A stretch of 64,000 nt of DNA, from assembly GCF_022385335.1 (NCBI RefSeq), contig NZ_CP092431.1, positions 2,976,001-3,040,000 of the forward strand. The letters are read 5' to 3'. The notes under the pieces are model-generated. The model saw nothing but the letters and a program-made list of their open reading frames with translations. It did not search any database and was not told the DNA's origin. The DNA comes from Streptomyces deccanensis (GTDB taxonomy: Bacteria; Actinomycetota; Actinomycetes; Streptomycetales; Streptomycetaceae). This document shows, piece by piece, positions 1 through 64,000 of the stretch (its first letter is position 1; each line of letters starts with the position of its first letter). A program made the position numbers and the translations under genes.

Positions 1-24
1 CTCGCCGCGGCGGTCGTCAAGTAA
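1..24 (+). CDS. C-terminal tail of the gene before efeB (probably efeO), cut by window edge
   Basis: The first 24 bases read in frame as the last seven codons of a gene (L-A-A-A-V-V-K) followed by TAA, 24 bases before the efeB start. In actinobacterial ferrous-iron uptake operons efeO normally precedes efeB, so this is most likely the end of EfeO, the periplasmic lipoprotein with an M75 peptidase domain. That identity rests only on gene order, because seven residues carry no diagnostic motif. Confidence 0.45.
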   Translation, partial: LAAAVVK

Positions 25-48
25 CCGGGCGGGTACGGGAGTCGACTG

Positions 49-1365
49 ATGACAGAACCGACGGGACCGACCGAACCGACCGGACCGGCTGAAGCGGCTG
101 AAGCGGCTGAAGCGGCCGGCAACGCACAGGCGCCCACCCGGCGTGCGCTGATCGGCTGGGGCGGTGCCGGGCTCGCGCTCGGTGCCGCCGTGGCCGGCGG
201 CGCGGTCGCCGTGGCGCGCACCGGCGACGAGGCGGCCCCCACCGCCGGTGGGGCCGTCGCCTTCCACGGCGCCCACCAGGCCGGGATCGCCACGCCCGTG
301 CAGGACCGGCTGCACTTCGCCGCGTTCGACGTGGAGACGGACGACCGCGACGCGTTCGTGGCGATGCTGAAGGACTGGACGGCCGCCGCGCGCCGGATGA
401 CGGCCGGGAAGGCGGTCGGCGACGGCGCGTACGGCGGTCTGCCGGAGGCCCCGCCGGACGACACCGGGGAGGCGCTGGGGCTGAAGCCGTCCCGGCTGAC
501 GCTGACGATCGGGTTCGGGCCGTCGCTGTTCGAGAAGTTCCGTCTGGCGGGGCGGCGGCCCGAGGCCCTGGTGGACCTGCCGCAGTTCGCCGGCGACAAC
601 CTCGACAAGGCCCGCAGCGGCGGGGATCTGTGCGTCCAGGCCTGCGCGGACGATCCGCAGGTCGCGGTGCACGCCGTCCGCAACCTCGCCCGCATCGGCT
701 TCGGCAAGGTGTCGGTGCGCTGGTCGCAGCTCGGGTTCGGCAAGACCTCCTCGACCACCCCCGAGGCGCAGACCCCGCGCAACCTCATGGGGTTCAAGGA
801 CGGCACCCGCAACATCGCCGGCAACGAGACGGACCGGCTGAAGAAGTTCGTGTGGGTGGACGAGAAGGACGTCGACGCGAACTCGGCCTGGATGACCGGC
901 GGCTCGTACCTCGTCGCCCGGCGCATCCGCATGCACATCGAGCCGTGGGACCGGACCTCGCTGCGGGAGCAGGAGGACATCTTCGGCCGCGACAAGGGCG
1001 AGGGCGCGCCCGTGGGCAAGGCGAAGGAGCGGGACGAGCCGTTCCTGAAGGCGATGCTGCCGGACGCGCACGTACGGCTCGCGCACCCCGACTCCAACGG
1101 CGGGGCGACGCTCCTGCGGCGCGGTTACTCCTTCACCGACGGCACGGACGGTCTCGGCCGGCTGGACGCGGGTCTGTTCTTCCTCGCGTACCAGCGTGAT
1201 GTGCGCCGGGGGTTCATCCCGGTGCAGCGCAATCTGGCCACGGACGCGCTCAACGAGTACATCCAGCACGTGGGTTCGGCGATCTTCGCGGTGCCGCCGG
1301 GCGTCCGGGACGCGGACGACTGGTGGGGGCGGGCGCTGTTCACCGGCTCATCGACAAAGGGCTGA
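49..1365 (+). CDS. efeB: EfeB deferrochelatase/peroxidase (Dyp-type heme peroxidase), Tat-exported
   Basis: A 438-residue Dyp-type heme peroxidase. A twin-arginine signal is visible (R31-R32-A-L-I-G-W then an Ala/Gly-rich hydrophobic stretch), preceded by a low-complexity tail of E-P-T-G and E-A-A repeats. The family GxxDG signature is present as G-F-K-D-G-T-R at residues 248-254, and H296 in M-H-I-E-P-W-D is the likely proximal heme ligand. In the EfeUOB system EfeB works outside the membrane, oxidising Fe(II) or handling heme, while EfeO binds iron and EfeU carries it across. It lies directly before efeU with 4 bases between stop and start, so the two are almost certainly cotranscribed and coupled. 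Family and role are secure; heme-iron extraction versus ferrous oxidase activity is not resolvable from sequence. Confidence 0.93.
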   Translation: MTEPTGPTEPTGPAEAAEAAEAAGNAQAPTRRALIGWGGAGLALGAAVAGGAVAVARTGDEAAPTAGGAVAFHGAHQAGIATPVQDRLHFAAFDVETDDRDAFVAMLKDWTAAARRMTAGKAVGDGAYGGLPEAPPDDTGEALGLKPSRLTLTIGFGPSLFEKFRLAGRRPEALVDLPQFAGDNLDKARSGGDLCVQACADDPQVAVHAVRNLARIGFGKVSVRWSQLGFGKTSSTTPEAQTPRNLMGFKDGTRNIAGNETDRLKKFVWVDEKDVDANSAWMTGGSYLVARRIRMHIEPWDRTSLREQEDIFGRDKGEGAPVGKAKERDEPFLKAMLPDAHVRLAHPDSNGGATLLRRGYSFTDGTDGLGRLDAGLFFLAYQRDVRRGFIPVQRNLATDALNEYIQHVGSAIFAVPPGVRDADDWWGRALFTGSSTKG

Positions 1366-1369
1366 GGCC

Positions 1370-2245
1370 GTGTTCGCGAACTATCTGATCGGTCTGCGGG
1401 AGGGCCTGGAGGCCAGTCTCGTCGTCTGCATCCTCATCGCCTATCTGGTGAAGACGGACCGCCGGGACGCGCTGGAGCCCATCTGGACCGGGATCGGGGT
1501 CGCCGTCGGGCTGGCCCTCGCCTTCGGCTGCGTCCTCGAATTCGGCTCCCAGGAGCTGACGTTCCAGGCGCAGGAGGCGCTCGGCGGCTCCCTGTCGATC
1601 ATCGCGGTGGGCCTGGTGACCTGGATGGTCTTCTGGATGCGGCGCACCGCCCGGCATCTCAAGGCCGACCTGCACGGCAAACTGGACGCGGCCCTGCGGA
1701 TGGGCACGGGCGCGCTGGTGGCGACCGCGTTCCTGGCGGTGGGCCGGGAGGGCCTGGAGACCTCGCTGTTCGTGTGGACGTCGGTCCGGGCGTCGAGCGA
1801 CGGCACCGAGGGCCCGCTGATCGGCGTCCTGCTGGGTCTGGCGACGGCGGTGGTGCTCGGCTGGCTGTTCTACCGGGGAGCGCTGCGCATCAACCTCGCG
1901 AAGTTCTTCACCTGGACCGGCGGCATGCTGGTCGTGGTCGCGGCCGGTGTCCTCGCGTACGGCTTCCACGACCTCCAGGAGGCCGACTTCGTGCCCGGTC
2001 TGACGGACAAGGCGTTCGACATCTCCGGGACGATCCCGCCGGACAGCTGGTACGGCACGCTCCTGAAGGGTGTGTTCAACTTCCAGCCCGACCCGACGGT
2101 CCTGCAAGTCACGGTCTGGCTCCTCTATCTGATCCCGACGCTCGCGCTGTTCCTGGCCCCGGTAGGGTTCGCCTCCGGGAAGGGGAAGGTGAAGATTCCT
2201 GATGAGCAGGGTGCGCGGGGTTCGGAGTCCACTGGGGCTTCGTGA
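1370..2245 (+). CDS. efeU: EfeU iron permease (FTR1 family)
   Basis: A 291-residue polytopic membrane protein of the FTR1/OFeT family. Both hallmark iron-binding R-E-G-x-E motifs are present, R10-E-G-L-E14 in the first helix and R126-E-G-L-E130 in the fourth, with the hydrophobic segments expected of a seven-helix permease. The GTG at 1370 is chosen because it gives the canonical N-terminus (V-F-A-N-Y-L-I-G-L-R-E-G-L-E) 4 bases after the efeB stop. An upstream in-frame start would fuse unrelated antisense-like sequence. It completes the efeO-efeB-efeU order. Its last 44 bases overlap the next gene. Confidence 0.93.
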   Translation: MFANYLIGLREGLEASLVVCILIAYLVKTDRRDALEPIWTGIGVAVGLALAFGCVLEFGSQELTFQAQEALGGSLSIIAVGLVTWMVFWMRRTARHLKADLHGKLDAALRMGTGALVATAFLAVGREGLETSLFVWTSVRASSDGTEGPLIGVLLGLATAVVLGWLFYRGALRINLAKFFTWTGGMLVVVAAGVLAYGFHDLQEADFVPGLTDKAFDISGTIPPDSWYGTLLKGVFNFQPDPTVLQVTVWLLYLIPTLALFLAPVGFASGKGKVKIPDEQGARGSESTGAS

Positions 2246-3296
2246 GGTTCGTCCGGTTCGTACGGGCGGGAGGTTCCTCGGGCTGCTGCGCCGGGGCGGA
2301 GTTCGTCGTCGGGGCGGGCTTCTCGCGTACGGGCGGGGCGCGTTGGTGACCACGGCGGTGACCGCGCTGTCGTTGACGGCGAGCGGCTGCGTGGTGGTCC
2401 GGGGCGATCTGGAGGTCCTCCCGACCGCGACCCGGGGGGAGGCGGAGCGCGCGCTGCAGGACTTCACCACCGCGTACAACAAGGCGGACAAGGCGAACGA
2501 CCAGTCCCAGGACGCCGCCCGGGTCACCGGCGCGCTCGCGGACATCGACGGCGGCAAGCTCCGCTCGGGCGCGAAGATCAACCCGGGCGGCAACCCGAAC
2601 CATGTGCCGCTCGAGCTGGCCGACATCACGTACACGATCCCGGAGAAGGCGGGCTGGCCGCGCTGGTTCGTCGCCGACGCCACCGCCAACAAGGGCGACA
2701 AGACGGCCCGTTGGCTGTTCGTGTTCACCCGGGACGGGCTGACCGATCTGTGGGAGGTCTCCTTCCTCACGATCGTGCCCGCCGCCGACATGCCCGAGTT
2801 CAAGAAGGACGCGGACGGCCACGCCCAGGCGGTGCAGCCCGACGACGCCGAACTCTCCGTGGAACCCGCGCAGTTGCCCGACCGGTACGTGACGTACCTG
2901 AAGGAGGACAGCGCGCTCTTCGCGGACGGCCCGTACACCTCCGAGGAGCGCGCGCGGCGCCAGCGGAACGCGGAGAAGCCGGGTCTGGCGCGGCAGTACA
3001 TCGACGAGGCCCTCACCAACGGCGACTACGCGCCGGTCGGTCTGCGCACCACGGACGGCGGGGCGCTGGTCTTCTTCACCACCCGCCACTACCAGAAGCA
3101 GACCGCCGCGCAGGGGGTGAGCATCCCCGTCAACGACGCGGCCGTGCGCGCCCTGATGACGGGCGAGCCGAAGCAGTCGCTGACCCTGGAGTTCGTGAAC
3201 AACCAGGCGGTCCTCGACCCGGCGAAGACGCAGTCGGACCAGCAGGTGCGGGTCGTGAGCCAGGTGGGCGGGCTGACGGGGGCGAAGGGCGAGTAG
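2202..3296 (+). CDS. Putative lipoprotein of unknown function downstream of efeU
   Basis: A 364-residue protein without a domain I recognise. The N-terminus is Arg-rich and leads into a hydrophobic stretch ending in the lipobox L-T-A-S-G-C, with the lipidated Cys at residue 63, so it is probably an outer-face membrane lipoprotein. The long n-region comes from the ATG at 2202, preceded by a purine-rich GGAAGGTGAAG. A GTG at 2346 is the only later start before the lipobox but would leave no charged n-region. The mature part is hydrophilic with mixed alpha/beta character. It overlaps efeU by 44 bases, suggesting cotranscription with the iron operon. A role in iron handling is only inferred from position. 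Confidence 0.75.
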   Translation: MSRVRGVRSPLGLREVRPVRTGGRFLGLLRRGGVRRRGGLLAYGRGALVTTAVTALSLTASGCVVVRGDLEVLPTATRGEAERALQDFTTAYNKADKANDQSQDAARVTGALADIDGGKLRSGAKINPGGNPNHVPLELADITYTIPEKAGWPRWFVADATANKGDKTARWLFVFTRDGLTDLWEVSFLTIVPAADMPEFKKDADGHAQAVQPDDAELSVEPAQLPDRYVTYLKEDSALFADGPYTSEERARRQRNAEKPGLARQYIDEALTNGDYAPVGLRTTDGGALVFFTTRHYQKQTAAQGVSIPVNDAAVRALMTGEPKQSLTLEFVNNQAVLDPAKTQSDQQVRVVSQVGGLTGAKGE

Positions 3297-3313
3297 GGGC
3301 CCTGTAGCGGCCC

Positions 3314-3330
3314 TGACCGCCGGGCGGTCA
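3314..3330. terminator. Small hairpin between convergent genes
   Basis: Perfect inverted repeat TGACCGCC / GGCGGTCA around one central base, in the 45-base gap between the lipoprotein stop and the stop of the convergent primase-like gene. Probably a bidirectional terminator. There is no U-tract, which is common in Streptomyces. Confidence 0.5.
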
Positions 3331-3341
3331 CTCGGGTGGTG

Positions 3342-4094
3342 TCAGCCTCGGGACGGCCAGGCCGTGTTCGCGTGGTCCGGCTGCTCGCCCACGTGGCGTG
3401 AGCAGGCCTCGGTGAGGATCTCCAGCAGGCTCAGCGGGTCCGGCAGCGGGTGCTCGGGGCCGCGTACCCAGTGGACACCGAGGTCACCGGGGAGCCGGGC
3501 CGGCGGAACGAGGACGTAGGACCCCCGGCAGTGCCAGCGCAGGCCGGGGTGCTCGTCCATGGTCTCGGGGTGGCAGTCCAGTTCGCAGGGCCACCACTCG
3601 TCCTCGTCCTCGGGGGTGCCCCGGGTGAGGGTGAAGAAGAGCAGCCGCCCGTTGTCGGACTCGGACTCGAACTCCGCGACGGGGCCGACCTCGATCCCGG
3701 CGGCGAGCAGCCGCTCCAGGGCCTCGCGTCCGGCGGCGAGCGGGACGTCCAGCACGTCGTGGACCATGCCGGTCGCGGTGATGAAGTTGGCCTGCGGCTG
3801 GTGCCGGGCCCAGCGCGTGAGCTGGCCACGATCGGTGGTGGACTGCGTCTGCCAGGCGAACGACACCGGGTGCCGGGCGGGGGTGGGACAGCCGACGCGG
3901 TCGCACGAACACCGGTAGCCCGAGGGGTACGCGGCGGGCGCGAGCGGGAGTCCGGCGGCGGCCGCGGCGAGCAGCAGTTCCTCACGGCCGGTGTCGTCGG
4001 CGGCCTGGTCGAGCGGGCGGCCGGTACGACGGGCCCGCAGCCACTCGGAGAACCTGCCCTGCCGACCGGTCCGGCCGCCGAACGTCGCGCTCAT
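3342..4094 (-). CDS. Bifunctional DNA primase/polymerase (prim-pol) domain protein, stand-alone
   Basis: A 250-residue protein resembling the N-terminal prim-pol domain found in actinobacterial and phage replication proteins. Visible features are an A-A-A-G-L-P-L segment near residue 50, a Cys-rich patch (C-S-C-D-R-V-G-C) near 62-69 followed by T-P-A-R-H-P, and W-A-R-H-Q-P-Q-A-N near 95-104. The usual fusion to a helicase is absent, and length matches the short chromosomal paralogs seen in Streptomyces. It is convergent with the efe operon. Priming activity cannot be assumed, because I cannot confirm the metal-binding acidic triad by eye. Confidence 0.7.
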   Translation of the reverse strand: MSATFGGRTGRQGRFSEWLRARRTGRPLDQAADDTGREELLLAAAAAGLPLAPAAYPSGYRCSCDRVGCPTPARHPVSFAWQTQSTTDRGQLTRWARHQPQANFITATGMVHDVLDVPLAAGREALERLLAAGIEVGPVAEFESESDNGRLLFFTLTRGTPEDEDEWWPCELDCHPETMDEHPGLRWHCRGSYVLVPPARLPGDLGVHWVRGPEHPLPDPLSLLEILTEACSRHVGEQPDHANTAWPSRG

Positions 4095-4223
4095 CTATCG
4101 CCTCGCCTCGCTGTGGTGCGGACAGCATGTCCCCATGGTCCCACCATCCTGCGCCGGGGGTGGCCGGAGCCCACATCCGGGGTAGGTGGGGCGATGCCGG
4201 AGCGCGGACAGGGATGGCGGGCT

Positions 4224-4243
4224 ATCCCCTGTTTTGAGGGGAT
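4224..4243. terminator. Hairpin in the primase-like/TetR intergenic region
   Basis: Perfect inverted repeat ATCCCCT / AGGGGAT with a 6-base T-rich loop, followed by TTT on the plus strand. It sits between the divergently placed start of the primase-like gene (4094) and the end of tetR (4415). It could terminate tetR transcripts or be an operator for the primase-like gene. The remaining 4095-4414 gap holds only this and the repeats at 4313. Confidence 0.4.
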
Positions 4244-4312
4244 TTACCGCCCACGGTCCGGCCCCGCGCGATCGGCGCCGGGTCGTCTTGGTCACATCGG
4301 GCGGGGCGGCCC

Positions 4313-4424
4313 GGTCAGCGGGGCCTGACCGGCGGGGCGGGAGGGGCGGCGGGGGGGGCCTGACCGGCCGGGTGCGAGGGTCAGCGGGGGCGCCTGACCG
4401 GCCGGGCGGGAGGGTCAGCGGGGC
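4313..4424. repeat. GC-rich tandem repeats carrying GGTCAG/CTGACC hairpins
   Basis: Three to four imperfect copies of a unit reading roughly GGGTCAGCGGGG then CCTGACCGGCCGGGCGGGAG. Each copy pairs GGTCAG with CTGACC to form a short hairpin. The array runs up to and overlaps the tetR stop codon, so it looks like a duplicated terminator at the 3' end of tetR. Confidence 0.6.
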
Positions 4425-5050
4425 GCGAGGCCGTGCAGGGCGTACTCGACGAGGGCGTCCGTGTACTCGTACGAGATGGGGCCCGTGTACTGCAGCCAGC
4501 GCTGGGCGAGCGGGGAGACGAAGAGTTCCAGGGCGATGCGCGGGTCGATGTCGGGGCGTACGGCGCCCTGTTCCTGGGCCGCGCGCAGCCGCTTCACATA
4601 CAACTGGAGCTGGGGTTCGAGCAGTTTGCCGACGAACTCGACGCCCAGCTCCCGGTTGATCACTCCCTCGGCGGCCAGGGCGCGGGAGGGGACCTCGAAC
4701 TTGGGGTCGAGGAGTTCGTCGACGGTCGCGCGCAGGACGGCCTTGAGGTCGGCTTCGAGGTCCCCGGTGTCCGGGATCTCGTACTCGGCCCGCTCCCCGA
4801 TCACCTCGGGCCGGGCCGCGGCGTCCGCCGCCTGGTTGCTCAGGTCGACGAACGCCTCCAGCAGCACCTCCGCCTTCGAGGACCACCAGCGGTAGATCGT
4901 CTGCTTGCCCACGCCCGCGCGGGCGGCGATGCCCTCGATGGTCGTCTTCTGGTACCCGACCTCGCCGATGAGGGCGAGGGCGGCGTCGTAGATGGCGCGG
5001 CGCGACTTCTCGCTGCGCCGGGCTGAATCAGGGGCGGTCTTTTTGGCCAT
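4415..5050 (-). CDS. TetR/AcrR-family transcriptional repressor
   Basis: A 211-residue one-component regulator. The N-terminal helix-turn-helix is clear at about residues 18-62 ([16 protein letters not shown] then [14 protein letters not shown]). The remaining ~145 residues form the ligand-binding and dimer domain, resembling the TetR_C11-like group. The gene is divergent from the small DUF6243 gene, and two inverted repeats of the same core lie between them, so it probably represses itself and its neighbour. Nothing in the sequence reveals the ligand. Confidence 0.9.
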
Positions 5051-5073
5051 GCCCCGAATTTACCAGGTTGACA

Positions 5074-5128
5074 AGACGGTGCGTCTCGCCTCATGGTGGT
5101 GGACATAGGCGAGACGAACCGTCTCGCC
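5074..5128. promoter_or_regulatory. Paired operators, probable TetR autoregulatory sites
   Basis: Two sites share the core AGACG-N3-CGTCT. The site at 5108-5128 is a perfect palindrome with 9-base arms (GGCGAGACG / CGTCTCGCC) around AAC. The site at 5074-5086 keeps the 5-base core around GTG. Their centres are 38 bases apart, and both lie between the divergent starts of tetR (5050) and the DUF6243 gene (5151). A TTGACA at 5068-5073 abuts the first site and could be a -35 element. This geometry fits TetR binding to control both promoters. Confidence 0.75.
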
Positions 5129-5150
5129 CCGTGGGAAGAGGGAGACCGTC

Positions 5151-5345
5151 ATGACCCGAGGTGGAGCAGGAAACATGCTGGGAGTGGGGGGCGCCCGCCG
5201 GAACCTCGGCCGCGAGGCCCTGCGCGGCGGCCACGGAAGCGGCCGCGTCGGCGGCGGCCTCGACCCCCAGGCCCAGAAGCGGGAGCTGCTGCGCAAGCTG
5301 CAGGAGAAACGACAGGAGGGCCGTACGGCCGACGGGGCGTCGTGA
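5151..5345 (+). CDS. DUF6243 family small protein
   Basis: A 64-residue basic protein, M-T-R-G-G-A-G-N-M-L-G-V-G-G followed by a Gly/Arg-rich linker and a charged helix (Q-A-Q-K-R-E-L-L-R-K-L-Q-E-K). The N-L-L/M-L-G-V-G-G signature and Lys/Arg-rich helix match the Streptomyces DUF6243 family, whose function is unknown. A ribosome-binding site (GGGAGA) precedes the ATG. It is divergent from tetR across two operators, so it is the likely regulated target. Confidence 0.75.
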   Translation: MTRGGAGNMLGVGGARRNLGREALRGGHGSGRVGGGLDPQAQKRELLRKLQEKRQEGRTADGAS

Positions 5346-5353
5346 ACGGGCGA

Positions 5354-5378
5354 GGGGGCCGCTGTCTCAGCGGCCCCC
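5354..5378 (+). terminator. Terminator hairpin after the DUF6243 gene
   Basis: Perfect 11-base stem GGGGGCCGCTG / CAGCGGCCCCC with a 3-base loop, 8 bases past the DUF6243 stop. It overlaps the stop codon of the convergent VOC gene and probably serves both directions. Confidence 0.75.
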
Positions 5379-6095
5379 GAGACCGTGGCGGAGCTGGACC
5401 ACCCGGAGGGTGAGCCCTTCCGGGCTGGTCAGCCGCAGCGCGGGACGCCCACGGTCCGCCGACCACGCGACCTGACCGAGGGGGCGCGCGCGGGCGGCGA
5501 CCGCCTCCAAGTCGTCGAGGGCGACGATGACTTCCCACTGGGGTGCGTCGCCCGGGTCGACGTCACCCGGGGCGAAGTCGGCGTGGACGAGGGCCGTTCC
5601 GGTCACCTCCCGATAGAACTCCCTCGCGGTGTCCGGGCGTTGGCAGGCCAGGACCATGCGGTGCGGGGTGGTGGGGGCGCCCGGCGGAAACCCCCATCCG
5701 GTGAACCGGTACGGCTGCCACAGGGAGACGGCGGCCCCCACCGGGTCGACCAGGGTGGCGACGCGCCCCTGGTCTCCGGCGTCGAACGGCGGGAGGACGA
5801 GCCGCGCACCGTTCGCCACGGCGGTGGCGGTGCGGGCGTCGACGTCGTCGACCGCCAGGTAGAAGGCGATGTGGGCCGGGGTGCCCGGCGGGTAGACGGG
5901 GTTCGCCAGGTCGCTCGCTCCGCCGACGCGATGGCCGTCCCCCGTGGTGATCGTCGTGGCCCGGCGCGGGTCCTCCTCGTCCACCGCGAGGTGCCAGCCC
6001 AGGGTGGCGGCGAAGAAGGCGGTGGTGCCGGGCAGGTCGCGGGTCTTGAGGTCCATCCAGCAGAACTCACCCGGAGAACCGAGACGCACGGTCAT
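5367..6095 (-). CDS. VOC-superfamily (glyoxalase/bleomycin-resistance-like) protein, two-domain
   Basis: A 242-residue protein with two tandem vicinal-oxygen-chelate modules. The first begins with G-E-F-C-W-M-D-L-K-T-R-D and runs to V-D-P-V-G-A-A-V-S-L-W near residue 125. The second begins at H-R-M-V-L-A-C-Q-R-P-D and ends with L-T-S-P-E-G-L-T-L-R-V-V. The pattern matches Streptomyces two-domain 27-kDa antigen/hydroxylase-type VOC proteins. Substrate and metal are unknown. It is translationally coupled to the upstream acetyltransferase, its ATG overlapping that stop (ATGA). Confidence 0.82.
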   Translation of the reverse strand: MTVRLGSPGEFCWMDLKTRDLPGTTAFFAATLGWHLAVDEEDPRRATTITTGDGHRVGGASDLANPVYPPGTPAHIAFYLAVDDVDARTATAVANGARLVLPPFDAGDQGRVATLVDPVGAAVSLWQPYRFTGWGFPPGAPTTPHRMVLACQRPDTAREFYREVTGTALVHADFAPGDVDPGDAPQWEVIVALDDLEAVAARARPLGQVAWSADRGRPALRLTSPEGLTLRVVQLRHGLGGR

Positions 6096-6595
6096 CCGGC
6101 CGACCCCGGTCCGGCCGGCTCCGGTCCGAGTGGTTCCAACACGCCGACCGGCTGGTCACCGCTGGTCTCGCCCGTCGCGCGGAAGCCGAGACCCAGGTAG
6201 AAGTTCTCCGGGCCGTCGGGGCCGGGGTGCCAGGTGACGAAGAGGGAGTCGCCGCCTCGGCGGCGGATCTCGGCGGCCACGGACTCCACGGCGAAGCGGC
6301 CGTACCCCCTCCCCTGCTCGTCGGCGGCGATGTTGAGCCGCCAGAGCCCGGAACGGATGTCGGTGCCCGAGCCGTCGCCCTTCCAGTCGATGTCGAGGAA
6401 GGCCATCAAAAAGCCGACCGCCCGCTCCCCGTCCATGATGAGCCGGGGCCAGGCGACCCCGGGGTGGACATACGCCTCGGCCAGCGACTGCGCGACCGTC
6501 TCCACCAGGTGTTCCTGATCGGGACGGACACGTACGCCGAGCGCGGCGTCGAGGTTGGCGGGGGTTATCTCGGCCAGGTGCGGGGTGGTGGACAT
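6092..6595 (-). CDS. GNAT-family N-acetyltransferase
   Basis: A 167-residue single-domain GNAT acetyltransferase. The acetyl-CoA-binding motif A is visible as L-N-I-A-A-D-E-Q-G-R-G-Y-G-R-F-A at about residues 90-105, followed by motif B-like Y-L-G-L-G-F. The ATG at 6595 is chosen because it begins M-S-T-T-P-H-L just before the domain, whereas a longer upstream frame runs antisense through the next gene. The stop overlaps the VOC gene start by 4 bases, so the pair forms a coupled two-gene unit. The acceptor substrate is not apparent. Confidence 0.88.
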   Translation of the reverse strand: MSTTPHLAEITPANLDAALGVRVRPDQEHLVETVAQSLAEAYVHPGVAWPRLIMDGERAVGFLMAFLDIDWKGDGSGTDIRSGLWRLNIAADEQGRGYGRFAVESVAAEIRRRGGDSLFVTWHPGPDGPENFYLGLGFRATGETSGDQPVGVLEPLGPEPAGPGSAG

Positions 6596-6683
6596 GTTCG
6601 ATGAGATAGCCGGAGACCGCGTGCGCGGCGCAACTGGTTTTCGGGTGCGCGAGAACGCGCGGACCGATATCGGGCAGGTGACC

Positions 6684-7346
6684 ATGACCGTTCTGATCAC
6701 GGTGTGCGGGACTTCTCCCGGCATGGGCAAGTCGACGCTGTGCACCGAGCTGTACCGATGGCTGGCCGGCACGGGGCTGCGGGTGGACCACTTCCGCGAG
6801 GATGAGATCCTGACACGCCCGCAGTTCGCCGCGGTCGCCGAGGAGTTCCGGGCCACGGGCAGGGTCGAGCCGGGGACGTTGCTCTCGGCGACGGGACGGT
6901 TCGTCGAGTCGGTACGGGCGCGTGGCTGTGACGTCGTGATCGCGGACGCGTTGGTGCCGTATGTGCCGACGCTGCTCGCCATGGGCCACGACGAGGAAAC
7001 GATCGATGCGTTCATGACCGACCTGACCGCGGTGCTCGCCCCGGTCCGCCCCGTCATGGTCTACCTCGACGGGAACGCCGAGACCGCGTTGGCCCGCGCC
7101 GCGAGGAGAGAGGGCGCTGGGTGGCTGGACCGCTATGTCGGGAAGCTCGCCCGGTACGAGGTGCGCCCACCGGTGTCCGATGTCGCCTCGGCGGCGCGGT
7201 ACCTGCGGCGCGAACGCGCGGTGACCCTCGACGTGGTCGGACGGGCACGCTGGGGGCTGGTGACGGTCTCACGAGCCGATGAGCTACCGCCGGACGAGGT
7301 GCTGTGGGTCGCGCGGCGGGGGCTGGGGCCCGCATTACGGCCGTAG
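6684..7346 (+). CDS. P-loop NTPase, nucleoside/thymidylate-kinase-like
   Basis: A 220-residue protein with a Walker A loop at the extreme N-terminus (G-T-S-P-G-M-G-K-S-T, residues 8-17) and a D-V-V-I-A-D-A segment near 80 that could serve as Walker B. A DHFRED-like patch follows the P-loop. The fold resembles small-molecule or nucleoside kinases. The ATG at 6684 follows GGGCAGGTGACC; an upstream in-frame extension would overlap the divergent GNAT gene. It stands alone between divergent and convergent neighbours, so no pathway can be assigned. Confidence 0.75.
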   Translation: MTVLITVCGTSPGMGKSTLCTELYRWLAGTGLRVDHFREDEILTRPQFAAVAEEFRATGRVEPGTLLSATGRFVESVRARGCDVVIADALVPYVPTLLAMGHDEETIDAFMTDLTAVLAPVRPVMVYLDGNAETALARAARREGAGWLDRYVGKLARYEVRPPVSDVASAARYLRRERAVTLDVVGRARWGLVTVSRADELPPDEVLWVARRGLGPALRP

Positions 7347-7430
7347 CGACGGCTGAGACGGCTGTAGAGACGGCCGTAGCGTCCGTGCTATGGCCTTCCG
7401 GTGGCCGTCGCGGCGTCTCGTCGGCCCGTC

Positions 7431-8468
7431 TCAGGGCGCCTGCTCGTCGTCCTCGGGCCGCGGCGGCCAGGCGTCGCCCCAGTCCGTGTCGCGGGCCGCG
7501 CGGTAGAGGAGGCCGTGGCGTTTGGTGACGGTGGTGCGGGCGAGGGCCGGCTCGGGGGCGCAGAGGTCGAGGAGGACCTGGCCCTTGCGGATCTGGGGCC
7601 TGCGGACGATGCGGGAAGGAGCCGGCGTCGGGGGGAAGCGGGTGGCGGCGACATAGCTGAACTTCTCGTCCTCGTACGACAGGGAACCGCCCTTGACCTG
7701 GCGGTGCAGGGAGGAGCGGCTGACCCGGGCCGAGAAGTGGCACCAGTCCTCTCCGGGGACGATGGGGCAGGCGGCGCTGTGCGGGCAGGGGGCGGCGATG
7801 TGGAAGCCGGCGGCGATCAGACGGTCCCGGGCCTCGATGACACGGGCGTAGCCGTCGGGGGTGCCGGGCTCGATGATCACGACGGCCTGGGCGGCGGTCG
7901 CGGCCGCCTCCACGACGGCCGTGCGGTCGGCCGGGGTCAGCTCGCCCAGGACGTACGAGACGGTCACGAGGTCGGTGCCCTCGATCGTGAGCGCCGATCC
8001 GATACGGGAGCGCTGCCACTCGGCGGCCTTCAGTTCCGGGTTCGCCGCGGCGATCTCCCGTCCGAGCGCGAGCGCCGGTTCCGCCCAGTCGAGCACCGTC
8101 ACCGGCCGCGTGCCCTCCCAGGTGGCGTTGACCGCCCAGGTCGCCGCGCCGGTGCCCCCGCCCACGTCCACGTGACCGCCGGGCACCCACCCGGGCACCG
8201 CCGCCGCGAACGCCTCCAGCGCCGCGCACACCGCCTCGAACGTCGCCGGCATCCGGTACGCCGCGTACGCGACGACGTCCGACCGGTCCCGCAGCACGGG
8301 CGCGTCCGTCGGCGTCCGCCCCCGGTAGTTCGCGATCAGCCGCTCGACCGCCCGCGTGGCCGACTTCGGCGGCAGCCCGTCGAGCAGACCGGCGAGGGCG
8401 GTGCGGAGGGTGTCGGCCGAGGAGGACGGGGATGACGGGGAGGAGGGGAAGGAGGCGGGGGCGTTCAC
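7431..8468 (-). CDS. Rsm22-like small ribosomal subunit methyltransferase
   Basis: A 345-residue protein of the Rsm22 family (class I SAM-dependent methyltransferase associated with the small ribosomal subunit). The N-terminal ~20 residues are Ser/Pro-rich. The SAM-binding loop is D-V-G-G-G-T-G-A near residue 100. A later Cys cluster (C-P-H-S-A-A-C-P near 228 and W-C-H-F near 241) is characteristic of Rsm22, which carries four Cys for a metal or Fe-S centre. It is convergent with the P-loop kinase and divergent from the APH-like gene. Confidence 0.85.
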   Translation of the reverse strand: MNAPASFPSSPSSPSSSADTLRTALAGLLDGLPPKSATRAVERLIANYRGRTPTDAPVLRDRSDVVAYAAYRMPATFEAVCAALEAFAAAVPGWVPGGHVDVGGGTGAATWAVNATWEGTRPVTVLDWAEPALALGREIAAANPELKAAEWQRSRIGSALTIEGTDLVTVSYVLGELTPADRTAVVEAAATAAQAVVIIEPGTPDGYARVIEARDRLIAAGFHIAAPCPHSAACPIVPGEDWCHFSARVSRSSLHRQVKGGSLSYEDEKFSYVAATRFPPTPAPSRIVRRPQIRKGQVLLDLCAPEPALARTTVTKRHGLLYRAARDTDWGDAWPPRPEDDEQAP

Positions 8469-8551
8469 GGGGTGATTCTACGAGGGGGCGTGGGCCGGTC
8501 CGCCCGCCTCGGCGCCGGTCCCCGGGCCGGGGCGGAGCGTAGGGTGCCGGG

Positions 8552-9493
8552 ATGATCGAGGTACCCGACGCGTTCGTACGGAGCACGGTCGAGCGGGAGG
8601 GCGAGCCGGGGGCGGTGTGGCTCGCCGAACTGCCCCGGATCGTGGGCGAGTTGCTGGAGCGGTGGGGGTGTGTGCCGGACGGGGACGTCGTGCACGGCGG
8701 TGTCGGGGTGATCGTCCCGGTGGCGCGGCGGGGGGAGCCGGCCGCCGTCCTGAAGGTGTCGTTCCCGCACCCCGGGAACGTCCATGAGCCGGACGCCTTC
8801 GAGACGTGGGGCGGGTGCGGGGCCGTACGGCTGTACCGGCGGGACGACGAGCGGTTCGCGATGCTGCTGGAACGGGTCCGGCCGTCGACGCTGGCGGAGC
8901 TGGGCGACGAGGACGAGATCGTGACGGTCGCCGGGCGGCTCAGCCGGCGGCTGGCCGTGCCCGCGCCGGCCGGGCTGCCCCGGCTGCGGGAGCGGACCGA
9001 CGCCTGGGCGGAGGAACTGCGGGCGGACGCCGGGGAGCTGTCGCACGCGCTGCCCCGCCGCACGGTCGACGCCGCGCTGGCCACGCTGCGTGAACTGGGC
9101 CCCGACCAGCCGGAGACCGTCGTGCACGGCGATCTCCACGCCAGGAACATCCTGCGGGCCGAACGTGAGCCGTGGCTGGCCGTCGATCCCAAGGGGCTGG
9201 CGGGGGACCCGGCCTACGACGGTGGCACGCTGCTGAAGTCGCGGGCGCTGAGCCTCATCACGGCGGACGACCTCGGCGCGGCCGTCCGCCGGGTGCTGGA
9301 CGTCTTCGCCGAGACCGCCGAGGTCGACGGGGAGCGGCTGCGGCGCTGGGCGCAGGTGGAAGCCGTCCGGGCCGCGTTCCACGCCCGCCGCCACGGCTTC
9401 CGGGTGGCTCGCGGCGGCCCCCGCCTGGAGTGGCTCATCGCGTTCGTGGACCACCTGGCGGAGCGCCTGACCGCCCCGGCCCACCCGCACTGA
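8552..9493 (+). CDS. Aminoglycoside phosphotransferase family protein, APH(6)/streptomycin kinase-like
   Basis: A 313-residue kinase-fold protein. The catalytic loop is V-H-G-D-L-H-A-R-N-I-L near residue 190 and the metal-binding motif is V-D-P-K-G near 210, the arrangement of streptomycin 6-kinase and hydroxyurea phosphotransferase relatives. The N-terminal half contains V-L-K-V-S-F-P-H, with the ATP-binding Lys. The start ATG is chosen at M-I-E-V-P-D-A-F. Such genes are common in Streptomyces chromosomes, and sequence alone does not show that it confers resistance. An imperfect tandem repeat starts at its stop codon. Confidence 0.85.
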   Translation: MIEVPDAFVRSTVEREGEPGAVWLAELPRIVGELLERWGCVPDGDVVHGGVGVIVPVARRGEPAAVLKVSFPHPGNVHEPDAFETWGGCGAVRLYRRDDERFAMLLERVRPSTLAELGDEDEIVTVAGRLSRRLAVPAPAGLPRLRERTDAWAEELRADAGELSHALPRRTVDAALATLRELGPDQPETVVHGDLHARNILRAEREPWLAVDPKGLAGDPAYDGGTLLKSRALSLITADDLGAAVRRVLDVFAETAEVDGERLRRWAQVEAVRAAFHARRHGFRVARGGPRLEWLIAFVDHLAERLTAPAHPH

Positions 9494-9765
9494 ACCACGA
9501 CACGATCACCCACCGGCCGCGCACGCCGACGCCCCCGACGGTCGCGAACCACCTACCGCCGCCCCGGCCCGCGCGCACCGAACCACGACACGCCCAGCCC
9601 TCGCCCGCGCACCCCGACGCCATGCGACACCTCGCGACCCGCCTGCCTGCCCGGCACCCGGCCCGCACGCGCTATGAACCGCGACACCATCAGCCACCGC
9701 CCGCGCACCCGGCGCCATGCGACACCTCGCAACCCACCTACCTGCCACCCGGCCCGCGCGCAGAC
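9491..9765. repeat. Three imperfect tandem copies of an 88-96 bp unit
   Basis: Copies begin at 9491, 9579 and 9675, each with (T/C)GAACC(A/G)CGACAC. They share (C/G)CCGCGCACNCCGACGCC, and the second and third add ATGCGACACCTCGC. Each ends near CCCGGCCCGC(G/A)CGC. The array fills most of the 9494-9847 gap between the APH-like gene and the convergent serine hydrolase. No gene or strong hairpin is apparent in it. Confidence 0.75.
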
Positions 9766-9847
9766 CGCCACTCATCCCGGCCCTCCCGCCCAGCCGGCTG
9801 CCGCCACCTCCGCGCGACGCGACGGCCCGGCTTCAGGGCTCGGCCGG

Positions 9848-11092
9848 TCACATCCCCCGTACCGCCCGCGCCAGCCGGGTCCCCGCTGCCGCTCGGGCCC
9901 TGTTGATCGGGTCGCGGCGGCGGGGGTGGACCGCGTTGGTGAGGAGGATGAGGAAGGTGTCCGTCGCGCGGTCCAGGACCAGGGACGTGCCCGTGAAGCC
10001 GGTGTGGCCGGCCGCGCCCCGGCCCGCGAGTTCGCCCATGAACCAGGGCTGGTCGAGGGCGAAGCCGAGGCCCGGCGGGGTCAGCATCAGCTCGACGAAG
10101 TCGGGGCCGAGTATGCGGGCGGGGCCGTAGGAACCGCCGGCCAGCAGGGTGCGGCAGAAGACGGCCAGGTCACGGGCGGTGGAGAAGAGACCCGCGTGGC
10201 CGGCGACACCGCCGAGCGCCCAGGCGTTCTCGTCGTGGACCAGGCCGCGGATCATGCCACGGTCCGCCTTCGCCCAGGGCCGGCGCTGGTCCTCCGTCGC
10301 CGCGGCGGCCGGGCAGGGTCCGAAGGTCGTCGACACCATGCCCAGGGGATGGGTGATGCCGTCGCGGATCAGGACGTCGAGGGTCCGGCCGGTGAGGCGC
10401 TCCAGGACGTGCTGGAGGAGCAGGAGGTTCAGGTCGGAGTAGACGTGGGCCGTGCCGGGGGCCGCCGTCGGGGCCTCCGAGCGGAGCATCGCCAGCCGGG
10501 CCTCCGCCGACGGGCAGTCGTACAGCGGGAGTTCGGGGCGCAGCCCGGAGGTGTGGGTGAGGAGGTGGCGGACGGTCAGCCCGTGCGCGGCGGCGCCCGT
10601 GAAGTCGGGCAGGTACGCCGCCACCTTCGCGTCGATGCCGAGGGTGCCGCGCTCCAGTTGCTGGACGGCGGCCACGGCGGTGAACAGCTTGGTGAGGGAG
10701 GCCAGGTCGAACGGGGTGTCCGGCCGCGCCGGGACCCGGGCGGCGCCCGGCAGTTCCACCCCCGAGTCGGCGCGCTCGTCGTAGGCCTCGTAGCGGACGG
10801 CCCAGCCCGCGGCCTCCTCGACGGCGACGACGGGCCCGCGGCCGGCGAGGACCACGGCGGCGGGCGCCCGGGGGCTGTCGCCTTCCGTCAGCGCGCGCAC
10901 CTCTCGCGCGAGATGGCGCAGTTCCTCGGGGTCGAGTCCGGCCCGTTCCGGGGTGTCCGTGCGCAGTCTCGGCGCGCTCAGCTCTCCGCTCCCTCCACTG
11001 TCGTGCCTGTCGAAGTACCCGTCGATGTGCCCGTCGAAGTGCCCGTCGAAGTCGAAGTACCCACTGCCGTACGCCTGTTCCAAGGACGGCAC
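9848..11092 (-). CDS. Serine hydrolase of the beta-lactamase/class C esterase family
   Basis: A 414-residue protein of the beta-lactamase-related (Beta-lactamase class C) family. The catalytic S-x-x-K is S132-L-T-K135, the second-motif Tyr is Y218 in Y-S-D, and the third motif is G-H-T-G near residue 365. No signal peptide is seen. The first ~40 residues are an unusual F-D-F-D-G-H-F-D-G-H repeat, because the 5' end is read through a 12-base tandem repeat shared with the end of the upstream exporter gene (115-base overlap). The GTG at 11092 has no good ribosome-binding site, and no standard start lies between the repeat and the domain, so the N-terminus is uncertain. Substrate unknown. Confidence 0.85.
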   Translation of the reverse strand: MPSLEQAYGSGYFDFDGHFDGHIDGYFDRHDSGGSGELSAPRLRTDTPERAGLDPEELRHLAREVRALTEGDSPRAPAAVVLAGRGPVVAVEEAAGWAVRYEAYDERADSGVELPGAARVPARPDTPFDLASLTKLFTAVAAVQQLERGTLGIDAKVAAYLPDFTGAAAHGLTVRHLLTHTSGLRPELPLYDCPSAEARLAMLRSEAPTAAPGTAHVYSDLNLLLLQHVLERLTGRTLDVLIRDGITHPLGMVSTTFGPCPAAAATEDQRRPWAKADRGMIRGLVHDENAWALGGVAGHAGLFSTARDLAVFCRTLLAGGSYGPARILGPDFVELMLTPPGLGFALDQPWFMGELAGRGAAGHTGFTGTSLVLDRATDTFLILLTNAVHPRRRDPINRARAAAGTRLARAVRGM

Positions 11093-12549
11093 AGTGCCAC
11101 GAAGCAGGCCGCGGCCACCAGTGTCGCGGTCAGTTGGACGACGGCCATGGGGACGGCCGTGTCCTCGCCCGCGACGCCGACCAGGGGGGACGCTATCGCG
11201 CCGATCAGGAAGGACGAGGTACCCAGCAGGGCCGACGCGGAACCCGCCGCGTGGCGGACCCGCATCAGGGCGAGTGCCTGGGTGTTCGGCAGGGTGACGC
11301 CCATCGCGGACATCAGCACGAAGAGAGCGGCCGACACCGGGACGAGGCCGACCTCGCCGAAGACGCCCAGGGACATCAGCAGCAGCGCGGTCGCGGAGAC
11401 GGCGACGATGCCGAGGCCCACCGCGAACACCTTGTCCAGGCTGACCCGGCCGACCAGGATCTTGCCGTTGATCTGGCCGACGATGACGAGGCCGACGGAG
11501 TTGACGCCGAAGAGCAGGCTGAACGTCTGCGGGGACGCGCCGTAGATCTCCTGGATCACGAACGGGGAGGCGCTGATGTACGCGAAGAGGGCGGCGAAGG
11601 CGAAGCCGCCGGCGAGCGTGTAGCCCATGAAGACGCGGTCGGTGAGCAGGCCGCGCATGGCGTGCAGCGTCTCGCCGATGCCGCCGCTGTGGCGTTCGGC
11701 GGGGGCCAGCGTCTCGGGGAGCTTCGCCCAGACGACCGCGAGCAGGGCGATGCCGATGGCCGTGAGGACGACGAAGACCCCGCGCCAGTCCGTGACGCGG
11801 AGGATCTGACCGCCGATCAGCGGTGCGACGACCGGGGCGACCCCGGAGATCAGCATCAGCGTGGAGAAGAACCGGGCCATCGCGTCACCGTCGTACAGGT
11901 CGCGGACGACCGCCCGCGCGATCACGATCCCGGCCGAACCGGCGAGCCCCTGCACCAGACGGAAGGCGATGAGGGTCTCGATGGTGGGGGCGAGGGCGCA
12001 GAGCGCGGTGGCGACGATGTAGACGGCGAGGCCGAGGAGGAGGGGACGGCGGCGGCCCCAGCGGTCGCTCATCGGGCCGATGAGCAGCTGGCCGAGCGCC
12101 ATGCCGGCGAGGCAGGCGGTGAGGGTGAGCTGGACCGTGGTGGCGGGGGTGTGGAGGGCGGTGGTGACCTCCGGCAGGGCCGGGAGGTACATGTCCATCG
12201 CGAGGGGCGGGGTGGCGGTGAGCCCCCCGAGGATGAGGGTGACGAGGAGACCGGTACGGCGGAGGGTGGTGGAGCCCGGCTTCGACCGCGGCTTCCCGGG
12301 GGGCCCCGCCACTGCCGGAGGACCGGCCTGGACGGAGGGAACGGCCTGTCCGGAGGAGACGGCCTGCGCGGAGGAGACGGCCTGTGCGGAGGAAACGGCC
12401 TGTGCGGGAGAAGCGCCCCGTCCCGGCGTCCCGGCCCGGCCCGGCCCCGCGTGCTCCGCCATCGGCGCCCCCGTGTTCGACTCGGCCGGTGCCGAGCCCG
12501 GTATGTGCCCCTCGGGCATGTGCCCCTCCCTCTTCGTTGGATCCGCCAC
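10978..12549 (-). CDS. Bcr/CflA-type MFS multidrug efflux transporter
   Basis: A 523-residue major facilitator with 12 predicted helices. The D-M-Y-L-P-A-L-P segment in TM1 is the Bcr/CflA signature, and the MFS loop 2-3 motif appears as G-P-M-S-D-R-W-G-R-R. Both ends are decorated. Before TM1 lies a ~95-residue cytoplasmic extension with a repeated six-residue A-Q-A-V-S-S unit. The C-terminus is a Gly-Thr-Ser repeat (G-T-S-T) overlapping the start of the serine hydrolase. The true start may be the Met at about residue 29. It is divergent from the Gfo/Idh oxidoreductase. It is likely a drug/H+ antiporter; substrate unknown. Confidence 0.9.
   Translation of the reverse strand: MADPTKREGHMPEGHIPGSAPAESNTGAPMAEHAGPGRAGTPGRGASPAQAVSSAQAVSSAQAVSSGQAVPSVQAGPPAVAGPPGKPRSKPGSTTLRRTGLLVTLILGGLTATPPLAMDMYLPALPEVTTALHTPATTVQLTLTACLAGMALGQLLIGPMSDRWGRRRPLLLGLAVYIVATALCALAPTIETLIAFRLVQGLAGSAGIVIARAVVRDLYDGDAMARFFSTLMLISGVAPVVAPLIGGQILRVTDWRGVFVVLTAIGIALLAVVWAKLPETLAPAERHSGGIGETLHAMRGLLTDRVFMGYTLAGGFAFAALFAYISASPFVIQEIYGASPQTFSLLFGVNSVGLVIVGQINGKILVGRVSLDKVFAVGLGIVAVSATALLLMSLGVFGEVGLVPVSAALFVLMSAMGVTLPNTQALALMRVRHAAGSASALLGTSSFLIGAIASPLVGVAGEDTAVPMAVVQLTATLVAAACFVALCRPWNRRTAVGTSTSTGTSTGTSTGTSTGTTVEGAES
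11009..11062. repeat. 12-base tandem repeat read by two overlapping genes
   Basis: Copies GTCGAAGTACCC, GTCGATGTGCCC, GTCGAAGTGCCC and a final 18-base variant follow one another. On the minus strand they encode both the Thr/Ser/Gly tail of the MFS exporter and, in another frame, the Phe/Asp/Gly/His head of the serine hydrolase. Confidence 0.85.
12322..12412. repeat. 18-base tandem repeat in the exporter N-terminus
   Basis: Four near-identical 18-base units of ACGGCCTGTCCGGAGGAG type at 12341-12412, plus a diverged copy just before. On the minus strand they give the repeated A-Q-A-V-S-S peptide in the cytoplasmic extension of the MFS protein, probably by slippage. Confidence 0.85.
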
Positions 12550-12618
12550 CTATGCTCTCAGCTCGTACGACGTGGGTGGGGTCACAGTCCCGCCCCGGGG
12601 CCGAGGACAGGGGTGGCG

Positions 12619-13656
12619 ATGTCGAACGACGGACGTGTGCGGTGGGGGATCCTGGCGACCGGAGGGATCGCCGCGGCCTTCACGGCCGACCTCGTCGACC
12701 TGCCGGACGCCGAGGTCGTGGCGGTGGCCTCGCGCAGCGAGGACTCCGCGCGGGCCTTCGCGGAACGGTTCGGGATACCGAGGGCGTACGGCGACTGGCG
12801 CGCGCTCGCCGAGGACGCGGAGGTGGACGTGGTGTACGTCGCCACACCGCACTCGGCGCACCGGACGGCCGCCGGGATGTGTCTGGAGGCCGGGCGGAAC
12901 GTGCTGTGCGAGAAGCCGTTCACGCTGAACGTGCGCGAGGCGGAGGAGCTGGTCGCGCTGGCGCGGGAGCGCGGGCGGTTCCTGATGGAGGCCATGTGGA
13001 CGTACTGCAATCCGGTGGTGCGCCGGCTCGCGGCGATGGTGCGGGACGGCGCGATCGGTGAGGTGCGCACCGTGCACGCCGACTTCGGCATCCTCGGGCC
13101 GGTCGCGCCGACGCACCGGCTGCGGGACCCGGCGCAGGGCGGAGGCGCGCTGCTCGACCTGGGGGTGTACCCGATCTCGTTCGCGCATCTGCTGCTCGGG
13201 GAGCCCTCGGACGTGACGGCGAAGGCAGTGCTGTCGAAGGAGGGCGTCGACCTCCAGACCGGCGCGCTGCTCTCCTGGGAGAGCGGTGCCCTCGCGTCGG
13301 TGCACTGCTCCATCGTCGGCGGCACGGCCACCAGCGCGTCGGTCACCGGCTCCGAGGGCCGGATCGACATCCCGGACGGCTTCTTCTTCGCGGACCGTTT
13401 CGTCCTGCACCGCGAGGGGCGCGAGCCGGAGGTGTTCGCCGCGGACCCGGCGGACGGGCCCCGGGGCAGCTTCCGTCACGAGGCCCGGGAGGTGATGCGG
13501 GCCCTGCGCGCCGGTGAGACGGAGTCCCCGCTCGTCCCGCTCGACGGCACCCTCGCCGTGATGCGCACCCTGGACGCGATCCGCGACCGTATCGGGGTGC
13601 GCTATCCCGGCGAGGACGACCATCTGGGCGACGCGCTGGTGACTACGCCGGCGTGA
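12619..13656 (+). CDS. Gfo/Idh/MocA-family NAD(P)-dependent oxidoreductase
   Basis: A 345-residue oxidoreductase. The N-terminal Rossmann fold begins R-W-G-I-L-A-T-G-G-I-A (G-x-G-x-x-A type). The family catalytic E-K-P motif is present as C-E-K-P-F near residue 97, and the C-terminal substrate domain contains the D-L-G-V-Y-P segment near 181 typical of dimeric dihydrodiol dehydrogenase-like members. The ATG at 12619 gives M-S-N-D-G-R-V-R-W; the frame is open far upstream but antisense to the exporter. Its last 14 bases overlap the convergent phosphatase gene. It probably oxidises a sugar or cyclitol; substrate unknown. Confidence 0.9.
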   Translation: MSNDGRVRWGILATGGIAAAFTADLVDLPDAEVVAVASRSEDSARAFAERFGIPRAYGDWRALAEDAEVDVVYVATPHSAHRTAAGMCLEAGRNVLCEKPFTLNVREAEELVALARERGRFLMEAMWTYCNPVVRRLAAMVRDGAIGEVRTVHADFGILGPVAPTHRLRDPAQGGGALLDLGVYPISFAHLLLGEPSDVTAKAVLSKEGVDLQTGALLSWESGALASVHCSIVGGTATSASVTGSEGRIDIPDGFFFADRFVLHREGREPEVFAADPADGPRGSFRHEAREVMRALRAGETESPLVPLDGTLAVMRTLDAIRDRIGVRYPGEDDHLGDALVTTPA

Positions 13657-15322
13657 GCCCCGGGTTGCCCGCCTCCACCGCGAACGACGCGACCGTGGAG
13701 ATCCCGGCCCCGGTCGTCGTCACGTACGGCACGGCCTTGAAGTCGGCGCGGGCGGCCTCGCGGTCGAGGGCGACCGTGAGGTAGCCGCGCCGGCCGTTGT
13801 AGAAGCGCATGTGGGGGTTGGCGGTCATGTAGGTGTCCCAGTTCGCGGGCTTGTCGGAGCCGTTGCCGCCGCTGCTGATCGAGGTGGCGACGAGTTCCGT
13901 GCCGACGGTGCGGGACGAGCGGTCGTCGAAGTCGCGCTTGATGTCGAAGGCGTAGCCGACGTGGACGTCGCCGGTGAGGACCATGAGGTTCTCGACGCCG
14001 GCGGCCTCCGCGCCCGCGAGGAGGCGCTCGCGGGAGGCGGTGTAGCCGTCCCAGGCGTCCATCGCCACCCGGTAGACGTCGCCGACGGCGTTGCGGCGCT
14101 GGGAGAAGGTGACCTGCTGGGGGACGACGTTCCAGACGGCGTCGGACCGGTTCCAGCCGTCCAGGAGCCAGCGTTCCTGTGTGGCGCCGGTCATCGTGCG
14201 GGCGGGGTCGGCGGCCTCCGGGCCGGGGATCTGCCAGCCGTCGCCCTGGGCCTGGTTGGAGCGGTACTGGCGGGTGTCGAGTATGTCGAACTGGGCGAGG
14301 CGGCCCCATCGGAAGCGGCGGTAGAGCTTCATGTCGGGCCCGTCGGGGCGCTGGGGGCGGCGCAGCGGCTGGTTCTCCCAGTACGCGCGGTAGGCGGCGG
14401 CGCGGCGCAGCAGGAACTCCTCGGAGGGCTCGCCGCCATCGGGGTTCTCGCCCGCGTAGTTGTTCTCGGTCTCGTGGTCGTCCCAGGTGACGACGAAGGG
14501 GTGCGCGGCGTGGGCGGCCCGCTGGTCGGGGTCGGTCTTGTGGAGGGCGTACCGAAGTCGGTAGTCCTCCAGGGTGACCGTCTCGTGGTTGAAGACGTCG
14601 GGCAGGACGCGGTCGGTGTAGTTGCGGGCGCCGCCGACGGAGTTCACGGCGTACTCGTAGAGGTAGTCGCCGAGGTGGAAGACGACATCGATGTCCTCGT
14701 CGGCCAGGTGCCGGTAGGCGGTGTAGTAGCCCTGGTCGTAGCGCTGGCAGGAGACCGCGGCGAAGGAGAGGGCGGTGGCGCCGGTGAGGTGGGTGCGGCC
14801 GGGGGCGGTGCGGGTGCGGCCGGTCTCGCTGATCCAGGTGCCGGTGCGGAAGCGGTAGTAGTAGACGCGCCCGGGGGTGAGGAAGTCGACCTCGACGTGG
14901 ACGGTGTGGTGGAACTCGGGGTGGGCGGTGGCGGTACCGCGTCTGACGATCCGTCGGAATCTCTCGTCGAGGGCCAACTCCCAGCGGACGTCGACCCGTT
15001 CGGCGGGCAGGCCGCCGTCCGGCTGGTACGGGGCCGGGGCGATCCGGGTCCACAGCAGCACGGAGGTGGGCAGCGGGTCGCCGGAGGCCACGCCGAGGGT
15101 GAAGGGGTCCTCGGTGATCTGCCGGGCGTCGAGTGTGGCGGCGGCCGCGGCGCCGGCGGCGGGGAGGTTGGTGGCGAAGGCGAGCGCGGCGGCGGCGCCC
15201 GTGACGGTGAGGAAGCGGCGGCGGTCGAAGTGGCGTGCGGCGGCGCGGAGTTCGGCCGCGTGCGGGGAACGGGGCCGCGTCGGCCGCTGGGAGTCCTGGG
15301 AGTTCCGAGCTGTGGGTGTCAT
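13643..15322 (-). CDS. phoD: PhoD-family alkaline phosphatase/phosphodiesterase, Tat-secreted
   Basis: A 559-residue secreted phosphatase. A twin-arginine signal (D-R-R-R-F-L-T-V-T-G near residues 33-42) is followed by an Ala-rich hydrophobic core and A-x-A cleavage region. The N-terminal PhoD_N domain starts at F-T-L-G-V-A-S-G-D-P. The metallophosphatase core has D-V-V-F-H-L-G-D-Y, T-W-D-D-H-E and L-T-G-D-V-H-V-G-Y, which supply the Fe/Ca ligands. It releases phosphate from phosphodiesters and monoesters outside the cell. PhoD genes are usually PhoP-controlled, but I found no clear PHO box in the 160-base divergent region with the SDR gene. More than one phoD-like paralog is common. Confidence 0.9.
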   Translation of the reverse strand: MTPTARNSQDSQRPTRPRSPHAAELRAAARHFDRRRFLTVTGAAAALAFATNLPAAGAAAAATLDARQITEDPFTLGVASGDPLPTSVLLWTRIAPAPYQPDGGLPAERVDVRWELALDERFRRIVRRGTATAHPEFHHTVHVEVDFLTPGRVYYYRFRTGTWISETGRTRTAPGRTHLTGATALSFAAVSCQRYDQGYYTAYRHLADEDIDVVFHLGDYLYEYAVNSVGGARNYTDRVLPDVFNHETVTLEDYRLRYALHKTDPDQRAAHAAHPFVVTWDDHETENNYAGENPDGGEPSEEFLLRRAAAYRAYWENQPLRRPQRPDGPDMKLYRRFRWGRLAQFDILDTRQYRSNQAQGDGWQIPGPEAADPARTMTGATQERWLLDGWNRSDAVWNVVPQQVTFSQRRNAVGDVYRVAMDAWDGYTASRERLLAGAEAAGVENLMVLTGDVHVGYAFDIKRDFDDRSSRTVGTELVATSISSGGNGSDKPANWDTYMTANPHMRFYNGRRGYLTVALDREAARADFKAVPYVTTTGAGISTVASFAVEAGNPGLTPA

Positions 15323-15482
15323 CTGGCCCTCGTCTGACGGTAGTTGTCTCGTGGCATTGGAGTGGCCAGGTTCGACGATCTTCTGTCACGTACACAACAC
15401 CCAGATGGCGGACGGATGAGTTCCGGATGGCGGACCTTTCCTGCGCGGCCGGGCGCGTCCCCCTCCTTTACGCTGCGAGGCC

Positions 15483-16283
15483 ATGAACGCTATGCGAACC
15501 AAGATCGCGATCGTGACGGGTGCGGGCTCCGGAATCGGCCGTGCCGTGGCCCTGGAACTGCTGCGCACCGGCTGGTCGGTGGCGCTCGCGGGCCGCCGCG
15601 AGGACAAGCTCGCCGAGACGGCCGCCCAAGCCAGGGCCGAGGGCGGGGCCGGGGCCGGCGCGGACGCGGAGGCACGGACCCCCGACGCGCTGTGCGTCCG
15701 TACGGACGTCTCACGCCCCGGCGACGTGGACGCGCTCCTCGCCGCCGTGCGCGACCGGTTCGGACGGCTGGACCTGCTGTTCAACAACGCTGGCACGTTC
15801 GGCCCCGGCGGGGTGCCGGTGGAGGAGCTGGACTACGCGGCCTGGCGGCATGTCGTGGACACCAACCTCAACGGGGCGTTCCTGTGCGCGCAGGCGGCGT
15901 ACCGGCAGATGAAGGAGCAGGACCCGCGGGGCGGGCGGATCATCAACAACGGCTCGATCTCCGCGCACACGCCCCGCCCGCACTCCGTCGCCTACACCGC
16001 GACCAAGCACGCCCTGACCGGTCTCACCAAGTCGCTCTCGCTGGACGGGCGGCCGTACGGCATCGCGGTCGGCCAGATCGACATCGGCAACGCGGCGACG
16101 GACATGACCGAGCGCATGGCGAACGGCGTCCTCCAGGCGAACGGACAGCTGGTGCCGGAGCCGGTGATGGACGTGACCGACGTGGCCCGGACCGTCCGGC
16201 ACATGGCGGAGCTGCCGCTGGAGGCGAATGTGCAGTTCGCGACGGTGATGGCGACGACGATGCCGTACGTGGGGCGGGGCTGA
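15483..16283 (+). CDS. SDR-family oxidoreductase
   Basis: A 266-residue classical short-chain dehydrogenase. The cofactor loop T-G-A-G-S-G-I-G is at about residues 13-20, N-N-A-G at 104-107, the catalytic Ser in N-N-G-S-I-S-A near 156-162, and the Y-x-x-x-K pair in Y-T-A-T-K near 173. An Ala/Gly/Glu-rich insertion sits between strand beta-2 and the D-V motif ([12 protein letters not shown]). Two ATGs (15483 and 15492) are possible. It is divergent from phoD. Substrate unknown. Confidence 0.9.
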
Positions 16284-16450
16284 GCCGGCCGGGACGGGTG
16301 TACAGCACACTCGTCCACGGCTCAACCTGCACAAACGGAAGCTGATGCTCCGGTCCATAGGAGCACGTGACAGGCTTATGCTCGAACGCGTCTCCACGAG
16401 AGCTTCACACTTGGAGGCAGCGGCTTCCGTGGCCAACCCGAGGGGGAGGC

Positions 16451-16529
16451 GGCAGCCGTTCCGTGTTCCGGAAGGGGGCGGACCTCGCGTGGGACCGCGA
16501 GGTAAGCACCGGAGCGCGGAACGGCTGCC
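16451..16529. repeat. Nested inverted repeats, probable large stem-loop or cruciform
   Basis: A perfect 13-base outer pair GGCAGCCGTTCCG (16451-16463) / CGGAACGGCTGCC (16517-16529) encloses a perfect 8-base inner pair ACCTCGCG (16482-16489) / CGCGAGGT (16496-16503) with a 6-base loop. It lies in the 290-base gap between the convergent SDR and aldo/keto reductase genes. It could be a bidirectional terminator, a structured RNA or a miniature mobile element. Confidence 0.7.
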
Positions 16530-16573
16530 ACCACAGTGCCGGTCTCAGCGACATCCGCCGCCGTACGGGCGGC

Positions 16574-17569
16574 TCACCGCCCCAGGATCCGGTCGATCTC
16601 GGCCAGCTGGTCCGCGGTGAGCGGACCCTTCGCGAGGGCGCCCGCGTTCTCCTCGGCCTGGGCGACCGAGCGGAAGCCCGGAATGGGCACCGTCAGGGGG
16701 CTGCGGGCCCAGATCCAGGCGAGGGCGCCCTGCGCGAGGGTGCGGCCCTCGGTGGTGAGGATCTCGCGCAGCGCCTCGACCCGGCCCAGCCACTCCGGGT
16801 CCGCGCCGCCGTCCACGCTGAAGCCGGGCAGCCAGGCGGGCGGGGTGCTGCGGATGTCACCGGCCTCCAGGGCGCGCCCGCCGGTGTGCTTGCCGGTGAG
16901 CAGCCCCATGGCCAGGGGGCTGCGGTTGATGCTCGCGAGGTTCGCCTCCGCGCACAGCGCGAGGAGTTCGGGCGCGTCCTGGAGGATGTTCAGCCGGTGC
17001 TGCACGGCCGCGCAGTGCGGGCCCTCGGCGAACACGGCGGCCCGCTCCGCGTCGTCGGTGCTCCACGCGTACGCCCGGATCAGGCCCTGCCGTACGAACT
17101 CCTCGCAGGTGTCGCGGAGTTCGGCCGCGCGCTCGGGGTCGGCGTCGGAGAGGTGCAGCTGGTACAGGTCGACGTGGTCGGTGCCGAGACGGTCGAGGGA
17201 GGCGGTGAGGGCGCGGCGGGCGTGGGCCGGGGTGTCGTCCTGGCCGGTGAGGGTGCGGGTGGCCTCGTCGAAGAGGTTGCCCCACTTGGTGGCCACGACG
17301 ACGTCGGCGCGGCGCTTGCCGAGGGCACGGCCGAGGACGCGTTCGCTGTGGCCGGCGCCGTAGGTGTCGGCCGTGTCGAAGAAGGTGACGCCGAGGTCGA
17401 GGGCGCGGTGGACCGCCCGCACGGACTCCTCGTCGTCCACCTTGCCCCAGCCGAGGGGCTGTCCGTCGGTGTCCTGCCACTCACCGCCGATCGCCCAGCA
17501 GCCGAAGCCGAGGGCGCTGACCTGGATGCCGCTGCGGCCCAACGGCCTCGTGTACGTGTTCGTCTCCAT
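16574..17569 (-). CDS. Aldo/keto reductase
   Basis: A 331-residue (beta/alpha)8 NADPH-dependent reductase. The N-terminus L-G-R-S-G-I-Q-V-S-A-L-G-F-G-C-W is typical. The catalytic tetrad can be traced: D-T-A-D-T-Y-G near 62-68 (Asp, Tyr), K-W-G-N near 94 (Lys) and Y-Q-L-H near 138 (His). The ATG at 17569 is chosen by family alignment, because the frame stays open upstream through antisense sequence. It ends next to the large inverted repeat. Substrate unknown. Confidence 0.9.
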   Translation of the reverse strand: METNTYTRPLGRSGIQVSALGFGCWAIGGEWQDTDGQPLGWGKVDDEESVRAVHRALDLGVTFFDTADTYGAGHSERVLGRALGKRRADVVVATKWGNLFDEATRTLTGQDDTPAHARRALTASLDRLGTDHVDLYQLHLSDADPERAAELRDTCEEFVRQGLIRAYAWSTDDAERAAVFAEGPHCAAVQHRLNILQDAPELLALCAEANLASINRSPLAMGLLTGKHTGGRALEAGDIRSTPPAWLPGFSVDGGADPEWLGRVEALREILTTEGRTLAQGALAWIWARSPLTVPIPGFRSVAQAEENAGALAKGPLTADQLAEIDRILGR

Positions 17570-17637
17570 GCCCACGGACGTTATGAGTTGGAGTGCGCTC
17601 GAACGCAAGCCCCCAACCGTCCGGATCGAACGGGGTG

Positions 17638-17964
17638 TTACGCCTGGCCCGTCTCGAACCGGCTGATCCTGCCGTCCTCCGACACCGTGAAGCGCCACGC
17701 GGTGCGCATCTCGCCCCAGGTGTCGTTGCGGTAGTTGGCGACCAGGGCACGGCCGCCCGCGGACTCGCGCTGCACCTCGATGTGGCCGTGCGAGGAGAAG
17801 ATCTCCCGGTCGGTCCAGTCCGCGAGGTCGCGGTCGGAGCCGTCGTCCGACATCGTCGCGTCCTCGGTGAGGAGGGCGAAGAAGGCGTCCTCGTCCTGGG
17901 CGTTCACCGCGGCGACGAAGGCCCGGACGGCCGGGTCGCTGAGTTTGGCGGGTGCGATCGTCAT
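17638..17964 (-). CDS. NTF2-like (SnoaL-type) small protein
   Basis: A 108-residue protein of the nuclear-transport-factor-2/SnoaL cone fold: V-R-A-F-V-A-A-V-N-A-Q-D-E-D-A-F-F-A-L-L near the start, then T-M-S-D-D-G-S-D-R-D, W-T-D-R-E-I-F near 52 and C-terminal beta strands ending R-F-E-T-G-Q-A. The ATG at 17964 gives the family-length product; one 5 codons earlier exists. It lies 68 bases upstream of the aldo/keto reductase start and may be cotranscribed. Members include isomerases, hydratases and stress proteins, so no activity is claimed. Confidence 0.82.
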   Translation of the reverse strand: MTIAPAKLSDPAVRAFVAAVNAQDEDAFFALLTEDATMSDDGSDRDLADWTDREIFSSHGHIEVQRESAGGRALVANYRNDTWGEMRTAWRFTVSEDGRISRFETGQA

Positions 17965-18123
17965 GGCGGCCAGCCTCACACCGTTCCCGGGGGTGCGCCA
18001 CCGGAGGCGCGCGGCGGATCCGGGGCCACCCGAACGGCGGCCCGCACGGGCCCGGCCGGTGTGATCGGTGCGACGGTGGATACGCGGGAGGGGACCTACG
18101 CACCGGCTGCCCCGGGAGAGCTC

Positions 18124-18669
18124 ATGACCTCATTCGACCGACGTGATCTGGGACTGCTGCTCCTGCGGCTGGGCGCGGGCGGTGTGCTCGCCGCGCACGG
18201 GACGCAGAAACTGTTCGGCTGGTTCGGCGGGCACGGCATCGAGGGCACCGGCGCGTTCATGGAGTCCGTCGGCTACACGCCCGGCAAGGCCAGCGCCACC
18301 GCCGCCGGGCTCGCCGAGACGGGCGGCGGGGCCCTGCTCGCGCTGGGCCTCGCGACGCCCGCGGCCGGTGCCGCCGCGGCGGGCGCGATGGGCGGCGCGG
18401 CCGCGATCCACGCGCCCAACGGCTTCTTCAACGCCGAGGGCGGCTACGAGTACGCCGCGACCCTGGGCCTGGCCGCCGCGGGCCTCGCCGTCGCCGGGCC
18501 CGGCCGGCTCTCCCTCGACCACGCGCTGCGCCATGTCGTCGACCGGGGCTGGATGGTCCCGGTGGCGCTCGCCGGTACGGCCGCGGTCACCGCCGTGGTC
18601 GTGGGCATGCGCAACCAGCGGGTGCGCAAGGAGAAGGAGGGCGAGCAGGAGGCCCTGTTCGAGGAGTGA
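18124..18669 (+). CDS. DoxX-family membrane protein
   Basis: A 181-residue integral membrane protein with four hydrophobic helices. The DoxX signature L-L-L-L-R-L-G-A-G-G-V-L-A-A-H-G-T-Q-K-L-F near residues 11-31 is followed by F-G-W-F-G-G-H-G. The C-terminus is a charged cytoplasmic tail (R-K-E-K-E-G-E-Q-E). The ATG at 18124 follows GGGAGAGCTC. Actinobacterial DoxX proteins have been linked to membrane redox or thiol stress, but nothing here points to a specific partner. Confidence 0.88.
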   Translation: MTSFDRRDLGLLLLRLGAGGVLAAHGTQKLFGWFGGHGIEGTGAFMESVGYTPGKASATAAGLAETGGGALLALGLATPAAGAAAAGAMGGAAAIHAPNGFFNAEGGYEYAATLGLAAAGLAVAGPGRLSLDHALRHVVDRGWMVPVALAGTAAVTAVVVGMRNQRVRKEKEGEQEALFEE

Positions 18670-18758
18670 GCTTCGGGGAGTGATGCTCGACCGGGTGTGA
18701 GCGCCGCTGTTCCGGCGGATCGGCCGTCGTTGTCAGAGGGGCGTGGCAAGCTGCGCCC

Positions 18759-19103
18759 ATGAGCGAGCAGAACCACTCCCCCGACGACCTCTGGCAGTCC
18801 GTCGCCGACCTGCACGCCTGGCTGGAGGCGGACCAGCCGCACGGCGGCCGAGAGGGCCTGCTGCTGCGGATGTTGAAGCTCCAGGAGGAGGTCGGCGAGG
18901 TCGCGCAGGCGGTGATCGGCGCGACCGGGCAGAACCCGCGCAAGGGCACCACCCACACCTGGGACGACGTGCGGTCGGAGCTGTGCGACGTCGTCATCAC
19001 GGCGCTGGTGGCGCTGCGCACCCTGACGCCGGACGCCCGCGCGGTGTTCGCGGACCACCTCGCCGGGGTCACCGCACGCTCGCTGGGCCCCCGCCGTGGC
19101 TGA
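18759..19103 (+). CDS. MazG-like nucleotide pyrophosphohydrolase
   Basis: A 114-residue all-alpha NTP pyrophosphohydrolase. Metal-binding acidic motifs are visible as L-Q-E-E-V-G-E-V-A near residues 41-49 and E-L-C-D-V-V-I-T near 73-80 (E-x-x-E ... E-x-x-D pattern). Such short MazG proteins hydrolyse aberrant or excess NTPs. The stop overlaps the following gene by 8 bases, so the two are coupled. Confidence 0.85.
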   Translation: MSEQNHSPDDLWQSVADLHAWLEADQPHGGREGLLLRMLKLQEEVGEVAQAVIGATGQNPRKGTTHTWDDVRSELCDVVITALVALRTLTPDARAVFADHLAGVTARSLGPRRG

Positions 19104-19629
19104 CAACGCGTTCTGGATCGCCGCGCTCACCGCCGGCACGGCCGTGCTGGCGAGCTGGGTGACGAGCCGGGGGACGGCGCGCGCGGCGCGCATCCAGGCG
19201 GACACGACGGCGGGCGCGCAGCGGGTGGAGCGGCTGCGGGAGGCGCGGCGGACCGCGTACGCCGGGTTCATCGAGCAGGCGCAGCGGCTGAACGACGTGC
19301 ACTGGAAGGTGTCCGACGTGGTCCGGGGCGCCGAGGGCGGGCTCGGGCCGGAACAGGTGGAGGAGCTGCGGGGGCTGCGTGAGCGGCAGCGGGACGAGTA
19401 CGCGGCGCTGCGGAACCTCACCTGGGTCGTCTCGCTGGAGGGGCCCGAGGAGGTCGCCGACCTCGCCAACACCGTCCGGCGGGCGACGAGCCCGTTCCAC
19501 AAGGCGATCGAGGCCATGATCGAGGGCGACACCGGTGCCGCCGCCCGCTTCGACGCCTGCTACTCGCCGTTCTGGGACGCGCTGCGGGCCTTCATCAAGG
19601 CCTCCCGCGACACCCTGCACTCCATGTAG
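19096..19629 (+). CDS. Hypothetical membrane-anchored protein
   Basis: A 177-residue protein starting at a GTG inside the end of the MazG gene. The first ~20 residues (A-L-T-A-G-T-A-V-L-A-S-W-V) are hydrophobic and probably one membrane helix. The remainder is a long charged helical region rich in Arg/Glu (R-L-R-E-A-R-R-T-A-Y-A, L-R-G-L-R-E-R-Q-R-D-E). This architecture is widespread in Streptomyces without known function. Coupling to mazG is the only contextual hint. Confidence 0.78.
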   Translation: MADNAFWIAALTAGTAVLASWVTSRGTARAARIQADTTAGAQRVERLREARRTAYAGFIEQAQRLNDVHWKVSDVVRGAEGGLGPEQVEELRGLRERQRDEYAALRNLTWVVSLEGPEEVADLANTVRRATSPFHKAIEAMIEGDTGAAARFDACYSPFWDALRAFIKASRDTLHSM

Positions 19630-19806
19630 ACCGACTACGGGTCCTACCCCGGCCGTCCCCCGGTCATACCCCGGGGTGACCCCGGGTCGGCGGCGTACTG
19701 CGTACTGAGTACCCGCGATTGTCGGCAGCCGCACGACGACGGGACAGGGGCCGCGACGGGAGTCTTGGCACACACCCGAGACCTCTCACGTGGAGACCTG
19801 CGACCC

Positions 19807-22017
19807 ATGGCAACCTTCCTTCATCGGCTGGGCCGACTGGCCTTCCGCAAACGCTGGTACGTCATCTTGATGTGGCTGGCGGTACTGGGCGCCGTAGGGG
19901 TCGGCGCCCTCAAGGCCCCGGGAGCCTCCGACGAGGAGTTCTCCATGCCGGGCATCGAGTCCCAGAAGGCGTTCGACCTGATGGAACAGCGCTTCCCGGG
20001 GGTCACGGCGGACGGCGCCACCGCCCGCGTGGTGTTCGTCGCCCCGAACGGCCAGAAGGTCACCGCCGCCGAGAACAAGAAGGCCGTCGAGGAGGCCGTG
20101 GCCGATCTGGCGGACGGTTCCCAGGTGGCGAGCGCCGTCGACCCCTTCCAGGCCGGGGCCGTGAGCAAGGACGGCACCACGGCGTACGCGACGGTCACCT
20201 ACAAGGTCACCGCGAACGACCTCACCGACGCCAGCAAGTCCCACCTGGAGGACACGCTCCACGCGGCGCAGGACTCCGGGCTGACCGTCGAGGCCGGCGG
20301 CACCGCCATGGCCGAGCAGGGCGGCGCGGGCGGCATGGCCGAGGTGATCGGTGTCGCCATCGCCTCCGTCGTGCTGCTGATCACCTTCGGGTCGCTGGCC
20401 GCCGCCGGACTGCCGCTGCTGACCGCGCTGGTCGGCGTCGGCTTCAGCATGGCCACGATCCTCGCCCTGTCCGACGCGCTCGGCCTGTCCACCACGACGG
20501 GCACCCTGGCGATGATGCTGGGTCTCGCGGTCGGCATCGACTACGCCCTGTTCGTCGTCTCCCGCTACCGCGAGGAGCGCGCCAAGGGCCGTTCGCCCGA
20601 GGAGGCAACCGCCCTCGCCACCGGCACGGCCGGGTCGGCGGTCGTGTTCGCCGGGCTCACCGTCGTCATCGCGCTGGCCGGTCTGGCCGTGGTCGGCATC
20701 CCGATGCTGACGAAGATGGGGCTGGCCGCGGCGGGCGCCGTCGTGGTCGCCGTGCTGATCGCGCTGACCCTGGTCCCGGCCGTCCTCGGCTGCTGGCCGA
20801 ACGCGGTGCTGTCCCGCAAGGCACGCAAGAGCGGCCGTATCGAGGAGAGCGTCAAGGACAACGGCGGCACCCGCTGGTCGCGGTTCGTGCTGCGCCGCCC
20901 GCTGCCCGTGCTGATCCTCGGTGTCGTCGGCCTCGGCGCGCTCGCGATACCGATGACCGACCTCCAGCTGGGCATGCCCGGCGACGAGGCCAAGTCGACC
21001 TCGACCACCGAGCGCCGGGCCTACGACGCGCTCGCCGAGGGCTTCGGGCCCGGCTTCAACGGGCCGCTGACCATCGTCGTGGACGCCAAGGGAGTCGACG
21101 ACGCCAAGGGCGCCGCCGACACGATCGCGAAGGAGATCGGCGCCACCGAGGGCGTCGTGTCCGTCTCCCCCGCGCGCTTCAACGAGGCCGGTGACACGGC
21201 CGTCTTCTCGGCGGTGCCCACCACCGCGCCGACCGACGAGAAGACCAAGGACCTGGTGACCGTCATCCGGGACGAGCGGCCAGGCCTGGAGTCCGAGACG
21301 GGGGCGACGTTCGAGGTCACCGGCACCACCGCGCTGAACATCGACATCTCCGACAAGGTGCAGTCCGCGCTGGTCCCGTATCTGCTGGTCGTGGTCGGTC
21401 TCGCCGTCATCCTCCTGCTGGTCGTCTTCCGCTCCCTGCTGGTCCCGCTCAAGGCGGCCCTCGGGTTCCTGCTGTCGGTGCTCGCCTCGCTCGGTGTGGT
21501 CGTCCTGGTCTTCCAGCAGGGCCACGGCGCGGAGCTGCTGGGCGTCGAGCAGACCGGCCCGATCATGAGCCTGATGCCGATCTTCCTGGTGGGCATCGTG
21601 TTCGGCCTGGCCATGGACTACGAGGTGTTCCTGGTCTCGCGGATGCGGGAGGCATACGTCCACGGCGACCCGGCCCACGAGGCGATCACCAGCGGCTTCC
21701 GGCACAGCGCCCGGGTGGTCGTGGCCGCCGCCCTGATCATGATCGCGGTGTTCGCCGGGTTCATCGGCGAGAGCGACTCCATGATCAAGATGATCGGGTT
21801 CGGGCTGGCCTCGGCGGTCCTGTTCGACGCGTTCGTCGTCCGGATGGCGATCGTGCCGGCCGTGCTGGCGCTGCTCGGTGACAAGGCGTGGTGGCTGCCG
21901 AAGTGGCTGGACCGGACGCTGCCCCACGTCGATGTGGAGGGTGAGGCGCTGACCCGCGGCGCCGCCCCGGTGGCGGCTCCGGCCGAGACGGCCGAGCTCG
22001 AAGTGACGCGCACCTGA
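19807..22017 (+). CDS. MMPL-family RND transporter
   Basis: A 736-residue RND-superfamily transporter. Two six-helix halves each begin with one helix, a ~150-residue extracellular loop and five clustered helices. The conserved G-I-D-Y-A-L-F motif in TM4 appears near residue 240, and its counterpart A-M-D-Y-E-V-F near 604 in the second half carries the proton-relay Asp-Tyr pair. The ATG at 19807 (M-A-T-F-L-H-R-L-G) is preceded by GGAGA. A strong terminator follows, then a histidine kinase/response regulator pair that may control it. Such MmpL-like proteins export lipids or antibiotics; the substrate is unknown. Confidence 0.92.
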   Translation: MATFLHRLGRLAFRKRWYVILMWLAVLGAVGVGALKAPGASDEEFSMPGIESQKAFDLMEQRFPGVTADGATARVVFVAPNGQKVTAAENKKAVEEAVADLADGSQVASAVDPFQAGAVSKDGTTAYATVTYKVTANDLTDASKSHLEDTLHAAQDSGLTVEAGGTAMAEQGGAGGMAEVIGVAIASVVLLITFGSLAAAGLPLLTALVGVGFSMATILALSDALGLSTTTGTLAMMLGLAVGIDYALFVVSRYREERAKGRSPEEATALATGTAGSAVVFAGLTVVIALAGLAVVGIPMLTKMGLAAAGAVVVAVLIALTLVPAVLGCWPNAVLSRKARKSGRIEESVKDNGGTRWSRFVLRRPLPVLILGVVGLGALAIPMTDLQLGMPGDEAKSTSTTERRAYDALAEGFGPGFNGPLTIVVDAKGVDDAKGAADTIAKEIGATEGVVSVSPARFNEAGDTAVFSAVPTTAPTDEKTKDLVTVIRDERPGLESETGATFEVTGTTALNIDISDKVQSALVPYLLVVVGLAVILLLVVFRSLLVPLKAALGFLLSVLASLGVVVLVFQQGHGAELLGVEQTGPIMSLMPIFLVGIVFGLAMDYEVFLVSRMREAYVHGDPAHEAITSGFRHSARVVVAAALIMIAVFAGFIGESDSMIKMIGFGLASAVLFDAFVVRMAIVPAVLALLGDKAWWLPKWLDRTLPHVDVEGEALTRGAAPVAAPAETAELEVTRT

Positions 22018-22040
22018 TCCAACCGCCCCACCCCCACCGG

Positions 22041-22072
22041 GGGCCGTCCGTGGCGAAGGACACGGACGGCCC
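22041..22072 (+). terminator. Terminator after the MMPL transporter gene
   Basis: Perfect 12-base stem GGGCCGTCCGTG / CACGGACGGCCC with an 8-base loop, 24 bases past the transporter stop and before the kinase gene. It separates the two transcription units. Confidence 0.85.
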
Positions 22073-22132
22073 TCGGGGCGTTCCCCTCCCGCTTCGACCA
22101 CGATGGGTCCCAGTCCACCGACCGGAGTCACC

Positions 22133-23407
22133 ATGAGCCTCAGCAGCCTCAGCCGGGAACGGCGCTACACGGACCGGCTGGAGGAGTTCTCCGACCGCCA
22201 CCCCTTCCTCGTCGACCTGGCACTGGTCCTGGCGCTGCTGGGCTGCGCCACCCTCGGCAGCGCGCTCACACTGCCCGGCGCCCAGCCGCCGGACCAGGAC
22301 AAGGTCGGCGTGGCCCTCATGGGCGTGTCCTGTCTCGCGCTGCTCAAGCACCGCACCCACCCGCGCTCCGCCCTCGTCGTCACCGCGATCTGCACGGTCG
22401 TGGCGGTCGGCCTGGGCTATCTGCTCACCCCCCTGCTGCTGGCGCCGATCATGGCGGCGCTCTACTGGCTGGCCTCGCTCACCGACCGGAGGACCACCCG
22501 CCTCTACGGCTGCACCACCATCGTGGCGATGAGCCTCGCGGCCGTGGTCTCCGACTCCATGGAGCATCTGTCGCTGGTGCTCAGGACGATCGGCCCGGTC
22601 TTCTGGCTGCTGCTGCCGCTCGCCGCGGGCCGGGGCACGCTGGTGCGGCGGGCCTATCTGAAGTCGGTGCAGGCCCGCGCCGAGCACGCCGAGCGCACCC
22701 GGGAGGAGGAGGCCCGGCTGAGGGTCACCGAGGAGCGGATGCGCATCGCCCGCGATCTGCACGACGTGGTCGCCCACCACCTGGCGCTCGCCAACGCCCA
22801 GGCGGGCACCGCCGCGCATCTGACCCGTACCGACCCCGAGCAGGCCCACCGCATCCTCACCGATCTGACGGCCACCACGTCGTCGGCGCTGCGCGAGCTG
22901 AAGGGCACGGTCGGGGTGCTGCGCCGGCCCGACGACCCCGAGGCGCCGCTGGCCCCCACGCCCGGACTCCAGCAGCTCCCGGAGCTGACGGCGGCGTGCG
23001 AGTCCGCCGGTCTCGCGGTCACCGTCACCACGGACGGCGTCCCGGCGCCGCTGGACCCCGGCGTGGACCTGACCGCGTACCGGATCGTGCAGGAGGCCCT
23101 CACCAACGTCAGCAAGCACGCCGCCGTGGACGCGGCGCGGGTCCGCCTCGTCTACGAGGAAGCACATCTGACGATCACGGTCACCGACGAGGGCGCACCC
23201 CGCCCGCGGGGCGCCGCCGAGCCCGGCCGCGGCTTCGGCCTCATCGGCATGCGCGAGCGCGCCCAGTCCGTCGGAGGCTGTCTGAGCGCCGGTCACCGCC
23301 CCGGCGGCGGCTTCGAGGTCACCACCGACCTGCCGCTGCGGCCGTACCACCCTCGCCCCACGGAACCGGCACCGGAACCGGAGCCGGCCCACGACCAGCG
23401 GACCTAG
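22133..23407 (+). CDS. NarL-type sensor histidine kinase (HisKA_3)
   Basis: A 424-residue membrane histidine kinase. About four N-terminal hydrophobic helices (residues ~25-175) lack an obvious sensory domain. The HisKA_3 dimerisation motif R-I-A-R-D-L-H-D-V-V-A-H-H contains phospho-acceptor H210. The HATPase_c domain shows Y-R-I-V-Q-E-A-L-T-N-V near 310 and G-F-G-L-I-G-M-R-E-R near 375. The ATG at 22133 is preferred because GGAG lies 6 bases upstream. It pairs with the response regulator 36 bases downstream. Confidence 0.92.
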   Translation: MSLSSLSRERRYTDRLEEFSDRHPFLVDLALVLALLGCATLGSALTLPGAQPPDQDKVGVALMGVSCLALLKHRTHPRSALVVTAICTVVAVGLGYLLTPLLLAPIMAALYWLASLTDRRTTRLYGCTTIVAMSLAAVVSDSMEHLSLVLRTIGPVFWLLLPLAAGRGTLVRRAYLKSVQARAEHAERTREEEARLRVTEERMRIARDLHDVVAHHLALANAQAGTAAHLTRTDPEQAHRILTDLTATTSSALRELKGTVGVLRRPDDPEAPLAPTPGLQQLPELTAACESAGLAVTVTTDGVPAPLDPGVDLTAYRIVQEALTNVSKHAAVDAARVRLVYEEAHLTITVTDEGAPRPRGAAEPGRGFGLIGMRERAQSVGGCLSAGHRPGGGFEVTTDLPLRPYHPRPTEPAPEPEPAHDQRT

Positions 23408-23443
23408 TCGCCGCCCACGACCAGCGGAAGTAGCACAGCGCCC

Positions 23444-24121
23444 ATGACCATTCGTGTCCTGCTCGCCGACGATCAGGCCCTGCTGCGGGCCACCTTCCGG
23501 ATCCTCATCGACTCCTGTCCGGACCTGGAGGTGGTCGCCGAGGCCACCGACGGCCGGGAGGCGGTCGACCTCGTGCGGGTCCACCGCCCCGACGTGGTCC
23601 TCATGGACATCCGGATGCCCGGCACGGACGGGCTCACCGCGACCGCCGTGATCTGCGCCGACGAGGAGCTCGCCGACACCCGCGTCCTGATCCTCACGAC
23701 GTTCGAGATCGACGAGTACGTGGCCCAGGCGCTGCGCTCGGGCGCCAGCGGCTTCCTCGGCAAGGACGTCACCGCCGACGCGCTCCTCGACGGCATCCGC
23801 GCGGTGGCCGCCGGCGACACCCTGCTCTCCCCCGCCGCCACCCGGACGCTCATCACCCGTTTCCTCGCCAGTCCCACCCCCGGCAACCGCCTCGCCGCCC
23901 CCGACCAGCTGACCGTGCTGACCACCAGGGAACGCGAGGTCATGTCCCTGGCCGCCGAGGGCCACTCCAACGACGAGATCGCCGAGAAGCTGTACGTGAG
24001 CCCGCTGACGGTACGGACCCACGTCCACCGGGCGATGACGAAACTGGGCGCCCGCGACCGGGCCCAACTGGTCGTCATGGCGTACCAGTCGGGCCTGGTG
24101 CGGGTCACCCAGCAGGAGTGA
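23444..24121 (+). CDS. NarL/FixJ-family response regulator
   Basis: A 225-residue response regulator: receiver domain (acidic pocket D9-D10, phospho-acceptor D55 in L-M-D-I-R-M-P-G, K near 107) and C-terminal LuxR helix-turn-helix (L-T-T-R-E-R-E-V-M-S-L-A-A-E-G near 160, V-R-T-H-V-H-R-A-M-T-K-L near 188). It is the cognate partner of the upstream kinase. A 16-base direct repeat (23387-23402 and 23413-23428) spans the kinase stop and the gap before this gene. The MMPL transporter just upstream is a plausible target, by position only. Confidence 0.93.
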   Translation: MTIRVLLADDQALLRATFRILIDSCPDLEVVAEATDGREAVDLVRVHRPDVVLMDIRMPGTDGLTATAVICADEELADTRVLILTTFEIDEYVAQALRSGASGFLGKDVTADALLDGIRAVAAGDTLLSPAATRTLITRFLASPTPGNRLAAPDQLTVLTTREREVMSLAAEGHSNDEIAEKLYVSPLTVRTHVHRAMTKLGARDRAQLVVMAYQSGLVRVTQQE

Positions 24122-24145
24122 TCCCCCTCAACTCCTGGCCACTCG

Positions 24146-25594
24146 CTACTCCTTGTAGAACGTGGCGTCCTGCCGGTCGAGGGTCGTGCTGACCGGCTGG
24201 GTGTAGAGCAGGTTGTTGAAGTGCCGGATGTACCGGCCGGGGAAGTTGAACGACTCGTACGAGACGCCGTCCGCCGTGTCCGCGAGGCCGGCGCGCTGGA
24301 AGAAGGAGGCGTCCGCGTCGAACAGGGCGGTGCCGTCGTCCTTCTCCACCCACAGCTCGTTGTTCTTGTGGCGGAGGTAGTAGCCGGGGAAGTTCGCCGA
24401 CTCCAGCGAGACCGTGCCGCTGCCCGTCAGCCCGGTGACGACCCGGAACTGCGAGTCGGCGAGGTTGGTGACGTTGCTCTCCAGCTTGGCGCGGTACTCC
24501 CAGTGCCGGATGAACTTGCCCGGGTAGTTGAAGGAGGAGAGCCGGACCGGGGTCACGCCGTCGGCGACGGGGATGCCGAAGTTGGGCGTGCCGTCGGCGT
24601 TCCAGTACAGCTTCTGGTAGCGGGTGCGGCGGTTGGGGTCGTTGAGCGGGTCGCCGCTGATGTCCTTGTAGTTGCGGTCGTGGTAGACGAGGATGTCGGA
24701 CTTTCCGTCCTCGGACGTGGTGAAGGTGTTGTGGCCGGGGCCGTACTGGCCGGTGGCGGCGTTGCTCTTGAAGACCGGCGTGGAGGTCTTCGCCCAGGAC
24801 GCCGGGTTCATGAGGTCGGCGGTGTCGGAGGCGGTCAGCAGGCCGAGGCAGTAGTTGGCGTCGGTGGCGCTGGCCGAGTAGGCCATGAAGACCTTGCCGT
24901 TCTTCTGGATGACGGCCGGGCCCTCGTTGACGCGGTGACCGACGGTCTCCCAGGAGTACTCGGGCTTGGAGATCATCACCGGGCTGCCGCTGATGGTCCA
25001 GGGGTTGGACATCTTCGCCAGGTACAGGTTGGTGCCGGAGCCGACCGCCGGGTCGTTCTGCGCCCAGCTGAGGTAGCGGGTGCCCTTGTGGGTGAAGGTC
25101 GTGGCGTCCAGCGAGAAGGTGTCCAGCGGCAGCGCGATCCGGCCCTTCTCGGTCCAGGTGCCGGTGATCGGGTTGGCCGCGCTGGTCTCCAGGACGTACG
25201 GGCGGATCTTCCAGATGTCGTTGGAGGCGCCGGCCGCGAAGTACACGTACCACTTGCCGTCGATGAAGTGGATCTCCGGCGCCCAGATGTGGGCGCCCAT
25301 GTCACCGCTGGCGTGCTTGGTCCAGATCGTGGTCTCCGTGGCCGTGGCGAGGCCCTGGAGAGTGGTCGCCCGTCGCATCACGATCTTGTCGTACGCGGGG
25401 ACGGTGGCCGTGAAGTAGTAGTAGCCGTCGGTGTGCTTGTAGATGTGCGGGTCGGCCCGCTGCTCGGCTATCGGGTTGGTGAAGGTGACGGCCGGGGACG
25501 CCGGGACGGCTGCCTGGGCGGGGGTGGTCATCGTGGTGGACACGGCGAGCGCGGCCGCCGCGGCCACGACGGCCCGTCGGGTGAGGTGTCTCAT
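24146..25594 (-). CDS. Secreted GH43-family arabinan-type glycosidase with AbfB (CBM42) domain
   Basis: A 482-residue secreted enzyme. A Sec/Tat-like signal (R-R-A-V-V-A-A-A-A-A-L-A then A-Q-A) is followed by a GH43 five-blade beta-propeller starting F-T-N-P-I-A-E-Q-R-A-D-P-H, where the Asp is the likely catalytic base, with W-A-P-E-I-H and N-E-G-P-A-V supplying the pKa-modulating Asp/Glu and acid regions. After residue ~345 an AbfB beta-trefoil has F-N-Y-P-G-K-F-I-R-H, F-P-G-Y-Y-L-R-H and F-P-G-R-Y-I-R-H. This pairing indicates attack on arabinose side chains of arabinoxylan or arabinan. It follows the other GH43 gene by 22 bases in one operon. Confidence 0.9.
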   Translation of the reverse strand: MRHLTRRAVVAAAAALAVSTTMTTPAQAAVPASPAVTFTNPIAEQRADPHIYKHTDGYYYFTATVPAYDKIVMRRATTLQGLATATETTIWTKHASGDMGAHIWAPEIHFIDGKWYVYFAAGASNDIWKIRPYVLETSAANPITGTWTEKGRIALPLDTFSLDATTFTHKGTRYLSWAQNDPAVGSGTNLYLAKMSNPWTISGSPVMISKPEYSWETVGHRVNEGPAVIQKNGKVFMAYSASATDANYCLGLLTASDTADLMNPASWAKTSTPVFKSNAATGQYGPGHNTFTTSEDGKSDILVYHDRNYKDISGDPLNDPNRRTRYQKLYWNADGTPNFGIPVADGVTPVRLSSFNYPGKFIRHWEYRAKLESNVTNLADSQFRVVTGLTGSGTVSLESANFPGYYLRHKNNELWVEKDDGTALFDADASFFQRAGLADTADGVSYESFNFPGRYIRHFNNLLYTQPVSTTLDRQDATFYKE

Positions 25595-25616
25595 GGTCTG
25601 TCTGGGCCTTTCGGGA

Positions 25617-27119
25617 TCAGGCGGTGGTGGGGACGAGGCGCCACTGCTGGCAGTTGTTGTTCAGCCAGGACCACTGGCGTACGTCGGTGCCGTTGGCGGT
25701 GCCGCAGTCGGCGACGTCCATGACCTTGCCGGTGGCGGCGTTGACGATCCGGACGTAGTCGTTGCCGAGGTAGACCATGCGGAACTTCTGGCAGTCGTTG
25801 TTGAGCCAGGACCACTGCCTGATGTCGGTGCCGTCGGCGCTCGCGCAGTCGGTGACGTCGGCGACCTTGCCGGTGGCGACGTTCACCAGCCGGCTGGTGT
25901 CGTCGGCGCGGTCCTCGATCCGCCACTTCTGGTTGGCCCCGCCGTTGCAGGTCCACTGGGCGATGTTGGTGCCGTCGGCCGCGTTGCCGCCGGTGACGTC
26001 CAGGCACTTGCCGCTGTTGCGGTTGACGATGGTGTACGCGGTCGGGGTCGTCGCGGTCTCGCCGGAGGGCCCGGCGATGGTGGTCCCGAGGGCGACGGGG
26101 GTGCCGAAGTTCGGGGTGCCGTCGGCGTTCCAGGTGAACTTCTGGGCACGGGTCGTACGGCCGTTGTCGCAGCCGTCGCTTGCCGCGTCGTTGGCGTGGT
26201 AGACGATCCAGTTCTCGGTGCCGTCGGGCGAGGTGAAGAACCCGTTGTGGCCCGGCGCGTAGACCCCGTTGGCGTCACTGCGCTGGAAGACGGGCGTCTG
26301 CTTCTTCGTCCAGGAGGAGGCGAGCAGCGGGTTGGACCCGGTGAGCTCCAGCTGTCCGAGCTTGTAGTCGGGGCCCCAGCAGGCGCTGGCGGAGTAGATC
26401 AGGAACGTACGGCCGTTGCGGTAGAGCGGCTCGGGCCCCTCGTTCACCTCGCCGCTCTGGGTCTCCCAGCTCAGGGTCGGGCTGGAGATGACGGTGAAGG
26501 TGGTGCTCGCCAGGGTGTACGGGTTGCTGAGGGGCGCGATGACGAGGCTCTGCTTGCTGCCGCCCACCGAACCGCTGCCGGCCAGGTACAGCTTGTTGTC
26601 GTGCTTGAGCACGCTGACGTCGATCAGCCAGCCGCCCGGGTTGAGGTTGGACCCGGCGAGCTGGTTCTTGAAGGTGTACGGCCCCATCGGGTCGGACCCG
26701 GCGCTCTCCAGCACGTAGGTGCGCTGGTCGTCGCAGCAGGCGGAGGCGCGCGGCCCGGCGGAGTAGTAGAGGTACCACTTGCCGTCGAAGAAGTGGATCT
26801 CCGGGGCCCACATGTTCCAGTTGCGGGTGGCGGTGCTGTCCGACCACACCTGCACGCTGGGCGCGGTGCTCAGCCCGGCCAGCGTGGGCGACTTGCGCAT
26901 GGTCAGCTCACCGGTGAACGAGGTCGTCACCAGGTAGTAGTTGCCGTTGTAGTACTCCAGCCACGGGTCGGCGCCCTTCTGCGACTTGACCGGGTTGGTG
27001 TAGGGCTTGCCGTCGGCGGCGACCGCGGGCGAGGCCGGCTGGACGGCGAGGAGTGACGCGAAGAGGGCCAGCAGCGCGGCCCCCATCGTCACCCAGTGAC
27101 GGACTTGAATGCGGAACAC
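25617..27119 (-). CDS. Secreted GH43-family glycosidase with ricin-type beta-trefoil (CBM13)
   Basis: A 500-residue secreted enzyme and first gene of the pair. The GTG start at 27119 has GAAGGGA 6 bases upstream. A signal peptide (L-A-L-F-A-S-L-L-A-V ... A-V-A-A) precedes a GH43 propeller beginning Y-T-N-P-V-K-S-Q-K-G-A-D-P-W, with W-A-P-E-I-H and N-E-G-P-E-P matching the neighbour. From residue ~365 a ricin-B lectin domain has three Q-x-W-type repeats (Q-K-W-R, a Q-K-F variant and Q-Q-W-R) and C-L-D-V-T type beta-trefoil strands for polysaccharide binding. The two enzymes share the catalytic family but carry different binding modules, suggesting cooperative hemicellulose degradation. Confidence 0.9.
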   Translation of the reverse strand: MFRIQVRHWVTMGAALLALFASLLAVQPASPAVAADGKPYTNPVKSQKGADPWLEYYNGNYYLVTTSFTGELTMRKSPTLAGLSTAPSVQVWSDSTATRNWNMWAPEIHFFDGKWYLYYSAGPRASACCDDQRTYVLESAGSDPMGPYTFKNQLAGSNLNPGGWLIDVSVLKHDNKLYLAGSGSVGGSKQSLVIAPLSNPYTLASTTFTVISSPTLSWETQSGEVNEGPEPLYRNGRTFLIYSASACWGPDYKLGQLELTGSNPLLASSWTKKQTPVFQRSDANGVYAPGHNGFFTSPDGTENWIVYHANDAASDGCDNGRTTRAQKFTWNADGTPNFGTPVALGTTIAGPSGETATTPTAYTIVNRNSGKCLDVTGGNAADGTNIAQWTCNGGANQKWRIEDRADDTSRLVNVATGKVADVTDCASADGTDIRQWSWLNNDCQKFRMVYLGNDYVRIVNAATGKVMDVADCGTANGTDVRQWSWLNNNCQQWRLVPTTA

Positions 27120-27147
27120 GGCAAGTCCCTTCGGGGAGCGGCTCTAG

Positions 27148-27209
27148 AGGGGGGTCTTCGAGGGGGATCGTGGAGGGGGTGGTCGAGGGGGATCGTCGAG
27201 GGAGGTTGT
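27148..27209. repeat. G-rich repeated tract upstream of the GH43 operon
   Basis: Two copies of CGAGGGGGATCGT separated by GGAGGGGGTGGT, flanked by further G5-6 runs. At least four runs of four or more G on the plus strand could form a G-quadruplex. As the operon is on the minus strand, its leader RNA would be C-rich and the non-template face G-rich. Confidence 0.55.
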
Positions 27210-27223
27210 CGCGGGAGCAGATT

Positions 27224-27239
27224 GTTCGATATTGCGAAC
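27224..27239. promoter_or_regulatory. Candidate operator palindrome upstream of the GH43 operon
   Basis: GTTCG-ATATTG-CGAAC, a 16-base palindrome with an AT-rich centre unusual for this GC-rich stretch, 105 bases upstream of the first GH43 start. Size and symmetry suit a repressor of LacI or similar type controlling polysaccharide genes. It also lies 122 bases before the divergent LLM gene. No regulator gene is adjacent. Confidence 0.5.
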
Positions 27240-27360
27240 GTTGTGCGTAACTTCGGCCAGAAGGTAAAGGTGAGGCAGGAGGGGCGTCAATGGATGCGAC
27301 ACGATTGATGTCGACGGATCGCCCGGAATAGATCACCGAGGCGGACCGGTTGGCGTTTGC

Positions 27361-28236
27361 ATGGCGAATCAGAACCTGGGGCGATACGGCATCTGGAGCA
27401 TCGGTCTGCGGACGGAGGACCCCGCCCGGCGGGGTGAACTGGCCGAAGCGGCAGCCGAGTTGGAGGAGCTCGGCTTCGGCGCGCTCTGGCTCGGCGGCAG
27501 CACGTCGGTCGGGCACGCCGTGCCCCTCGTCGAGGCCACGTCCCGGATCACCGTCGCCACCGGCATCCAGAGCATCTGGCAGCACGAGGCCGCGGACACG
27601 GCCTCGCGGTTCGCCGAGCTGGACGCCACCCACCCCGGCCGCTTCCTGCTCGGCCTGGGCGTGAGCCACGCGAAGCTCGCGGAGCAGTACCGGCGCCCGT
27701 ACGCCGCGATGGTCGACTACCTGGACGCCCTGGACGCGGCCGGGGTCCCCGCCGACCGCCGGGTGCTGGCCGCGCTGGGCCCGAAGATGCTCCGCCTCTC
27801 CCGCGACCGGGCGGCCGGCTCGCACCCGTACCTGGTGACGCCGGAGCACACGGCACAGGCCCGCGAGGCGCTGGGCACGGGCCCGCTCCTGGCCCCCGAG
27901 CTGAAGGTGATCCTGGAGTCCGACGCGGACCGCGCCCGGTCGATCGCCCGCGCCCACCTCGCGTTCTACCTGACCCTCCCGAACTACACGAACACCTTCC
28001 TCCGCCTCGGCTTCACCGAGGCGGAGCTGGAGGACGGGGGCAGCGACCGCCTGATCGACGCGGTGTACGCGTGGGGCGAGGACGAGCGGATCCGGGCGCG
28101 GGTGGACGAGTTCCACGCGGCGGGAGCGGACCACGTGGCGCTGCAGGTACTGGACGGGCGGGAGGGCGACGCCCTGCCGAGGAAGGAGTGGGCGCGGTTG
28201 GCCGGGGTGGTGGGGGCGCTCCGGACTACGGACTGA
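27361..28236 (+). CDS. LLM-class F420-dependent oxidoreductase
   Basis: A 291-residue luciferase-like monooxygenase-fold enzyme of the actinobacterial F420-dependent subgroup (TIGR03620-like). N-terminal G-R-Y-G-I-W-S, L-E-E-L-G-F-G-A-L-W-L-G-G near 35-47 and I-T-V-A-T-G-I-Q-S-I-W near 64-74 are typical, with H-P-G-R-F-L-L-G-L-G-V-S-H near 90-102 forming the cofactor phosphate site. The substrate is not predictable. It is divergent from the GH43 operon and its last 11 bases overlap the convergent beta-propeller gene. Confidence 0.87.
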   Translation: MANQNLGRYGIWSIGLRTEDPARRGELAEAAAELEELGFGALWLGGSTSVGHAVPLVEATSRITVATGIQSIWQHEAADTASRFAELDATHPGRFLLGLGVSHAKLAEQYRRPYAAMVDYLDALDAAGVPADRRVLAALGPKMLRLSRDRAAGSHPYLVTPEHTAQAREALGTGPLLAPELKVILESDADRARSIARAHLAFYLTLPNYTNTFLRLGFTEAELEDGGSDRLIDAVYAWGEDERIRARVDEFHAAGADHVALQVLDGREGDALPRKEWARLAGVVGALRTTD

Positions 28237-29503
28237 GCGCGGACCCCACGGCGCGGACGAACACATCCCCGATCAGGTTGTTGTCCTCGGGGACGAGCCC
28301 CGGGTGGTACGACTCGAAGACCACCGTCGACTCGTCCCCGCTCAGCGCCGCGTCGCCGACGGTGACGGGCTTGCCGTCCTGCCCCGGAGACAGCAGTTCC
28401 TCCTGCCCGGTGCACAGATCGCGCAGGACCAGCCCGAGGGACGTACGGTTCGCGTCCGCCGTGTTGAGCAGCAGCTTGGAGCCGTCGACGGAGAGGTCGG
28501 ACAGCAGCGTGAGGTCGGTGGGGGCGTGGCCGTCGTACCGCTGGAGCTTGCCGGTCCGCAGGTCGCGGACGAAGGCGTTCACTCCGTTGTTGGTGTCGCC
28601 GTCCGGGACGAGGTCGCCGGCCGCCGAGTTGAAGCCGACCTTGGAGCCGTCGCCGCTGAGCACGGGAGCGAAGGACGAGGTACTGGCGGGCGTCCCGTCG
28701 GGGGTGGCGTCGGCGTGCACGGTACGCCCGCTGCGCCGGTCGTAGACCAGGATGTCGCCCTGATCGCCGGTGCCGGGCCCGGTGTACCCCTCCAGGTAGG
28801 CGACCTTGCGCCCGTTGGCGCTCATCGCGACCTGCTCGCACCGGTAGGAGGTCTTGGAGCCGTCGGACTCCCGGCTGACCCGCCGCACCTCCTGCGTCTT
28901 CCGGTCCAGCAGCATGACCCGGCACGGGAACGAGCCCTGCGGCTCGGCGGCGTACCGGGCGACGAAGGCGACGTACCGCCCGTCGGCGCTGACCGGCGCG
29001 ATGCCGTACGACAGCTGATAGCCGTCGACCGCCGGGGGCGTCAGACGCTCGATGGTGCCGGTGCTCAGATCCATGAGGTGGACGGAGGAGGTGGAGGTCG
29101 CCGTCGAGTACGACCCGAAAGTCAAGTACCTCCCGGACTCGGACAGTTGAGGCGTGGAGGTGGTCTCCCCCGGCACGACCACGCGTTGCAGCGGCTCACC
29201 GGGCCCCGTCCGGTAGTAGACGCTGTTGCGCACGTCGGTCGTCGGCCCGAGGTTGGTCGCGGACGACACGAAGGCCACGACGCGCCCGTCGGCGCTGACG
29301 ACCGGGTCGGTGGAGTGGCCGTTGCCGCCGGTGACGCCGTCCGGGGCCACACTGATCCGCTGGGTGGTCGGCACGACGCCCGGTGACTCGTCCTGGGCGA
29401 CGGCGGACGCGGACGACACGGACGTCACGCCCACGGCCACCCCCACGGTCACCAGGACGGAACCGACGGCATGCGCCAGCACACGTAACACAGGTCTCTT
29501 CAC
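28226..29503 (-). CDS. Secreted TolB/WD40-like beta-propeller protein
   Basis: A 425-residue secreted protein. The GTG at 29503 is chosen because AAGGGGGAA lies 4 bases upstream and it begins V-K-R-P-V-L-R followed by a hydrophobic signal segment ending A-S-A-V-A-Q. The mature part repeats a PD40-type blade, for example V-S-A-D-G-R-V-V-A-F-V-S-S, L-S-E-S-G-R-Y-L-T-F and V-S-A-D-G-R-Y-V-A-F-V, about six to seven times. Such propellers bind partners outside the cell; no catalytic residues are apparent. Its end overlaps the convergent LLM gene by 11 bases. Confidence 0.85.
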   Translation of the reverse strand: MKRPVLRVLAHAVGSVLVTVGVAVGVTSVSSASAVAQDESPGVVPTTQRISVAPDGVTGGNGHSTDPVVSADGRVVAFVSSATNLGPTTDVRNSVYYRTGPGEPLQRVVVPGETTSTPQLSESGRYLTFGSYSTATSTSSVHLMDLSTGTIERLTPPAVDGYQLSYGIAPVSADGRYVAFVARYAAEPQGSFPCRVMLLDRKTQEVRRVSRESDGSKTSYRCEQVAMSANGRKVAYLEGYTGPGTGDQGDILVYDRRSGRTVHADATPDGTPASTSSFAPVLSGDGSKVGFNSAAGDLVPDGDTNNGVNAFVRDLRTGKLQRYDGHAPTDLTLLSDLSVDGSKLLLNTADANRTSLGLVLRDLCTGQEELLSPGQDGKPVTVGDAALSGDESTVVFESYHPGLVPEDNNLIGDVFVRAVGSALSP

Positions 29504-29561
29504 TGGTTCCCCCTTCAACAGGAGCACGATGAAAGCGCGCTGCCGACGAAGGGTCAATGCT

Positions 29562-30239
29562 TTGAACTACCTTGCGGGGGTGGACCTTTTCGCAGCTTCA
29601 TGGGCGGCGTTGCGCGCGGCGGTGGCCGACCTCACGGACAAGGACTTCGAACAGCCGTCGGGCTGCGCGGGCTGGCTGGTGAGGGACCTCGTCTGCCACC
29701 TGGTCATCGACGCCCAGGACGTCCTGATCACGCTGGCGACCCCCGCCGGCACCGCGCCCCTGACGGCCGACGCGACGACGTACTGGCAGGTCACGAACGA
29801 CCCCCCGACCGGCGAGGACCCCCTCGCCGCCCTGACGGTCCGCCTGGCGGCGGCGTACGAGGACCCGGCCCTCCTCAAATTCCACCTGGACGACGTGGGC
29901 GCGGCGGCGGGCCGCGCGGCCGGACTCGCCGACCCCACGGCCCGGGTGACCACCCAGGACAAGGTCCTCACGGTCGCCGACTACCTCACGGCGTACGTCC
30001 TGGAATGGACCCTCCACCACCTGGACCTGACGGCCTACGTCCCGACGGCCCCCGGCCCGTCCTCGGAGAGCCTGGCCCACTCCCGCGCGGCACTGGAACG
30101 GGTCGCCGGAGCGGCGTTCCCCGCGTCCTTCACCGACGCGGACGTCCTACTGATCGGCACGGGGCGCCGGGCAACGACGGACGGGCAGCGTGCCGAACTG
30201 GAGCCGTTGGCTATGAAGTTGCCGCTCGTGCTCGGCTGA
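29562..30239 (+). CDS. Maleylpyruvate isomerase N-terminal (MdMPI/DinB-like) family protein
   Basis: A ~225-residue protein of the mycothiol-dependent maleylpyruvate isomerase/DinB superfamily: D-L-F-A-A-S-W-A-A-L-R-A-A-V near the start, P-S-G-C-A-G-W-L-V-R-D-L-V-C-H-L near 27-42 and E-W-T-L-H-H-L-D-L near 145, which supplies the second metal His pair (H-x3-E-x3-H-like arrangement). The start is uncertain: TTG 29562 has GAAGGG 8 bases upstream and gives the family-like L-N-Y-L-A-G-V-D; ATG 29529 and GTG 29580 are alternatives. The gene is divergent from the propeller gene. Such enzymes use mycothiol as cofactor; the actual reaction is unknown. Confidence 0.78.
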   Translation: MNYLAGVDLFAASWAALRAAVADLTDKDFEQPSGCAGWLVRDLVCHLVIDAQDVLITLATPAGTAPLTADATTYWQVTNDPPTGEDPLAALTVRLAAAYEDPALLKFHLDDVGAAAGRAAGLADPTARVTTQDKVLTVADYLTAYVLEWTLHHLDLTAYVPTAPGPSSESLAHSRAALERVAGAAFPASFTDADVLLIGTGRRATTDGQRAELEPLAMKLPLVLG

Positions 30240-30318
30240 AGGGTGTATCCCGGCACCTGCGCGGCACCTTCGGCACCTTCGGCACCACGGGGCCGACTCG
30301 CCCCCGTCGCCCGAGAAC

Positions 30319-30354
30319 ACGTGGACGGCTCGGCCTGAGCCGAGCCGTCCACGT
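30319..30354. terminator. Strong bidirectional terminator
   Basis: Perfect 16-base stem, ACGTGGACGGCTCGGC paired with its exact complement across a 4-base CTGA loop, between the convergent MdMPI and DUF4190 genes. Confidence 0.88.
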
Positions 30355-30383
30355 AGGCCGGGAGCGAGAGCGACGCTCCCCGG

Positions 30384-30668
30384 TCAGCCTCCGACGTACC
30401 AGGTGAAACCGCCGTTGGACGCGGCCACGGCGATCAGCACCGCGAAGATGATCAGGTCCACGACCCCGAGGACGATGCCGGCCTTGGCCAAGCCGCCGCC
30501 GCCCTTCACCCCCGCCTGCCGCAGGCCGACCGCACCCAGCACGATGGCCAGCGGCCCGAGAATCACGTTGAAGAAGAAGATTCCGATGATTCCGCAGACC
30601 AGGCTGGCAATGGCCAGACCATTGGTGCGCGATCCGGAAGTGGCAGAGGTACTGCCGTAACTCGTCAT
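30384..30668 (-). CDS. DUF4190-domain small membrane protein
   Basis: A 94-residue protein. After a short Ser/Thr/Gly-rich head (M-T-S-Y-G-S-T-S-A-T-S-G-S-R-T) the DUF4190 motif N-G-L-A-I-A-S-L-V-C-G-I-I-G appears, followed by two transmembrane helices around a G-L-R-Q-A-G-V-K-G-G-G-G-L-A loop. The ATG at 30668 has AGGGGAA 5 bases upstream. Function of the family is unknown. The next 220 bases upstream contain no recognisable gene. Confidence 0.83.
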   Translation of the reverse strand: MTSYGSTSATSGSRTNGLAIASLVCGIIGIFFFNVILGPLAIVLGAVGLRQAGVKGGGGLAKAGIVLGVVDLIIFAVLIAVAASNGGFTWYVGG

Positions 30669-30888
30669 CACATTCCCCTGATGTAGGCGTACTTGATGAT
30701 GGAGCTCCACTTCTCGGCGCACTTTCGCGCCCTGTGCTTTCCGCAGACCCGAGTGCCCCCGCACGTCGGCTCTACTCCACCGCGACGACACCTTGGTCCG
30801 CGCGCTCGTCACGGGGTCGGGCTGTATGCCGGGTAACCTCCGCTCACCGAGCCGGAGTTCGCGACGACAGACGAGGAGCGACGAGTGA

Positions 30889-31311
30889 TCACCCGTCGCC
30901 ACGGTTCAGAATCATGGACTCCAGAGTCTGCACACGGCTGCTGAGTTGCTGGAGTCTCGCGGTCAAATCGGCCACCTGGGCGGCGAGTCCGGGGTCCGCC
31001 GATTCCCGACTCGGAATTCCACGACCGACGTCGATGAAGTAGGTCTCCTGGTAGTCATCGTGCAGTTGCAGCAGGCCCTCGTCCCTGAGACACCTGATGA
31101 CCGACCGCACCTCGACCTCCGACAAGCCGTACAACCTCTCCACGACGGCGGATTCCGGAAATACCAGCCCGCGCAGAAACCGGCGTTGTTCGACGCCGCG
31201 CCTCACGTCCCCCATCAGCCGTTCCGCAGGGTGCTCTTGATCGGCCGGCTGAGGCCCCGGAAGAGAGATGGTTTCCAAGGCGGATGGTCGTGCACGTTTT
31301 CTCTCGGGCAT
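30889..31311 (-). CDS. Small protein with GntR-like winged helix and C-terminal coiled coil
   Basis: A 140-residue protein starting M-P-E-R-K-R-A-R-P-S, with GAAAGGG 7 bases before ATG 31311. Residues ~45-85 (V-F-P-E-S-A-V-V-E-R-L-Y-G-L-S-E-V-E-V-R then L-R-D-E-G-L-L) follow the order of a GntR-type winged helix, and Y-F-I-D-V-G-R-G follows as the wing. The last 30 residues (L-A-A-Q-V-A-D-L-T-A-R-L-Q-Q-L) form a heptad coiled coil, probably for oligomerisation. No effector domain is present. It could be a regulator of the neighbouring island. Confidence 0.65.
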   Translation of the reverse strand: MPERKRARPSALETISLPGPQPADQEHPAERLMGDVRRGVEQRRFLRGLVFPESAVVERLYGLSEVEVRSVIRCLRDEGLLQLHDDYQETYFIDVGRGIPSRESADPGLAAQVADLTARLQQLSSRVQTLESMILNRGDG

Positions 31312-31567
31312 TTTCAGGCCCTTTCGTCCGTGGTGGATACTGTCCGGCACTTCACGTCTCAGTCATTTCCAGTGTGGCCGGCACCCGGACGTTGAGGCTG
31401 CGCGGACCACCGAGAAGGGCTTCCTCGCTGCCCATCGGGGACACGGAGAACAAGCCGCTCGCCGCGCCTGTCAGGCCAGAGCCGGTCGCGATGGCCCAAG
31501 CGTCCACCAACCGTGCCGCCACCGGGAACCCACCCACACACAAGCACGCAGCAGCTCACGGCAATCG
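31312..31567. other. Gap with no confident gene
   Basis: 256 bases between the GntR-like gene and the second SMI1-like gene. The minus strand contains an open frame ending at 31352 whose peptide includes G-L-F-S-V-S-P-M-G-S-E-E-A-L and V-R-V-P-A-T-L-E-M-T-E-T, with acceptable codon bias but no credible start, so it may be a gene fragment. Confidence 0.4.
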
Positions 31568-32065
31568 TCACGGCTCCACGACACCGACGCGCTCGAACGA
31601 CGCATCACCTTCAATGATCGGGACATCGAGTTCGCCTCTCAACGCCGACCACAGAAAATCCGTGAACGACATGTCCAGTCGAGCCCACTCCCCCATTTCC
31701 ACGATCACCGACCAGTCTTGCCCTGGATTCACTGGCGGCTGGATGAACACATGATTGCCCGAGATCGACCGACACACGGGCAGGCATCCACCAGGGGCCG
31801 GATGAACAGCGAACGGATACAGCTCAGGCTGACTCCTGGACAGTTCTGCGAATGCAGAGGAAGCCTGCTCCCACAGCAAGTACAGATTCAGCCCCTGGTC
31901 ACCACCTGCCGCTCGCGGATGAAAGAGGTAGAGCTGATCACTGATACAGCCTGGACCGTAGGCCGTCACAAACTCCTTGTAGTCCTCCGGAAGCCCTTTC
32001 GTCAGATCTGCTTCCAGAGACCGCCAATCACGGTCAACGTCTCCGTTGCCCTGCGGCTCGCTCAG
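31568..32065 (-). CDS. SMI1/KNR4-family protein, second of a tandem pair (putative immunity protein)
   Basis: About 165 residues. The SMI1/KNR4 (SUKH-1-like) core is visible: W-R-S-L-E-A-D-L-T-K-G-L-P-E-D-Y-K-E-F-V-T-A-Y-G-P-G-C-I with the conserved L-P-x-D-Y and Y-G-x-G, then W-S-V-I-V-E-M near 130. SUKH proteins neutralise nuclease and other toxins. No ATG, GTG or TTG lies between the upstream gene's stop and the domain. A CTG at 32065-32063 overlaps that stop as CTGA, mimicking the usual ATGA coupling. The next normal start (ATG 32182) would add 39 residues read through the upstream gene. Either a CTG start is used or the start codon has been lost. Confidence 0.75.
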   Translation of the reverse strand: MSEPQGNGDVDRDWRSLEADLTKGLPEDYKEFVTAYGPGCISDQLYLFHPRAAGGDQGLNLYLLWEQASSAFAELSRSQPELYPFAVHPAPGGCLPVCRSISGNHVFIQPPVNPGQDWSVIVEMGEWARLDMSFTDFLWSALRGELDVPIIEGDASFERVGVVEP

Positions 32066-32661
32066 TCGTCGAACGACAGGTTCGCGTAGGGGTCGGGCTC
32101 CCCGGTCCAGGGGTTCAGCCCCTCGTCCAGGAGTCGTTGCTCGTGTCCGCCGCTGATGAACCTTGGTGTCAGGTTTCCCCACAAGGTCGCATCGCTCAGT
32201 GGACAGTCGTCGAACTCACGGTAGAAGAGGCCGCAGAGGAATCCGGTCATGCCCCGGTCGTACTCAGCCCATCGGGGAGACGACTTCTGGCGCCGCCATA
32301 CGACGACCGGCCAGCGGTCGGGATCTTCGTGTTCCGTCTTCCAGCACACGATGTCCGCGGCGACGGTGAGGCCCCAGGCCAGAAGAGGTACGGAACCCAC
32401 ATCCCACAGGTCGACCGCATTGCGCGTCTCTCCCGCCATGCCGCCTTCCTCGACCCCGGCAGGCGTGTTCGGCACCAGGATCGAGAAGGAGTCGTCGATG
32501 GCTCCAGCTCCGTAGTGCGACATGAAGGTCATGTAGTCCGAGGGAAACCCGTGCCCCCAGGCCGTTCGAAGTGCAGCCCAGTCGACCTCCTGGTCCTCAC
32601 CGAGGTCGGCCGGCATGACGGACAGGAGACGGGCCACGCCCTCGTCGCGAGATGAATTCAT
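32062..32661 (-). CDS. SMI1/KNR4-family protein, first of a tandem pair (putative immunity protein)
   Basis: A 199-residue SUKH-type protein: V-D-W-A-A-L-R-T-A-W-G-H-G-F-P-S-D-Y-M-T-F with Y-G-A-G-A-I and later W-P-V-V-V-W-R near residue 115. The ATG at 32661 overlaps the stop of the upstream toxin-like stub by 4 bases (ATGA), so translation is coupled. An earlier in-frame Met at 32721 would read through the stub. Toxin C-terminus directly followed by coupled SUKH immunity gene(s) is the standard layout of polymorphic toxin loci. The two tandem copies differ considerably and may neutralise different toxins. Confidence 0.8.
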   Translation of the reverse strand: MNSSRDEGVARLLSVMPADLGEDQEVDWAALRTAWGHGFPSDYMTFMSHYGAGAIDDSFSILVPNTPAGVEEGGMAGETRNAVDLWDVGSVPLLAWGLTVAADIVCWKTEHEDPDRWPVVVWRRQKSSPRWAEYDRGMTGFLCGLFYREFDDCPLSDATLWGNLTPRFISGGHEQRLLDEGLNPWTGEPDPYANLSFDD

Positions 32662-32825
32662 GGCATGGATCCAATCGGCTGGGGCACACCGTTGTGCGTC
32701 ACGATTCCCAGGTTCCGCCACTGCTGTCGCGACGGGCTGTACAGCGAATTCGGGACGACCACGTCAAAGTCGATCCCAGGCGCCCCGTTCTGGTATACGC
32801 CCGAGGCGGCGATGCTACATGGGCC
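32658..32825 (-). pseudogene. C-terminal stub of a probable polymorphic toxin
   Basis: The last ~55 codons of a protein remain, including G-V-Y-Q-N-G-A-P-G-I-D-F-D-V-V-V-P and W-R-N-L-G-I-V-T-H-N-G-V-P-Q-P. They end in a TGA that overlaps the ATG of the first SMI1 gene. Upstream the frame continues but turns into non-coding sequence, so the N-terminal body is missing. I do not recognise the toxin fold. The assignment rests on position, the ATGA overlap with a SUKH gene and the coding-like composition of the stub. It may be a silent cassette that can recombine onto an intact toxin elsewhere. Confidence 0.5.
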
Positions 32826-32985
32826 GACGCTTCCTTGCGAGCGACATAGGGTGGCCCCTCTCCCACCGAAAAGCCTCGCCCGACCACCAGTGACCCTTCC
32901 GTGTTCCCTCGGCGGTTCCAGCACGGTGGAGGCGACTGGGGCGGCTGCCGCTCCCGCTGGTGCTGAGACGGAGGTGCATTGGGTG

Positions 32986-33016
32986 CGCTGGTGGTACTGG
33001 CCAAGTACCACCAGCG
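32986..33016 (-). terminator. Terminator hairpin after the TIR-like gene
   Basis: Perfect 13-base stem CGCTGGTGGTACT / AGTACCACCAGCG with a 5-base loop, 22 bases beyond the stop of the TIR-like membrane protein gene on the minus strand. Confidence 0.8.
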
Positions 33017-33037
33017 GGGCAGGGAGCAAGCTCGGTG

Positions 33038-34315
33038 TCAGCCCCGTTGCGGCTCCTCCCGCTGGGCGAGGTGACGGTCCGCTGCGCGCAGATAGCCGCG
33101 GACCGTGGTGATCCCCGTCGCCACGAGCAGCGTCCTGCCCTCCTGATCGAAGCTTACGAGGCTCCCCGGGCCAGGATCCTCGCCGGGCAGATAACCCGCT
33201 GCGGCCAGGGCGCTCGCCGTGATCTGCCAGGACTGGAACGGCTGGGCCTCCGGGCCCCTGGCCCATGCGCGCACGGCCGCGAGCGGTATCAGAAACAGAC
33301 TCACGACCAGCAAGAGCCAACGCTCGTCAGAGGATTGCACCGTCACCGCTCTGGTGGTCGGGGCGAGCGGCGTCAGAACGAACAACTTCTGTTGCTGTCC
33401 TGTCAGCCGTATGTGGGTGAATTCCCAGAGGGTGCTGGGGGCTTTGGAAGGGACGGCGAACACGCAGCGCGCGTCCGAGATCATCCGTGTCACGACGTCC
33501 TTCCAACCCGTGTCCGGCAGGTAGACCCGCACGGCACCGGACGGGGCGATGCGGTCAGCGGGATTGCCGAGGGTGACGAACGGGAGCCACTTGGCGGGCA
33601 TGGCGGCGACGAGGGCACTCTCCAGATTCGCTGAGTCCTGCCCGGTGCTTTGCCCGAAGGGCTGGTGTTCCGACTCGAACGGCCGCAGATACAGGGTCCG
33701 GGGCGTCATAACCGCTTGCGCCGGATCGGACTTGAGCCGGTTTGCGGCCTCCACGAACAATACTGCCGTCCCCAGGACGGCGAAAAAGGACGGGATGGTC
33801 CACACGAGTCCCGTCCAGCGCTCGACGCCGTGGGAGTGCATGGCTTCGCGTCCGACATAGAAGCTCGTTGCGGGAGCAAGCAGGGCTGTCGCGGCGGCCA
33901 GCGTATTCAGGCATCGGACGCCGATCGCGTTAAGAGTTCCGCGTGGTCCCGTACGACGGCGAGGTCGCAGAAGGATACAAGTCAGCAGAATCGATGACGA
34001 TCCCAGCACAGCGCCCAGGGGAGCACCGACCGCAGAATCGGTGAAGGTGGAGGAGAAGTCGGTGTGGTCGAAGACGATCACCGCGTAGGTCGAACAGAGA
34101 ACGAGAAACGGCGCAAGCAGGAACCAGTGGCGAGACCGAGGGCCTGGCAGCATTCCTCGCCCACGCAGCACTCGTTCGGCCAGCCCCATACCCGCGGCGG
34201 TGAGAAGTATCCCGGTATAGAAGCCCGGCAGAGCGAGCACGAAAAAACCGACTCCATCGAGTATCGACTGAAAAATCAGCTTCGTAGTGCCCCAGATCAG
34301 CTCCGGAGTGCTCAT
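33038..34315 (-). CDS. Multi-pass membrane protein with cytoplasmic TIR-like domain
   Basis: A 425-residue protein starting M-S-T-P-E-L-I-W-G (ATG 34315). About five N-terminal hydrophobic helices occupy residues ~15-195 (L-A-L-P-G-F-Y-T-G-I-L-L, W-F-L-L-A-P-F-L-V-L and others). The next ~150 residues look like a TIR-like fold: T-L-Y-L-R-P-F-E-S-E near 218, F-V-T-L-G-N-P-A-D near 255, W-K-D-V-V-T-R-M-I-S-D-A-R-C-V near 280 and T-L-W-E-F near 303, where the Glu may match the TIR catalytic Glu. One more helix (L-L-L-V-V-S-L-F-L-I-P-L) precedes the C-terminus. The gene follows the RipA-like gene by 35 bases. NADase or signalling roles are inference only. Confidence 0.65.
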   Translation of the reverse strand: MSTPELIWGTTKLIFQSILDGVGFFVLALPGFYTGILLTAAGMGLAERVLRGRGMLPGPRSRHWFLLAPFLVLCSTYAVIVFDHTDFSSTFTDSAVGAPLGAVLGSSSILLTCILLRPRRRTGPRGTLNAIGVRCLNTLAAATALLAPATSFYVGREAMHSHGVERWTGLVWTIPSFFAVLGTAVLFVEAANRLKSDPAQAVMTPRTLYLRPFESEHQPFGQSTGQDSANLESALVAAMPAKWLPFVTLGNPADRIAPSGAVRVYLPDTGWKDVVTRMISDARCVFAVPSKAPSTLWEFTHIRLTGQQQKLFVLTPLAPTTRAVTVQSSDERWLLLVVSLFLIPLAAVRAWARGPEAQPFQSWQITASALAAAGYLPGEDPGPGSLVSFDQEGRTLLVATGITTVRGYLRAADRHLAQREEPQRG

Positions 34316-34350
34316 GTGCCCTCGCCCCGTTATATTGCCGCCCGCAGCAG

Positions 34351-34824
34351 TCATACGGACAGCGTGCCTGCGAACAACAGGAGGTGAGCCCCGGCGAACA
34401 CGATGGGAACCACCCGTTCCGAGGTACCGAGTTCGGCGTAACGGCCGCGCCAGCCACGTTTGCGGTCCCTCTGGAGCACTTGCCACTCATCGGCGAAAAT
34501 CTGTACAGGGAGCCGCTCTTCGAGCCGGTTGATGACGACGAACTTGGCCCGGTTCAGGTCTCGGTAGCTACGCAGTTGCATCCACCAGGTCGCGGAAAGC
34601 GCGACCCCTGCCAGCGCGAGTGCCAGAGCAATCCACCAGGGAGAGGGCTCGACCTGCGGCCTGCTGAAACCGATAAGGGTCACCATCGCGCTCTGCACGG
34701 ACAAGAAGAAGGCGTTGGCAATTCCCCGACGCGACGAAACCCGGTCCGCCATCTCCACGGCGAGCTTGTACAGCTCCAGATCGTCGGACGATTCCGCATC
34801 GGGAACGGGTGAGGACGTGTCCAC
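34351..34824 (-). CDS. RipA-like small membrane protein
   Basis: A 157-residue protein with two hydrophobic helix regions (F-L-S-V-Q-S-A-M-V-T-L-I-G-F near 40-53 and W-I-A-L-A-L-A-L-A-G-V-A-L near 63-75) and conserved patches L-Y-K-L-A-V-E-M-A-D-R-V-S-S-R-R, S-Y-R-D-L-N-R-A-K-F and L-E-E-R-L-P-V-Q. These match, from memory, the RipA-family octameric membrane proteins often found beside conflict-system genes. GTG 34824 is chosen as start (V-D-T-S-S-P) with TTGGGG upstream; an earlier Met at 34941 would add Arg-rich unlikely sequence. It is the first gene of a two-gene operon with the TIR-like protein. Confidence 0.7.
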   Translation of the reverse strand: MDTSSPVPDAESSDDLELYKLAVEMADRVSSRRGIANAFFLSVQSAMVTLIGFSRPQVEPSPWWIALALALAGVALSATWWMQLRSYRDLNRAKFVVINRLEERLPVQIFADEWQVLQRDRKRGWRGRYAELGTSERVVPIVFAGAHLLLFAGTLSV

Positions 34825-35299
34825 CTGGCACCCCAAGGACTCGTTCCGGGGGGCATCCCGCCTCCGCCGGCGACTACTCCGGTTGGCCGTCACGCGGGTA
34901 TGACCTGCACGGAGTCCGCACGGATAAAGTCGATGTTCCAAGCCGCGAGCTGCTCGAAGTGCGTCGCGCTGACGGCCGCACCGAGATTTCTGCCCACATG
35001 GCGCCCCCTAGTTGTCCCGGGCCACGGGCCGTTCCTACCGTCCCGCGTACGGCGAGTACACGGGATCGGCGTGCGCCGGGATGAGGCCAGTCTCGGTGAG
35101 CCTAACGCCTGCCGTACATACGACAGTTGGCCCATTCAGTCCCACCAGCGGGACCACAGCCGTGGGTGGGGCGCTGGGATCGGGCACTGCTTAGGTAGGG
35201 AGTGGAGGGCCTCCTCGGTCAGCGCACTCATCCGGCATCTCCTCGGCCCTGGGGGTGCGTCCTTGGAAGTGGTGTACGGGTTCGACCTGATCCGGGGGT
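34825..35299. other. 475-base gap with only a possible gene fragment
   Basis: Upstream of the RipA-like gene. On the minus strand a frame ending at 34890 gives a coding-like C-terminus (A-T-H-F-E-Q-L-A-A-W-N-I-D-F-I-R) without a credible N-terminus, so it may be the tail of a deleted gene. The rest shows neither a gene nor a strong hairpin. Confidence 0.4.
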
Positions 35300-35386
35300 T
35301 TGCTCCGGCTTCAGAGTGAGGCCCGCATAGACGAACGGTCACCGGCTGATCTTCGAAGTGTCGAAGCCTCGAAGGAGATCAGCACG

Positions 35387-36275
35387 ATGACCGCTCCAGA
35401 CAGTCTGCCCCTGCACGCCCTCATGTCCGCGGAGGCGGATGCCGTCTGCAACGCCGAATACGGGCAGGTCAGCGACGAACGCGTCAACCACCGCAACGGC
35501 TACCGGCCACGCGAGTGGGACACCCGCGCCGGCACCGTCGAGCTCGCCGTCCCCAAGCTGAGGCAGGGCAGTTACTTCCCGCACTGGCTCCTGGAACGCA
35601 GGCGGCGGGCCGAGCAGGCACTCATCAGCGTGGTCGCCACCGCCTACCTGCTCGGTGTGTCCACCCGGCGGTCGAGAAGCTCGCCGAGTCCCTTGGGGTC
35701 ACCCAGCTGTCGAACTCCCAGGTCAGTGCGATGGCCCGGCACCTGGACGAGCAGGTCGCCGCGTTCCGCAACCGGCCGCTGGACGCCGGGCCGTATGCGT
35801 TCGTCTGGGTGGACGCGCTGACCCAGAAGGTCCGCGAGGGCGGCCGCATCATCAACGTCCACGCGCTGATCGCGGTCGGCGTCAACGCCGACGGACACCG
35901 CGAGATCCTCGGCATCGACGTCGCCACGGCCGAGGACGGCGCGGGCTGGCTGGCCTTCCTGCGCCCACTGATCGCCCTCGGCCTGTCCGGGATCCAGTTC
36001 GTCATCTCGGACGCGCACGCCGGCCCCGTCGATGCCATCGGCGCCGTTCTGCCTGGCGCGTCGTGACAGCGCTGCCGCACCCACTACGCCCGCAACCTGC
36101 TGAGCCAGGTTCCGAAATCGGCCCAGCCGTGGGTGGCCACGCTGCTGCGGACGGTCTTCGAACAGCCCGACACCGACGCCGTCCGAGCACAGATGGCACA
36201 CGTCTTGGACGCCCTGGAGGCCAAGTTCCCCAAAGCAGCGGCCCACTTACACCTCCCAGCACGACCTGCAGGCCT
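35387..36275 (+). pseudogene. IS256-family transposase, frameshifted, nonsense-mutated and 3'-truncated
   Basis: Recognisable IS256-family DDE transposase in pieces. Residues from ATG 35387 read N-H-R-N-G-Y-R-P-R-E-W-D-T-R and L-R-Q-G-S-Y-F-P to about 35660. The reading frame then shifts to give S-Q-V-S-A-M-A, F-V-W-V-D-A-L-T-Q-K-V-R-E-G-G-R and I-S-D-A-H-A-G. A TGA at 36064-36066 replaces the Trp of the conserved G-A-S-W-Q-R-C-R motif, and R-C-R-T-H-Y-A-R-N-L-L follows in frame. Another shift occurs near 36245, and homology ends near 36275 before the C-terminal domain. A GCTGATCT / AGATCAGC hairpin (35345-35383) precedes the start. Non-functional. Confidence 0.85.
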
Positions 36276-36441
36276 TCACCCTCGGCCTGGGCACGGCTCA
36301 CCAGCTCGTCGATCAGCTGGTCGCCCACGGCCTTCGCCGACACCGCCGCTGCCGACCCGGCAGCCTCGTGCTCGGGCACGTTCTCACTGGTCATCGATGC
36401 ATCTTCCATGATCGGGAGTTACACCGAACGATTTGCAGTCC
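36276..36441 (-). pseudogene. N-terminal fragment of a second IS256-family transposase, inverted
   Basis: On the minus strand an ATG at 36394 begins M-T-S-E-N-V-P-E-H-E-A-A-G and continues ...D-Q-L-I-D-E-L-V-S-R-A-Q-A-E-G, the typical N-terminus of another Streptomyces IS256 transposase. After ~40 codons homology stops at 36275, where the truncated 3' end of the first IS256 gene begins. The upstream segment to ~36441 resembles the terminal leader of such an element. The two remnants are fused tail to tail. Confidence 0.75.
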
Positions 36442-36493
36442 CCCGCCCTTACCCGGGTTAGCGTGGAGGCGGCGATCGAGGAGTAGGAGTGCC

Positions 36494-36967
36494 ATGTCTG
36501 AGCCCCGGATGGTACGGGAGCAGGAACTCGAACCCGAGGTGGATTTCTACGGGATGTGCCTACAGGATGCGGAGTCCGCCCAGGTCGCGTATCCAGGTGG
36601 CCGCGTCATGGACGAGGGCGTGTTCGTAACTGCCCACCCTGGGCGGGTCGATATCGAGAGCGCTGGTCATACTCACACGCCGGCGATGACCACTCAGGTG
36701 TGGGACGGCGAACCGCCCCTGGACACCAGTCGCGTGTGGGACCAGCGAGCTGACACCACCGTGCGATCCGCGACGGGCACCCTGGAGGTGTGGGCGGTGG
36801 CGTACGGCCCGATCGAGGATGTGATCGAACTGGGGGCTTCCGAGCGGGACTGGCACGTGCGGGTCTACTGCTCCGGCCGAGACGAGGTGGCTCGCGTCAT
36901 CGAGGAGGAAGGGATCGCCGAGGGCGTCGAGCGCTACCTCGTGCAGTTCTGGCCCCAGCAGGCGTGA
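36494..36967 (+). CDS. Hypothetical cytoplasmic protein
   Basis: A 157-residue acidic protein without recognised domain; GAGGAGTAGGAGTGCC precedes the ATG. It is predicted to be beta-rich (V-D-F-Y-G-M-C-L, V-D-I-E-S-A-G, T-L-E-V-W-A-V-A-Y-G-P, H-V-R-V-Y-C-S-G) and ends with a charged helix (E-V-A-R-V-I-E-E-E-G-I-A-E-G-V-E-R-Y). Size, acidity and setting next to transposon debris are compatible with an immunity-type protein, but that is a guess. Confidence 0.7.
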   Translation: MSEPRMVREQELEPEVDFYGMCLQDAESAQVAYPGGRVMDEGVFVTAHPGRVDIESAGHTHTPAMTTQVWDGEPPLDTSRVWDQRADTTVRSATGTLEVWAVAYGPIEDVIELGASERDWHVRVYCSGRDEVARVIEEEGIAEGVERYLVQFWPQQA

Positions 36968-36973
36968 GAGTCG

Positions 36974-36999
36974 GCCCTGGGGGGGACGCCCCCCAGGGC
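36974..36999. terminator. Terminator between convergent genes
   Basis: Perfect 11-base stem GCCCTGGGGGG / CCCCCCAGGGC with a GACG loop, 6 bases after the hypothetical gene and 18 bases from the end of the nuclease pseudogene. Confidence 0.8.
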
Positions 37000-37017
37000 T
37001 ACCTGGCATTCACTCCG

Positions 37018-38369
37018 CTATTTGATGGTGACGTAGAAGCCGTCGTCGTCGCCGTCGAGAATGCGATTGAGCGTCATGAACTGTCCGAGAAGATTGCCGG
37101 CGTTGCCGTTGTCTGTCTTCGCCAGCGGCAGGACGGAGAAGTTGTTCTTCGGGGCGGAGGGCTCGTACGTCTTCTGAGCGCAGCCCTCATAGGTGGTCGC
37201 GAAGGGGTACTCGTCGCACTCCTTCCCGCCCTTGGCGTAGTCGTTGCCGAACGCCTTCTTGCACGCGCTCACCGCGGTGGATCGATTCTTCTTGCGGCGT
37301 GCGTTGTCGTGGTAGAGCCGACGCAGCGGCGACTGCGGGCTCGCCCCAGGGACCTTCTTGCCGGCGTTGGCCGGCTTGGTGCTGCCCGGCTTGGTGAACG
37401 CGGTCTTGATGTGGTTGGCGACCGCCCTCTCCGGAGAGCCGGCCTTGGTGCTGTAGACCAGCGGGACGAGATAGGTGAAAACTGCTCCCCCTGGGCCTTC
37501 TTGGGGAGATACGAAGCCTTGTCCCACCGGGGCGGCAGGAAGAACAGCGTCCCGCTCAGCTCCCCTGCCGCCGTGTAGCCGGGAGGCGGAGTTATCACAG
37601 CAGACGCTTCGAAGACGGAGGCGACAGCGTCAGCGGGCTTGGACCCCTGGCCTGCGGCGGCCTTCAGGACACGAGTGAATCCCGCGGGCTGCTGAGCGGC
37701 GATGACATCGAAGCTCCGCGCCCCAGGCACCGCGCCGGTCTGGGTGACCTTCGCGGTGCTCGGCCACACCTTGGGTATTTTCACCGACGGCTTGATCATC
37801 ATGGCCGATGTGGGCAACACACCAGTCTTCTGCATCTTGGTGAAGTACTGGGTGACACGTACGTCGCGGCTGTCCTTCGCTATCGTGCCGACCGATAGAT
37901 AGACGAACTGAGTCTCGCCTACGGGCCGGCCGTTCTGCGACCACACAGTGAAGAACACCGCACCGGAGCAGGAAGCGAAGCGCGACTTGAAGAAGAACTT
38001 CTTGTCCGTGCCCAAGCCCTTGATGCACTCCTGGGGCGTCATCGTGCGAGCGGGCTCGGGATAGGTCACCGGCGGATCAGCCACCGCGGAGCGCTGGCTG
38101 CTGACGCGCCCGTACCTGGACGCCGGACCGACGACCTCGGGAGCATGCACGGAACCGGTGAACGCTTCACGCTCCTTGACGAGCAGGTCTTTACCTCCCG
38201 CCCGCTGAAGATCGGACAGCGAGGGAAGTCGCGTCCCTACCGGCAGGACACTGGTGTGCATTTCTCTGCTTGGCGGTGTGGCCGCGGCCGGTGATGCCAC
38301 CGGCAGAGCAGAAGCAGCTACCAGGACACCGGTCGCCGCAGTGATGGAAAAGGTTCGACGAAACGTCAC
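37018..38369 (-). pseudogene. Secreted NucA/NucB-type deoxyribonuclease gene, split by a frameshift
   Basis: Two overlapping frames make one protein. The 5' part starts at GTG 38369 (V-T-F-R-R-T-F-S-I) with a signal peptide ending S-P-A-A-A and a ~280-residue domain of unknown type. At about 37485-37495, in a short G-run (minus strand), the frame shifts by one and the remainder continues F-T-Y-L-V-P-L-V-Y-S-T-K into a NucA/NucB DNase domain: L-Y-H-D-N-A-R-R-K-K, C-D-E-Y-P-F-A-T-T-Y-E-G-C and N-L-L-G-Q-F-M-T-L-N-R-I-L-D. The D-E-Y-P-F-A motif supplies the catalytic Glu/Asp. It is either a recent pseudogene or a homopolymer sequencing error. If intact it would be an extracellular nuclease of ~450 residues. 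Confidence 0.75.
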
Positions 38370-38677
38370 TTCATAATCCCCGTTTGCCTGATGAGGCTGC
38401 ACACCACCACGCCCCGCAGAACAGTCGGCACGGAGGCTCATCTGGCGCGCAGCAAAGGATGACGACAGCCCCAAGGGGCTCAGGCCGCCCTGGGAACTCC
38501 ACACTTCATCGAACACGCGTGCCAATCAAGGCAATTTGAGACGTGTGCTCACCACGGCGTGACCGGGAATGCGGGCGTGGGCTCTTGTCGGTCCTGTGGT
38601 CGGGTGGGCCCCATGCCGCCGCCACATACGCGCAGCGGACCCAGAGCGTGACTATGCGGGCCGCGTGCTGCCCGGGG
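38370..38677. other. 308-base gap, no gene seen
   Basis: Upstream region of the nuclease pseudogene and downstream of the next small gene. Open frames here are short, with no ribosome-binding site or recognisable product, and no notable repeat was found. Confidence 0.5.
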
Positions 38678-38887
38678 TCAGCCGAGGGCGTCGATGGCCT
38701 TCACGACCAGAGCCTGCGCATCGGCCCCGTACACGGCCAGTTCTGCGAGCCAGGCGAACGCCCGTAAGTACATGTCGAGTTCGCTCGGCGCCATGACGGT
38801 CACCTGCGTGGCGAACATCTCGCCCAAGGTGGCGTCTTCGTGTCTTCCCAGCCGTCGGCTGCCCCAGGCGCTCACGGGCCTGTTCAC
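38678..38887 (-). CDS. Small hypothetical protein
   Basis: 69 codons from GTG 38887 with strongly GC-rich third positions, which supports coding. The product has a basic head (W-G-S-R-R-L-G-R) and an acidic, helical remainder (L-G-E-M-F-A-T-Q-V-T-V-M, L-D-M-Y-L-R-A-F-A-W-L-A-E-L-A-V-Y). No family recognised. It is divergent from the next small gene with 32 bases between starts. It could be a fragment. Confidence 0.45.
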   Translation of the reverse strand: MNRPVSAWGSRRLGRHEDATLGEMFATQVTVMAPSELDMYLRAFAWLAELAVYGADAQALVVKAIDALG

Positions 38888-38919
38888 CCAGGCGCAGCCA
38901 CGTTGTTACTCTCCGCGCC

Positions 38920-39183
38920 ATGTCGCATGCAGCAGCGCGGGAGATGCGCTCTCCGATCCGGTCGATCCACCCGTACGTACCCGCGGTTGAACAACAGGGC
39001 GATGTGATCTGCTCGATGGCGTTGCGCGACGAGTGCGAGCACAAGCTCGTCGCGGAGGTACGCCCCGAGTTCAGAGACGGCACCTCCCCTCGCTGGCGGG
39101 TGTGCGGCGAGTGGCTGACCAGTCATCCGTCAGCCATCGCCCACATCACCGCGAACGGCTTCCAGGAGCCCGTCATCCCGTGA
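38920..39183 (+). CDS. Small hypothetical protein
   Basis: 87 codons from ATG 38920, with roughly 80 percent GC at third positions, though no clear ribosome-binding site. Segments include A-L-R-D-E-C-E-H-K-L-V-A-E-V and W-R-V-C-G-E-W-L-T-S-H-P. No recognised domain. Open frames on the other strand here are less biased. Confidence 0.4.
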   Translation: MSHAAAREMRSPIRSIHPYVPAVEQQGDVICSMALRDECEHKLVAEVRPEFRDGTSPRWRVCGEWLTSHPSAIAHITANGFQEPVIP

Positions 39184-39211
39184 CAGGGCAACACCGAAAC
39201 CCCGGCAAGGA

Positions 39212-39439
39212 CTACGCCGGCCGATACACCGCCTGACCGGGGTCCGGCCTCACGATGAGGCCCTCATCGGCCAGTTCCCGCAGGATGCGGCGGGCCTCCT
39301 TGCCAGCTGCCTCGCCGCTCGTCGGCTCGTACCCGGCGACGCGCAAGGCCAGGACAGCGCGTTCGGTGTCCCAGGTGCCGGCCAACGCCTGGATCACCGC
39401 GGCGAGCGCCTGCTTGTGCGTCAGCGCCTTCTCGGTCAT
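39212..39439 (-). CDS. Small winged-helix-like hypothetical protein
   Basis: A 75-residue protein with a strong GGGAGGG before ATG 39439. The sequence (Q-A-L-A-A-V-I-Q-A-L-A-G-T-W-D-T, A-L-R-V-A-G-Y-E-P, R-I-L-R-E-L-A-D-E-G-L-I-V-R) looks like a compact winged helix-turn-helix with recognition helix and wing. Similar short proteins are scattered in Streptomyces accessory regions. Function unknown. Confidence 0.65.
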   Translation of the reverse strand: MTEKALTHKQALAAVIQALAGTWDTERAVLALRVAGYEPTSGEAAGKEARRILRELADEGLIVRPDPGQAVYRPA

Positions 39440-39558
39440 CTCACCCTCCCCTTCCGGAAAACCGCCACAGCATGGCACACGACGGCACGGCCCCTGCCCG
39501 CCAGCCGGACCAGCGCAAAGCGGAAGCCGAAGAGACTGCCTTTCGGGAAGCGGCCACG

Positions 39559-40260
39559 CTACAGAGAAGGCTTGAACCCGGGCACCCACTCGAAGCCGAA
39601 GCCGTAGGCACGGTCGATGAGTTCTTGGTTCGACGACCAGGCATCGGCCGTGAACCAGCGCACTTCGCGCCGCAGGTCGAGGGTGTCACGCCCTGGGGTC
39701 AGCAGCGCGATGGCGCACGAAGTGGCCCCGGCCGGGGAGTCGTCGAGGTGGATCCGCCAAGTACCGCTCGGCGCGCTGATGGTGACGACGCCACCCAGTG
39801 TCCGGAAGTCGACTGCGCCCTCGTAGATGTACACATAGACGAGGAGCTTGGTGAACTGGCGCCGATGCTCCAGGCTGATCCGCAGCGTCTCCCCGTCCGA
39901 GGTCTCGCCGGTCCGGTCGTCCTGGTCGATGCTGACATAGGGCCAGGCGTCCAGATCGCCGAACGTCTCCCCGAGGGGCTGCACAGCGGCTCCCACGCCG
40001 TCGCGGGTGAGAACCAGGCAGCCCAGATCGAGATCGGCCTCGGAGGTGACCGACCAGTTGAGGTTCACCTGGAGGACTCCCCGGCCCACGATCTCGGCAC
40101 GTGGCGTCCGTCGCGTGAGTTCCACCGCAACCGGAGGCGGCGATTGCGCCGTCCCTCTCGGCGTGCGCCTCTCGGTCTCGGCGGGAGGCCCGCCACCGCC
40201 CAGGTGGATGACACCCCGTCGTCTACCGTCACCACTCAACGAGGCCCCCAAGTTCAGCAC
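39559..40260 (-). CDS. TerD-family protein
   Basis: A 233-residue protein with a TerD (Ca2+-binding beta-sandwich) domain in residues ~45-230: L-N-W-S-V-T-S-E-A-D-L-D-L-G-C-L-V, V-S-I-D-Q-D-D-R-T-G-E (metal-binding D-x-D-D-R-T-G), L-L-V-Y-V-Y-I-Y-E-G and the closing E-L-I-D-R-A-Y-G-F-G. The ~45-residue basic, Gly/Pro-rich head is unusual. It starts at GTG 40260 without a clear ribosome-binding site. TerD proteins act with other Ter proteins in metal, phage and membrane-stress responses. It is divergent, across 188 bases, from the five-gene operon containing a TerY-like VWA protein, PP2C and kinase. Confidence 0.88.
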   Translation of the reverse strand: MLNLGASLSGDGRRRGVIHLGGGGPPAETERRTPRGTAQSPPPVAVELTRRTPRAEIVGRGVLQVNLNWSVTSEADLDLGCLVLTRDGVGAAVQPLGETFGDLDAWPYVSIDQDDRTGETSDGETLRISLEHRRQFTKLLVYVYIYEGAVDFRTLGGVVTISAPSGTWRIHLDDSPAGATSCAIALLTPGRDTLDLRREVRWFTADAWSSNQELIDRAYGFGFEWVPGFKPSL

Positions 40261-40448
40261 ATCGTTTGATACCGCTTCGTGACACCCATCCGCTGATGCG
40301 ATTGTCGTCTAGTATGGCGCGCCTGGTGAAGAAGATGTAAAAGTCTCCACCAGTTCGTTCTGCGCTGCGGGGGGCAAGCGCCACTGGGGCAAGCCTGACC
40401 GTTGCCGCGCTTGATCGGCGAGTACGTCCCGGCGTTCACCGGGCAGGG

Positions 40449-41903
40449 GTGGGAATGTTCGCGGGGACACAACTGGATCAAGGGGTGACGGCACGTCACC
40501 TCGAAGACATGGCGCAGGACCCTGCGCTCGCACCGCGCGCCGAGGAACTGCGCGCACTGGCACAGGCGCTCGGCTCAACCGACACGCAGGCCCTCGACGC
40601 ATGGGCCGACCTGGACCTGATGACACACTTCGCCCGGCCCGAGAGCATCGCCGAGCCGGTGGTCGACAGCCGAGGCGCGCGGTTCAACTCGGCACTGGAC
40701 TGGATCCTGGGAGCCTTGGTCTTCCTGCCCCTGCTGTTCACCTGGTTCGGACTGTGGCAGGCGTCCAGCGCGTACGGGGCGCTCACGGGCGACGATCCCA
40801 AGGCCGCCGGCCGGCCCTTCCTCCAGCTGTGGCAGTCCGGGTTCGACGGGCACCTGGGTGAGGCCTTCCGGTTCGGGCACGTCGCTGTCTTCGGTTGCCT
40901 GAGCCTCGCGATGCTCTTCGTCCTCACCGCCGTCCACGGCTACCGGCGCACCGCTGCCGAACGCGACGAGGAGCAGGCGCGCGTCCGTACCCGAGCGGCC
41001 CTCGCCCGCCTGGCGCCGGTCCTCACCCGGGCCCAACTCGCACTGAACGCCCATCGATTCGCATCCCCGCAGCGCTTCGCCGCGGAGCTCAATTCGGCAG
41101 CGGGCCGACTTCAGCGCATGCAGACCAAGGCCATCGCCACACAGGAAGAACTCACCCGGGCCGCCCAGGTGGTGGGCGAGGCCATGGACAAGGCGGAGCA
41201 GCGCCTCGCCCAGGCAGAGTCGTATGTGCGGCCGATCGAGCAGGTCGTGTTGCGCATGGAGGAGACCGTGCGGGACAGCGGCACGGCCATCCAGGCCGCC
41301 GTGCAGGGCCTGGACGATCCGGTGACGCAGGCCGGCCGGCGACTGGCCGACGCCGTCAGCGGACAGACCGGCGTGCTCGACAAGGCGCTGGAGGAAGTGC
41401 GGGTGGCCGGGGACGGTATGCGCGATCTCCTCGCCCGGACCGCGGATCGGCTGGAGGCGGCGGTCGGCGCCAACGGCAGCAGCGTCCACCAGGCATTGTC
41501 GGACGCGGCGCAGCAGGTCGAGGACTCCCTGACCGTACTGGCGGCGTCGCAGCGCGGGTTCACCACCGGCGTCGAGGTCGTCGCGGATGTCAACGGCCGG
41601 CTGCTCAACGACCTCGGCTCGGTGGCCGAGCGCACCGGTGAGGCCGCGGAGGTCTCCCGCGAGGCTCTGCTCGGCATCGAGGCCCGCAGCCAGGCCCTTC
41701 ACGAAGCAGCCGACCGCTTCACCGGCGTCACCGACGCTTTGGTACGGGCGCTGCGCGAGACCGAGACGGCCCGCGCCGAGACCGAGACGGCGCGGAGCGA
41801 GGCTGAGGCGGCGCGGGCCGGGGCCGAGGCCGCCCAGAAGCGGGCCGAGGACGAGCTGCGGCAGGCGAGGGAACTGCGGGCCGGAATCGGATCCGCACGG
41901 TGA
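40449..41903 (+). CDS. Membrane protein with two helices and long coiled-coil tail
   Basis: A 484-residue protein, first gene of the operon. A ~80-residue helical cytoplasmic head precedes transmembrane helices at about 84-106 (W-I-L-G-A-L-V-F-L-P-L-L-F) and 143-164 (V-A-V-F-G-C-L-S-L-A-M-L-F). The remaining ~320 residues are almost entirely amphipathic helix with Ala/Glu/Arg heptads, ending in a repeated E-T-A-R-A-E-T-E-T-A-R segment. This helices-then-long-tail layout recalls ZorA and other MotA/ExbB-like proteins, though only two helices are evident. The start is uncertain (GTG 40449, ATG 40455 or ATG 40509). The stop overlaps the next start as GTGA. Confidence 0.75.
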   Translation: MGMFAGTQLDQGVTARHLEDMAQDPALAPRAEELRALAQALGSTDTQALDAWADLDLMTHFARPESIAEPVVDSRGARFNSALDWILGALVFLPLLFTWFGLWQASSAYGALTGDDPKAAGRPFLQLWQSGFDGHLGEAFRFGHVAVFGCLSLAMLFVLTAVHGYRRTAAERDEEQARVRTRAALARLAPVLTRAQLALNAHRFASPQRFAAELNSAAGRLQRMQTKAIATQEELTRAAQVVGEAMDKAEQRLAQAESYVRPIEQVVLRMEETVRDSGTAIQAAVQGLDDPVTQAGRRLADAVSGQTGVLDKALEEVRVAGDGMRDLLARTADRLEAAVGANGSSVHQALSDAAQQVEDSLTVLAASQRGFTTGVEVVADVNGRLLNDLGSVAERTGEAAEVSREALLGIEARSQALHEAADRFTGVTDALVRALRETETARAETETARSEAEAARAGAEAAQKRAEDELRQARELRAGIGSAR

Positions 41904-42403
41904 GCCCGGTGAGAAGAGGGTTCCGCTTCACCCCGCTGCATCTCGCCGGATGGCTCTTCGCCGACATGCTGCTCGTGCTCGCCCTCGTGTCCATGGGCGA
42001 CCGGGGCGATCCGCTGGCCGCACAGGCCGCCACCCGTCCTTCTCCGTCCGCCTCGTCGGGCGACGCCGAGTCGTCGCCCACACCGAGTCCGACTCCGCAG
42101 GGCCCCCGGTCCGTGGAGCGCAAGCCGGTGAAGGTCCACGTGACGGCCGCGGTCGGTGACAGGACGCGGATGGTGAAGCAACTCCGGTCGGCCACCGCCC
42201 GCTACGAGGGTCGCGCCGCCGCCTTCGTGATGACCTTCGGCCATGCCGTCGAGCCCAGTGACGGTCAGGCGTACGCGCGCGAGATCAACAAGGCTCTGCG
42301 CAAGGCGCGACCGGACATGTTCACCGACGCGACGACGCGGGACTTCTGGAACGGCGGTACCGCGGGCGCGGCCGATCTGGAGATCTACTTCTACACCCGT
42401 TGA
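41900..42403 (+). CDS. Single-pass membrane protein with intramembrane Asp (MotB/ExbD/ZorB-like topology)
   Basis: A 167-residue protein whose GTG overlaps the previous stop (GTGA). A short basic N-terminus (P-V-R-R-G-F-R-F) is followed by one transmembrane helix, W-L-F-A-D-M-L-L-V-L-A-L-V, with an Asp at residue 22. A Ser/Pro/Thr-rich linker follows, then a ~95-residue folded domain (V-K-V-H-V-T-A-A-V, F-V-M-T-F-G-H-A-V, L-E-I-Y-F-Y-T-R). An Asp in the sole N-terminal helix is the proton-path residue of MotB, ExbD and ZorB. The outer domain is about OmpA-like size, but I cannot confirm homology. It is tightly coupled to the tailed membrane protein. Confidence 0.7.
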   Translation: MSPVRRGFRFTPLHLAGWLFADMLLVLALVSMGDRGDPLAAQAATRPSPSASSGDAESSPTPSPTPQGPRSVERKPVKVHVTAAVGDRTRMVKQLRSATARYEGRAAAFVMTFGHAVEPSDGQAYAREINKALRKARPDMFTDATTRDFWNGGTAGAADLEIYFYTR

Positions 42404-42459
42404 CATTCCCCACCTCATGACGGCTGCGCCGTCACCCACGCCTACGCTCAGGAGAGTCC

Positions 42460-43125
42460 ATGCAGATCCTGCCCTTCTACATGGTGTGCGACGAGTCCGG
42501 TTCCATGGCGGGAACCGGGGTCGACGCCATCAACTCGGCCCTGCCCGACCTACACCAGGAGATCAGCACCAATCCGAGTGTCGCGGACAAGACCCGTTTC
42601 GCCCTGATCGGGTTCTCCACCCAGGCCTCCGTGCTGCAGCCGCTCGCGGACCTGAGCGAGCTGACGCAGCTGCCTTCTCTCTCGGCTGGAGGCGTGACCT
42701 CCTTCGGAGCCGCCTTCACGCTGCTCAAGGACACCATCGAGAAGGATGTCGCGGCACTGAAGGCGGACGGCCACGACGTCTACCGGCCCGTGGTCTTCTT
42801 CCTGTCCGACGGCAACCCGACGGACAACGGCTGGCGTACGGCGCTCAAGGAGCTGGAGGCGTTCCGCTACGCCCCGAAGATCATTGCCTTCGGAATCAGC
42901 GACGCCGACGCCGCCATCATCACGGAGGTGGCCAACTTCAAGGCGTTCATCCAGCAGGACGCCTCCATCACGCCGGCCGTCGCGCTGCGCGAGTTCGCCT
43001 CCAGCCTCACCCGGTCCATCGTGAGCTCGGCGACCAGTATGTCCGCACAGGGCGGCGACGGGTTCCAACTGCAGGTCGACGAGCAGGTGCCCGGTTTCAC
43101 GAGCCTCTCCCTCGACAAGCTGTGA
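42460..43125 (+). CDS. TerY-like von Willebrand factor A domain protein
   Basis: A 221-residue soluble VWA protein filling almost the whole chain, typical of TerY. The MIDAS metal site is complete: D11-E-S13-G-S15 (D-x-S-x-S), T80 in G-G-V-T-S and D117 in F-L-S-D-G-N-P-T-D. TerY proteins are found with a PP2C phosphatase and a kinase as the so-called TerY-phosphorylation triad, exactly as here. It probably binds a phosphorylated or metal-bridged partner. An in-frame GTGA links it to the PP2C gene. Confidence 0.9.
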   Translation: MQILPFYMVCDESGSMAGTGVDAINSALPDLHQEISTNPSVADKTRFALIGFSTQASVLQPLADLSELTQLPSLSAGGVTSFGAAFTLLKDTIEKDVAALKADGHDVYRPVVFFLSDGNPTDNGWRTALKELEAFRYAPKIIAFGISDADAAIITEVANFKAFIQQDASITPAVALREFASSLTRSIVSSATSMSAQGGDGFQLQVDEQVPGFTSLSLDKL

Positions 43126-44309
43126 GCGGCCCGATGAACCACGACGCGTCCCACGACGTGTACGGCGAACCGGGTCACGACCCCCGCCGCACGGGCGGAC
43201 CCGCCGATCCCGACGGCCTCGACGCGCACATCGCGGGCCTGCCGTACGGCGTCATGGCACCCGAGATCCTCCCTGGAGTGCCTGAGGCCGCAGTGCCCAC
43301 GGCACCGACGACCCCCCAGGCATATGAGGTTGCCGTGCCGTTCACGGAGCCGGAGACGAAGACTGAGCCGGGGCCGGGGCCGGAGACGGAGCGCCTGCGA
43401 GGAGTGCCGACGCACGTCGGCAATCGCCCGCCCAGTTATCCGCCTCATCCACTGGGCCGCCCCTCCGTGCGGGACTCGGACCTTTTCGCACCCTTCTCTC
43501 CCGTAGTCCTGCTGGACGGGGCCCAGATCGGGAGACTGACCGTGCGTGCCGTCTCCGTGCGGGGCGACTCCCACAACTGGGAGGGCAGTTGCCGCCAGGA
43601 CGCCATGGCGGTGACGCGGATCGGCCCACCGGAGGCGGAGCTGCTCCTGCTGGCCGTCGCTGACGGGGTGGGCTCCGCCCTGTACTCACATGTGGGCTCC
43701 TACCAGTTCTCGCGCCTCACCGCCGTCTACTTGGACCGGGAGGCCGAGAACATCCACGCGGCCCTGTGCGCCGGCGATGGGGAAGAGCTGCGCGTCCTGG
43801 CGACCAAGGCCGTCGCCGGCGCGGCCGCCGAACTGCGCTCCGGGTGGGCGCGCACCGCCCAGCACCAGCCCCGGCCCTATGCCGATCAGGACTACGCCAC
43901 CACGCTGCACGTCCTCCTGGTGCCCACCGACGCGCGCATCCGTGACCGTGTGCTGTTCAGCGTGGGCGACGGCGGCCTGTTCGTACTGCGTGACGGCCGC
44001 TGGGAGCAGGGGGATCCGGAGGGAGGCGAGGATCTCCTGGACACCCGCACCGAGGCTCTCCCGCACGCCTACCGCAGCGTCAAGGCCACGGTGCTGCGTA
44101 CCGCGCCGGGTGAGGTCCTTCTGTTGGGCACCGACGGCATCACCAACCCGCTCACCCAGAAGGACCCGGAGTTCGCGCGCCACCTGGCCGGGGCCTGGGG
44201 CGGGCCGGAGGTCCCTTCTCTGTCCGACTTCCTGTGGCAGGCGCAGACCCGGGCCAAGTCCTACGACGACGACCGGACCGTCATCTGCGTGTGGGAGGAG
44301 CAGGGATGA
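43122..44309 (+). CDS. PP2C-family Ser/Thr protein phosphatase
   Basis: A 395-residue protein. The first ~115 residues are Pro/Glu/Thr-rich and probably disordered. The PP2C core follows with its metal-binding motifs: S-C-R-Q-D-A-M-A-V near 163, V-A-D-G-V-G-S-A near 184, V-G-D-G-G-L-F near 286, L-L-G-T-D-G-I near 336 and Y-D-D-D-R-T near 383. GTG 43122 overlaps the VWA stop (GTGA); ATG 43134 four codons later is an alternative. It should dephosphorylate targets of the adjacent kinase, with which it shares an ATGA overlap. Confidence 0.9.
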   Translation: MSGPMNHDASHDVYGEPGHDPRRTGGPADPDGLDAHIAGLPYGVMAPEILPGVPEAAVPTAPTTPQAYEVAVPFTEPETKTEPGPGPETERLRGVPTHVGNRPPSYPPHPLGRPSVRDSDLFAPFSPVVLLDGAQIGRLTVRAVSVRGDSHNWEGSCRQDAMAVTRIGPPEAELLLLAVADGVGSALYSHVGSYQFSRLTAVYLDREAENIHAALCAGDGEELRVLATKAVAGAAAELRSGWARTAQHQPRPYADQDYATTLHVLLVPTDARIRDRVLFSVGDGGLFVLRDGRWEQGDPEGGEDLLDTRTEALPHAYRSVKATVLRTAPGEVLLLGTDGITNPLTQKDPEFARHLAGAWGGPEVPSLSDFLWQAQTRAKSYDDDRTVICVWEEQG

Positions 44310-45259
44310 GTGCACAGGATGGCGGCGACGTCGCCCGCTCGTCGCTCACGCTGGGGAACCGGGTCGGCAGCGGCGGCCAGGGCGAGGTGCACGCCATCGG
44401 TGACGGATCACTGCTCTACAAGGAGTACAAGGACCCGTCCAAGGTCAACGGCCATGCGCTCGCGGACCTCGTCTCGTTCCGGCAGGGGCTCGGCCAGGCC
44501 GATCGGGTCCGCTTCGACGCGCTGGCAGCTTGGCCGCTGTGCCGGGTTGTCGACGGGGGCCGGACGCTCGGTTTCCTCATGCGGCGGGCCCCGTCCTCCA
44601 TGACGTGGCGCACCGCGACCGGGACGACGAAACTCCTGGAGTTGCAGTACCTGATCAGGCCTCCGAAAGTGGCCTGGCAGGAGGTGTCGCAGCCGACGCC
44701 CGACCAGCGCAGGACTCTCGCCCTGGCCTGTGTCGAGGCCATCGGCTGGTTCCACGACGCCGGTCTGGTGATCGGTGACATCTCACAGGCCAACGTCCTG
44801 TGGTGCCTCAAACCCGAACCCGCCGTCCACTTCCTCGACTGCGACGGCTTCCGCCGGGTGGGGCGAGACGCTGTTCAGGCCCAGGCCGCCACTCCCGACT
44901 GGAACGATCCGCTCGCCCCGTCCACCGAGGCGAGCGTCGACACGGACGCCTACAAGACAGCCCTCACCGCGGGGCGCATCCTCGCGCAGGATCCGTACGC
45001 CAGACCGGACCAGCAGCTGCGGCCCGTCCCCGGCTGCCTCAACGAGCGCCAGGCCGCCGCGGCGGGGAAGCTTTTCACCCAGGCCGCGGGCGAGCGCGGA
45101 ACCCGGCCTCGTCCCAGTGAGTGGCAGACGGCGCTGAGCGACCGGGGCACCATCACCCTCACCGCGGCATCGCCCAGACCCAGGCCCGCCATCGACCACA
45201 CGGTCCTCGACGGGTTGCGCGACCGAACGCCGATCAACCTGCGGGCACCGAGGCAGTGA
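44306..45259 (+). CDS. Protein kinase-fold protein with atypical catalytic loop
   Basis: A 317-residue kinase with a Gly-rich loop (R-V-G-S-G-G-Q-G-E-V, residues ~18-27) and ATP-binding Lys in L-L-Y-K-E-Y. The catalytic loop reads V-I-G-D-I-S-Q-A-N-V-L, where G-D replaces the usual H-R-D or H-G-D. The metal-binding motif is L-D-C-D-G-F instead of D-F-G. C-terminal helices contain A-A-A-G-K-L-F-T-Q-A and a Pro-rich end. These variants match the kinase member of TerY/PP2C triads, though the zinc-ribbon tail sometimes present is missing. Last gene of the operon; an insertion sequence lies 16 bases past its stop. Confidence 0.85.
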   Translation: MSAQDGGDVARSSLTLGNRVGSGGQGEVHAIGDGSLLYKEYKDPSKVNGHALADLVSFRQGLGQADRVRFDALAAWPLCRVVDGGRTLGFLMRRAPSSMTWRTATGTTKLLELQYLIRPPKVAWQEVSQPTPDQRRTLALACVEAIGWFHDAGLVIGDISQANVLWCLKPEPAVHFLDCDGFRRVGRDAVQAQAATPDWNDPLAPSTEASVDTDAYKTALTAGRILAQDPYARPDQQLRPVPGCLNERQAAAAGKLFTQAAGERGTRPRPSEWQTALSDRGTITLTAASPRPRPAIDHTVLDGLRDRTPINLRAPRQ

Positions 45260-45275
45260 AGAAGCCCTTCCATAA

Positions 45276-46134
45276 GACGTCATTTCACTTGGTGAGTCGG
45301 CGGTGACATATGAGGGTGGCGGCGATGGCGGTGAACGCGAGGAAGTGTTCCGGCTTGCGCTCGTAGCGGCGGTGGAGGCGTCGGCAGCCAGACAGCCAGG
45401 ACACGGTCCGCTCCACGACCCAGCGGTGCCGGCCCAGGCTTTGGGACGACTCGACGCCCTTGCGGGCGAGACGGTGCGGGATGCCGCGGGAAGCGAGCCA
45501 TTGCCGCAGGTAGCGGTAGTCGTATCCCTTGTCGCCAGCAGCTTGCCGGGCCGCCGGCGTCGGGGTCCGCGTCGCGAACGGATGGGCGGGATACCGCGGA
45601 CCAGCGGGATGAGTGCCTGGCTGTCGTGAAGGTTGGCGGCGGAGATGCCGACCGACAGAGGCAGGCCCTGGCGGTCCACAATGAGGTGGATTTTCGATCC
45701 CCTTTTGCCGCGGTCGGTCGGATTCGGTCCCGTCAGCTGCCCCCTTTGAGGGCACGGACGCTGACGGAGTCGATTGCGCACCGCGACCAGTCAAGGCCAC
45801 CCCGGGCACCGAGTTCGTCCAGGACCAGGCGGTGCAGCTTGGCCCACACCCTGGCCTCTGTCCACTCGGTGAACCGCCGGAAGGCGGTGACCCCCGACAG
45901 CCCGAAGCCCGGCGGCAGTTGGTTCCAGGTGCAGCCCGAGGTGGCCACGAAGACGATCGCGGCCAGCGCCTCGCGGTCCCCTCGCCGGCGGTGCCCTCCA
46001 CCCTGCGGGCGAACCGGTGCCGGCGGCACCACCCGCTGGAACAACGTCCACAACTCTTCCGGCGCCATCCGCTCGACAAGCGCAGCAGTCATCACCCCAG
46101 ACTGCCGCAAGATCACGCCAACTGAAATGACGTC
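45276..46134. mobile_element. IS5-family insertion sequence (IS427-like), 859 bp
   Basis: Bounded by inverted repeats GACGTCATTTCA (left) and TGAAATGACGTC (right), extending imperfectly several bases inward, and flanked by the target duplication TAA (45273-45275 and 46135-46137). It contains one frameshifting transposase gene on the minus strand. The short TNA-type duplication fits IS5 relatives. Confidence 0.85.
45285..46116 (-). pseudogene. IS5-family transposase, programmed -1 frameshift plus a second disabling shift
   Basis: The first frame (from ATG 46116) reads G-C-T-W-N-Q-L-P-P-G-F-G and F-R-R-F-T-E-W, ending R-A-L-K-G-G-S at 45733. A slippery AAAGGGGGC allows -1 shifting into G-K-R-G-S-K-I-H-L-I-V-D, as is normal for this family. 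A second shift near 45533 is needed to reach D-K-G-Y-D-Y-R-Y-L-R and H-R-W-V-V-E-R-T-V-S-W-L, which carry the DDE residues. That second shift is not expected, so the gene is probably inactive unless the sequence has a one-base error. Confidence 0.8.
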
Positions 46135-46137
46135 TAA

Positions 46138-47173
46138 CGAGTTGGTGCGTGATAGCGGGTGAGGCGTGTTTGGCCTGGGCGTGACCTGTACTCAGACGTT
46201 GATGGTGCGGTCGGAGACGAGGCTGGCAATGGCGCGGTAGGTGTCGGGCAGGCAGTCGCGGCGGTGGGTCCAGCGCGTCAGTTGTTTCCAGCGTTTGTGG
46301 TCGGCGAGGGCATGTTCGACGGTGATGCGGTCGGAGGAGTGTTCGTGGCGGTCGCGTTCCCACTGCTGGACTCTGCCGGGCAGTGCTCCGGGCCGGGGTT
46401 TTCTGGGTGGGGTGATGGCTTGTCCGCGGTGGTCGCGGCTCAGGCCGAGGTAGCCGTCGTCCAAGAGGACCTCGACGTCGGGGAAGTGCTGGAAGCAGAC
46501 GGCGATGCCCTCGTTGCGGGCGGCCGTGGCATCGTGCATACGACCAGGCCGCAGGGTGTCGGTCCATAACGTGCGGCCCCGCCAGTCGGCGATGACGGTG
46601 GCCTTCATGGTGTTCTGCTTCTTCTTCCCGGAGACGAATGCGCGCCGTCCGCCGCGGCCGGCCGGTGGTCGGCGGACCTGGATCTCAGTGGCATCCAGGC
46701 GCAGCTCGATGCCCTCGGCCTGGGCGTAGGCGAAGACGTCCGCCAATGTCCGAAGTCGCAGGCTGGGGCGGTCGGGGACCGCGCACCCCCGCGTGGCCAG
46801 GAGCGTACGTATCTCTGCGATCGCACGGGTGATGGTCGAACGGTCGACACCGAACAGCAGCCCCAGGACTGAGTGCGGCAGGTCGTGCCGTAGATGGATC
46901 AGTGTGGCCACCAGCCGGTCGACGAAGACCAGCTGGTGGCGGGCGCCGGCTCCCGCTGCCCGCTTCCTGGCCCCACCTCGTGCAGCATGGCGACGACCCT
47001 CGACTCCGGCTTGCCACGGCACCGCCAACTCCTCGATCAGGCAGGCGAGGTGACGCCGAGAGATCCCTGTGAACAGCCGGTGGGCCAGCACCGCCCGATT
47101 GACCATGATCGTCACAGACGGATCATGCCACCGGCCAGGCACGACGCCTCACCCGCTATCACGCACCAACTCG
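46138..47173. mobile_element. IS5-like insertion sequence with perfect 30-bp inverted repeats, 1036 bp
   Basis: Left end 46138-46167 and right end 47144-47173 are exact 30-base inverted repeats beginning CGAGTTGGTGCGTGATAGCG. The element is flanked by TAA at 46135-46137 and 47174-47176. It contains one intact transposase gene on the minus strand and looks capable of movement. It shares its left TAA with the right end of the neighbouring IS. Confidence 0.9.
46192..47106 (-). CDS. Transposase, DDE_Tnp_4 (HARBI1-like) type of the IS5 group
   Basis: A 304-residue intact transposase. The N-terminal helix-turn-helix (L-G-L-L-F-G-V-D-R-S-T-I-T-R-A-I) precedes a DDE catalytic core with L-R-L-D-A-T-E-I-Q-V-R-R, G-K-K-K-Q-N-T-M-K, L-L-D-D-G-Y-L-G and the late V-E-H-A-L-A region holding the Glu. 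ATG 47106 (M-V-N-R-A-V-L) is preferred; GTG 47142 next to the inverted repeat is possible. No frameshift or stop is seen, in contrast to the neighbouring IS. Confidence 0.88.
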   Translation of the reverse strand: MVNRAVLAHRLFTGISRRHLACLIEELAVPWQAGVEGRRHAARGGARKRAAGAGARHQLVFVDRLVATLIHLRHDLPHSVLGLLFGVDRSTITRAIAEIRTLLATRGCAVPDRPSLRLRTLADVFAYAQAEGIELRLDATEIQVRRPPAGRGGRRAFVSGKKKQNTMKATVIADWRGRTLWTDTLRPGRMHDATAARNEGIAVCFQHFPDVEVLLDDGYLGLSRDHRGQAITPPRKPRPGALPGRVQQWERDRHEHSSDRITVEHALADHKRWKQLTRWTHRRDCLPDTYRAIASLVSDRTINV

Positions 47174-47448
47174 TAAGGGCGGCGCATTGAGTGGCAGACG
47201 AGTCGGGCTGTACGCCCAGTATTGCCCCGCTCAGCGAGCCCTCGCACCGACCTGCACCTTTACCGATATCCGGCCGACGGTTTCACCCTCTGGGACTTCC
47301 CAGGGACTTTCAGCCGAAGTCCGTGAACCACGCAGGCCGTATCGCCGAGTGCTGAGCTGGGGCCCGGTATGTCTGCGGCTGTAGGAACGCAGCCCCACCT
47401 CTGCGGGGTGATGGTGAAGAACTCCTCCAGCAGGCCTACATACGGTCT

Positions 47449-48411
47449 TCAGCCCTTGCGAATCCTGATCCCCTCGGTGAGCTGCGGGACGACGTCGAAG
47501 AGGTCGCCGACGACGCCGTAGTCGACGAGGTCGAAGATCGGGGCCTCGGCGTCCTTGTTGATCGCCACGATCGTCTTGGAGGTCTGCATGCCGGCGCGGT
47601 GCTGGATCGCGCCGGAGATGCCGGAGGCGATGTACAGCTGCGGCGAGACGGACTTGCCGGTCTGGCCGACCTGGTTGGTGTGCGGGTACCAGCCCGCGTC
47701 CACCGCGGCACGGGAGGCGCCCACCGCCGCGCCGAGGGAGTCGGCGAGGGCTTCGATGAGGGCGAAGTTCTCGGAGCCGTTGACACCGCGACCGCCGGAG
47801 ACCACGATCGCGGCCTCGGTCAGCTCCGGACGACCGGTGGACTCGCGCGGGGTGCGGCCGGTGACCTTGGTGCCGGTGGCCAACCCTCCGAACGTCACGT
47901 TCAGTTCGGAGACGGTGCCGGCGGCCGGGGCGGCCTCCACGGCGGCCGAGTTGGGCTTGACCGTGATGACCGGGGTGCCCTTGGAGACACGGGACTTGGT
48001 GGTGAAGGAGGCGGCGAACACCGACTGGGTGGCCACCGGGCCCTCGTCGCCGGCCTCGAGGTCGACGGCGTCGGTGATGATGCCCGAGCCGATGCGCAGC
48101 GCCAGCCGCGCGGCGATCTCCTTGCCCTCCGCGGAGGACGGGACCAGGACGGCGGACGCGGGGACGGCCTCGACGGCGGCCTGCAACGCGTCCACCTTGG
48201 GCACGACCAGGTAGTCGGCGTACTCGGAGGCCTCGTGGGTCAGCACCTTGACGGCGCCGTGCTCGGCGAGCGCGGCGGCGGTGTCACCGGCGCCGTTGCC
48301 CAGCGCGACGGCGACCGGCTCACCGATACGGCGGGCCAGGGTCAGCAGCTCCAGGGTGGGCTTGCGGACGGCACCGTCCACGTGGTCGACGTAGACGAGA
48401 ACTTCAGCCAT
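47449..48411 (-). CDS. etfA: Electron transfer flavoprotein alpha subunit
   Basis: A 320-residue ETF alpha (FixB). The N-terminal alpha/beta domain begins [10 protein letters not shown]. The C-terminal FAD-binding domain has the signature [10 protein letters not shown] near residue 208, G-A-S-R-A-A-V-D near 237, Q-V-G-Q-T-G-K near 252 and [12 protein letters not shown] near 265. It pairs with EtfB to carry electrons from flavin dehydrogenases to the quinone pool. Third gene of folD-etfB-etfA, so it is probably dedicated to the demethylase encoded divergently. The 272 bases between this gene and the IS contain no recognisable gene. Confidence 0.93.
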
Positions 48412-48462
48412 GGGAAAGCAACTCCAACGGGATCAGATGAACTTATGGCTCGCGAGGCTGCA

Positions 48463-49260
48463 TCAGATGAATTTGCGCTCCGCGAGAAAGGCGGCGAGTT
48501 GCTTGCCGCCCTCACCATCGTCTTTGAGGATCGTGCCCGCGGTGCGGGCCGGGAGCTCGGCCACGGCGTCGACCTTCGTGCAGGCGCCTTCGTGACCGAC
48601 CTTCTCGGTGTCGATCTCCAGCTCGGACAGGCCCCAGGAGGTCACCGGCTTCTTTTTGGCCGCCATGATGCCCTTGAAGGATGGGTAGCGCGTCTCACCC
48701 GACTGGTCGGTCACCGATACGATCGCCGGAAGCTGCGCCTCCAGCTGCTCGCTCGCGGTGTCGCCGTCACGGCGCCCCTTCACTATGTCGTCCTCGACGG
48801 TGACCTCGGACAGCAGGGTCATCTGCGGCACGCCCAGCCGCTCGGCGAGCAGTGCCGGCATGACGCCCATGGTTCCGTCCGTCGATGCCATACCCGAGAT
48901 GACCAGGTCGTAGCCGGCCTTCTCGATCGCCTTGGCCAGCACCAGGGAGGTGCCGATGGCGTCGGTGCCGTGCAGGTCGTCGTCCTCGACGTGGACGGCC
49001 TTGTCCGCACCCATGGACAGCGCCTTGCGCAGCGCGTCCTTGGCGTCCTCCGGGCCCACTGTCAGGACGGTGATTTCCACGTCGTCGCCTGCTTCTTGAC
49101 GGTCTTCCGAGATCTGCAGCGCCTGCTCGACCGCGTACTCGTCGAGCTCGGAGAGCAGACCGTCCACGTCGTCCCGGTCGACGGTCAGGTCATCGGCGAA
49201 GTGCCGGTCGCCAGTGGCGTCGGGCACGTACTTCACAGGGACGACAATCCTCAAACTCAT
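48463..49260 (-). CDS. etfB: Electron transfer flavoprotein beta subunit
   Basis: A 265-residue ETF beta (FixA) starting M-S-L-R-I-V-V-P-V-K-Y-V-P. The AMP-binding and signature region includes D-E-Y-A-V-E-Q-A-L near 41, V-I-S-G-M-A-S-T-D near 120 and M-A-A-K-K-K-P near 210, the last matching the conserved ETF beta loop. ATG 49260 is chosen as the canonical N-terminus. It sits 64 bases after folD and 51 bases before etfA on the same strand. Confidence 0.93.
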   Translation of the reverse strand: MSLRIVVPVKYVPDATGDRHFADDLTVDRDDVDGLLSELDEYAVEQALQISEDRQEAGDDVEITVLTVGPEDAKDALRKALSMGADKAVHVEDDDLHGTDAIGTSLVLAKAIEKAGYDLVISGMASTDGTMGVMPALLAERLGVPQMTLLSEVTVEDDIVKGRRDGDTASEQLEAQLPAIVSVTDQSGETRYPSFKGIMAAKKKPVTSWGLSELEIDTEKVGHEGACTKVDAVAELPARTAGTILKDDGEGGKQLAAFLAERKFI

Positions 49261-49324
49261 GAACAAACTCCCGCTCTCATGGGGCCTTCCTCTGGGACGT
49301 GGAGCGAACTCCACCGCGGGGCGG

Positions 49325-50182
49325 TCAGCCGAGACGCCGCTCGGCCAGCTCCACGACGTTCTTCAGCAGCATGGCCCGCGTCATGGGGCCCACTCCTCCG
49401 GTCGCCCGCGTCCATTTGCCGGCGACCTGCTCGACGTCGGGATGGACGTCGCCGAGGATGCCCTCCACGGTGCGGGTGATGCCGACCGACAGCACGGTGG
49501 CCCCGGGCCTGATCCATGACGGCTTGACCAGGTGGGCGACGCCGGCGGCGGCAATGACCACGTCGGCGACCCGTGTGTGCGCGGCGACGTCGACCGTGGC
49601 CTCGTGGCACAGGGTGACCGTCGCGTGTTCGGTGGGGCGGGTCAACATGAGGGCGAGTGGCCGCCCCACGGTCGTTCCGCAACCGATCACACAGAACTGC
49701 GCTCCGGTGATGGGCACTCCCTCACGCCGGAGCAACTCCAGAATTCCCCGGGGCGTGCAGGGCAGCGTGCCGGGGCGGCCAAGGACCAGACGGCCCAGGT
49801 TCGCGGGGTGCAGGCCGTCGGCGTCCTTGTCGGGATCGATGGCCTGGAGCACCGTGTGCATGTCCACCTGGGCGGGAAGCGGCAGCTGGACGATGAAGCC
49901 CGAACACCGTGGATCCTCGTTGAGGCGTTCCACCTCGGCGAGCACCTGCCGTTGTGACGCGCCCGCCGGCAGTTCCACGCGAAAGGATCTGATTCCCACG
50001 TCCGCGCAGTCGCGGTGCTTTCCGGCGACGTAGGAACGAGAGGCGGGATCGTCACCGACCAGGATGGTGCCGAGGCCGGGCTGCCTGCCTGCTGCCGTCA
50101 GCCGGTCGATACGACCGCTCAGCTCCTCCTTGATCTCTCTCGCGGCGAGATTGCCGTCGATGACGGCTGCTGTGCTGTTCAC
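49325..50182 (-). CDS. folD: Bifunctional 5,10-methylene-THF dehydrogenase/cyclohydrolase
   Basis: A 285-residue FolD. The catalytic Y51-x3-K55 (S-Y-V-A-G-K) is present, with Q-L-P-L-P near 99, D-K-D-A-D-G-L-H-P near 117 and the NADP loop G-x-G-x-x-V-G-R-P (G-C-G-T-T-V-G-R-P) near 165. GTG start with GGAGCGG upstream. FolD converts 5,10-methylene-THF to 10-formyl-THF. A copy beside a THF-linked demethylase and purU recycles folate loaded with methyl-derived one-carbon units. It is probably a second, specialised copy besides a housekeeping one. Confidence 0.93.
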
Positions 50183-50208
50183 CGGCAGTTCCGCTCCCCA
50201 TCACTCGT

Positions 50209-50305
50209 CGATCGCTCACCAGCTTGCGGGCTCGACTGTGCCCAAGGGCGCCAGGCGGCGGTACTGAGCGATCGCACAACCGAGGTCGGTGTGTTTGAGC
50301 AATCG
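50209..50305. promoter_or_regulatory. Repeated TGAGCGATCG motifs in the divergent folD/demethylase promoter
   Basis: CGATCGCTCA at 50209-50218 is the exact inverse of TGAGCGATCG at 50265-50274, and TGAGCAATCG (one mismatch) follows at 50296-50305. All lie between the divergent starts at 50182 and 50365. Spaced copies of one 10-base sequence suggest a multimeric regulator, with the PucR-type protein encoded at 57285 as the obvious candidate. Confidence 0.5.
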
Positions 50306-50364
50306 ATGCATGGCGGCCGTGCGCGGAAACCGCCCACATTGGGGCCCTCGAACGGAGGGTGGTC

Positions 50365-52812
50365 ATGGAAGTGAAATTGCCGGAACGGGCGCAGGTCGTC
50401 GTCGTCGGCGGTGGGATCATCGGCGCGAGTACCGCCTACCATCTCGCGCGCCGTGGTTGGACCGATGTGGTCCTGCTGGAGAAGAACCAGCTCACATCGG
50501 GCACGACCTGGCACGCGGCCGGGCTGGTGACACAGGCACGAGGCACCCACGCGACCCGCGAGGTGGTGCAGCGCAGCCTGGCGATCTTCAGGTCCCTCGA
50601 GCAGGACACCGGCTTTTCCACCGGCTTCGTGCAGACCGGCACCATGAACCTGGCCACGTCACCCGAACGACTGCAGGAACTGCGGCACCAGGCCAGTGTC
50701 GTCCGTGGAAACGGGATCGAGGCTCGCCTCCTCGACGTCGAGCAGACGCTGGAACTCCATCCGCTGCTGAACGCGGACGGACTGCAAGGGAGCCTTTACT
50801 TTCCCGAGGACGGCCGGGGAAGCGCGACCGACACGACCATCTCTCTGATCCGGGGTGCGAAGCAGCGCGGTGTGAAGGTGTTCGAGGGCGTCACGGTTGT
50901 CGACGTGACGACCGCGCACGGTCGGGTCACGGGCGTACGTACCGCCGAAGGTGACATCGAGGCGGAGTACGTCGTCAATGCGACGGGAATGTGGGGCCGG
51001 GAATTCGGAGCGAAGGCCGGCATCGACATACCCCTGCAGGCCCTTGCCCACTATTACGTCGTCACCGAGGCGATCCCCGGCCTTCCGCGCAACCTGCCCA
51101 CGATCAAGAGCGGCGACGAGTACGCCTACATCAAGGACGAAGCCGGAGCCTTGATGGTCGGGTTCTTCGAGCCCGGCAGTTACGTCTGGGGCTCGCGCGG
51201 AATCCCGGAGAACAAGGGTTTCGTGCAGCTTCCGGAGGACTGGGACCATCTCGGTCCCTTCTACGAGAAGATCATGCACCGGATGCCCGTGCTGGAGGAC
51301 GCCGGAATCCGCCTGCACTTCTGCGGCCCCGAGAGCTTCACCCCTGATGGTCAGTACCACCTCGGAGAGGCCCCGCGGCTGCGCAACTACTTCGTCGCGG
51401 CCGGGTTCAACTCGGTGGGCTTCCTGTCGGGGCCGGGGGCCGGGTCGGTGCTGGCCGACTGGATCGTCGACGGACGCAGTCCCCTGGACATGCCCGAGAC
51501 CGATCCCGGCCGGGTGCAGCGGCACGAGACGAACCGCAGATTCCTCGAGCAGCGGGTGCTGGAGACGCTGGACGAGTCGTACGAGGTCCACTGGCCGTTC
51601 CAGCAGCGCACCACTGCTCGGCCCCTCAGGATCAGCCCGCTGCACCGCCGTACCGAGGAAGCGGGCGCGGTCTTCGGTGAACTGGCCGGCTGGGAGCGGG
51701 CGAACTGGTATGCCCCTTCCGGCGTGAAGGGCCGCTACGAGTACTCCTTCGGCCGGCCGAACTGGTTCGAGCAGTCGGCGGCGGAGCATCGCGCAGTCCG
51801 CGAGGGCGTCGGGGTCATCGACACCTCGTCGTTCGGCAAGCTGCTGGTCCAGGGCCGCGATGTCGTGCGGGTGCTGCAGCGGGTGTCGGTCAACGACGTG
51901 GACACCGAACCGGGCCGCATCACGTACACCCAGTGGCTGAACGAGCACGGCGGGATCGAGTCGGACGTGACGATCACGAGGCTCGCCGAGGACCGGTTCC
52001 TCGTCCTGTCCGGCCCGGCGACGGTCAACCGTGATCTGGCGCATCTGGAGCGCGAAATCGGCGACGACGACTTCTGCACCGTCGCCGACGTCAGCGGCAC
52101 CATGGCGATGCTCGCGGTCATGGGCCCCGATGCCCGTCGGCTCCTGCAGCCGCTCACGGACGCGGACCTGTCCGCCGAAGGGTTCCCCTTCGGTACCTCG
52201 ACCGAGATCGACCTCGGCTTCGGGTTCGTACGCGCCACCCGTGTGACCTATGTGGGCGAGCTGGGCTGGGAGCTGCTGATCCCGGCCGACATCGCGCAGC
52301 ACGTGTGGGACGACCTTTTCGACGCCGGAGCGGACCTCGGCCTGAAGCCGGTCGGCTACCACGCGATGAACTCGCTGCGCCTGGAGAAGGCGTACCGGAG
52401 CTGGGGACACGACATCTCGGGCGGGGACCACCCGCTGGAGGCCGGGCTGGGTTTCACCGTGAAGTGGGACAAGCCAGGCGGATTCATCGGCCGGGATGCC
52501 CTGCTCAAGGCGAAGGACGCGGGGATATCGCGCAGGCTCGTCCAGTTCGTGCTGAGCGACCCCGAGCCCCTGCTCTTCCACGACGAGCCCATCTTCCGGG
52601 ACGGGGCCCTGGTGGGCCGGGTCGCTTCCGCTTCGTACGGTCACACGCTCGGTGCGGCGGTCGCCCTCGGCTGGGTGAGTGCTCCTGAAGCCGTCCACCG
52701 GCCCTGGTTCGCAGAGGGTTCCTACGAGATCGAGGTCGCGGGTCGGCGGGTGCCCGCACAGGCGTCCCTGCGCCCCCTGTACGACCCGAAGTCAGAAAGG
52801 CCGAAGTCCTGA
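50365..52812 (+). CDS. FAD/THF-dependent demethylase (dimethylglycine/sarcosine dehydrogenase or MABO family)
   Basis: An 815-residue enzyme. The N-terminal DAO half has V-V-V-V-G-G-G-I-I-G and S-G-T-T-W49-H50-A-A-G-L, where H50 is the expected covalent FAD ligand. A FAO_M linker (residues ~370-425) precedes a C-terminal GcvT-like folate domain with G-Y-H-A-M-N-S-L-R-L-E-K-A-Y near 670 and K-W-D-K-P-G-G-F-I-G. It oxidatively removes an N-methyl group, giving 5,10-methylene-THF. ATG 50365 has GGAGGG 5 bases upstream. The W-H pair and the folD/purU neighbours match gamma-N-methylaminobutyrate oxidase of pAO1; dimethylglycine or sarcosine are alternatives. Adjacent etf genes suggest a dehydrogenase. 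Confidence 0.88.
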   Translation: MEVKLPERAQVVVVGGGIIGASTAYHLARRGWTDVVLLEKNQLTSGTTWHAAGLVTQARGTHATREVVQRSLAIFRSLEQDTGFSTGFVQTGTMNLATSPERLQELRHQASVVRGNGIEARLLDVEQTLELHPLLNADGLQGSLYFPEDGRGSATDTTISLIRGAKQRGVKVFEGVTVVDVTTAHGRVTGVRTAEGDIEAEYVVNATGMWGREFGAKAGIDIPLQALAHYYVVTEAIPGLPRNLPTIKSGDEYAYIKDEAGALMVGFFEPGSYVWGSRGIPENKGFVQLPEDWDHLGPFYEKIMHRMPVLEDAGIRLHFCGPESFTPDGQYHLGEAPRLRNYFVAAGFNSVGFLSGPGAGSVLADWIVDGRSPLDMPETDPGRVQRHETNRRFLEQRVLETLDESYEVHWPFQQRTTARPLRISPLHRRTEEAGAVFGELAGWERANWYAPSGVKGRYEYSFGRPNWFEQSAAEHRAVREGVGVIDTSSFGKLLVQGRDVVRVLQRVSVNDVDTEPGRITYTQWLNEHGGIESDVTITRLAEDRFLVLSGPATVNRDLAHLEREIGDDDFCTVADVSGTMAMLAVMGPDARRLLQPLTDADLSAEGFPFGTSTEIDLGFGFVRATRVTYVGELGWELLIPADIAQHVWDDLFDAGADLGLKPVGYHAMNSLRLEKAYRSWGHDISGGDHPLEAGLGFTVKWDKPGGFIGRDALLKAKDAGISRRLVQFVLSDPEPLLFHDEPIFRDGALVGRVASASYGHTLGAAVALGWVSAPEAVHRPWFAEGSYEIEVAGRRVPAQASLRPLYDPKSERPKS

Positions 52813-53663
52813 TGAAGGAAATTGTCCTGACACTGTCCTGCGCGGACAGACCGGGAATTGTCGCGGCGGTGTCCGGCTTCCTCGCCGAACGCGGGTTCAG
52901 CATTCGCGAAAGCCAGCAGTACGGGGACCAGGAGACCGGTCTGTTCTTCATGCGGGTCCACGCCGCCGCCGACCGCTCGGTGGACCTTTCGGAACTCCGC
53001 TCGCAGTTTCGGCACGTCGCGGAACCGCTGGGCATGAACGCGGCGCTTCACGATCCGGCCCATCGGCACCGTCTGCTCGTCATGGTGTCGAAGCAGGGGC
53101 ACTGCCTGAACGACCTGTTGCACAGAGTCCGCACCGACTCGCTCCGGGCGGAGATCGTCGCGGTCGTGTCCAACCACGACGATCTACGGGAACTCGTCGA
53201 ATGGCACGGGATTCCCTTCCATCACGTGCCCATCACACCTGACACCAAGCCGTGGGCTGAGGACGAACTGCGCAAACTCGTGGCGGCCTACTCCGCGGAG
53301 ACTGTCGTCCTGGCCCGCTACATGCAGATCCTGTCCGATCCTCTGTGCCGGGAACTGGACGGCCGGGCGATCAACATCCACCACAGTCTGCTCCCCAGCT
53401 TCAAGGGGGCCCGCCCCTACTTCCAGGCCCATGCCCGGGGCGTCAAGGTCGTGGGGGCCACCGCGCACTACGTGACCGGGGACCTCGACGAGGGGCCGAT
53501 CATCGAGCAGGACTTCGTCCGTGTCGATCACCGTCACTCCGCGACGGACCTGACCGAGACCGGCCGGGATCTTGAGGCGATGGCGCTTGCGCGAGCGGTG
53601 ACCGCGCATGCGGAGCACCGCGTCATGATCAACGGCGGCAAGACCGTGGTCTTCCGCCGCTGA
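52812..53663 (+). CDS. purU: Formyltetrahydrofolate deformylase
   Basis: A 283-residue PurU: N-terminal ACT domain (L-S-C-A-D-R-P-G-I-V-A-A-V-S-G-F) and C-terminal formyltransferase-fold hydrolase with N-I-H-H-S-L-L-P-S-F-K-G near 194, A-T-A-H-Y-V-T near 219 and L-D-E-G-P-I-I near 229, holding the catalytic Asn, His and Asp. It hydrolyses 10-formyl-THF to formate and THF, releasing free THF for the demethylase. The ATG overlaps the demethylase stop by one base (TGATG), so the two are coupled. Confidence 0.94.
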   Translation: MKEIVLTLSCADRPGIVAAVSGFLAERGFSIRESQQYGDQETGLFFMRVHAAADRSVDLSELRSQFRHVAEPLGMNAALHDPAHRHRLLVMVSKQGHCLNDLLHRVRTDSLRAEIVAVVSNHDDLRELVEWHGIPFHHVPITPDTKPWAEDELRKLVAAYSAETVVLARYMQILSDPLCRELDGRAINIHHSLLPSFKGARPYFQAHARGVKVVGATAHYVTGDLDEGPIIEQDFVRVDHRHSATDLTETGRDLEAMALARAVTAHAEHRVMINGGKTVVFRR

Positions 53664-53837
53664 ACAGCCGTTGTACACGGCCACAAACGCAAGACGCCGG
53701 TTGCGCCATCCGGCTAGTGGCCGATTCATGAACCTCTGCGGCATTGTCTTCGCACTCAGGGACGTGACCGGCATCATGCGCTGGTCCGACATTCCGGAAT
53801 TAACATCACTTGGGTGCTCGATTTAATGGGAGCTGAA

Positions 53838-55136
53838 ATGACTGACTTCGATGTCATCGTGGTGGGCGGGGGGTTCGCTGGTGTCACAACGGCACGTGAC
53901 CTGAGTCAGGCCGGCCTCTCCGTGCTGGTACTGGAGGCACGCGACCGGCTGGGCGGCCGCACGTTCTACCGGGAATTCACCGGCCGGGACAAGAAGCTGG
54001 AGTTCGGAGGCACCTGGATTTCCGCGCAGCACCAGAAGTTTGTCGGCGCGGAGCTGGACCGGTACGGCATCCCCACGTTCCAGAGCCCCGTCCCCGAGCG
54101 GTTCGGATGGGGAGTGAACGGGGAGGTCGCCCACAAGCCCTTCCCGATTCCCGCCGAGGAATGGGTGGACTTCGAACGCGCCCTGGCCCACATCATCGCT
54201 CAGGCCAGTCGCCTCCGGTTCGGCGAGGAGCCTCTGGGACAGGACGGACTCGAGGACCTCGATGTGCCGTTCCAGCAGTTCGTGGACGCCATGAACCTCC
54301 CACCGACCACACGCGACTTCATCCTCGCCTGGCCGGCCTTCTACTTCGGCGCCTACCCGGACCAGCTGTCCGCCCTTCACGTGCTGTCCTGGGTGACCGG
54401 CTTCGGCAACAGTGCCGTCGCGTGGTTCACCATGCTCACCGACAAGATCGCCGACGGGACGAAGAACCTCGTCGACCGGATCATCGGCGACTGCGACGCG
54501 GAGGTGCGCCTCAGCACGCCGGTGGACTCCGTCACCGAGGAGTCCGACGGCGTCCGCGTGGTCACCCGGACCGGCGAAGCCCTCACGGCCAGGGCGATCG
54601 TGATCGCCACCCCGATCAACACCTGGGGCAGCATGACCTTCACACCCGCGCTGGAGGGCTCGCACCTCCGGATGGCCCAGGAGAAGCAGGCGGGCCAGTC
54701 CGTCAAGATCTGGGCACTCACCCGAGGCGTGGACGCCAACTTCTTCGGTGTCGGCTGGCACACCACCATCAAGTGGCTGGCGACCGAGTACACCACCGAC
54801 GAGGGCGCCTACCTGGTGGGCTTCGCCAGCGCCGCGGCCGACCTCGACCCGCACGATCAGGCCGCCGTCACCCGGGCCGTGCAGGAATTCCTGCCCGAGG
54901 CCGAGGTGCTCGCCGTCGACGCACACGACTGGAACGCCGACGAGTTCTCCCAGGGCACCTGGATGGCCTACCGCCCTGGGCAGGTCATCGCGCACTCGAA
55001 GGCACTGCAGGAGCCCCGGGGACGGATGTACTTCGCCAACTCCGACCTGGCCAGCGGCTGGGCCGGATGGATCGACGGGGCCATCGAGTCCGGCGGCCGG
55101 GCGGCGGACGCCGTCCTGACACTGCTGCGGCAGTGA
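53838..55136 (+). CDS. Flavin monoamine oxidase (putrescine-oxidase/MAO-like)
   Basis: A 432-residue FAD amine oxidase. The dinucleotide fold V-I-V-V-G-G-G-F-A-G is followed by L-E-A-R-D-R-L-G-G-R-T (GGRT motif) near 35-45, G-G-T-W-I near 62-66 and the C-terminal FAD loop W-A-G-W-I-D-G-A-I-E-S-G near 405. ATG 53838 has GGGAG 5 bases upstream. It deaminates a primary or secondary amine to an aldehyde. In pAO1 a similar MAO releases methylamine from N-methylaminobutyrate. It is separated from purU by 174 bases and may have its own promoter. Confidence 0.9.
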   Translation: MTDFDVIVVGGGFAGVTTARDLSQAGLSVLVLEARDRLGGRTFYREFTGRDKKLEFGGTWISAQHQKFVGAELDRYGIPTFQSPVPERFGWGVNGEVAHKPFPIPAEEWVDFERALAHIIAQASRLRFGEEPLGQDGLEDLDVPFQQFVDAMNLPPTTRDFILAWPAFYFGAYPDQLSALHVLSWVTGFGNSAVAWFTMLTDKIADGTKNLVDRIIGDCDAEVRLSTPVDSVTEESDGVRVVTRTGEALTARAIVIATPINTWGSMTFTPALEGSHLRMAQEKQAGQSVKIWALTRGVDANFFGVGWHTTIKWLATEYTTDEGAYLVGFASAAADLDPHDQAAVTRAVQEFLPEAEVLAVDAHDWNADEFSQGTWMAYRPGQVIAHSKALQEPRGRMYFANSDLASGWAGWIDGAIESGGRAADAVLTLLRQ

Positions 55137-55254
55137 TCCCCGGGGCCCTCGGCCCCACCCCTTCCCCCACAACCGGCCCGCCTCCCACCGCTCGGGCGGC
55201 GGGCCCGCTCAACCCTCCCCTTCCCGCGTTCTCCCGAGACGCCAGGAGCACCCC

Positions 55255-56799
55255 TTGACCACGAATTCCCCCGTCCCCGCGGACGACGACGCGCAACTCG
55301 CGGCGCTCGGCTACAGGTCCGAGTTCAAGAGAGACATGAGCCTGTGGGCCAATTTCTCCCTCGGGTTCACCTACCTGTCGCCGGTCGTCGGCATCTACAC
55401 GGTCTTCGCCTTCTCGCTCGCCACCGCCGGGCCTCCCATGTTCTGGAGCCTGCTCATCGCGGGCGTGGGCCAACTCCTCGTCGCCCTGGTGTTCGGTGAG
55501 ATAGTCGCCCAGTACCCGGTCGCCGGCGGCGTCTACCCCTGGGCCCGTCGGCTCTGGGGCCGCAAATGGGGTTGGATGACCGGCTGGGTCTACCTGATGG
55601 CGCTGCTGGTCACGATCGCCGGCGTCGTCTACGGAGCCGGTCCCTACATCGCCGCACTCTTCGGCTTCACGCCGACCGTCAACAACACGATCGCAGGAGC
55701 CCTGATCCTGCTGGCGACCGCCACGGTCATCAACAACCTCGGCACCAAGGTTCTGTCGGCCGCCGCGGTGATCGGGTTCGTGGCTGAGATCATCGGTGCC
55801 ATCGTCGTCGGGGTGTGGCTGCTGATCACCCACCGGCACCATGGCCTGGGCTCGCTCTTCCACAGCTACGGCGCCGGTGGCGAGGGCCACTACACGGCCG
55901 CCTTCCTGGCCGCGGCCCTGATCGGCATCTACCAGTACTACGGCTTCGAGGCCTGTGGTGACGTGGCCGAGGAGGTGCCCGACCCCGGCCGCCGCATCCC
56001 CACGTCGATGCGGCGCACCATCTACATCGGCGGCGCCGCGGCGAGCTTCGTCTGTTTCTCGCTGATCCTCTCCGTCAGTGACTTCGGCGCCGTCATATCG
56101 GGCCAGGACCCCGACCCGGTCGGCAGGATCCTGGGCGAGGCCTTCGGCGGCGTCGGATCGAGGATCATCATCGCCGTCGTCCTCATCTCCTTCCTGTCCT
56201 GCGCCATGAGCCTGCAGGCGGCCGCCAGCCGGATGGCGTACTCCTACGGCCGAGACAAGATGATCTTCGGCAGCCGGGCCCTCACCAAGTTCTCCGAGCG
56301 GCGGAGCGTTCCTCCCTATGCGCTCCTGGCAGCCGCCGTCATCCCCGGCCTGCTGGTCGTGGGTTCGAAGCTCTCGGCCGACGCCCTGACCAAGATGGTC
56401 AGCTTCGCCGCGCTCGGGATCTACATCGGCTTCCAGATGGTGGTCCTGGCCGCGCTCCGTGCCCGTCTGAAGGGATGGCGTCCCACCGGCAAGTTCCAAC
56501 TGGGGGGCTGGGGTCTGCCCGCCAACGTCGCCGCCCTGATCTACGGCGTCGCCGCGATGGTCAACCTGTGCTGGCCGAGCGCACCCGGCACCCCTTGGTA
56601 CGACAACTACATCGTCCTGCTGGGTGCTGTGGTCGTCATCGGCGCAGGCGCGATCTATATGCTCGCCGCCCGCTCGTATCTGCGCGGCGACGCGCCGCAC
56701 GGGGACGCTGTACCCGGTGATCCCCTGGCGGTCAGCCGCTCCGTCGAGGCAGTCGGAACCGCCCTCGAGCCGGGAGACAGCGCCCCTCGCGTGCACTAA
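55255..56799 (+). CDS. APC-superfamily amino acid/amine permease
   Basis: A 514-residue transporter with 12 predicted helices, starting at TTG 55255 with AGGAG 6 bases upstream. Features of the APC family include L-G-Y-R-S-E-F-K-R-D-M near 16-26, F-S-L-G-F-T-Y-L-S-P-V near 30-40, Q-Y-P-V-A-G-G-V-Y-P-W-A-R near 84-96 and G-F-E-A-C-G-D-V-A-E-E-V near 231. The E-F-K-R and Y-P-W patterns resemble yeast UGA4-like GABA/choline permeases and their bacterial relatives, which fits import of an amino-butyrate or amine substrate. A terminator follows. Confidence 0.9.
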   Translation: MTTNSPVPADDDAQLAALGYRSEFKRDMSLWANFSLGFTYLSPVVGIYTVFAFSLATAGPPMFWSLLIAGVGQLLVALVFGEIVAQYPVAGGVYPWARRLWGRKWGWMTGWVYLMALLVTIAGVVYGAGPYIAALFGFTPTVNNTIAGALILLATATVINNLGTKVLSAAAVIGFVAEIIGAIVVGVWLLITHRHHGLGSLFHSYGAGGEGHYTAAFLAAALIGIYQYYGFEACGDVAEEVPDPGRRIPTSMRRTIYIGGAAASFVCFSLILSVSDFGAVISGQDPDPVGRILGEAFGGVGSRIIIAVVLISFLSCAMSLQAAASRMAYSYGRDKMIFGSRALTKFSERRSVPPYALLAAAVIPGLLVVGSKLSADALTKMVSFAALGIYIGFQMVVLAALRARLKGWRPTGKFQLGGWGLPANVAALIYGVAAMVNLCWPSAPGTPWYDNYIVLLGAVVVIGAGAIYMLAARSYLRGDAPHGDAVPGDPLAVSRSVEAVGTALEPGDSAPRVH

Positions 56800-56807
56800 C
56801 GGATGAA

Positions 56808-56841
56808 CATCGCTGATGCGGCCCCGGCCGCATCAGCGATG
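56808..56841 (+). terminator. Terminator after the permease gene
   Basis: Perfect 16-base stem, CATCGCTGATGCGGCC paired with its exact complement across CC, followed by TTTT, 9 bases after the permease stop. The cupin gene must use read-through or its own promoter. Confidence 0.9.
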
Positions 56842-56886
56842 CCGCCTTTTCCGTCGTTGACGTACCGCACCATCAGGAGGAGCCCT

Positions 56887-57276
56887 GTGTCAGGCCTCGG
56901 CAATCTCAACCTCATGGCGAGCACCGCGCTCGTCGGCAGCCTCGCTGTCCAGGAGGCACCCTGGCCGGCCCCGGTCGACGTCCCGGAGCCTGTCACCGGA
57001 AAACCGCAGGCCCGCCTGTTGCCACTGGTCGACGACGGTCTCAAGTCCGCCGGGCTGTGGAGTTGCACGCCCGGGGCCTTCCGCTCCGACCACACCGGCT
57101 ACGTGGAGTTCATGCACGTCATCGACGGCACGGCCGAACTCCGCGGCGACGACGGCACCGTCTGGCACGTCTGCGCGGGCACCGTCCTCGTCATCCCCGA
57201 CGGCTGGACCGGCACCTGGGTGGTCGAAGAGACGGTCATCAAGTCGTACGCCATCTTCCGGGACGGCACGAGCTGA
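56887..57276 (+). CDS. Cupin-domain protein (DUF861/ureidoglycine-aminohydrolase-like)
   Basis: A 129-residue single cupin starting at GTG 56887 with AGGAGG upstream. The C-terminal half has W-S-C-T-P-G-A-F-R-S near 58, G-Y-V-E-F-M-H-V-I-D-G-T-A near 72-84 and V-L-V-I-P-D-G-W-T-G-T-W near 101-112, the typical cupin_3 pattern. Such cupins commonly accompany DadA-type oxidoreductases and flavin amine oxidases in amine catabolic loci, with unknown role. Its stop lies 8 bases from the convergent PucR gene. Confidence 0.85.
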   Translation: MSGLGNLNLMASTALVGSLAVQEAPWPAPVDVPEPVTGKPQARLLPLVDDGLKSAGLWSCTPGAFRSDHTGYVEFMHVIDGTAELRGDDGTVWHVCAGTVLVIPDGWTGTWVVEETVIKSYAIFRDGTS

Positions 57277-57284
57277 CAGCCGGT

Positions 57285-58790
57285 CTACCCGCCGTCGAGC
57301 ATCCGCAGCGTCTGCAGGGCCAGATAGAGCTCGGTCTGGTCCTGCAGACGATTCAACTTCCGTCCGGTCAGCTCCTCCACCCGGTGCATCCGGTAGACCA
57401 GAGTCTGGCGATGGATGCCCAGTCGGTCGCCCCCCTCCTTCCAGGAGCGGTTGCTGTCCAGAAACACCTCGAGCGAGTGGACGAGCTGGGAGTCGTTGTC
57501 GGCGTCGTAGGCGATGACCGGTCCCAGTACCCGGGCGACGACCGCCTCTCCTTCGGCCACCGTCCTCGGCAGGAACGCGGGTGACTGGTCCCCGTACACC
57601 ACGACGCAACGGCCCTCGCTGCGCGCTGCCTCCATCGCCCAGCGGGCCTGACGGGCCGCGTCCCCCACAGCCTTGAGACTGTGCACCGGGGGGCTGATAC
57701 CGGCCCGGACCCGCGGATCACGGCCGAATCCGAAGAGTTCCTCGGTGGTCTGAGCGTCCGGCAGCAGAATCAGCAGTCCGTCGTGCCGCTGTGCCACCAG
57801 ATGAGAGACGTTCTCCGCACCGAGCCGGGCCTGCAGCTCTTCCGCGGTGATCGGCGTGTCACCGCCCATGCATGCCAAGCGCCAGGGCCGGCCTCCCAGG
57901 CTCATCGCCGACAGGCGCGTCTCGGCTGCCTCGAGATCGATGGCCCCGTCCACCAACTGGCCGAGCAGGCGTGCGCCGCTCTCCCTGCGGCGGAGAGCAC
58001 CAGCCGCTCGCCGCTCCACTTCCAGGTCGGCGATGGTGGCGACGTGCTGCAGCACCATGAGGTCAGGCGCAGCGCGGGGCGACAGTGGCTGGACGACGAG
58101 CACGGCTCGCCGACCCTCTTCCAGGGGAAGCGCGAGGAGGGACTCGTCGGCGACGGACATACGCAGGAACGTCGGCAAGGGCCCGCTCCGCGCCTCGACC
58201 GCCTCGAACAGTGCCTGGCGAAACGATGCGGGGAAGGGGGCTCTGGTGGGCAGCAGGGGTTCCCCGGTGCGGATGTCCACGGCGTACAGGCGAGCACCGG
58301 CTTCGTTGCCGAGCTGTTCGAGCAGGGCGTTGTCACGGAAGTTTGCTTGGTGCGCCCGGCGGAGGACGTCGTAGAGACGAATGATCCTGGTGAGCCGGGC
58401 GCTGGCTTCCTGGCTGTTGCTGTCGGCCACCATCCGGGCGACGGTGACGAAAGGGACCGCGTACGCCGTCTCGAGTACCGGGAATGCCAGGGCGTCGGCC
58501 GCGGTCGCTGCCCTGGGTGTGAGAGCGGGCGCGTGCATGCCCTCCGCGAGTGCGATGCCGGAGAGTGCCGCCTGCGCGAGGTGCTCCAGAAAATCTACCT
58601 GCCCCTCGGCATCGGCAGGAAAGCTGTAGCCGTCGCACAGCAGCAGGTCTCCGGTGCCCAGCCAGTTCCACGGATCGGGTAGCTCACACGTGTGGGCCCA
58701 CTGCACCGCCCGGTCCTCTCCGGAGCGCCCGGCCAGGAACCGGGTCCGCAGGGACGGCAGAGCGACCAGCTCCTTGATCGTGATGCTCAT
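57285..58790 (-). CDS. PucR-family transcriptional regulator
   Basis: A 501-residue PucR-type activator. The N-terminal PucR ligand domain (I-K-E-L-V-A-L-P-S-L-R) is followed by a GGDEF-like central segment and a C-terminal helix-turn-helix (L-D-S-N-R-S-W-K-E-G-G-D-R-L-G-I-H-R-Q-T-L-V-Y-R-M-H-R-V-E-E-L). ATG 58790 (M-S-I-T-I-K-E-L) is chosen. PucR relatives sense purine, amine or amino acid metabolites, and pAO1 encodes PmfR for its nicotine genes. It is convergent with the cupin and likely controls this locus, perhaps at the TGAGCGATCG repeats. Confidence 0.9.
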   Translation of the reverse strand: MSITIKELVALPSLRTRFLAGRSGEDRAVQWAHTCELPDPWNWLGTGDLLLCDGYSFPADAEGQVDFLEHLAQAALSGIALAEGMHAPALTPRAATAADALAFPVLETAYAVPFVTVARMVADSNSQEASARLTRIIRLYDVLRRAHQANFRDNALLEQLGNEAGARLYAVDIRTGEPLLPTRAPFPASFRQALFEAVEARSGPLPTFLRMSVADESLLALPLEEGRRAVLVVQPLSPRAAPDLMVLQHVATIADLEVERRAAGALRRRESGARLLGQLVDGAIDLEAAETRLSAMSLGGRPWRLACMGGDTPITAEELQARLGAENVSHLVAQRHDGLLILLPDAQTTEELFGFGRDPRVRAGISPPVHSLKAVGDAARQARWAMEAARSEGRCVVVYGDQSPAFLPRTVAEGEAVVARVLGPVIAYDADNDSQLVHSLEVFLDSNRSWKEGGDRLGIHRQTLVYRMHRVEELTGRKLNRLQDQTELYLALQTLRMLDGG

Positions 58791-58865
58791 GGCGGCACCT
58801 GGGCTCTCATACGGAGGAGGGAACTGCTGCCGGCCCACCCTCGGGTTTCCTCTGTCTAAAGGCTA

Positions 58866-58900
58866 GGCCGCTCACGCCGACGGCGTGAGCGGCCTTTTTT
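58866..58900. terminator. Strong hairpin with T6 tract between PucR and the FAD oxidoreductase genes
   Basis: Perfect 13-base stem GGCCGCTCACGCC / GGCGTGAGCGGCC with a 3-base loop, followed by TTTTTT on the plus strand. It lies 40 bases past the stop of the minus-strand FAD oxidoreductase gene, which it may terminate, and upstream of the PucR gene. Confidence 0.85.
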
Positions 58901-58939
58901 GGGTTCGCACAGAGTCCGTGACAGCTGGTCTCAGTGGCC

Positions 58940-60328
58940 TCAGTGGCCCAGGGCTCGCCAGAAGCCCGTGGCGAGGCGGGAGGGACGGCCTGAACGCTGT
59001 TCCGTTCGGTCGGCCACGGTGAAGGCCAGAGTTCCGGCGTTCACCCCCAGCCAGCGCAAGGGTTCCGGTTCCCACTTCGGTGAACGATGGCCGACCCAGG
59101 GAAGCGACCGGATGTCACTGTCCTGGTCGAGGATCTCGGCGGCCAGCGTGCGCCCGGCGAGATTCGCCGTGGCGACTCCGTCCCCGACGTACCCTCCCGC
59201 CTGGGCGAGCCCGGTCCTGCGGTCGTACGTCACGGAGGGGACCCAGTCCCGGGGGATGCCCAGGTTGCCTCCCCAGGCATGGGTGAACCGCACCCCACGG
59301 ATGACCGGGAACAGTTCCACCAGGATGCGACGGAGCGCGGCATGGACGGCGGGATCACTGTCGAAGGCGGGTTCCACCCGGGAGGCGAAGTGGTACGGAG
59401 CGCCGCGTCCACCGAAGGCGAGGCGGCCGTCGGCCGTGCGCTGCCCGTAGATGCGCAGGTGGCGTTTGTCGCTGAAGGTGGCGCGATCGTGCAGTCCGAT
59501 CTCTTCCCAGGAGGCGTCCGGCAGGGACTCCGTCGCCACCATCAAGGAGTACATCGGCACCACGTCACGCTTCGCGCCGGGGAACTGCGCGGTGTACCCC
59601 TCCGTGGCCCGGACGACGACATCGGCCGTGACCTGGCCACGGTTGGTGTCGAGCCTGCCGGGCCCGATCCCGAGCACACGGGTGTCCTCGTAGATCCGCA
59701 CCCCGGCGGCTCGGGCGACGTCGGCCAGGCCGCGGGCCAGCTTGGCGGGCTGCAGTGCCGCGCAGTGCGGTGTGAACGTCGCACCCAGGGCGTCGGCCAT
59801 GCGTACGCGGCCCGTCAGCTCATCGCCTTCCACGAGCCGCATGTGGTCACCGCCGAAGCCCCAGTCCTGCCAGCCGGCTACTTCCTTCTGCGCCCGCGTC
59901 CACTGGGCCGGGTTCCTCGCCACGGACAGATACCCGCCGGCCTCGAAGTCGCAGTCGATGTCTTCGGCGACGACGACGTCCTGGATCTCCCGCACCGTGT
60001 CGTTCATGGCCCGCTGCATCCGGACGGCCGAGTCACGGGAACTGACATCGGCGACCTTCCGCGGGCTGGCGGGGAAGATGGCGGAGCACCATCCGCCGTT
60101 GCGGCCCGATGCCCCGAACCCGACGAAGTGGCTCTCCAGCACCGCGATACGGAGCGAGGGGTCGGCCCGGGCCAGGTAGTAGGCCGTCCAGAGCCCGGTG
60201 TATCCGCCGCCCACGATCGCCACGTCGACCTGGTGGTCACGGTCGAGGACCTCTTTGGGCCCCCAGTCACCACCCGCTTCTTCGTGCCAGAAGGTCAGAC
60301 CCGAGTCGGACAGACTGTCGTCATTCAT
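58940..60328 (-). CDS. FAD-dependent oxidoreductase, DadA/PuuB type
   Basis: A 462-residue DAO-fold enzyme. The FAD loop V-D-V-A-I-V-G-G-G-Y-T-G-L-W-T-A is near residues 32-47, and H-F-V-G-F-G-A-S-G-R-N-G-G-W near 67-80 is the gamma-glutamylputrescine oxidase-like signature. The C-terminus has A-G-G-Y-V-G-D-G-V-A-T-A-N near 390. It could oxidise an N-substituted or gamma-glutamylated amine to an aldehyde. It follows the aldehyde dehydrogenase by 27 bases on the same strand, forming a minus-strand operon. Confidence 0.88.
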   Translation of the reverse strand: MNDDSLSDSGLTFWHEEAGGDWGPKEVLDRDHQVDVAIVGGGYTGLWTAYYLARADPSLRIAVLESHFVGFGASGRNGGWCSAIFPASPRKVADVSSRDSAVRMQRAMNDTVREIQDVVVAEDIDCDFEAGGYLSVARNPAQWTRAQKEVAGWQDWGFGGDHMRLVEGDELTGRVRMADALGATFTPHCAALQPAKLARGLADVARAAGVRIYEDTRVLGIGPGRLDTNRGQVTADVVVRATEGYTAQFPGAKRDVVPMYSLMVATESLPDASWEEIGLHDRATFSDKRHLRIYGQRTADGRLAFGGRGAPYHFASRVEPAFDSDPAVHAALRRILVELFPVIRGVRFTHAWGGNLGIPRDWVPSVTYDRRTGLAQAGGYVGDGVATANLAGRTLAAEILDQDSDIRSLPWVGHRSPKWEPEPLRWLGVNAGTLAFTVADRTEQRSGRPSRLATGFWRALGH

Positions 60329-60355
60329 GAAACGTCCTTCTCCGCACTCGTCCGG

Positions 60356-61894
60356 TCAGGACTGTCCAACGCCACCAGGCCGCTTCCAGGCCTCGTCGTC
60401 GGAATAGGGGAACCACCAGAAGTCCTGCTCGGTGGCGGCAGGGTCGATCATGACGAGCTTCGTGTGACGGAACGAGTCCAGTCCCTCGGCCCCCAGCTGA
60501 CGGCCGACACCCGAGAGCTTGCGGCCGCCGAAAGGACCGGCGTCGTTGTCCAGGAGCGGCGCGTTGACCCACACCATGCCGGTCACGATCTCGCTCGTCG
60601 CCCGGTGGACCTCCTGCAGATCGGTCGTATAGATGTTCGCCCCGAGTCCGACCGCGGAAGCGTTCGTCAGCTCCAGCGCCTCCTCGAAGCTGCTGACCCG
60701 GCACAGCGGCGCGAGGGGACCGAAGATCTCGGCCTGCATGACATCCATGTCGGGCATGACGCCCACGAGCACGGTCGGCTCGACGAAGAAGCCGTCCCTG
60801 TTCTCGGCCGGGAGATGCTGTGGCCGGCCTCCGCCGTGGGCGACCTTGGCCCCCTGCTCCACAGCCCGCGCGAGGATCCGCTCGTAGCGGTCCCGCTCCC
60901 CGGCGTGCTCCATGGGGCCGACATCCACCTTGCCGAGACCACTGCCGATCCGCAGCTGTGCCGCCTCCTCCACCAGGAGTTCCGCGAACTCCTCGTACAC
61001 ATCCGTGTGCACGAAGAACCGCTCGGCCGACGTACACACCTGGCCGCAGTTCATGAAGGCCGCGAACGCGGCGGCGCGCGCCGCGGTACGCAACGGCGCG
61101 GACGGCATCACGATGAACGCGTCGTTCCCGGAGGCCTCGATCAGGAACGGCTTGAACTGCTCCGCACAGGCCTTCGCGATGGCCTGGCCGGTCGGCACGC
61201 TGCCGGTGAAACCCACCATGTGGGTCTGCGGGTGCCGCACGAGCTGGTCGCCGACCTCTCCGCCCCCGGTCACGCACTGCACCAGTCCCGCAGGGAGACC
61301 ATCGAAGGCCTCCATGAACTTCAGCGTGGAAAGGGAGGCGAACTCGGACGGCTTGACGATCACGGCATTGCCCGCGGCCAGCGCGGCAGCCGCCTCCCAC
61401 ATCAGCAAAAGGATGGGGAAGTTGGCGGGAAGGATCACCACCACGACGCCCATCGGTTCCTTCACCGTGTAATGGACCTGCCCGGCAACGCTCGGACCCA
61501 GCACCGAGCCGACCGAATGACGGCCCAGCTCCGCGTAGTAGTCGGTCGCGGAGACCGACCAGACGAGCTCGTCGCGGCTCTCCTTGTAAGGCTTGCCCGT
61601 CTCCCGGGTGATCAGCTCCGCGACCTCGGGCGCATACCGGCCGATCTCCCTGGCCACCTCGTGCAACTTCTCCGAGCGGTGCAGGGCACTCTCGGCCCAC
61701 CACCTCTTCTGAGCCGCGTTGGCGGCAGCAACGACCTGGTCCACTTCCTCGGGCGTCACAGCGGTGATCTCGCCAATGACCTTCGCCGTAGCCGGGTCGA
61801 CGACCTTTCTGCCCTGGCTGCCGGAACTCGGCCGATACCCGCCTTCGCCGTAGAAAACGCCGCTCAGTCGACTGAGCTCCTGTGCTGCATCCAT
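60356..61894 (-). CDS. NAD(P)-dependent aldehyde dehydrogenase (succinic-semialdehyde-type)
   Basis: A 512-residue ALDH. The N-binding segment I-L-P-A-N-F-P is near 155, and the cofactor-binding K-P-S-E is near 181. The catalytic Glu sits in L-I-E-A-S-G-N-D, where canonical ALDHs have E-L-G-G-K, and the catalytic Cys is in N-C-G-Q-V-C. The last ~25 residues contain an unusual aromatic tail (F-W-W-F-P-Y). ATG 61894 has GGAG upstream. It would oxidise the aldehyde made by the amine oxidase. The E-A-S-G-N-D variant is shared with some broad-specificity ALDHs. Confidence 0.9.
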   Translation of the reverse strand: MDAAQELSRLSGVFYGEGGYRPSSGSQGRKVVDPATAKVIGEITAVTPEEVDQVVAAANAAQKRWWAESALHRSEKLHEVAREIGRYAPEVAELITRETGKPYKESRDELVWSVSATDYYAELGRHSVGSVLGPSVAGQVHYTVKEPMGVVVVILPANFPILLLMWEAAAALAAGNAVIVKPSEFASLSTLKFMEAFDGLPAGLVQCVTGGGEVGDQLVRHPQTHMVGFTGSVPTGQAIAKACAEQFKPFLIEASGNDAFIVMPSAPLRTAARAAAFAAFMNCGQVCTSAERFFVHTDVYEEFAELLVEEAAQLRIGSGLGKVDVGPMEHAGERDRYERILARAVEQGAKVAHGGGRPQHLPAENRDGFFVEPTVLVGVMPDMDVMQAEIFGPLAPLCRVSSFEEALELTNASAVGLGANIYTTDLQEVHRATSEIVTGMVWVNAPLLDNDAGPFGGRKLSGVGRQLGAEGLDSFRHTKLVMIDPAATEQDFWWFPYSDDEAWKRPGGVGQS

Positions 61895-62191
61895 GATCGT
61901 CACTCCGCAGGGTCGATTGACGGAGGTCACAGAATCTGCCGCAGCTCCAGGCAGCTCAATGCGCCGGGGAGCCAAACGGGCCCGGGTTCTTCGTACGGTG
62001 GCACAAGCGAATGCCTCCTTCCTACCGCAGCTGTCGCCGCCAAGTGGCCTTGCGGCGGCGGGAGGATTGCCGGAGCGGCGTGGGGGGGGCGAGCGTGAGG
62101 TGATCAACGTGTCGCTGCGTCCACGTCTGCCGGTGAGGTCACGGCCCGGACCGCTGAGGTGGCCCGGCTGGCGTTCCCGAAGGGCTGTTTA

Positions 62192-63359
62192 CTGATCTCG
62201 GCTCGTTAGGGTGATGTTTGCTGAACTTGCCGATGTGGGTGCGGTGTTGTCGGTAGTCCATGGCGTGTGAGATACGCGGATGGGGGCGGGCTGACGCCTG
62301 CAGCACGGGGGCGTCGGGAAGCGGTGCGGATACAGGCGGCAGAGCTGTTCGCGCAGCAGGTCAAACCGCCCGAGGTGGCCCGGCAGCTGCGTGTGAGTCT
62401 GAAGTCGGCTTACCAGTGGCAGCAGTTGTGGCGGCAAGGCGGTGCCGAGGAGCTGCTTTCGCGAGGGCCGAGCGGGGGCCGGTGTCGCCTGTCGCCACGC
62501 TGTCTGGAAAAGCTCGCCAGGTATCTCGAGCAGGGTCCGGCCGCGCACGGCTGGACGGAGGACCAGGTGTGGACCGCGGCGAGGGTGGCCACGCTGATCG
62601 GCAGGAAGTTTCACGTCTCCTACAGCGTCTCGGGCGCGACGAGGCTGATGCACCGGCTCGGCTTCAGCCCGCAGGTCCCTGCGCGGCGGGTCGCCGAGCG
62701 GGACGAGCAGGCCGTCACCGCGTGGAAGGAGGCGACCTGGGCGGAGGTAAAAGAGTCCGGGCGGCCTGTGGGGGCTACATCTGCTTCGAGGACGAGGCAG
62801 GCTTCACCCGCCGACCGCCCAGGGGGCGCACCTGGGGCCGGCGCGGCCACACCCCGCAGGTGACGGTGAGCGGACGACGCTCGGGCCGACTGTCCGTGGC
62901 CGGGATGATTGCCATGCGGCCCGGCTCCCGGACCCGGCTGTGCCACCGCCTGCGCACCCACCGAGCGGGCAAAGGCAAACGTCGCAGCATGGGCGAGCGG
63001 GACTTCATCGCGCTGATCGACGGCGTCCACCAGCTCGTCAAGGCGCCCCTCGTGCTGGTGTGGGACCGCCTGAACACCCACGTCTCCCGCGCCATGGGCG
63101 AGCTGATCGCCGAGCGTGAGTGGCTGACGGTATTCCTGCTGCCCGCTTACTCACCCGACCTCAACCCGGTCGAGTGGGTATGGGCGCACGTCAAGCACAG
63201 CCTGGCCAACCTCGCAGTCGTTGCCCTCGACCGGCTCGAAGCACTCGTACGCAACCGGCTCAAGCGCCTTCAGTACCGGTCCGGCATCCTCGACGGCTTC
63301 ATAGCGGGCACCGGCCTGGCCCTCGACGAACCAGCGTCACCCTGACGAGCCGAAGTCAG
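62192..63359. mobile_element. IS630-family insertion sequence, 1168 bp
   Basis: Bounded by 23-base inverted repeats matching at 20 positions (left CTGATCTCGGCTCGTTAGGG..., right end at 63337-63359) and flanked by the TA duplication characteristic of IS630 (62190-62191 and 63360-63361). It contains one transposase read through a -1 frameshift. It lies ~300 bases upstream of the aldehyde dehydrogenase gene. Confidence 0.9.
62267..63345 (+). CDS. IS630-family transposase via -1 frameshift
   Basis: Two frames. The first from GTG 62267 gives the helix-turn-helix part (V-A-R-Q-L-R-V-S-L-K-S-A-Y-Q-W) and R-L-M-H-R-L-G-F-S-P to about 62750. A GTAAAAGAG stretch there is a plausible slippage site for a -1 shift into I-C-F-E-D-E-A-G-F, L-V-W-D-R-L-N-T-H and L-P-A-Y-S-P-D-L-N-P-V-E, which hold the DDE triad. 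Frameshifted expression is normal for IS630 relatives, so the element may be active. Confidence 0.85.
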
Positions 63360-63364
63360 TATGC

Positions 63365-63547
63365 ATGCGGATCCGGGAGGCGCTGGGGCCGCTGTTTGCC
63401 GACCAGGACTTCGTGGTTCTGTTGCCGCGGCGTGGTCAACCTGCATGGCCACCACATCAGTTGGCGCTCGTGTCGGTGCTGCAGACGGCCGCGCCCCCCC
63501 TTCTCGCCTTCACCACCGCCCAGCGATGGGCCGACGCAGGCCCTTGA
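63365..63547 (+). pseudogene. N-terminal fragment of an IS1182-family transposase
   Basis: The reading frame begins M-R-I-R-E-A-L-G-P-L-F-A-D-Q-D-F and continues R-R-G-Q-P-A-W-P-P-H-Q-L-A-L-V-S-V-L-Q, the typical start of IS1182 transposases. Homology ends near 63480 and a stop follows. The rest of the gene is absent from the window. It sits 5 bases past the IS630 element, so IS630 may have landed beside an existing fragment. Confidence 0.75.
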
Positions 63548-63663
63548 TCAAGCAACAACCCAAGCAGCATCAGGTCCCCCCTGACGAGGGGCACTCGGAC
63601 CTCGCTGACAAACACCGGCCCGCACGGCCCCGACGTGTCCGCGCCGCTGGCGTCAGGTGCGGT

Positions 63664-63954
63664 CTACGCCGAGTCCGCCTCGTCAGCGGTGGTGGGTACG
63701 TCGGCATCGGTGGCACACCTCGCGGCCGGGCCCTCAGCGCTGGCCCCGGTCTCCACCGCCGGGGCCAGGAAGACGGCGCACACGACGCAGGACTCCCCCG
63801 CGGCCGAAAGCGCGAGAGGAAAACCGAGCGAGACACCCAGTCCCCACAGCAGTACGGCGGTTCCGGCCAGTTCGACTACAACCGACCGCCGGACGCGAGC
63901 CGGAACCTGACGTTCGGCTTCGGTACCCACGCGGGTGCCGGACAGTGCTGGCAC
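63664..63954 (-). CDS. Small hypothetical membrane protein
   Basis: A 96-residue protein with one or two hydrophobic helices (V-V-E-L-A-G-T-A-V-L-L-W-G-L-G-V-S-L-G-F and C-V-V-C-A-V-F-L-A-P) after a basic head (R-Q-V-P-A-R-V-R-R-S). The start is a GTG; other GTGs exist downstream. A C-V-V-C pair suggests possible metal or disulfide chemistry. No family recognised, and the last ~45 bases of the window beyond it hold no visible start. Confidence 0.55.
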   Translation of the reverse strand: MPALSGTRVGTEAERQVPARVRRSVVVELAGTAVLLWGLGVSLGFPLALSAAGESCVVCAVFLAPAVETGASAEGPAARCATDADVPTTADEADSA

Positions 63955-64000
63955 GGGCCGGGACCAGCGCGATCCTCGGCCTCTTCGCCGAGCGGTACTC

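Follow-up and report, generated by a model that had tools for sequence, protein, structure and literature searches.

The Zorya defence system includes a two-gene membrane pair, ZorA-ZorB. In the part of the Zorya report available here (PMC11890865), the Asp of ZorB lies against a ring of Ser/Thr residues in ZorA; this Asp, the tail of ZorA and the domain that binds the wall are all required for defence. TolQR, ExbBD and MotAB are ion-driven 5:2 motors, and motors of this kind power flagella. On the signalling side, the TerY-P triad is defined, in the accessible section of PMC11090510, as including a kinase with a C-terminal zinc ribbon, and TerY-P-like modules with an OB-fold kinase are presented there, with reference to other work, as stand-alone antiphage systems. 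In the soil bacterium Streptomyces deccanensis, two membrane proteins that we call M1 and M2 are encoded directly ahead of a VWA protein, a PP2C phosphatase and a kinase. The joining of a motor-like membrane pair to a TerY-P-like switch is not described in the listed titles and abstract openings, a body of text to which the subscription literature is mostly external.

The locus lies in a window of 64,000 nucleotides, the whole stretch of DNA that was analysed, and its parts are as follows.

39559..40260, minus strand: divergent TerD-like ORF of 233 aa; no more than a remote TerD relative, by a weak collinear HHalign match
40449..41903, plus strand: M1 (484 aa), uninterrupted ORF; N-terminal region, then two transmembrane (TM) helices (hydropathy) and a long tail, cytoplasmic and helical/coiled-coil; resembles an A subunit
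40692..40763, plus strand: M1 TM1, with Pro94, Thr98 (Thr or Ser) and Trp99
40872..40943, plus strand: M1 TM2, by hydropathy
40944..41900, plus strand: M1 cytoplasmic tail, the only part with weak PADLOC similarity to ZorA
41900..42403, plus strand: M2 (167 aa), uninterrupted ORF; one TM helix, a linker rich in Pro and a domain with an OmpA/MotB-like predicted fold; resembles a B subunit
41936..41998, plus strand: M2 TM helix, residues 13-33, motif LAGWLFADMLLVLALV
41963..41965, plus strand: codon of M2 Asp22, a buried acid in register with ExbD/TolR
42110..42400, plus strand: M2 domain on the extracytoplasmic side, with strands and helices predicted at pLDDT 92-99
42460..43125, plus strand: VWA protein (221 aa), uninterrupted ORF; Pfam PF00092, MIDAS residues
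43122..44309, plus strand: PP2C phosphatase (395 aa), uninterrupted ORF; Pfam PF13672, metal-site motifs
44306..45259, plus strand: protein kinase-like (317 aa), uninterrupted ORF; LYKEYK, GDISQAN and LDCDG, without a CxxC zinc ribbon

An earlier note on this DNA had described a coupled five-gene operon with a divergent terD gene. The operon is borne out: M1 and M2 overlap by GTGA (41900-41903), the VWA and PP2C genes by GTGA (43122-43125) and the PP2C and kinase genes by ATGA (44306-44309), a 56-base gap separates M2 from the VWA gene, and the divergent ORF starts 188 bases upstream of M1. A promoter and terminator scan of the locus gave nothing that exceeds shuffles. The name TerD was not confirmed, which leaves the observation confirmed in part. 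PF02342 (TerD) is matched by none of 15 homologues of the divergent ORF at E<=1, and the same model finds 13 places elsewhere in the genome as a positive control. Aligned by HHalign with eight TerDs of its own genome, the profile of the divergent ORF gives a collinear match of 86 columns (score 24.7, probability 5%) that none of 100 column shuffles equalled, and a PDB profile search returned no TerD up to E 10. Conservation of the protein across 14 relatives is 46-90%, and the gene is optional, standing divergent in 23 of 43 window-type loci, two of which are cut by contig ends. The ORF may be TerD-like, as a distant relative at most, and the TerD label is weak.

The note's second identification, a TerY-P triad joined to two membrane proteins, stands for the arrangement and at most weakly for the kinase. 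VWA and PP2C exceed their Pfam cut-offs and adjoin the kinase as in the triad set out in the available part of PMC11090510; DxSxS, T and D of the MIDAS are retained in the first, DG, GDG, TDG and DD in the second, and Lys, GDISQAN and DCDG in the kinase, with some exceptions among the 42 loci in which these motifs were surveyed. Unlike the triad kinase of that report, the window kinase has no C-terminal zinc ribbon, with no CxxC in 317 aa. It has no Pfam match at E<=1 and is weakly similar to LanL (E 1e-4) and to PADLOC MkoA (E 1e-5), the only PADLOC match among the three proteins, VWA and PP2C having none. The term TerY-P-like is used here in this sense.

The interest of the locus lies in its membrane pair. 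M1 runs from an N-terminal region through TM1, a loop of about 35 residues and TM2 into the tail, whose length among 103 distinct relatives has a median of 313 residues (range 84-637). Charge distribution favours a tail inside and a loop outside in 102 of the 103 distinct rows (L085 and L093 having been left out of this topology survey), and the single M2 helix is N-in by the charge rule in 84 of 103. In TM1 of the aligned relatives Pro is kept in 112/112 rows, Trp in 112/112, and the position of Thr98 holds Thr in 110 and Ser in 2. The M2 transmembrane Asp is kept in 108 of 108 loci in one survey and in 110 of 112 aligned rows in another, with Glu in L195. By hydropathy, charge and conservation M2 has, as a B subunit does, a single N-in helix with a buried Asp, and the genes for the A-like and B-like proteins stand side by side as in known motors.

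Homology to those motors is uneven. Searched against 177,635 PDB sequences, the M2 family profile ranks TolR and ExbD sequences first to fifth, weakly (E 0.07-0.2); in tests of homology to B subunits (ExbD/TolR/MotB), shuffles scored as high in 1/200, 0/200 and 0/100 cases, and the MotB probability is 4-11%. M2 is without a Pfam family match, PF02472 included, and the classical OmpA peptidoglycan-binding motif is not evident in its sequence; structure comparison of the model gives its domain a predicted OmpA/MotB-like fold at moderate Z. For M1, no homology to MotA, ExbB or TolQ was detected by Pfam (no PF01618 match), HHalign or PDB profile searches, in which nothing rose above shuffles. PADLOC offered M1 as a ZorA homologue (best E 4e-5); the matches fall in the tail only and were not counted as homology. 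Because M1 lacks detectable homology to MotA/ExbB, the relation of M1-M2 to motors is best put as "works like" and not as family membership. The excerpted 5:2 motor review (PMC9389320) notes that GldLM is likewise without obvious homology to MotAB, so the absence of A-subunit homology alone does not exclude a motor.

Set against Zorya as described in the available part of PMC11890865, the pair is alike in being two membrane genes, in a B protein with an N-terminal TM Asp and an OmpA/Pal-type wall domain (predicted for M2), in an A protein whose TM region holds Ser/Thr and whose cytoplasmic tail is long and, for part of the M1-M2 family, in linkage to a helicase. It is unlike Zorya in that M1 shows no detected homology to the ZorA core and has two TM helices, and in its partners, which are VWA, PP2C and kinase or GTPases. 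With TolQR, ExbBD and MotAB it shares the M2 Asp helix, which aligns with ExbD/TolR, and the predicted domain fold, which resembles that of MotB; it differs from them in lacking PF01618 and PF02472, in standing with signalling genes and in its Gram-positive host.

Gene order, co-occurrence and partner genes are observed, as is the conservation of Asp and Thr/Ser; the number and orientation of the TM helices come from hydropathy and charge, and the M2 fold is predicted. From these we tentatively favour the explanation, as yet unproven and with its chances put somewhat short of even, that the locus encodes an envelope-sensing, ion-powered phospho-switch for phage defence. M1 and M2 would assemble into an ion-conducting A/B membrane complex like ZorAB, MotAB or ExbBD, a supposition that extends to assembly, stoichiometry and ion flow, with Asp22 of M2 within a ring of Thr98 residues from several M1 copies. 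The OmpA-like domain of M2 would face, and presumably bind, the cell wall, and the M1 tail would reach into the cytoplasm, where kinase, PP2C and VWA might act together as a reversible phospho-switch, reading the tail (or gating it) through a putative phospho-relay. Disturbance of the wall or membrane would be the trigger, with an infecting phage its most plausible cause, if the role in phage defence is right. M2 would then engage the wall, ions would flow, the M1 tail would move and the switch would flip, leading to arrest or defence. If so, TerY-P-like phospho-switches would have the cell envelope as their physical input, and what such triads sense would become a question of point mutations (M2 D22N, M1 T98A). 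There would also be a motor in a Gram-positive genome in which no member of the MotA/ExbB or ExbD families was found.

The same two proteins could serve as a passive anchor or scaffold, the M1 coiled coil recruiting the switch or GTPases, M2 tethering them to the wall, and the Asp being structural with no ion flow. We consider this unlikely. It agrees with an M1 that has two TM helices only and no homology to motor A subunits, and the reuse of the pair with very different cytoplasmic partners is what a scaffold would lead one to expect; yet the buried Asp and the TM Thr/Ser are kept even in the most distant rows, which share about 14-35% with window M2 and 24-35% with window M1 over the TM region, and M2 is closest in sequence to TolR/ExbD exactly at the Asp helix.

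Within the window's family, M2 matches at E<=1e-3 occur in 26 of 200 genomes, several by chance (seven of the 28 matches, L045 and L049-L054, were set aside as such by eye), and in 20 of 394 genomes of the class (21 matches, three of which, in G524 and G516, were left out). The window-type M2, VWA (>=60% identity) and kinase share the identical 10 of 200 family genomes, the kinase alone occurring in one more, and M1 and PP2C were alongside in all nine relatives checked; at ten genomes in 200 the pair is not housekeeping, as the earlier note had required of it. Among the best 79 of 110 confirmed M2 loci, M1 lies within 4 kb of M2 in every one; in a larger set it is beside M2 in 112 of 113 loci, the M1 profile having missed L195, and a further exception elsewhere, the M2-like L048 with no M1 seen, was excluded from the pair counts. 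The co-occurrence of the operon genes across actinobacteria predicted earlier was likewise found: among the best 79, 41 loci have all five genes together on one strand (M1 and M2 swapped in L126), two run off the end of a contig, 18 have a divergent VWA and kinase nearby, and 18 are of other kinds. Because 41 of these 79 loci keep M1, M2, VWA, PP2C and kinase together on one strand, the grouping exceeds chance. One carrier of the locus is S. albidoflavus NRRL B-1271 (L079), generally regarded as non-pathogenic.

We think it very improbable that the membrane pair is unrelated to the TerY-P-like switch and that two independent modules are simply neighbours. The pair does occur without the triad, with GTPases in some genomes and, in four very small actinobacterial genomes, without any marker partner within 13 kb. 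Against independence stand the identical set of ten genomes, the GTGA overlap of M1 and M2 with the VWA gene only 56 bases on, and a pair tree that clusters by partner, with 7 changes among labelled rows.

Partners were assigned to 105 distinct pairs, to which the 112 M1-M2 pairs reduce: 42 are TerY-P-like, 32 GAP1-GTPase, 12 have BrxD and BrxHI, 3 dynamin and 16 something else. The GAP1-GTPase label includes loci with an FN3-like marker only (L043, L096, L109), with that marker and a BrxHI-like match (L044) or a kinase (L101), and with weak GTPase matches (L188, L190). Among individual loci, the divergent-type L038 has GAP1 domains PF20052 and PF20014 beside the pair, L118 has a double-GTPase (PF19993) and L046 a dynamin-like GTPase (PF00350). 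Loci such as L038 resemble the GTPase-centric GAP1-N2 conflict systems in the portion of PMC7159879 available here, having M1-M2 relatives beside GAP1, VWA, PP2C and a zinc-ribbon kinase, and the divergent type matches the third theme of that paper; the window locus differs, with no GAP1 or GTPase marker near it. The main text of PMC7159879 contains neither 'MotA', 'ExbD', 'proton' nor 'ion channel'.

The BrxD and BrxHI proteins are those of BREX type 2 (PMC12839542, as far as its accessible text goes; its main text has no 'MotA', 'Zorya' or 'TerY'). Ten of the 12 pairs near them have the full triad and two the kinase only, and in L112, L114 and L121 the operon runs on into BrxD and BrxHI. The L121 operon, from Microbispora, has seven genes in the order M1-M2-VWA-PP2C-kinase-BrxD-BrxHI. 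Its BrxD and BrxHI reach PADLOC E values of 9e-183 and 0, with Pfam BrxC_BrxD, an N6-methyltransferase gene lies upstream, and the C-terminus of the kinase is similar to that of PglZ. BrxD had no match in the window's genome, in a search run without a positive control. In such relatives the output may act on DNA because their switch is coupled to BrxD-BrxHI; in the window version, with neither alongside, it would pass through the kinase.

A wider claim seems to us possible but doubtful: that M1-M2 is an undescribed minimal ion-driven motor family of actinobacteria and some Chloroflexota, with a two-TM A subunit and a B subunit that combines an Asp helix like that of TolR/ExbD with a domain like that of MotB, and that it is the common envelope sensor and power unit for at least four immune-type outputs (TerY-P-like phospho-switch, BrxD-BrxHI helicase, GAP1/double-GTPase, dynamin-like GTPase). 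Sensing by ion-powered motors would then be a general first stage of bacterial immunity, beyond Zorya, and confirmation would add a new wiring of an envelope sensor to immunity through a kinase-phosphatase switch.

The case for defence made in the earlier note is partly supported, and from other loci than it had relied on. It placed the operon in an island with toxin remnants and transposons. Transposase genes or fragments do flank it on both sides (one of the two downstream is below the Pfam cut-off), whereas the toxin remnants are at most two ORFs, one with a NucA/NucB DNase domain and one SUKH-like but below threshold. Since none of 10 proteins flanking the operon matches PADLOC at E<=1e-3, the island argument fails for the window. 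None of ZorC, ZorD or ZorE was found among 16 window proteins scanned with PADLOC, and one ZorA model has no match in the window's own genome. Proximity to known defence genes, absent here, was found in the 12 BrxD-BrxHI pairs; the loci of relatives support a defence role better than do the window's own surroundings.

About 10-13 Streptomyces share one chromosomal position for the locus, with neighbours that by eye are purE-like, UDP-glucose-dehydrogenase-like and LCP-like; the window group sits at variable chromosomal sites. At E<=1e-15 PADLOC finds 1 family among 101 fixed-site flanking proteins (of 112 listed) and 77 families, a number inflated by generic kinases, among 99 variable-site ones (of 101, minus the two Brx proteins of L064), where the first 25 families listed include REase_II in 3 proteins and mad6 in 2. 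These figures bear on a reading that we hold to be quite unlikely: that the switch serves the envelope or a stress response, to cell wall damage or to tellurite or metals, instead of phage defence. The fixed site beside apparent LCP-like cell-wall genes, its single PADLOC family and the TerD-like partner of 23 loci speak for it. The defence-type neighbours of variable-site copies, subject to the same inflation, speak for defence, as do the relatives that have BrxD-BrxHI or belong to GAP1 conflict systems. No M2 copy was found in phage, plasmid or viral contigs.

In the pair tree, supported by SH-aLRT only and with several long branches that meet, the grouping by partner takes 15 changes when the rows labelled 'other' are counted, against a shuffled mean of 52.8. 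Of the pairs from named species, that of S. caniscabiei lies closest to the pair in the window.

In the seven-gene Microbispora operon (L121), where BrxD and BrxHI follow the M1-M2 membrane pair and the VWA, PP2C and kinase genes, the C-terminal region of the kinase (residues 390-506) matches the C-terminus of PglZ (PADLOC, E 1e-19):

L121:12092-13624, + strand, kinase with C-terminal PglZ match (PADLOC)

This PglZ-like C-terminus is a possible link between the M1-M2 system and BREX. The Brx genes are placed differently in a window-type locus of Streptomyces lichenis (L064:2266-7544), in which BrxD, BrxHI and an AbiU/AIPR protein are encoded directly past the TerD-like gene. BrxD/BrxHI matches also accompany M1-M2 in L123, on a contig that is labelled Thermoanaerobacterales and has very high GC3; this contig is possibly misbinned.

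The operon of the window is flanked by transposase sequences on both sides, and two further ORFs lie upstream:

32062-32661, SUKH-like ORF, weak (below the Pfam cut-off)
35731-36066, Mutator-family transposase fragment, upstream
37018-37527, - strand, ORF with NucA/NucB DNase domain (Pfam E 9e-9)
45285-47106, two DDE-type transposase ORFs, downstream (one below the Pfam cut-off)

Pairs located near divergent VWA/kinase genes have as a regular neighbor a protein of ~700 residues (L038, L043, L089-L101), which is FNIII-like by eye; Pfam gave no match for the L038 copy. A short M1-M2 pair with the helix AGW-x-[YF]-AD occurs in very small actinobacterial genomes of 1.3-1.5 Mb (L184-L187), and none of the marker partners was found beside it within the stretch examined.

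No M1 partner was seen near the M2-like gene at L048:8800-9348 (- strand). In the M2 relative at L195:7960-8439 (+ strand), which adjoins a GTPase-like gene, the buried Asp is replaced by Glu.
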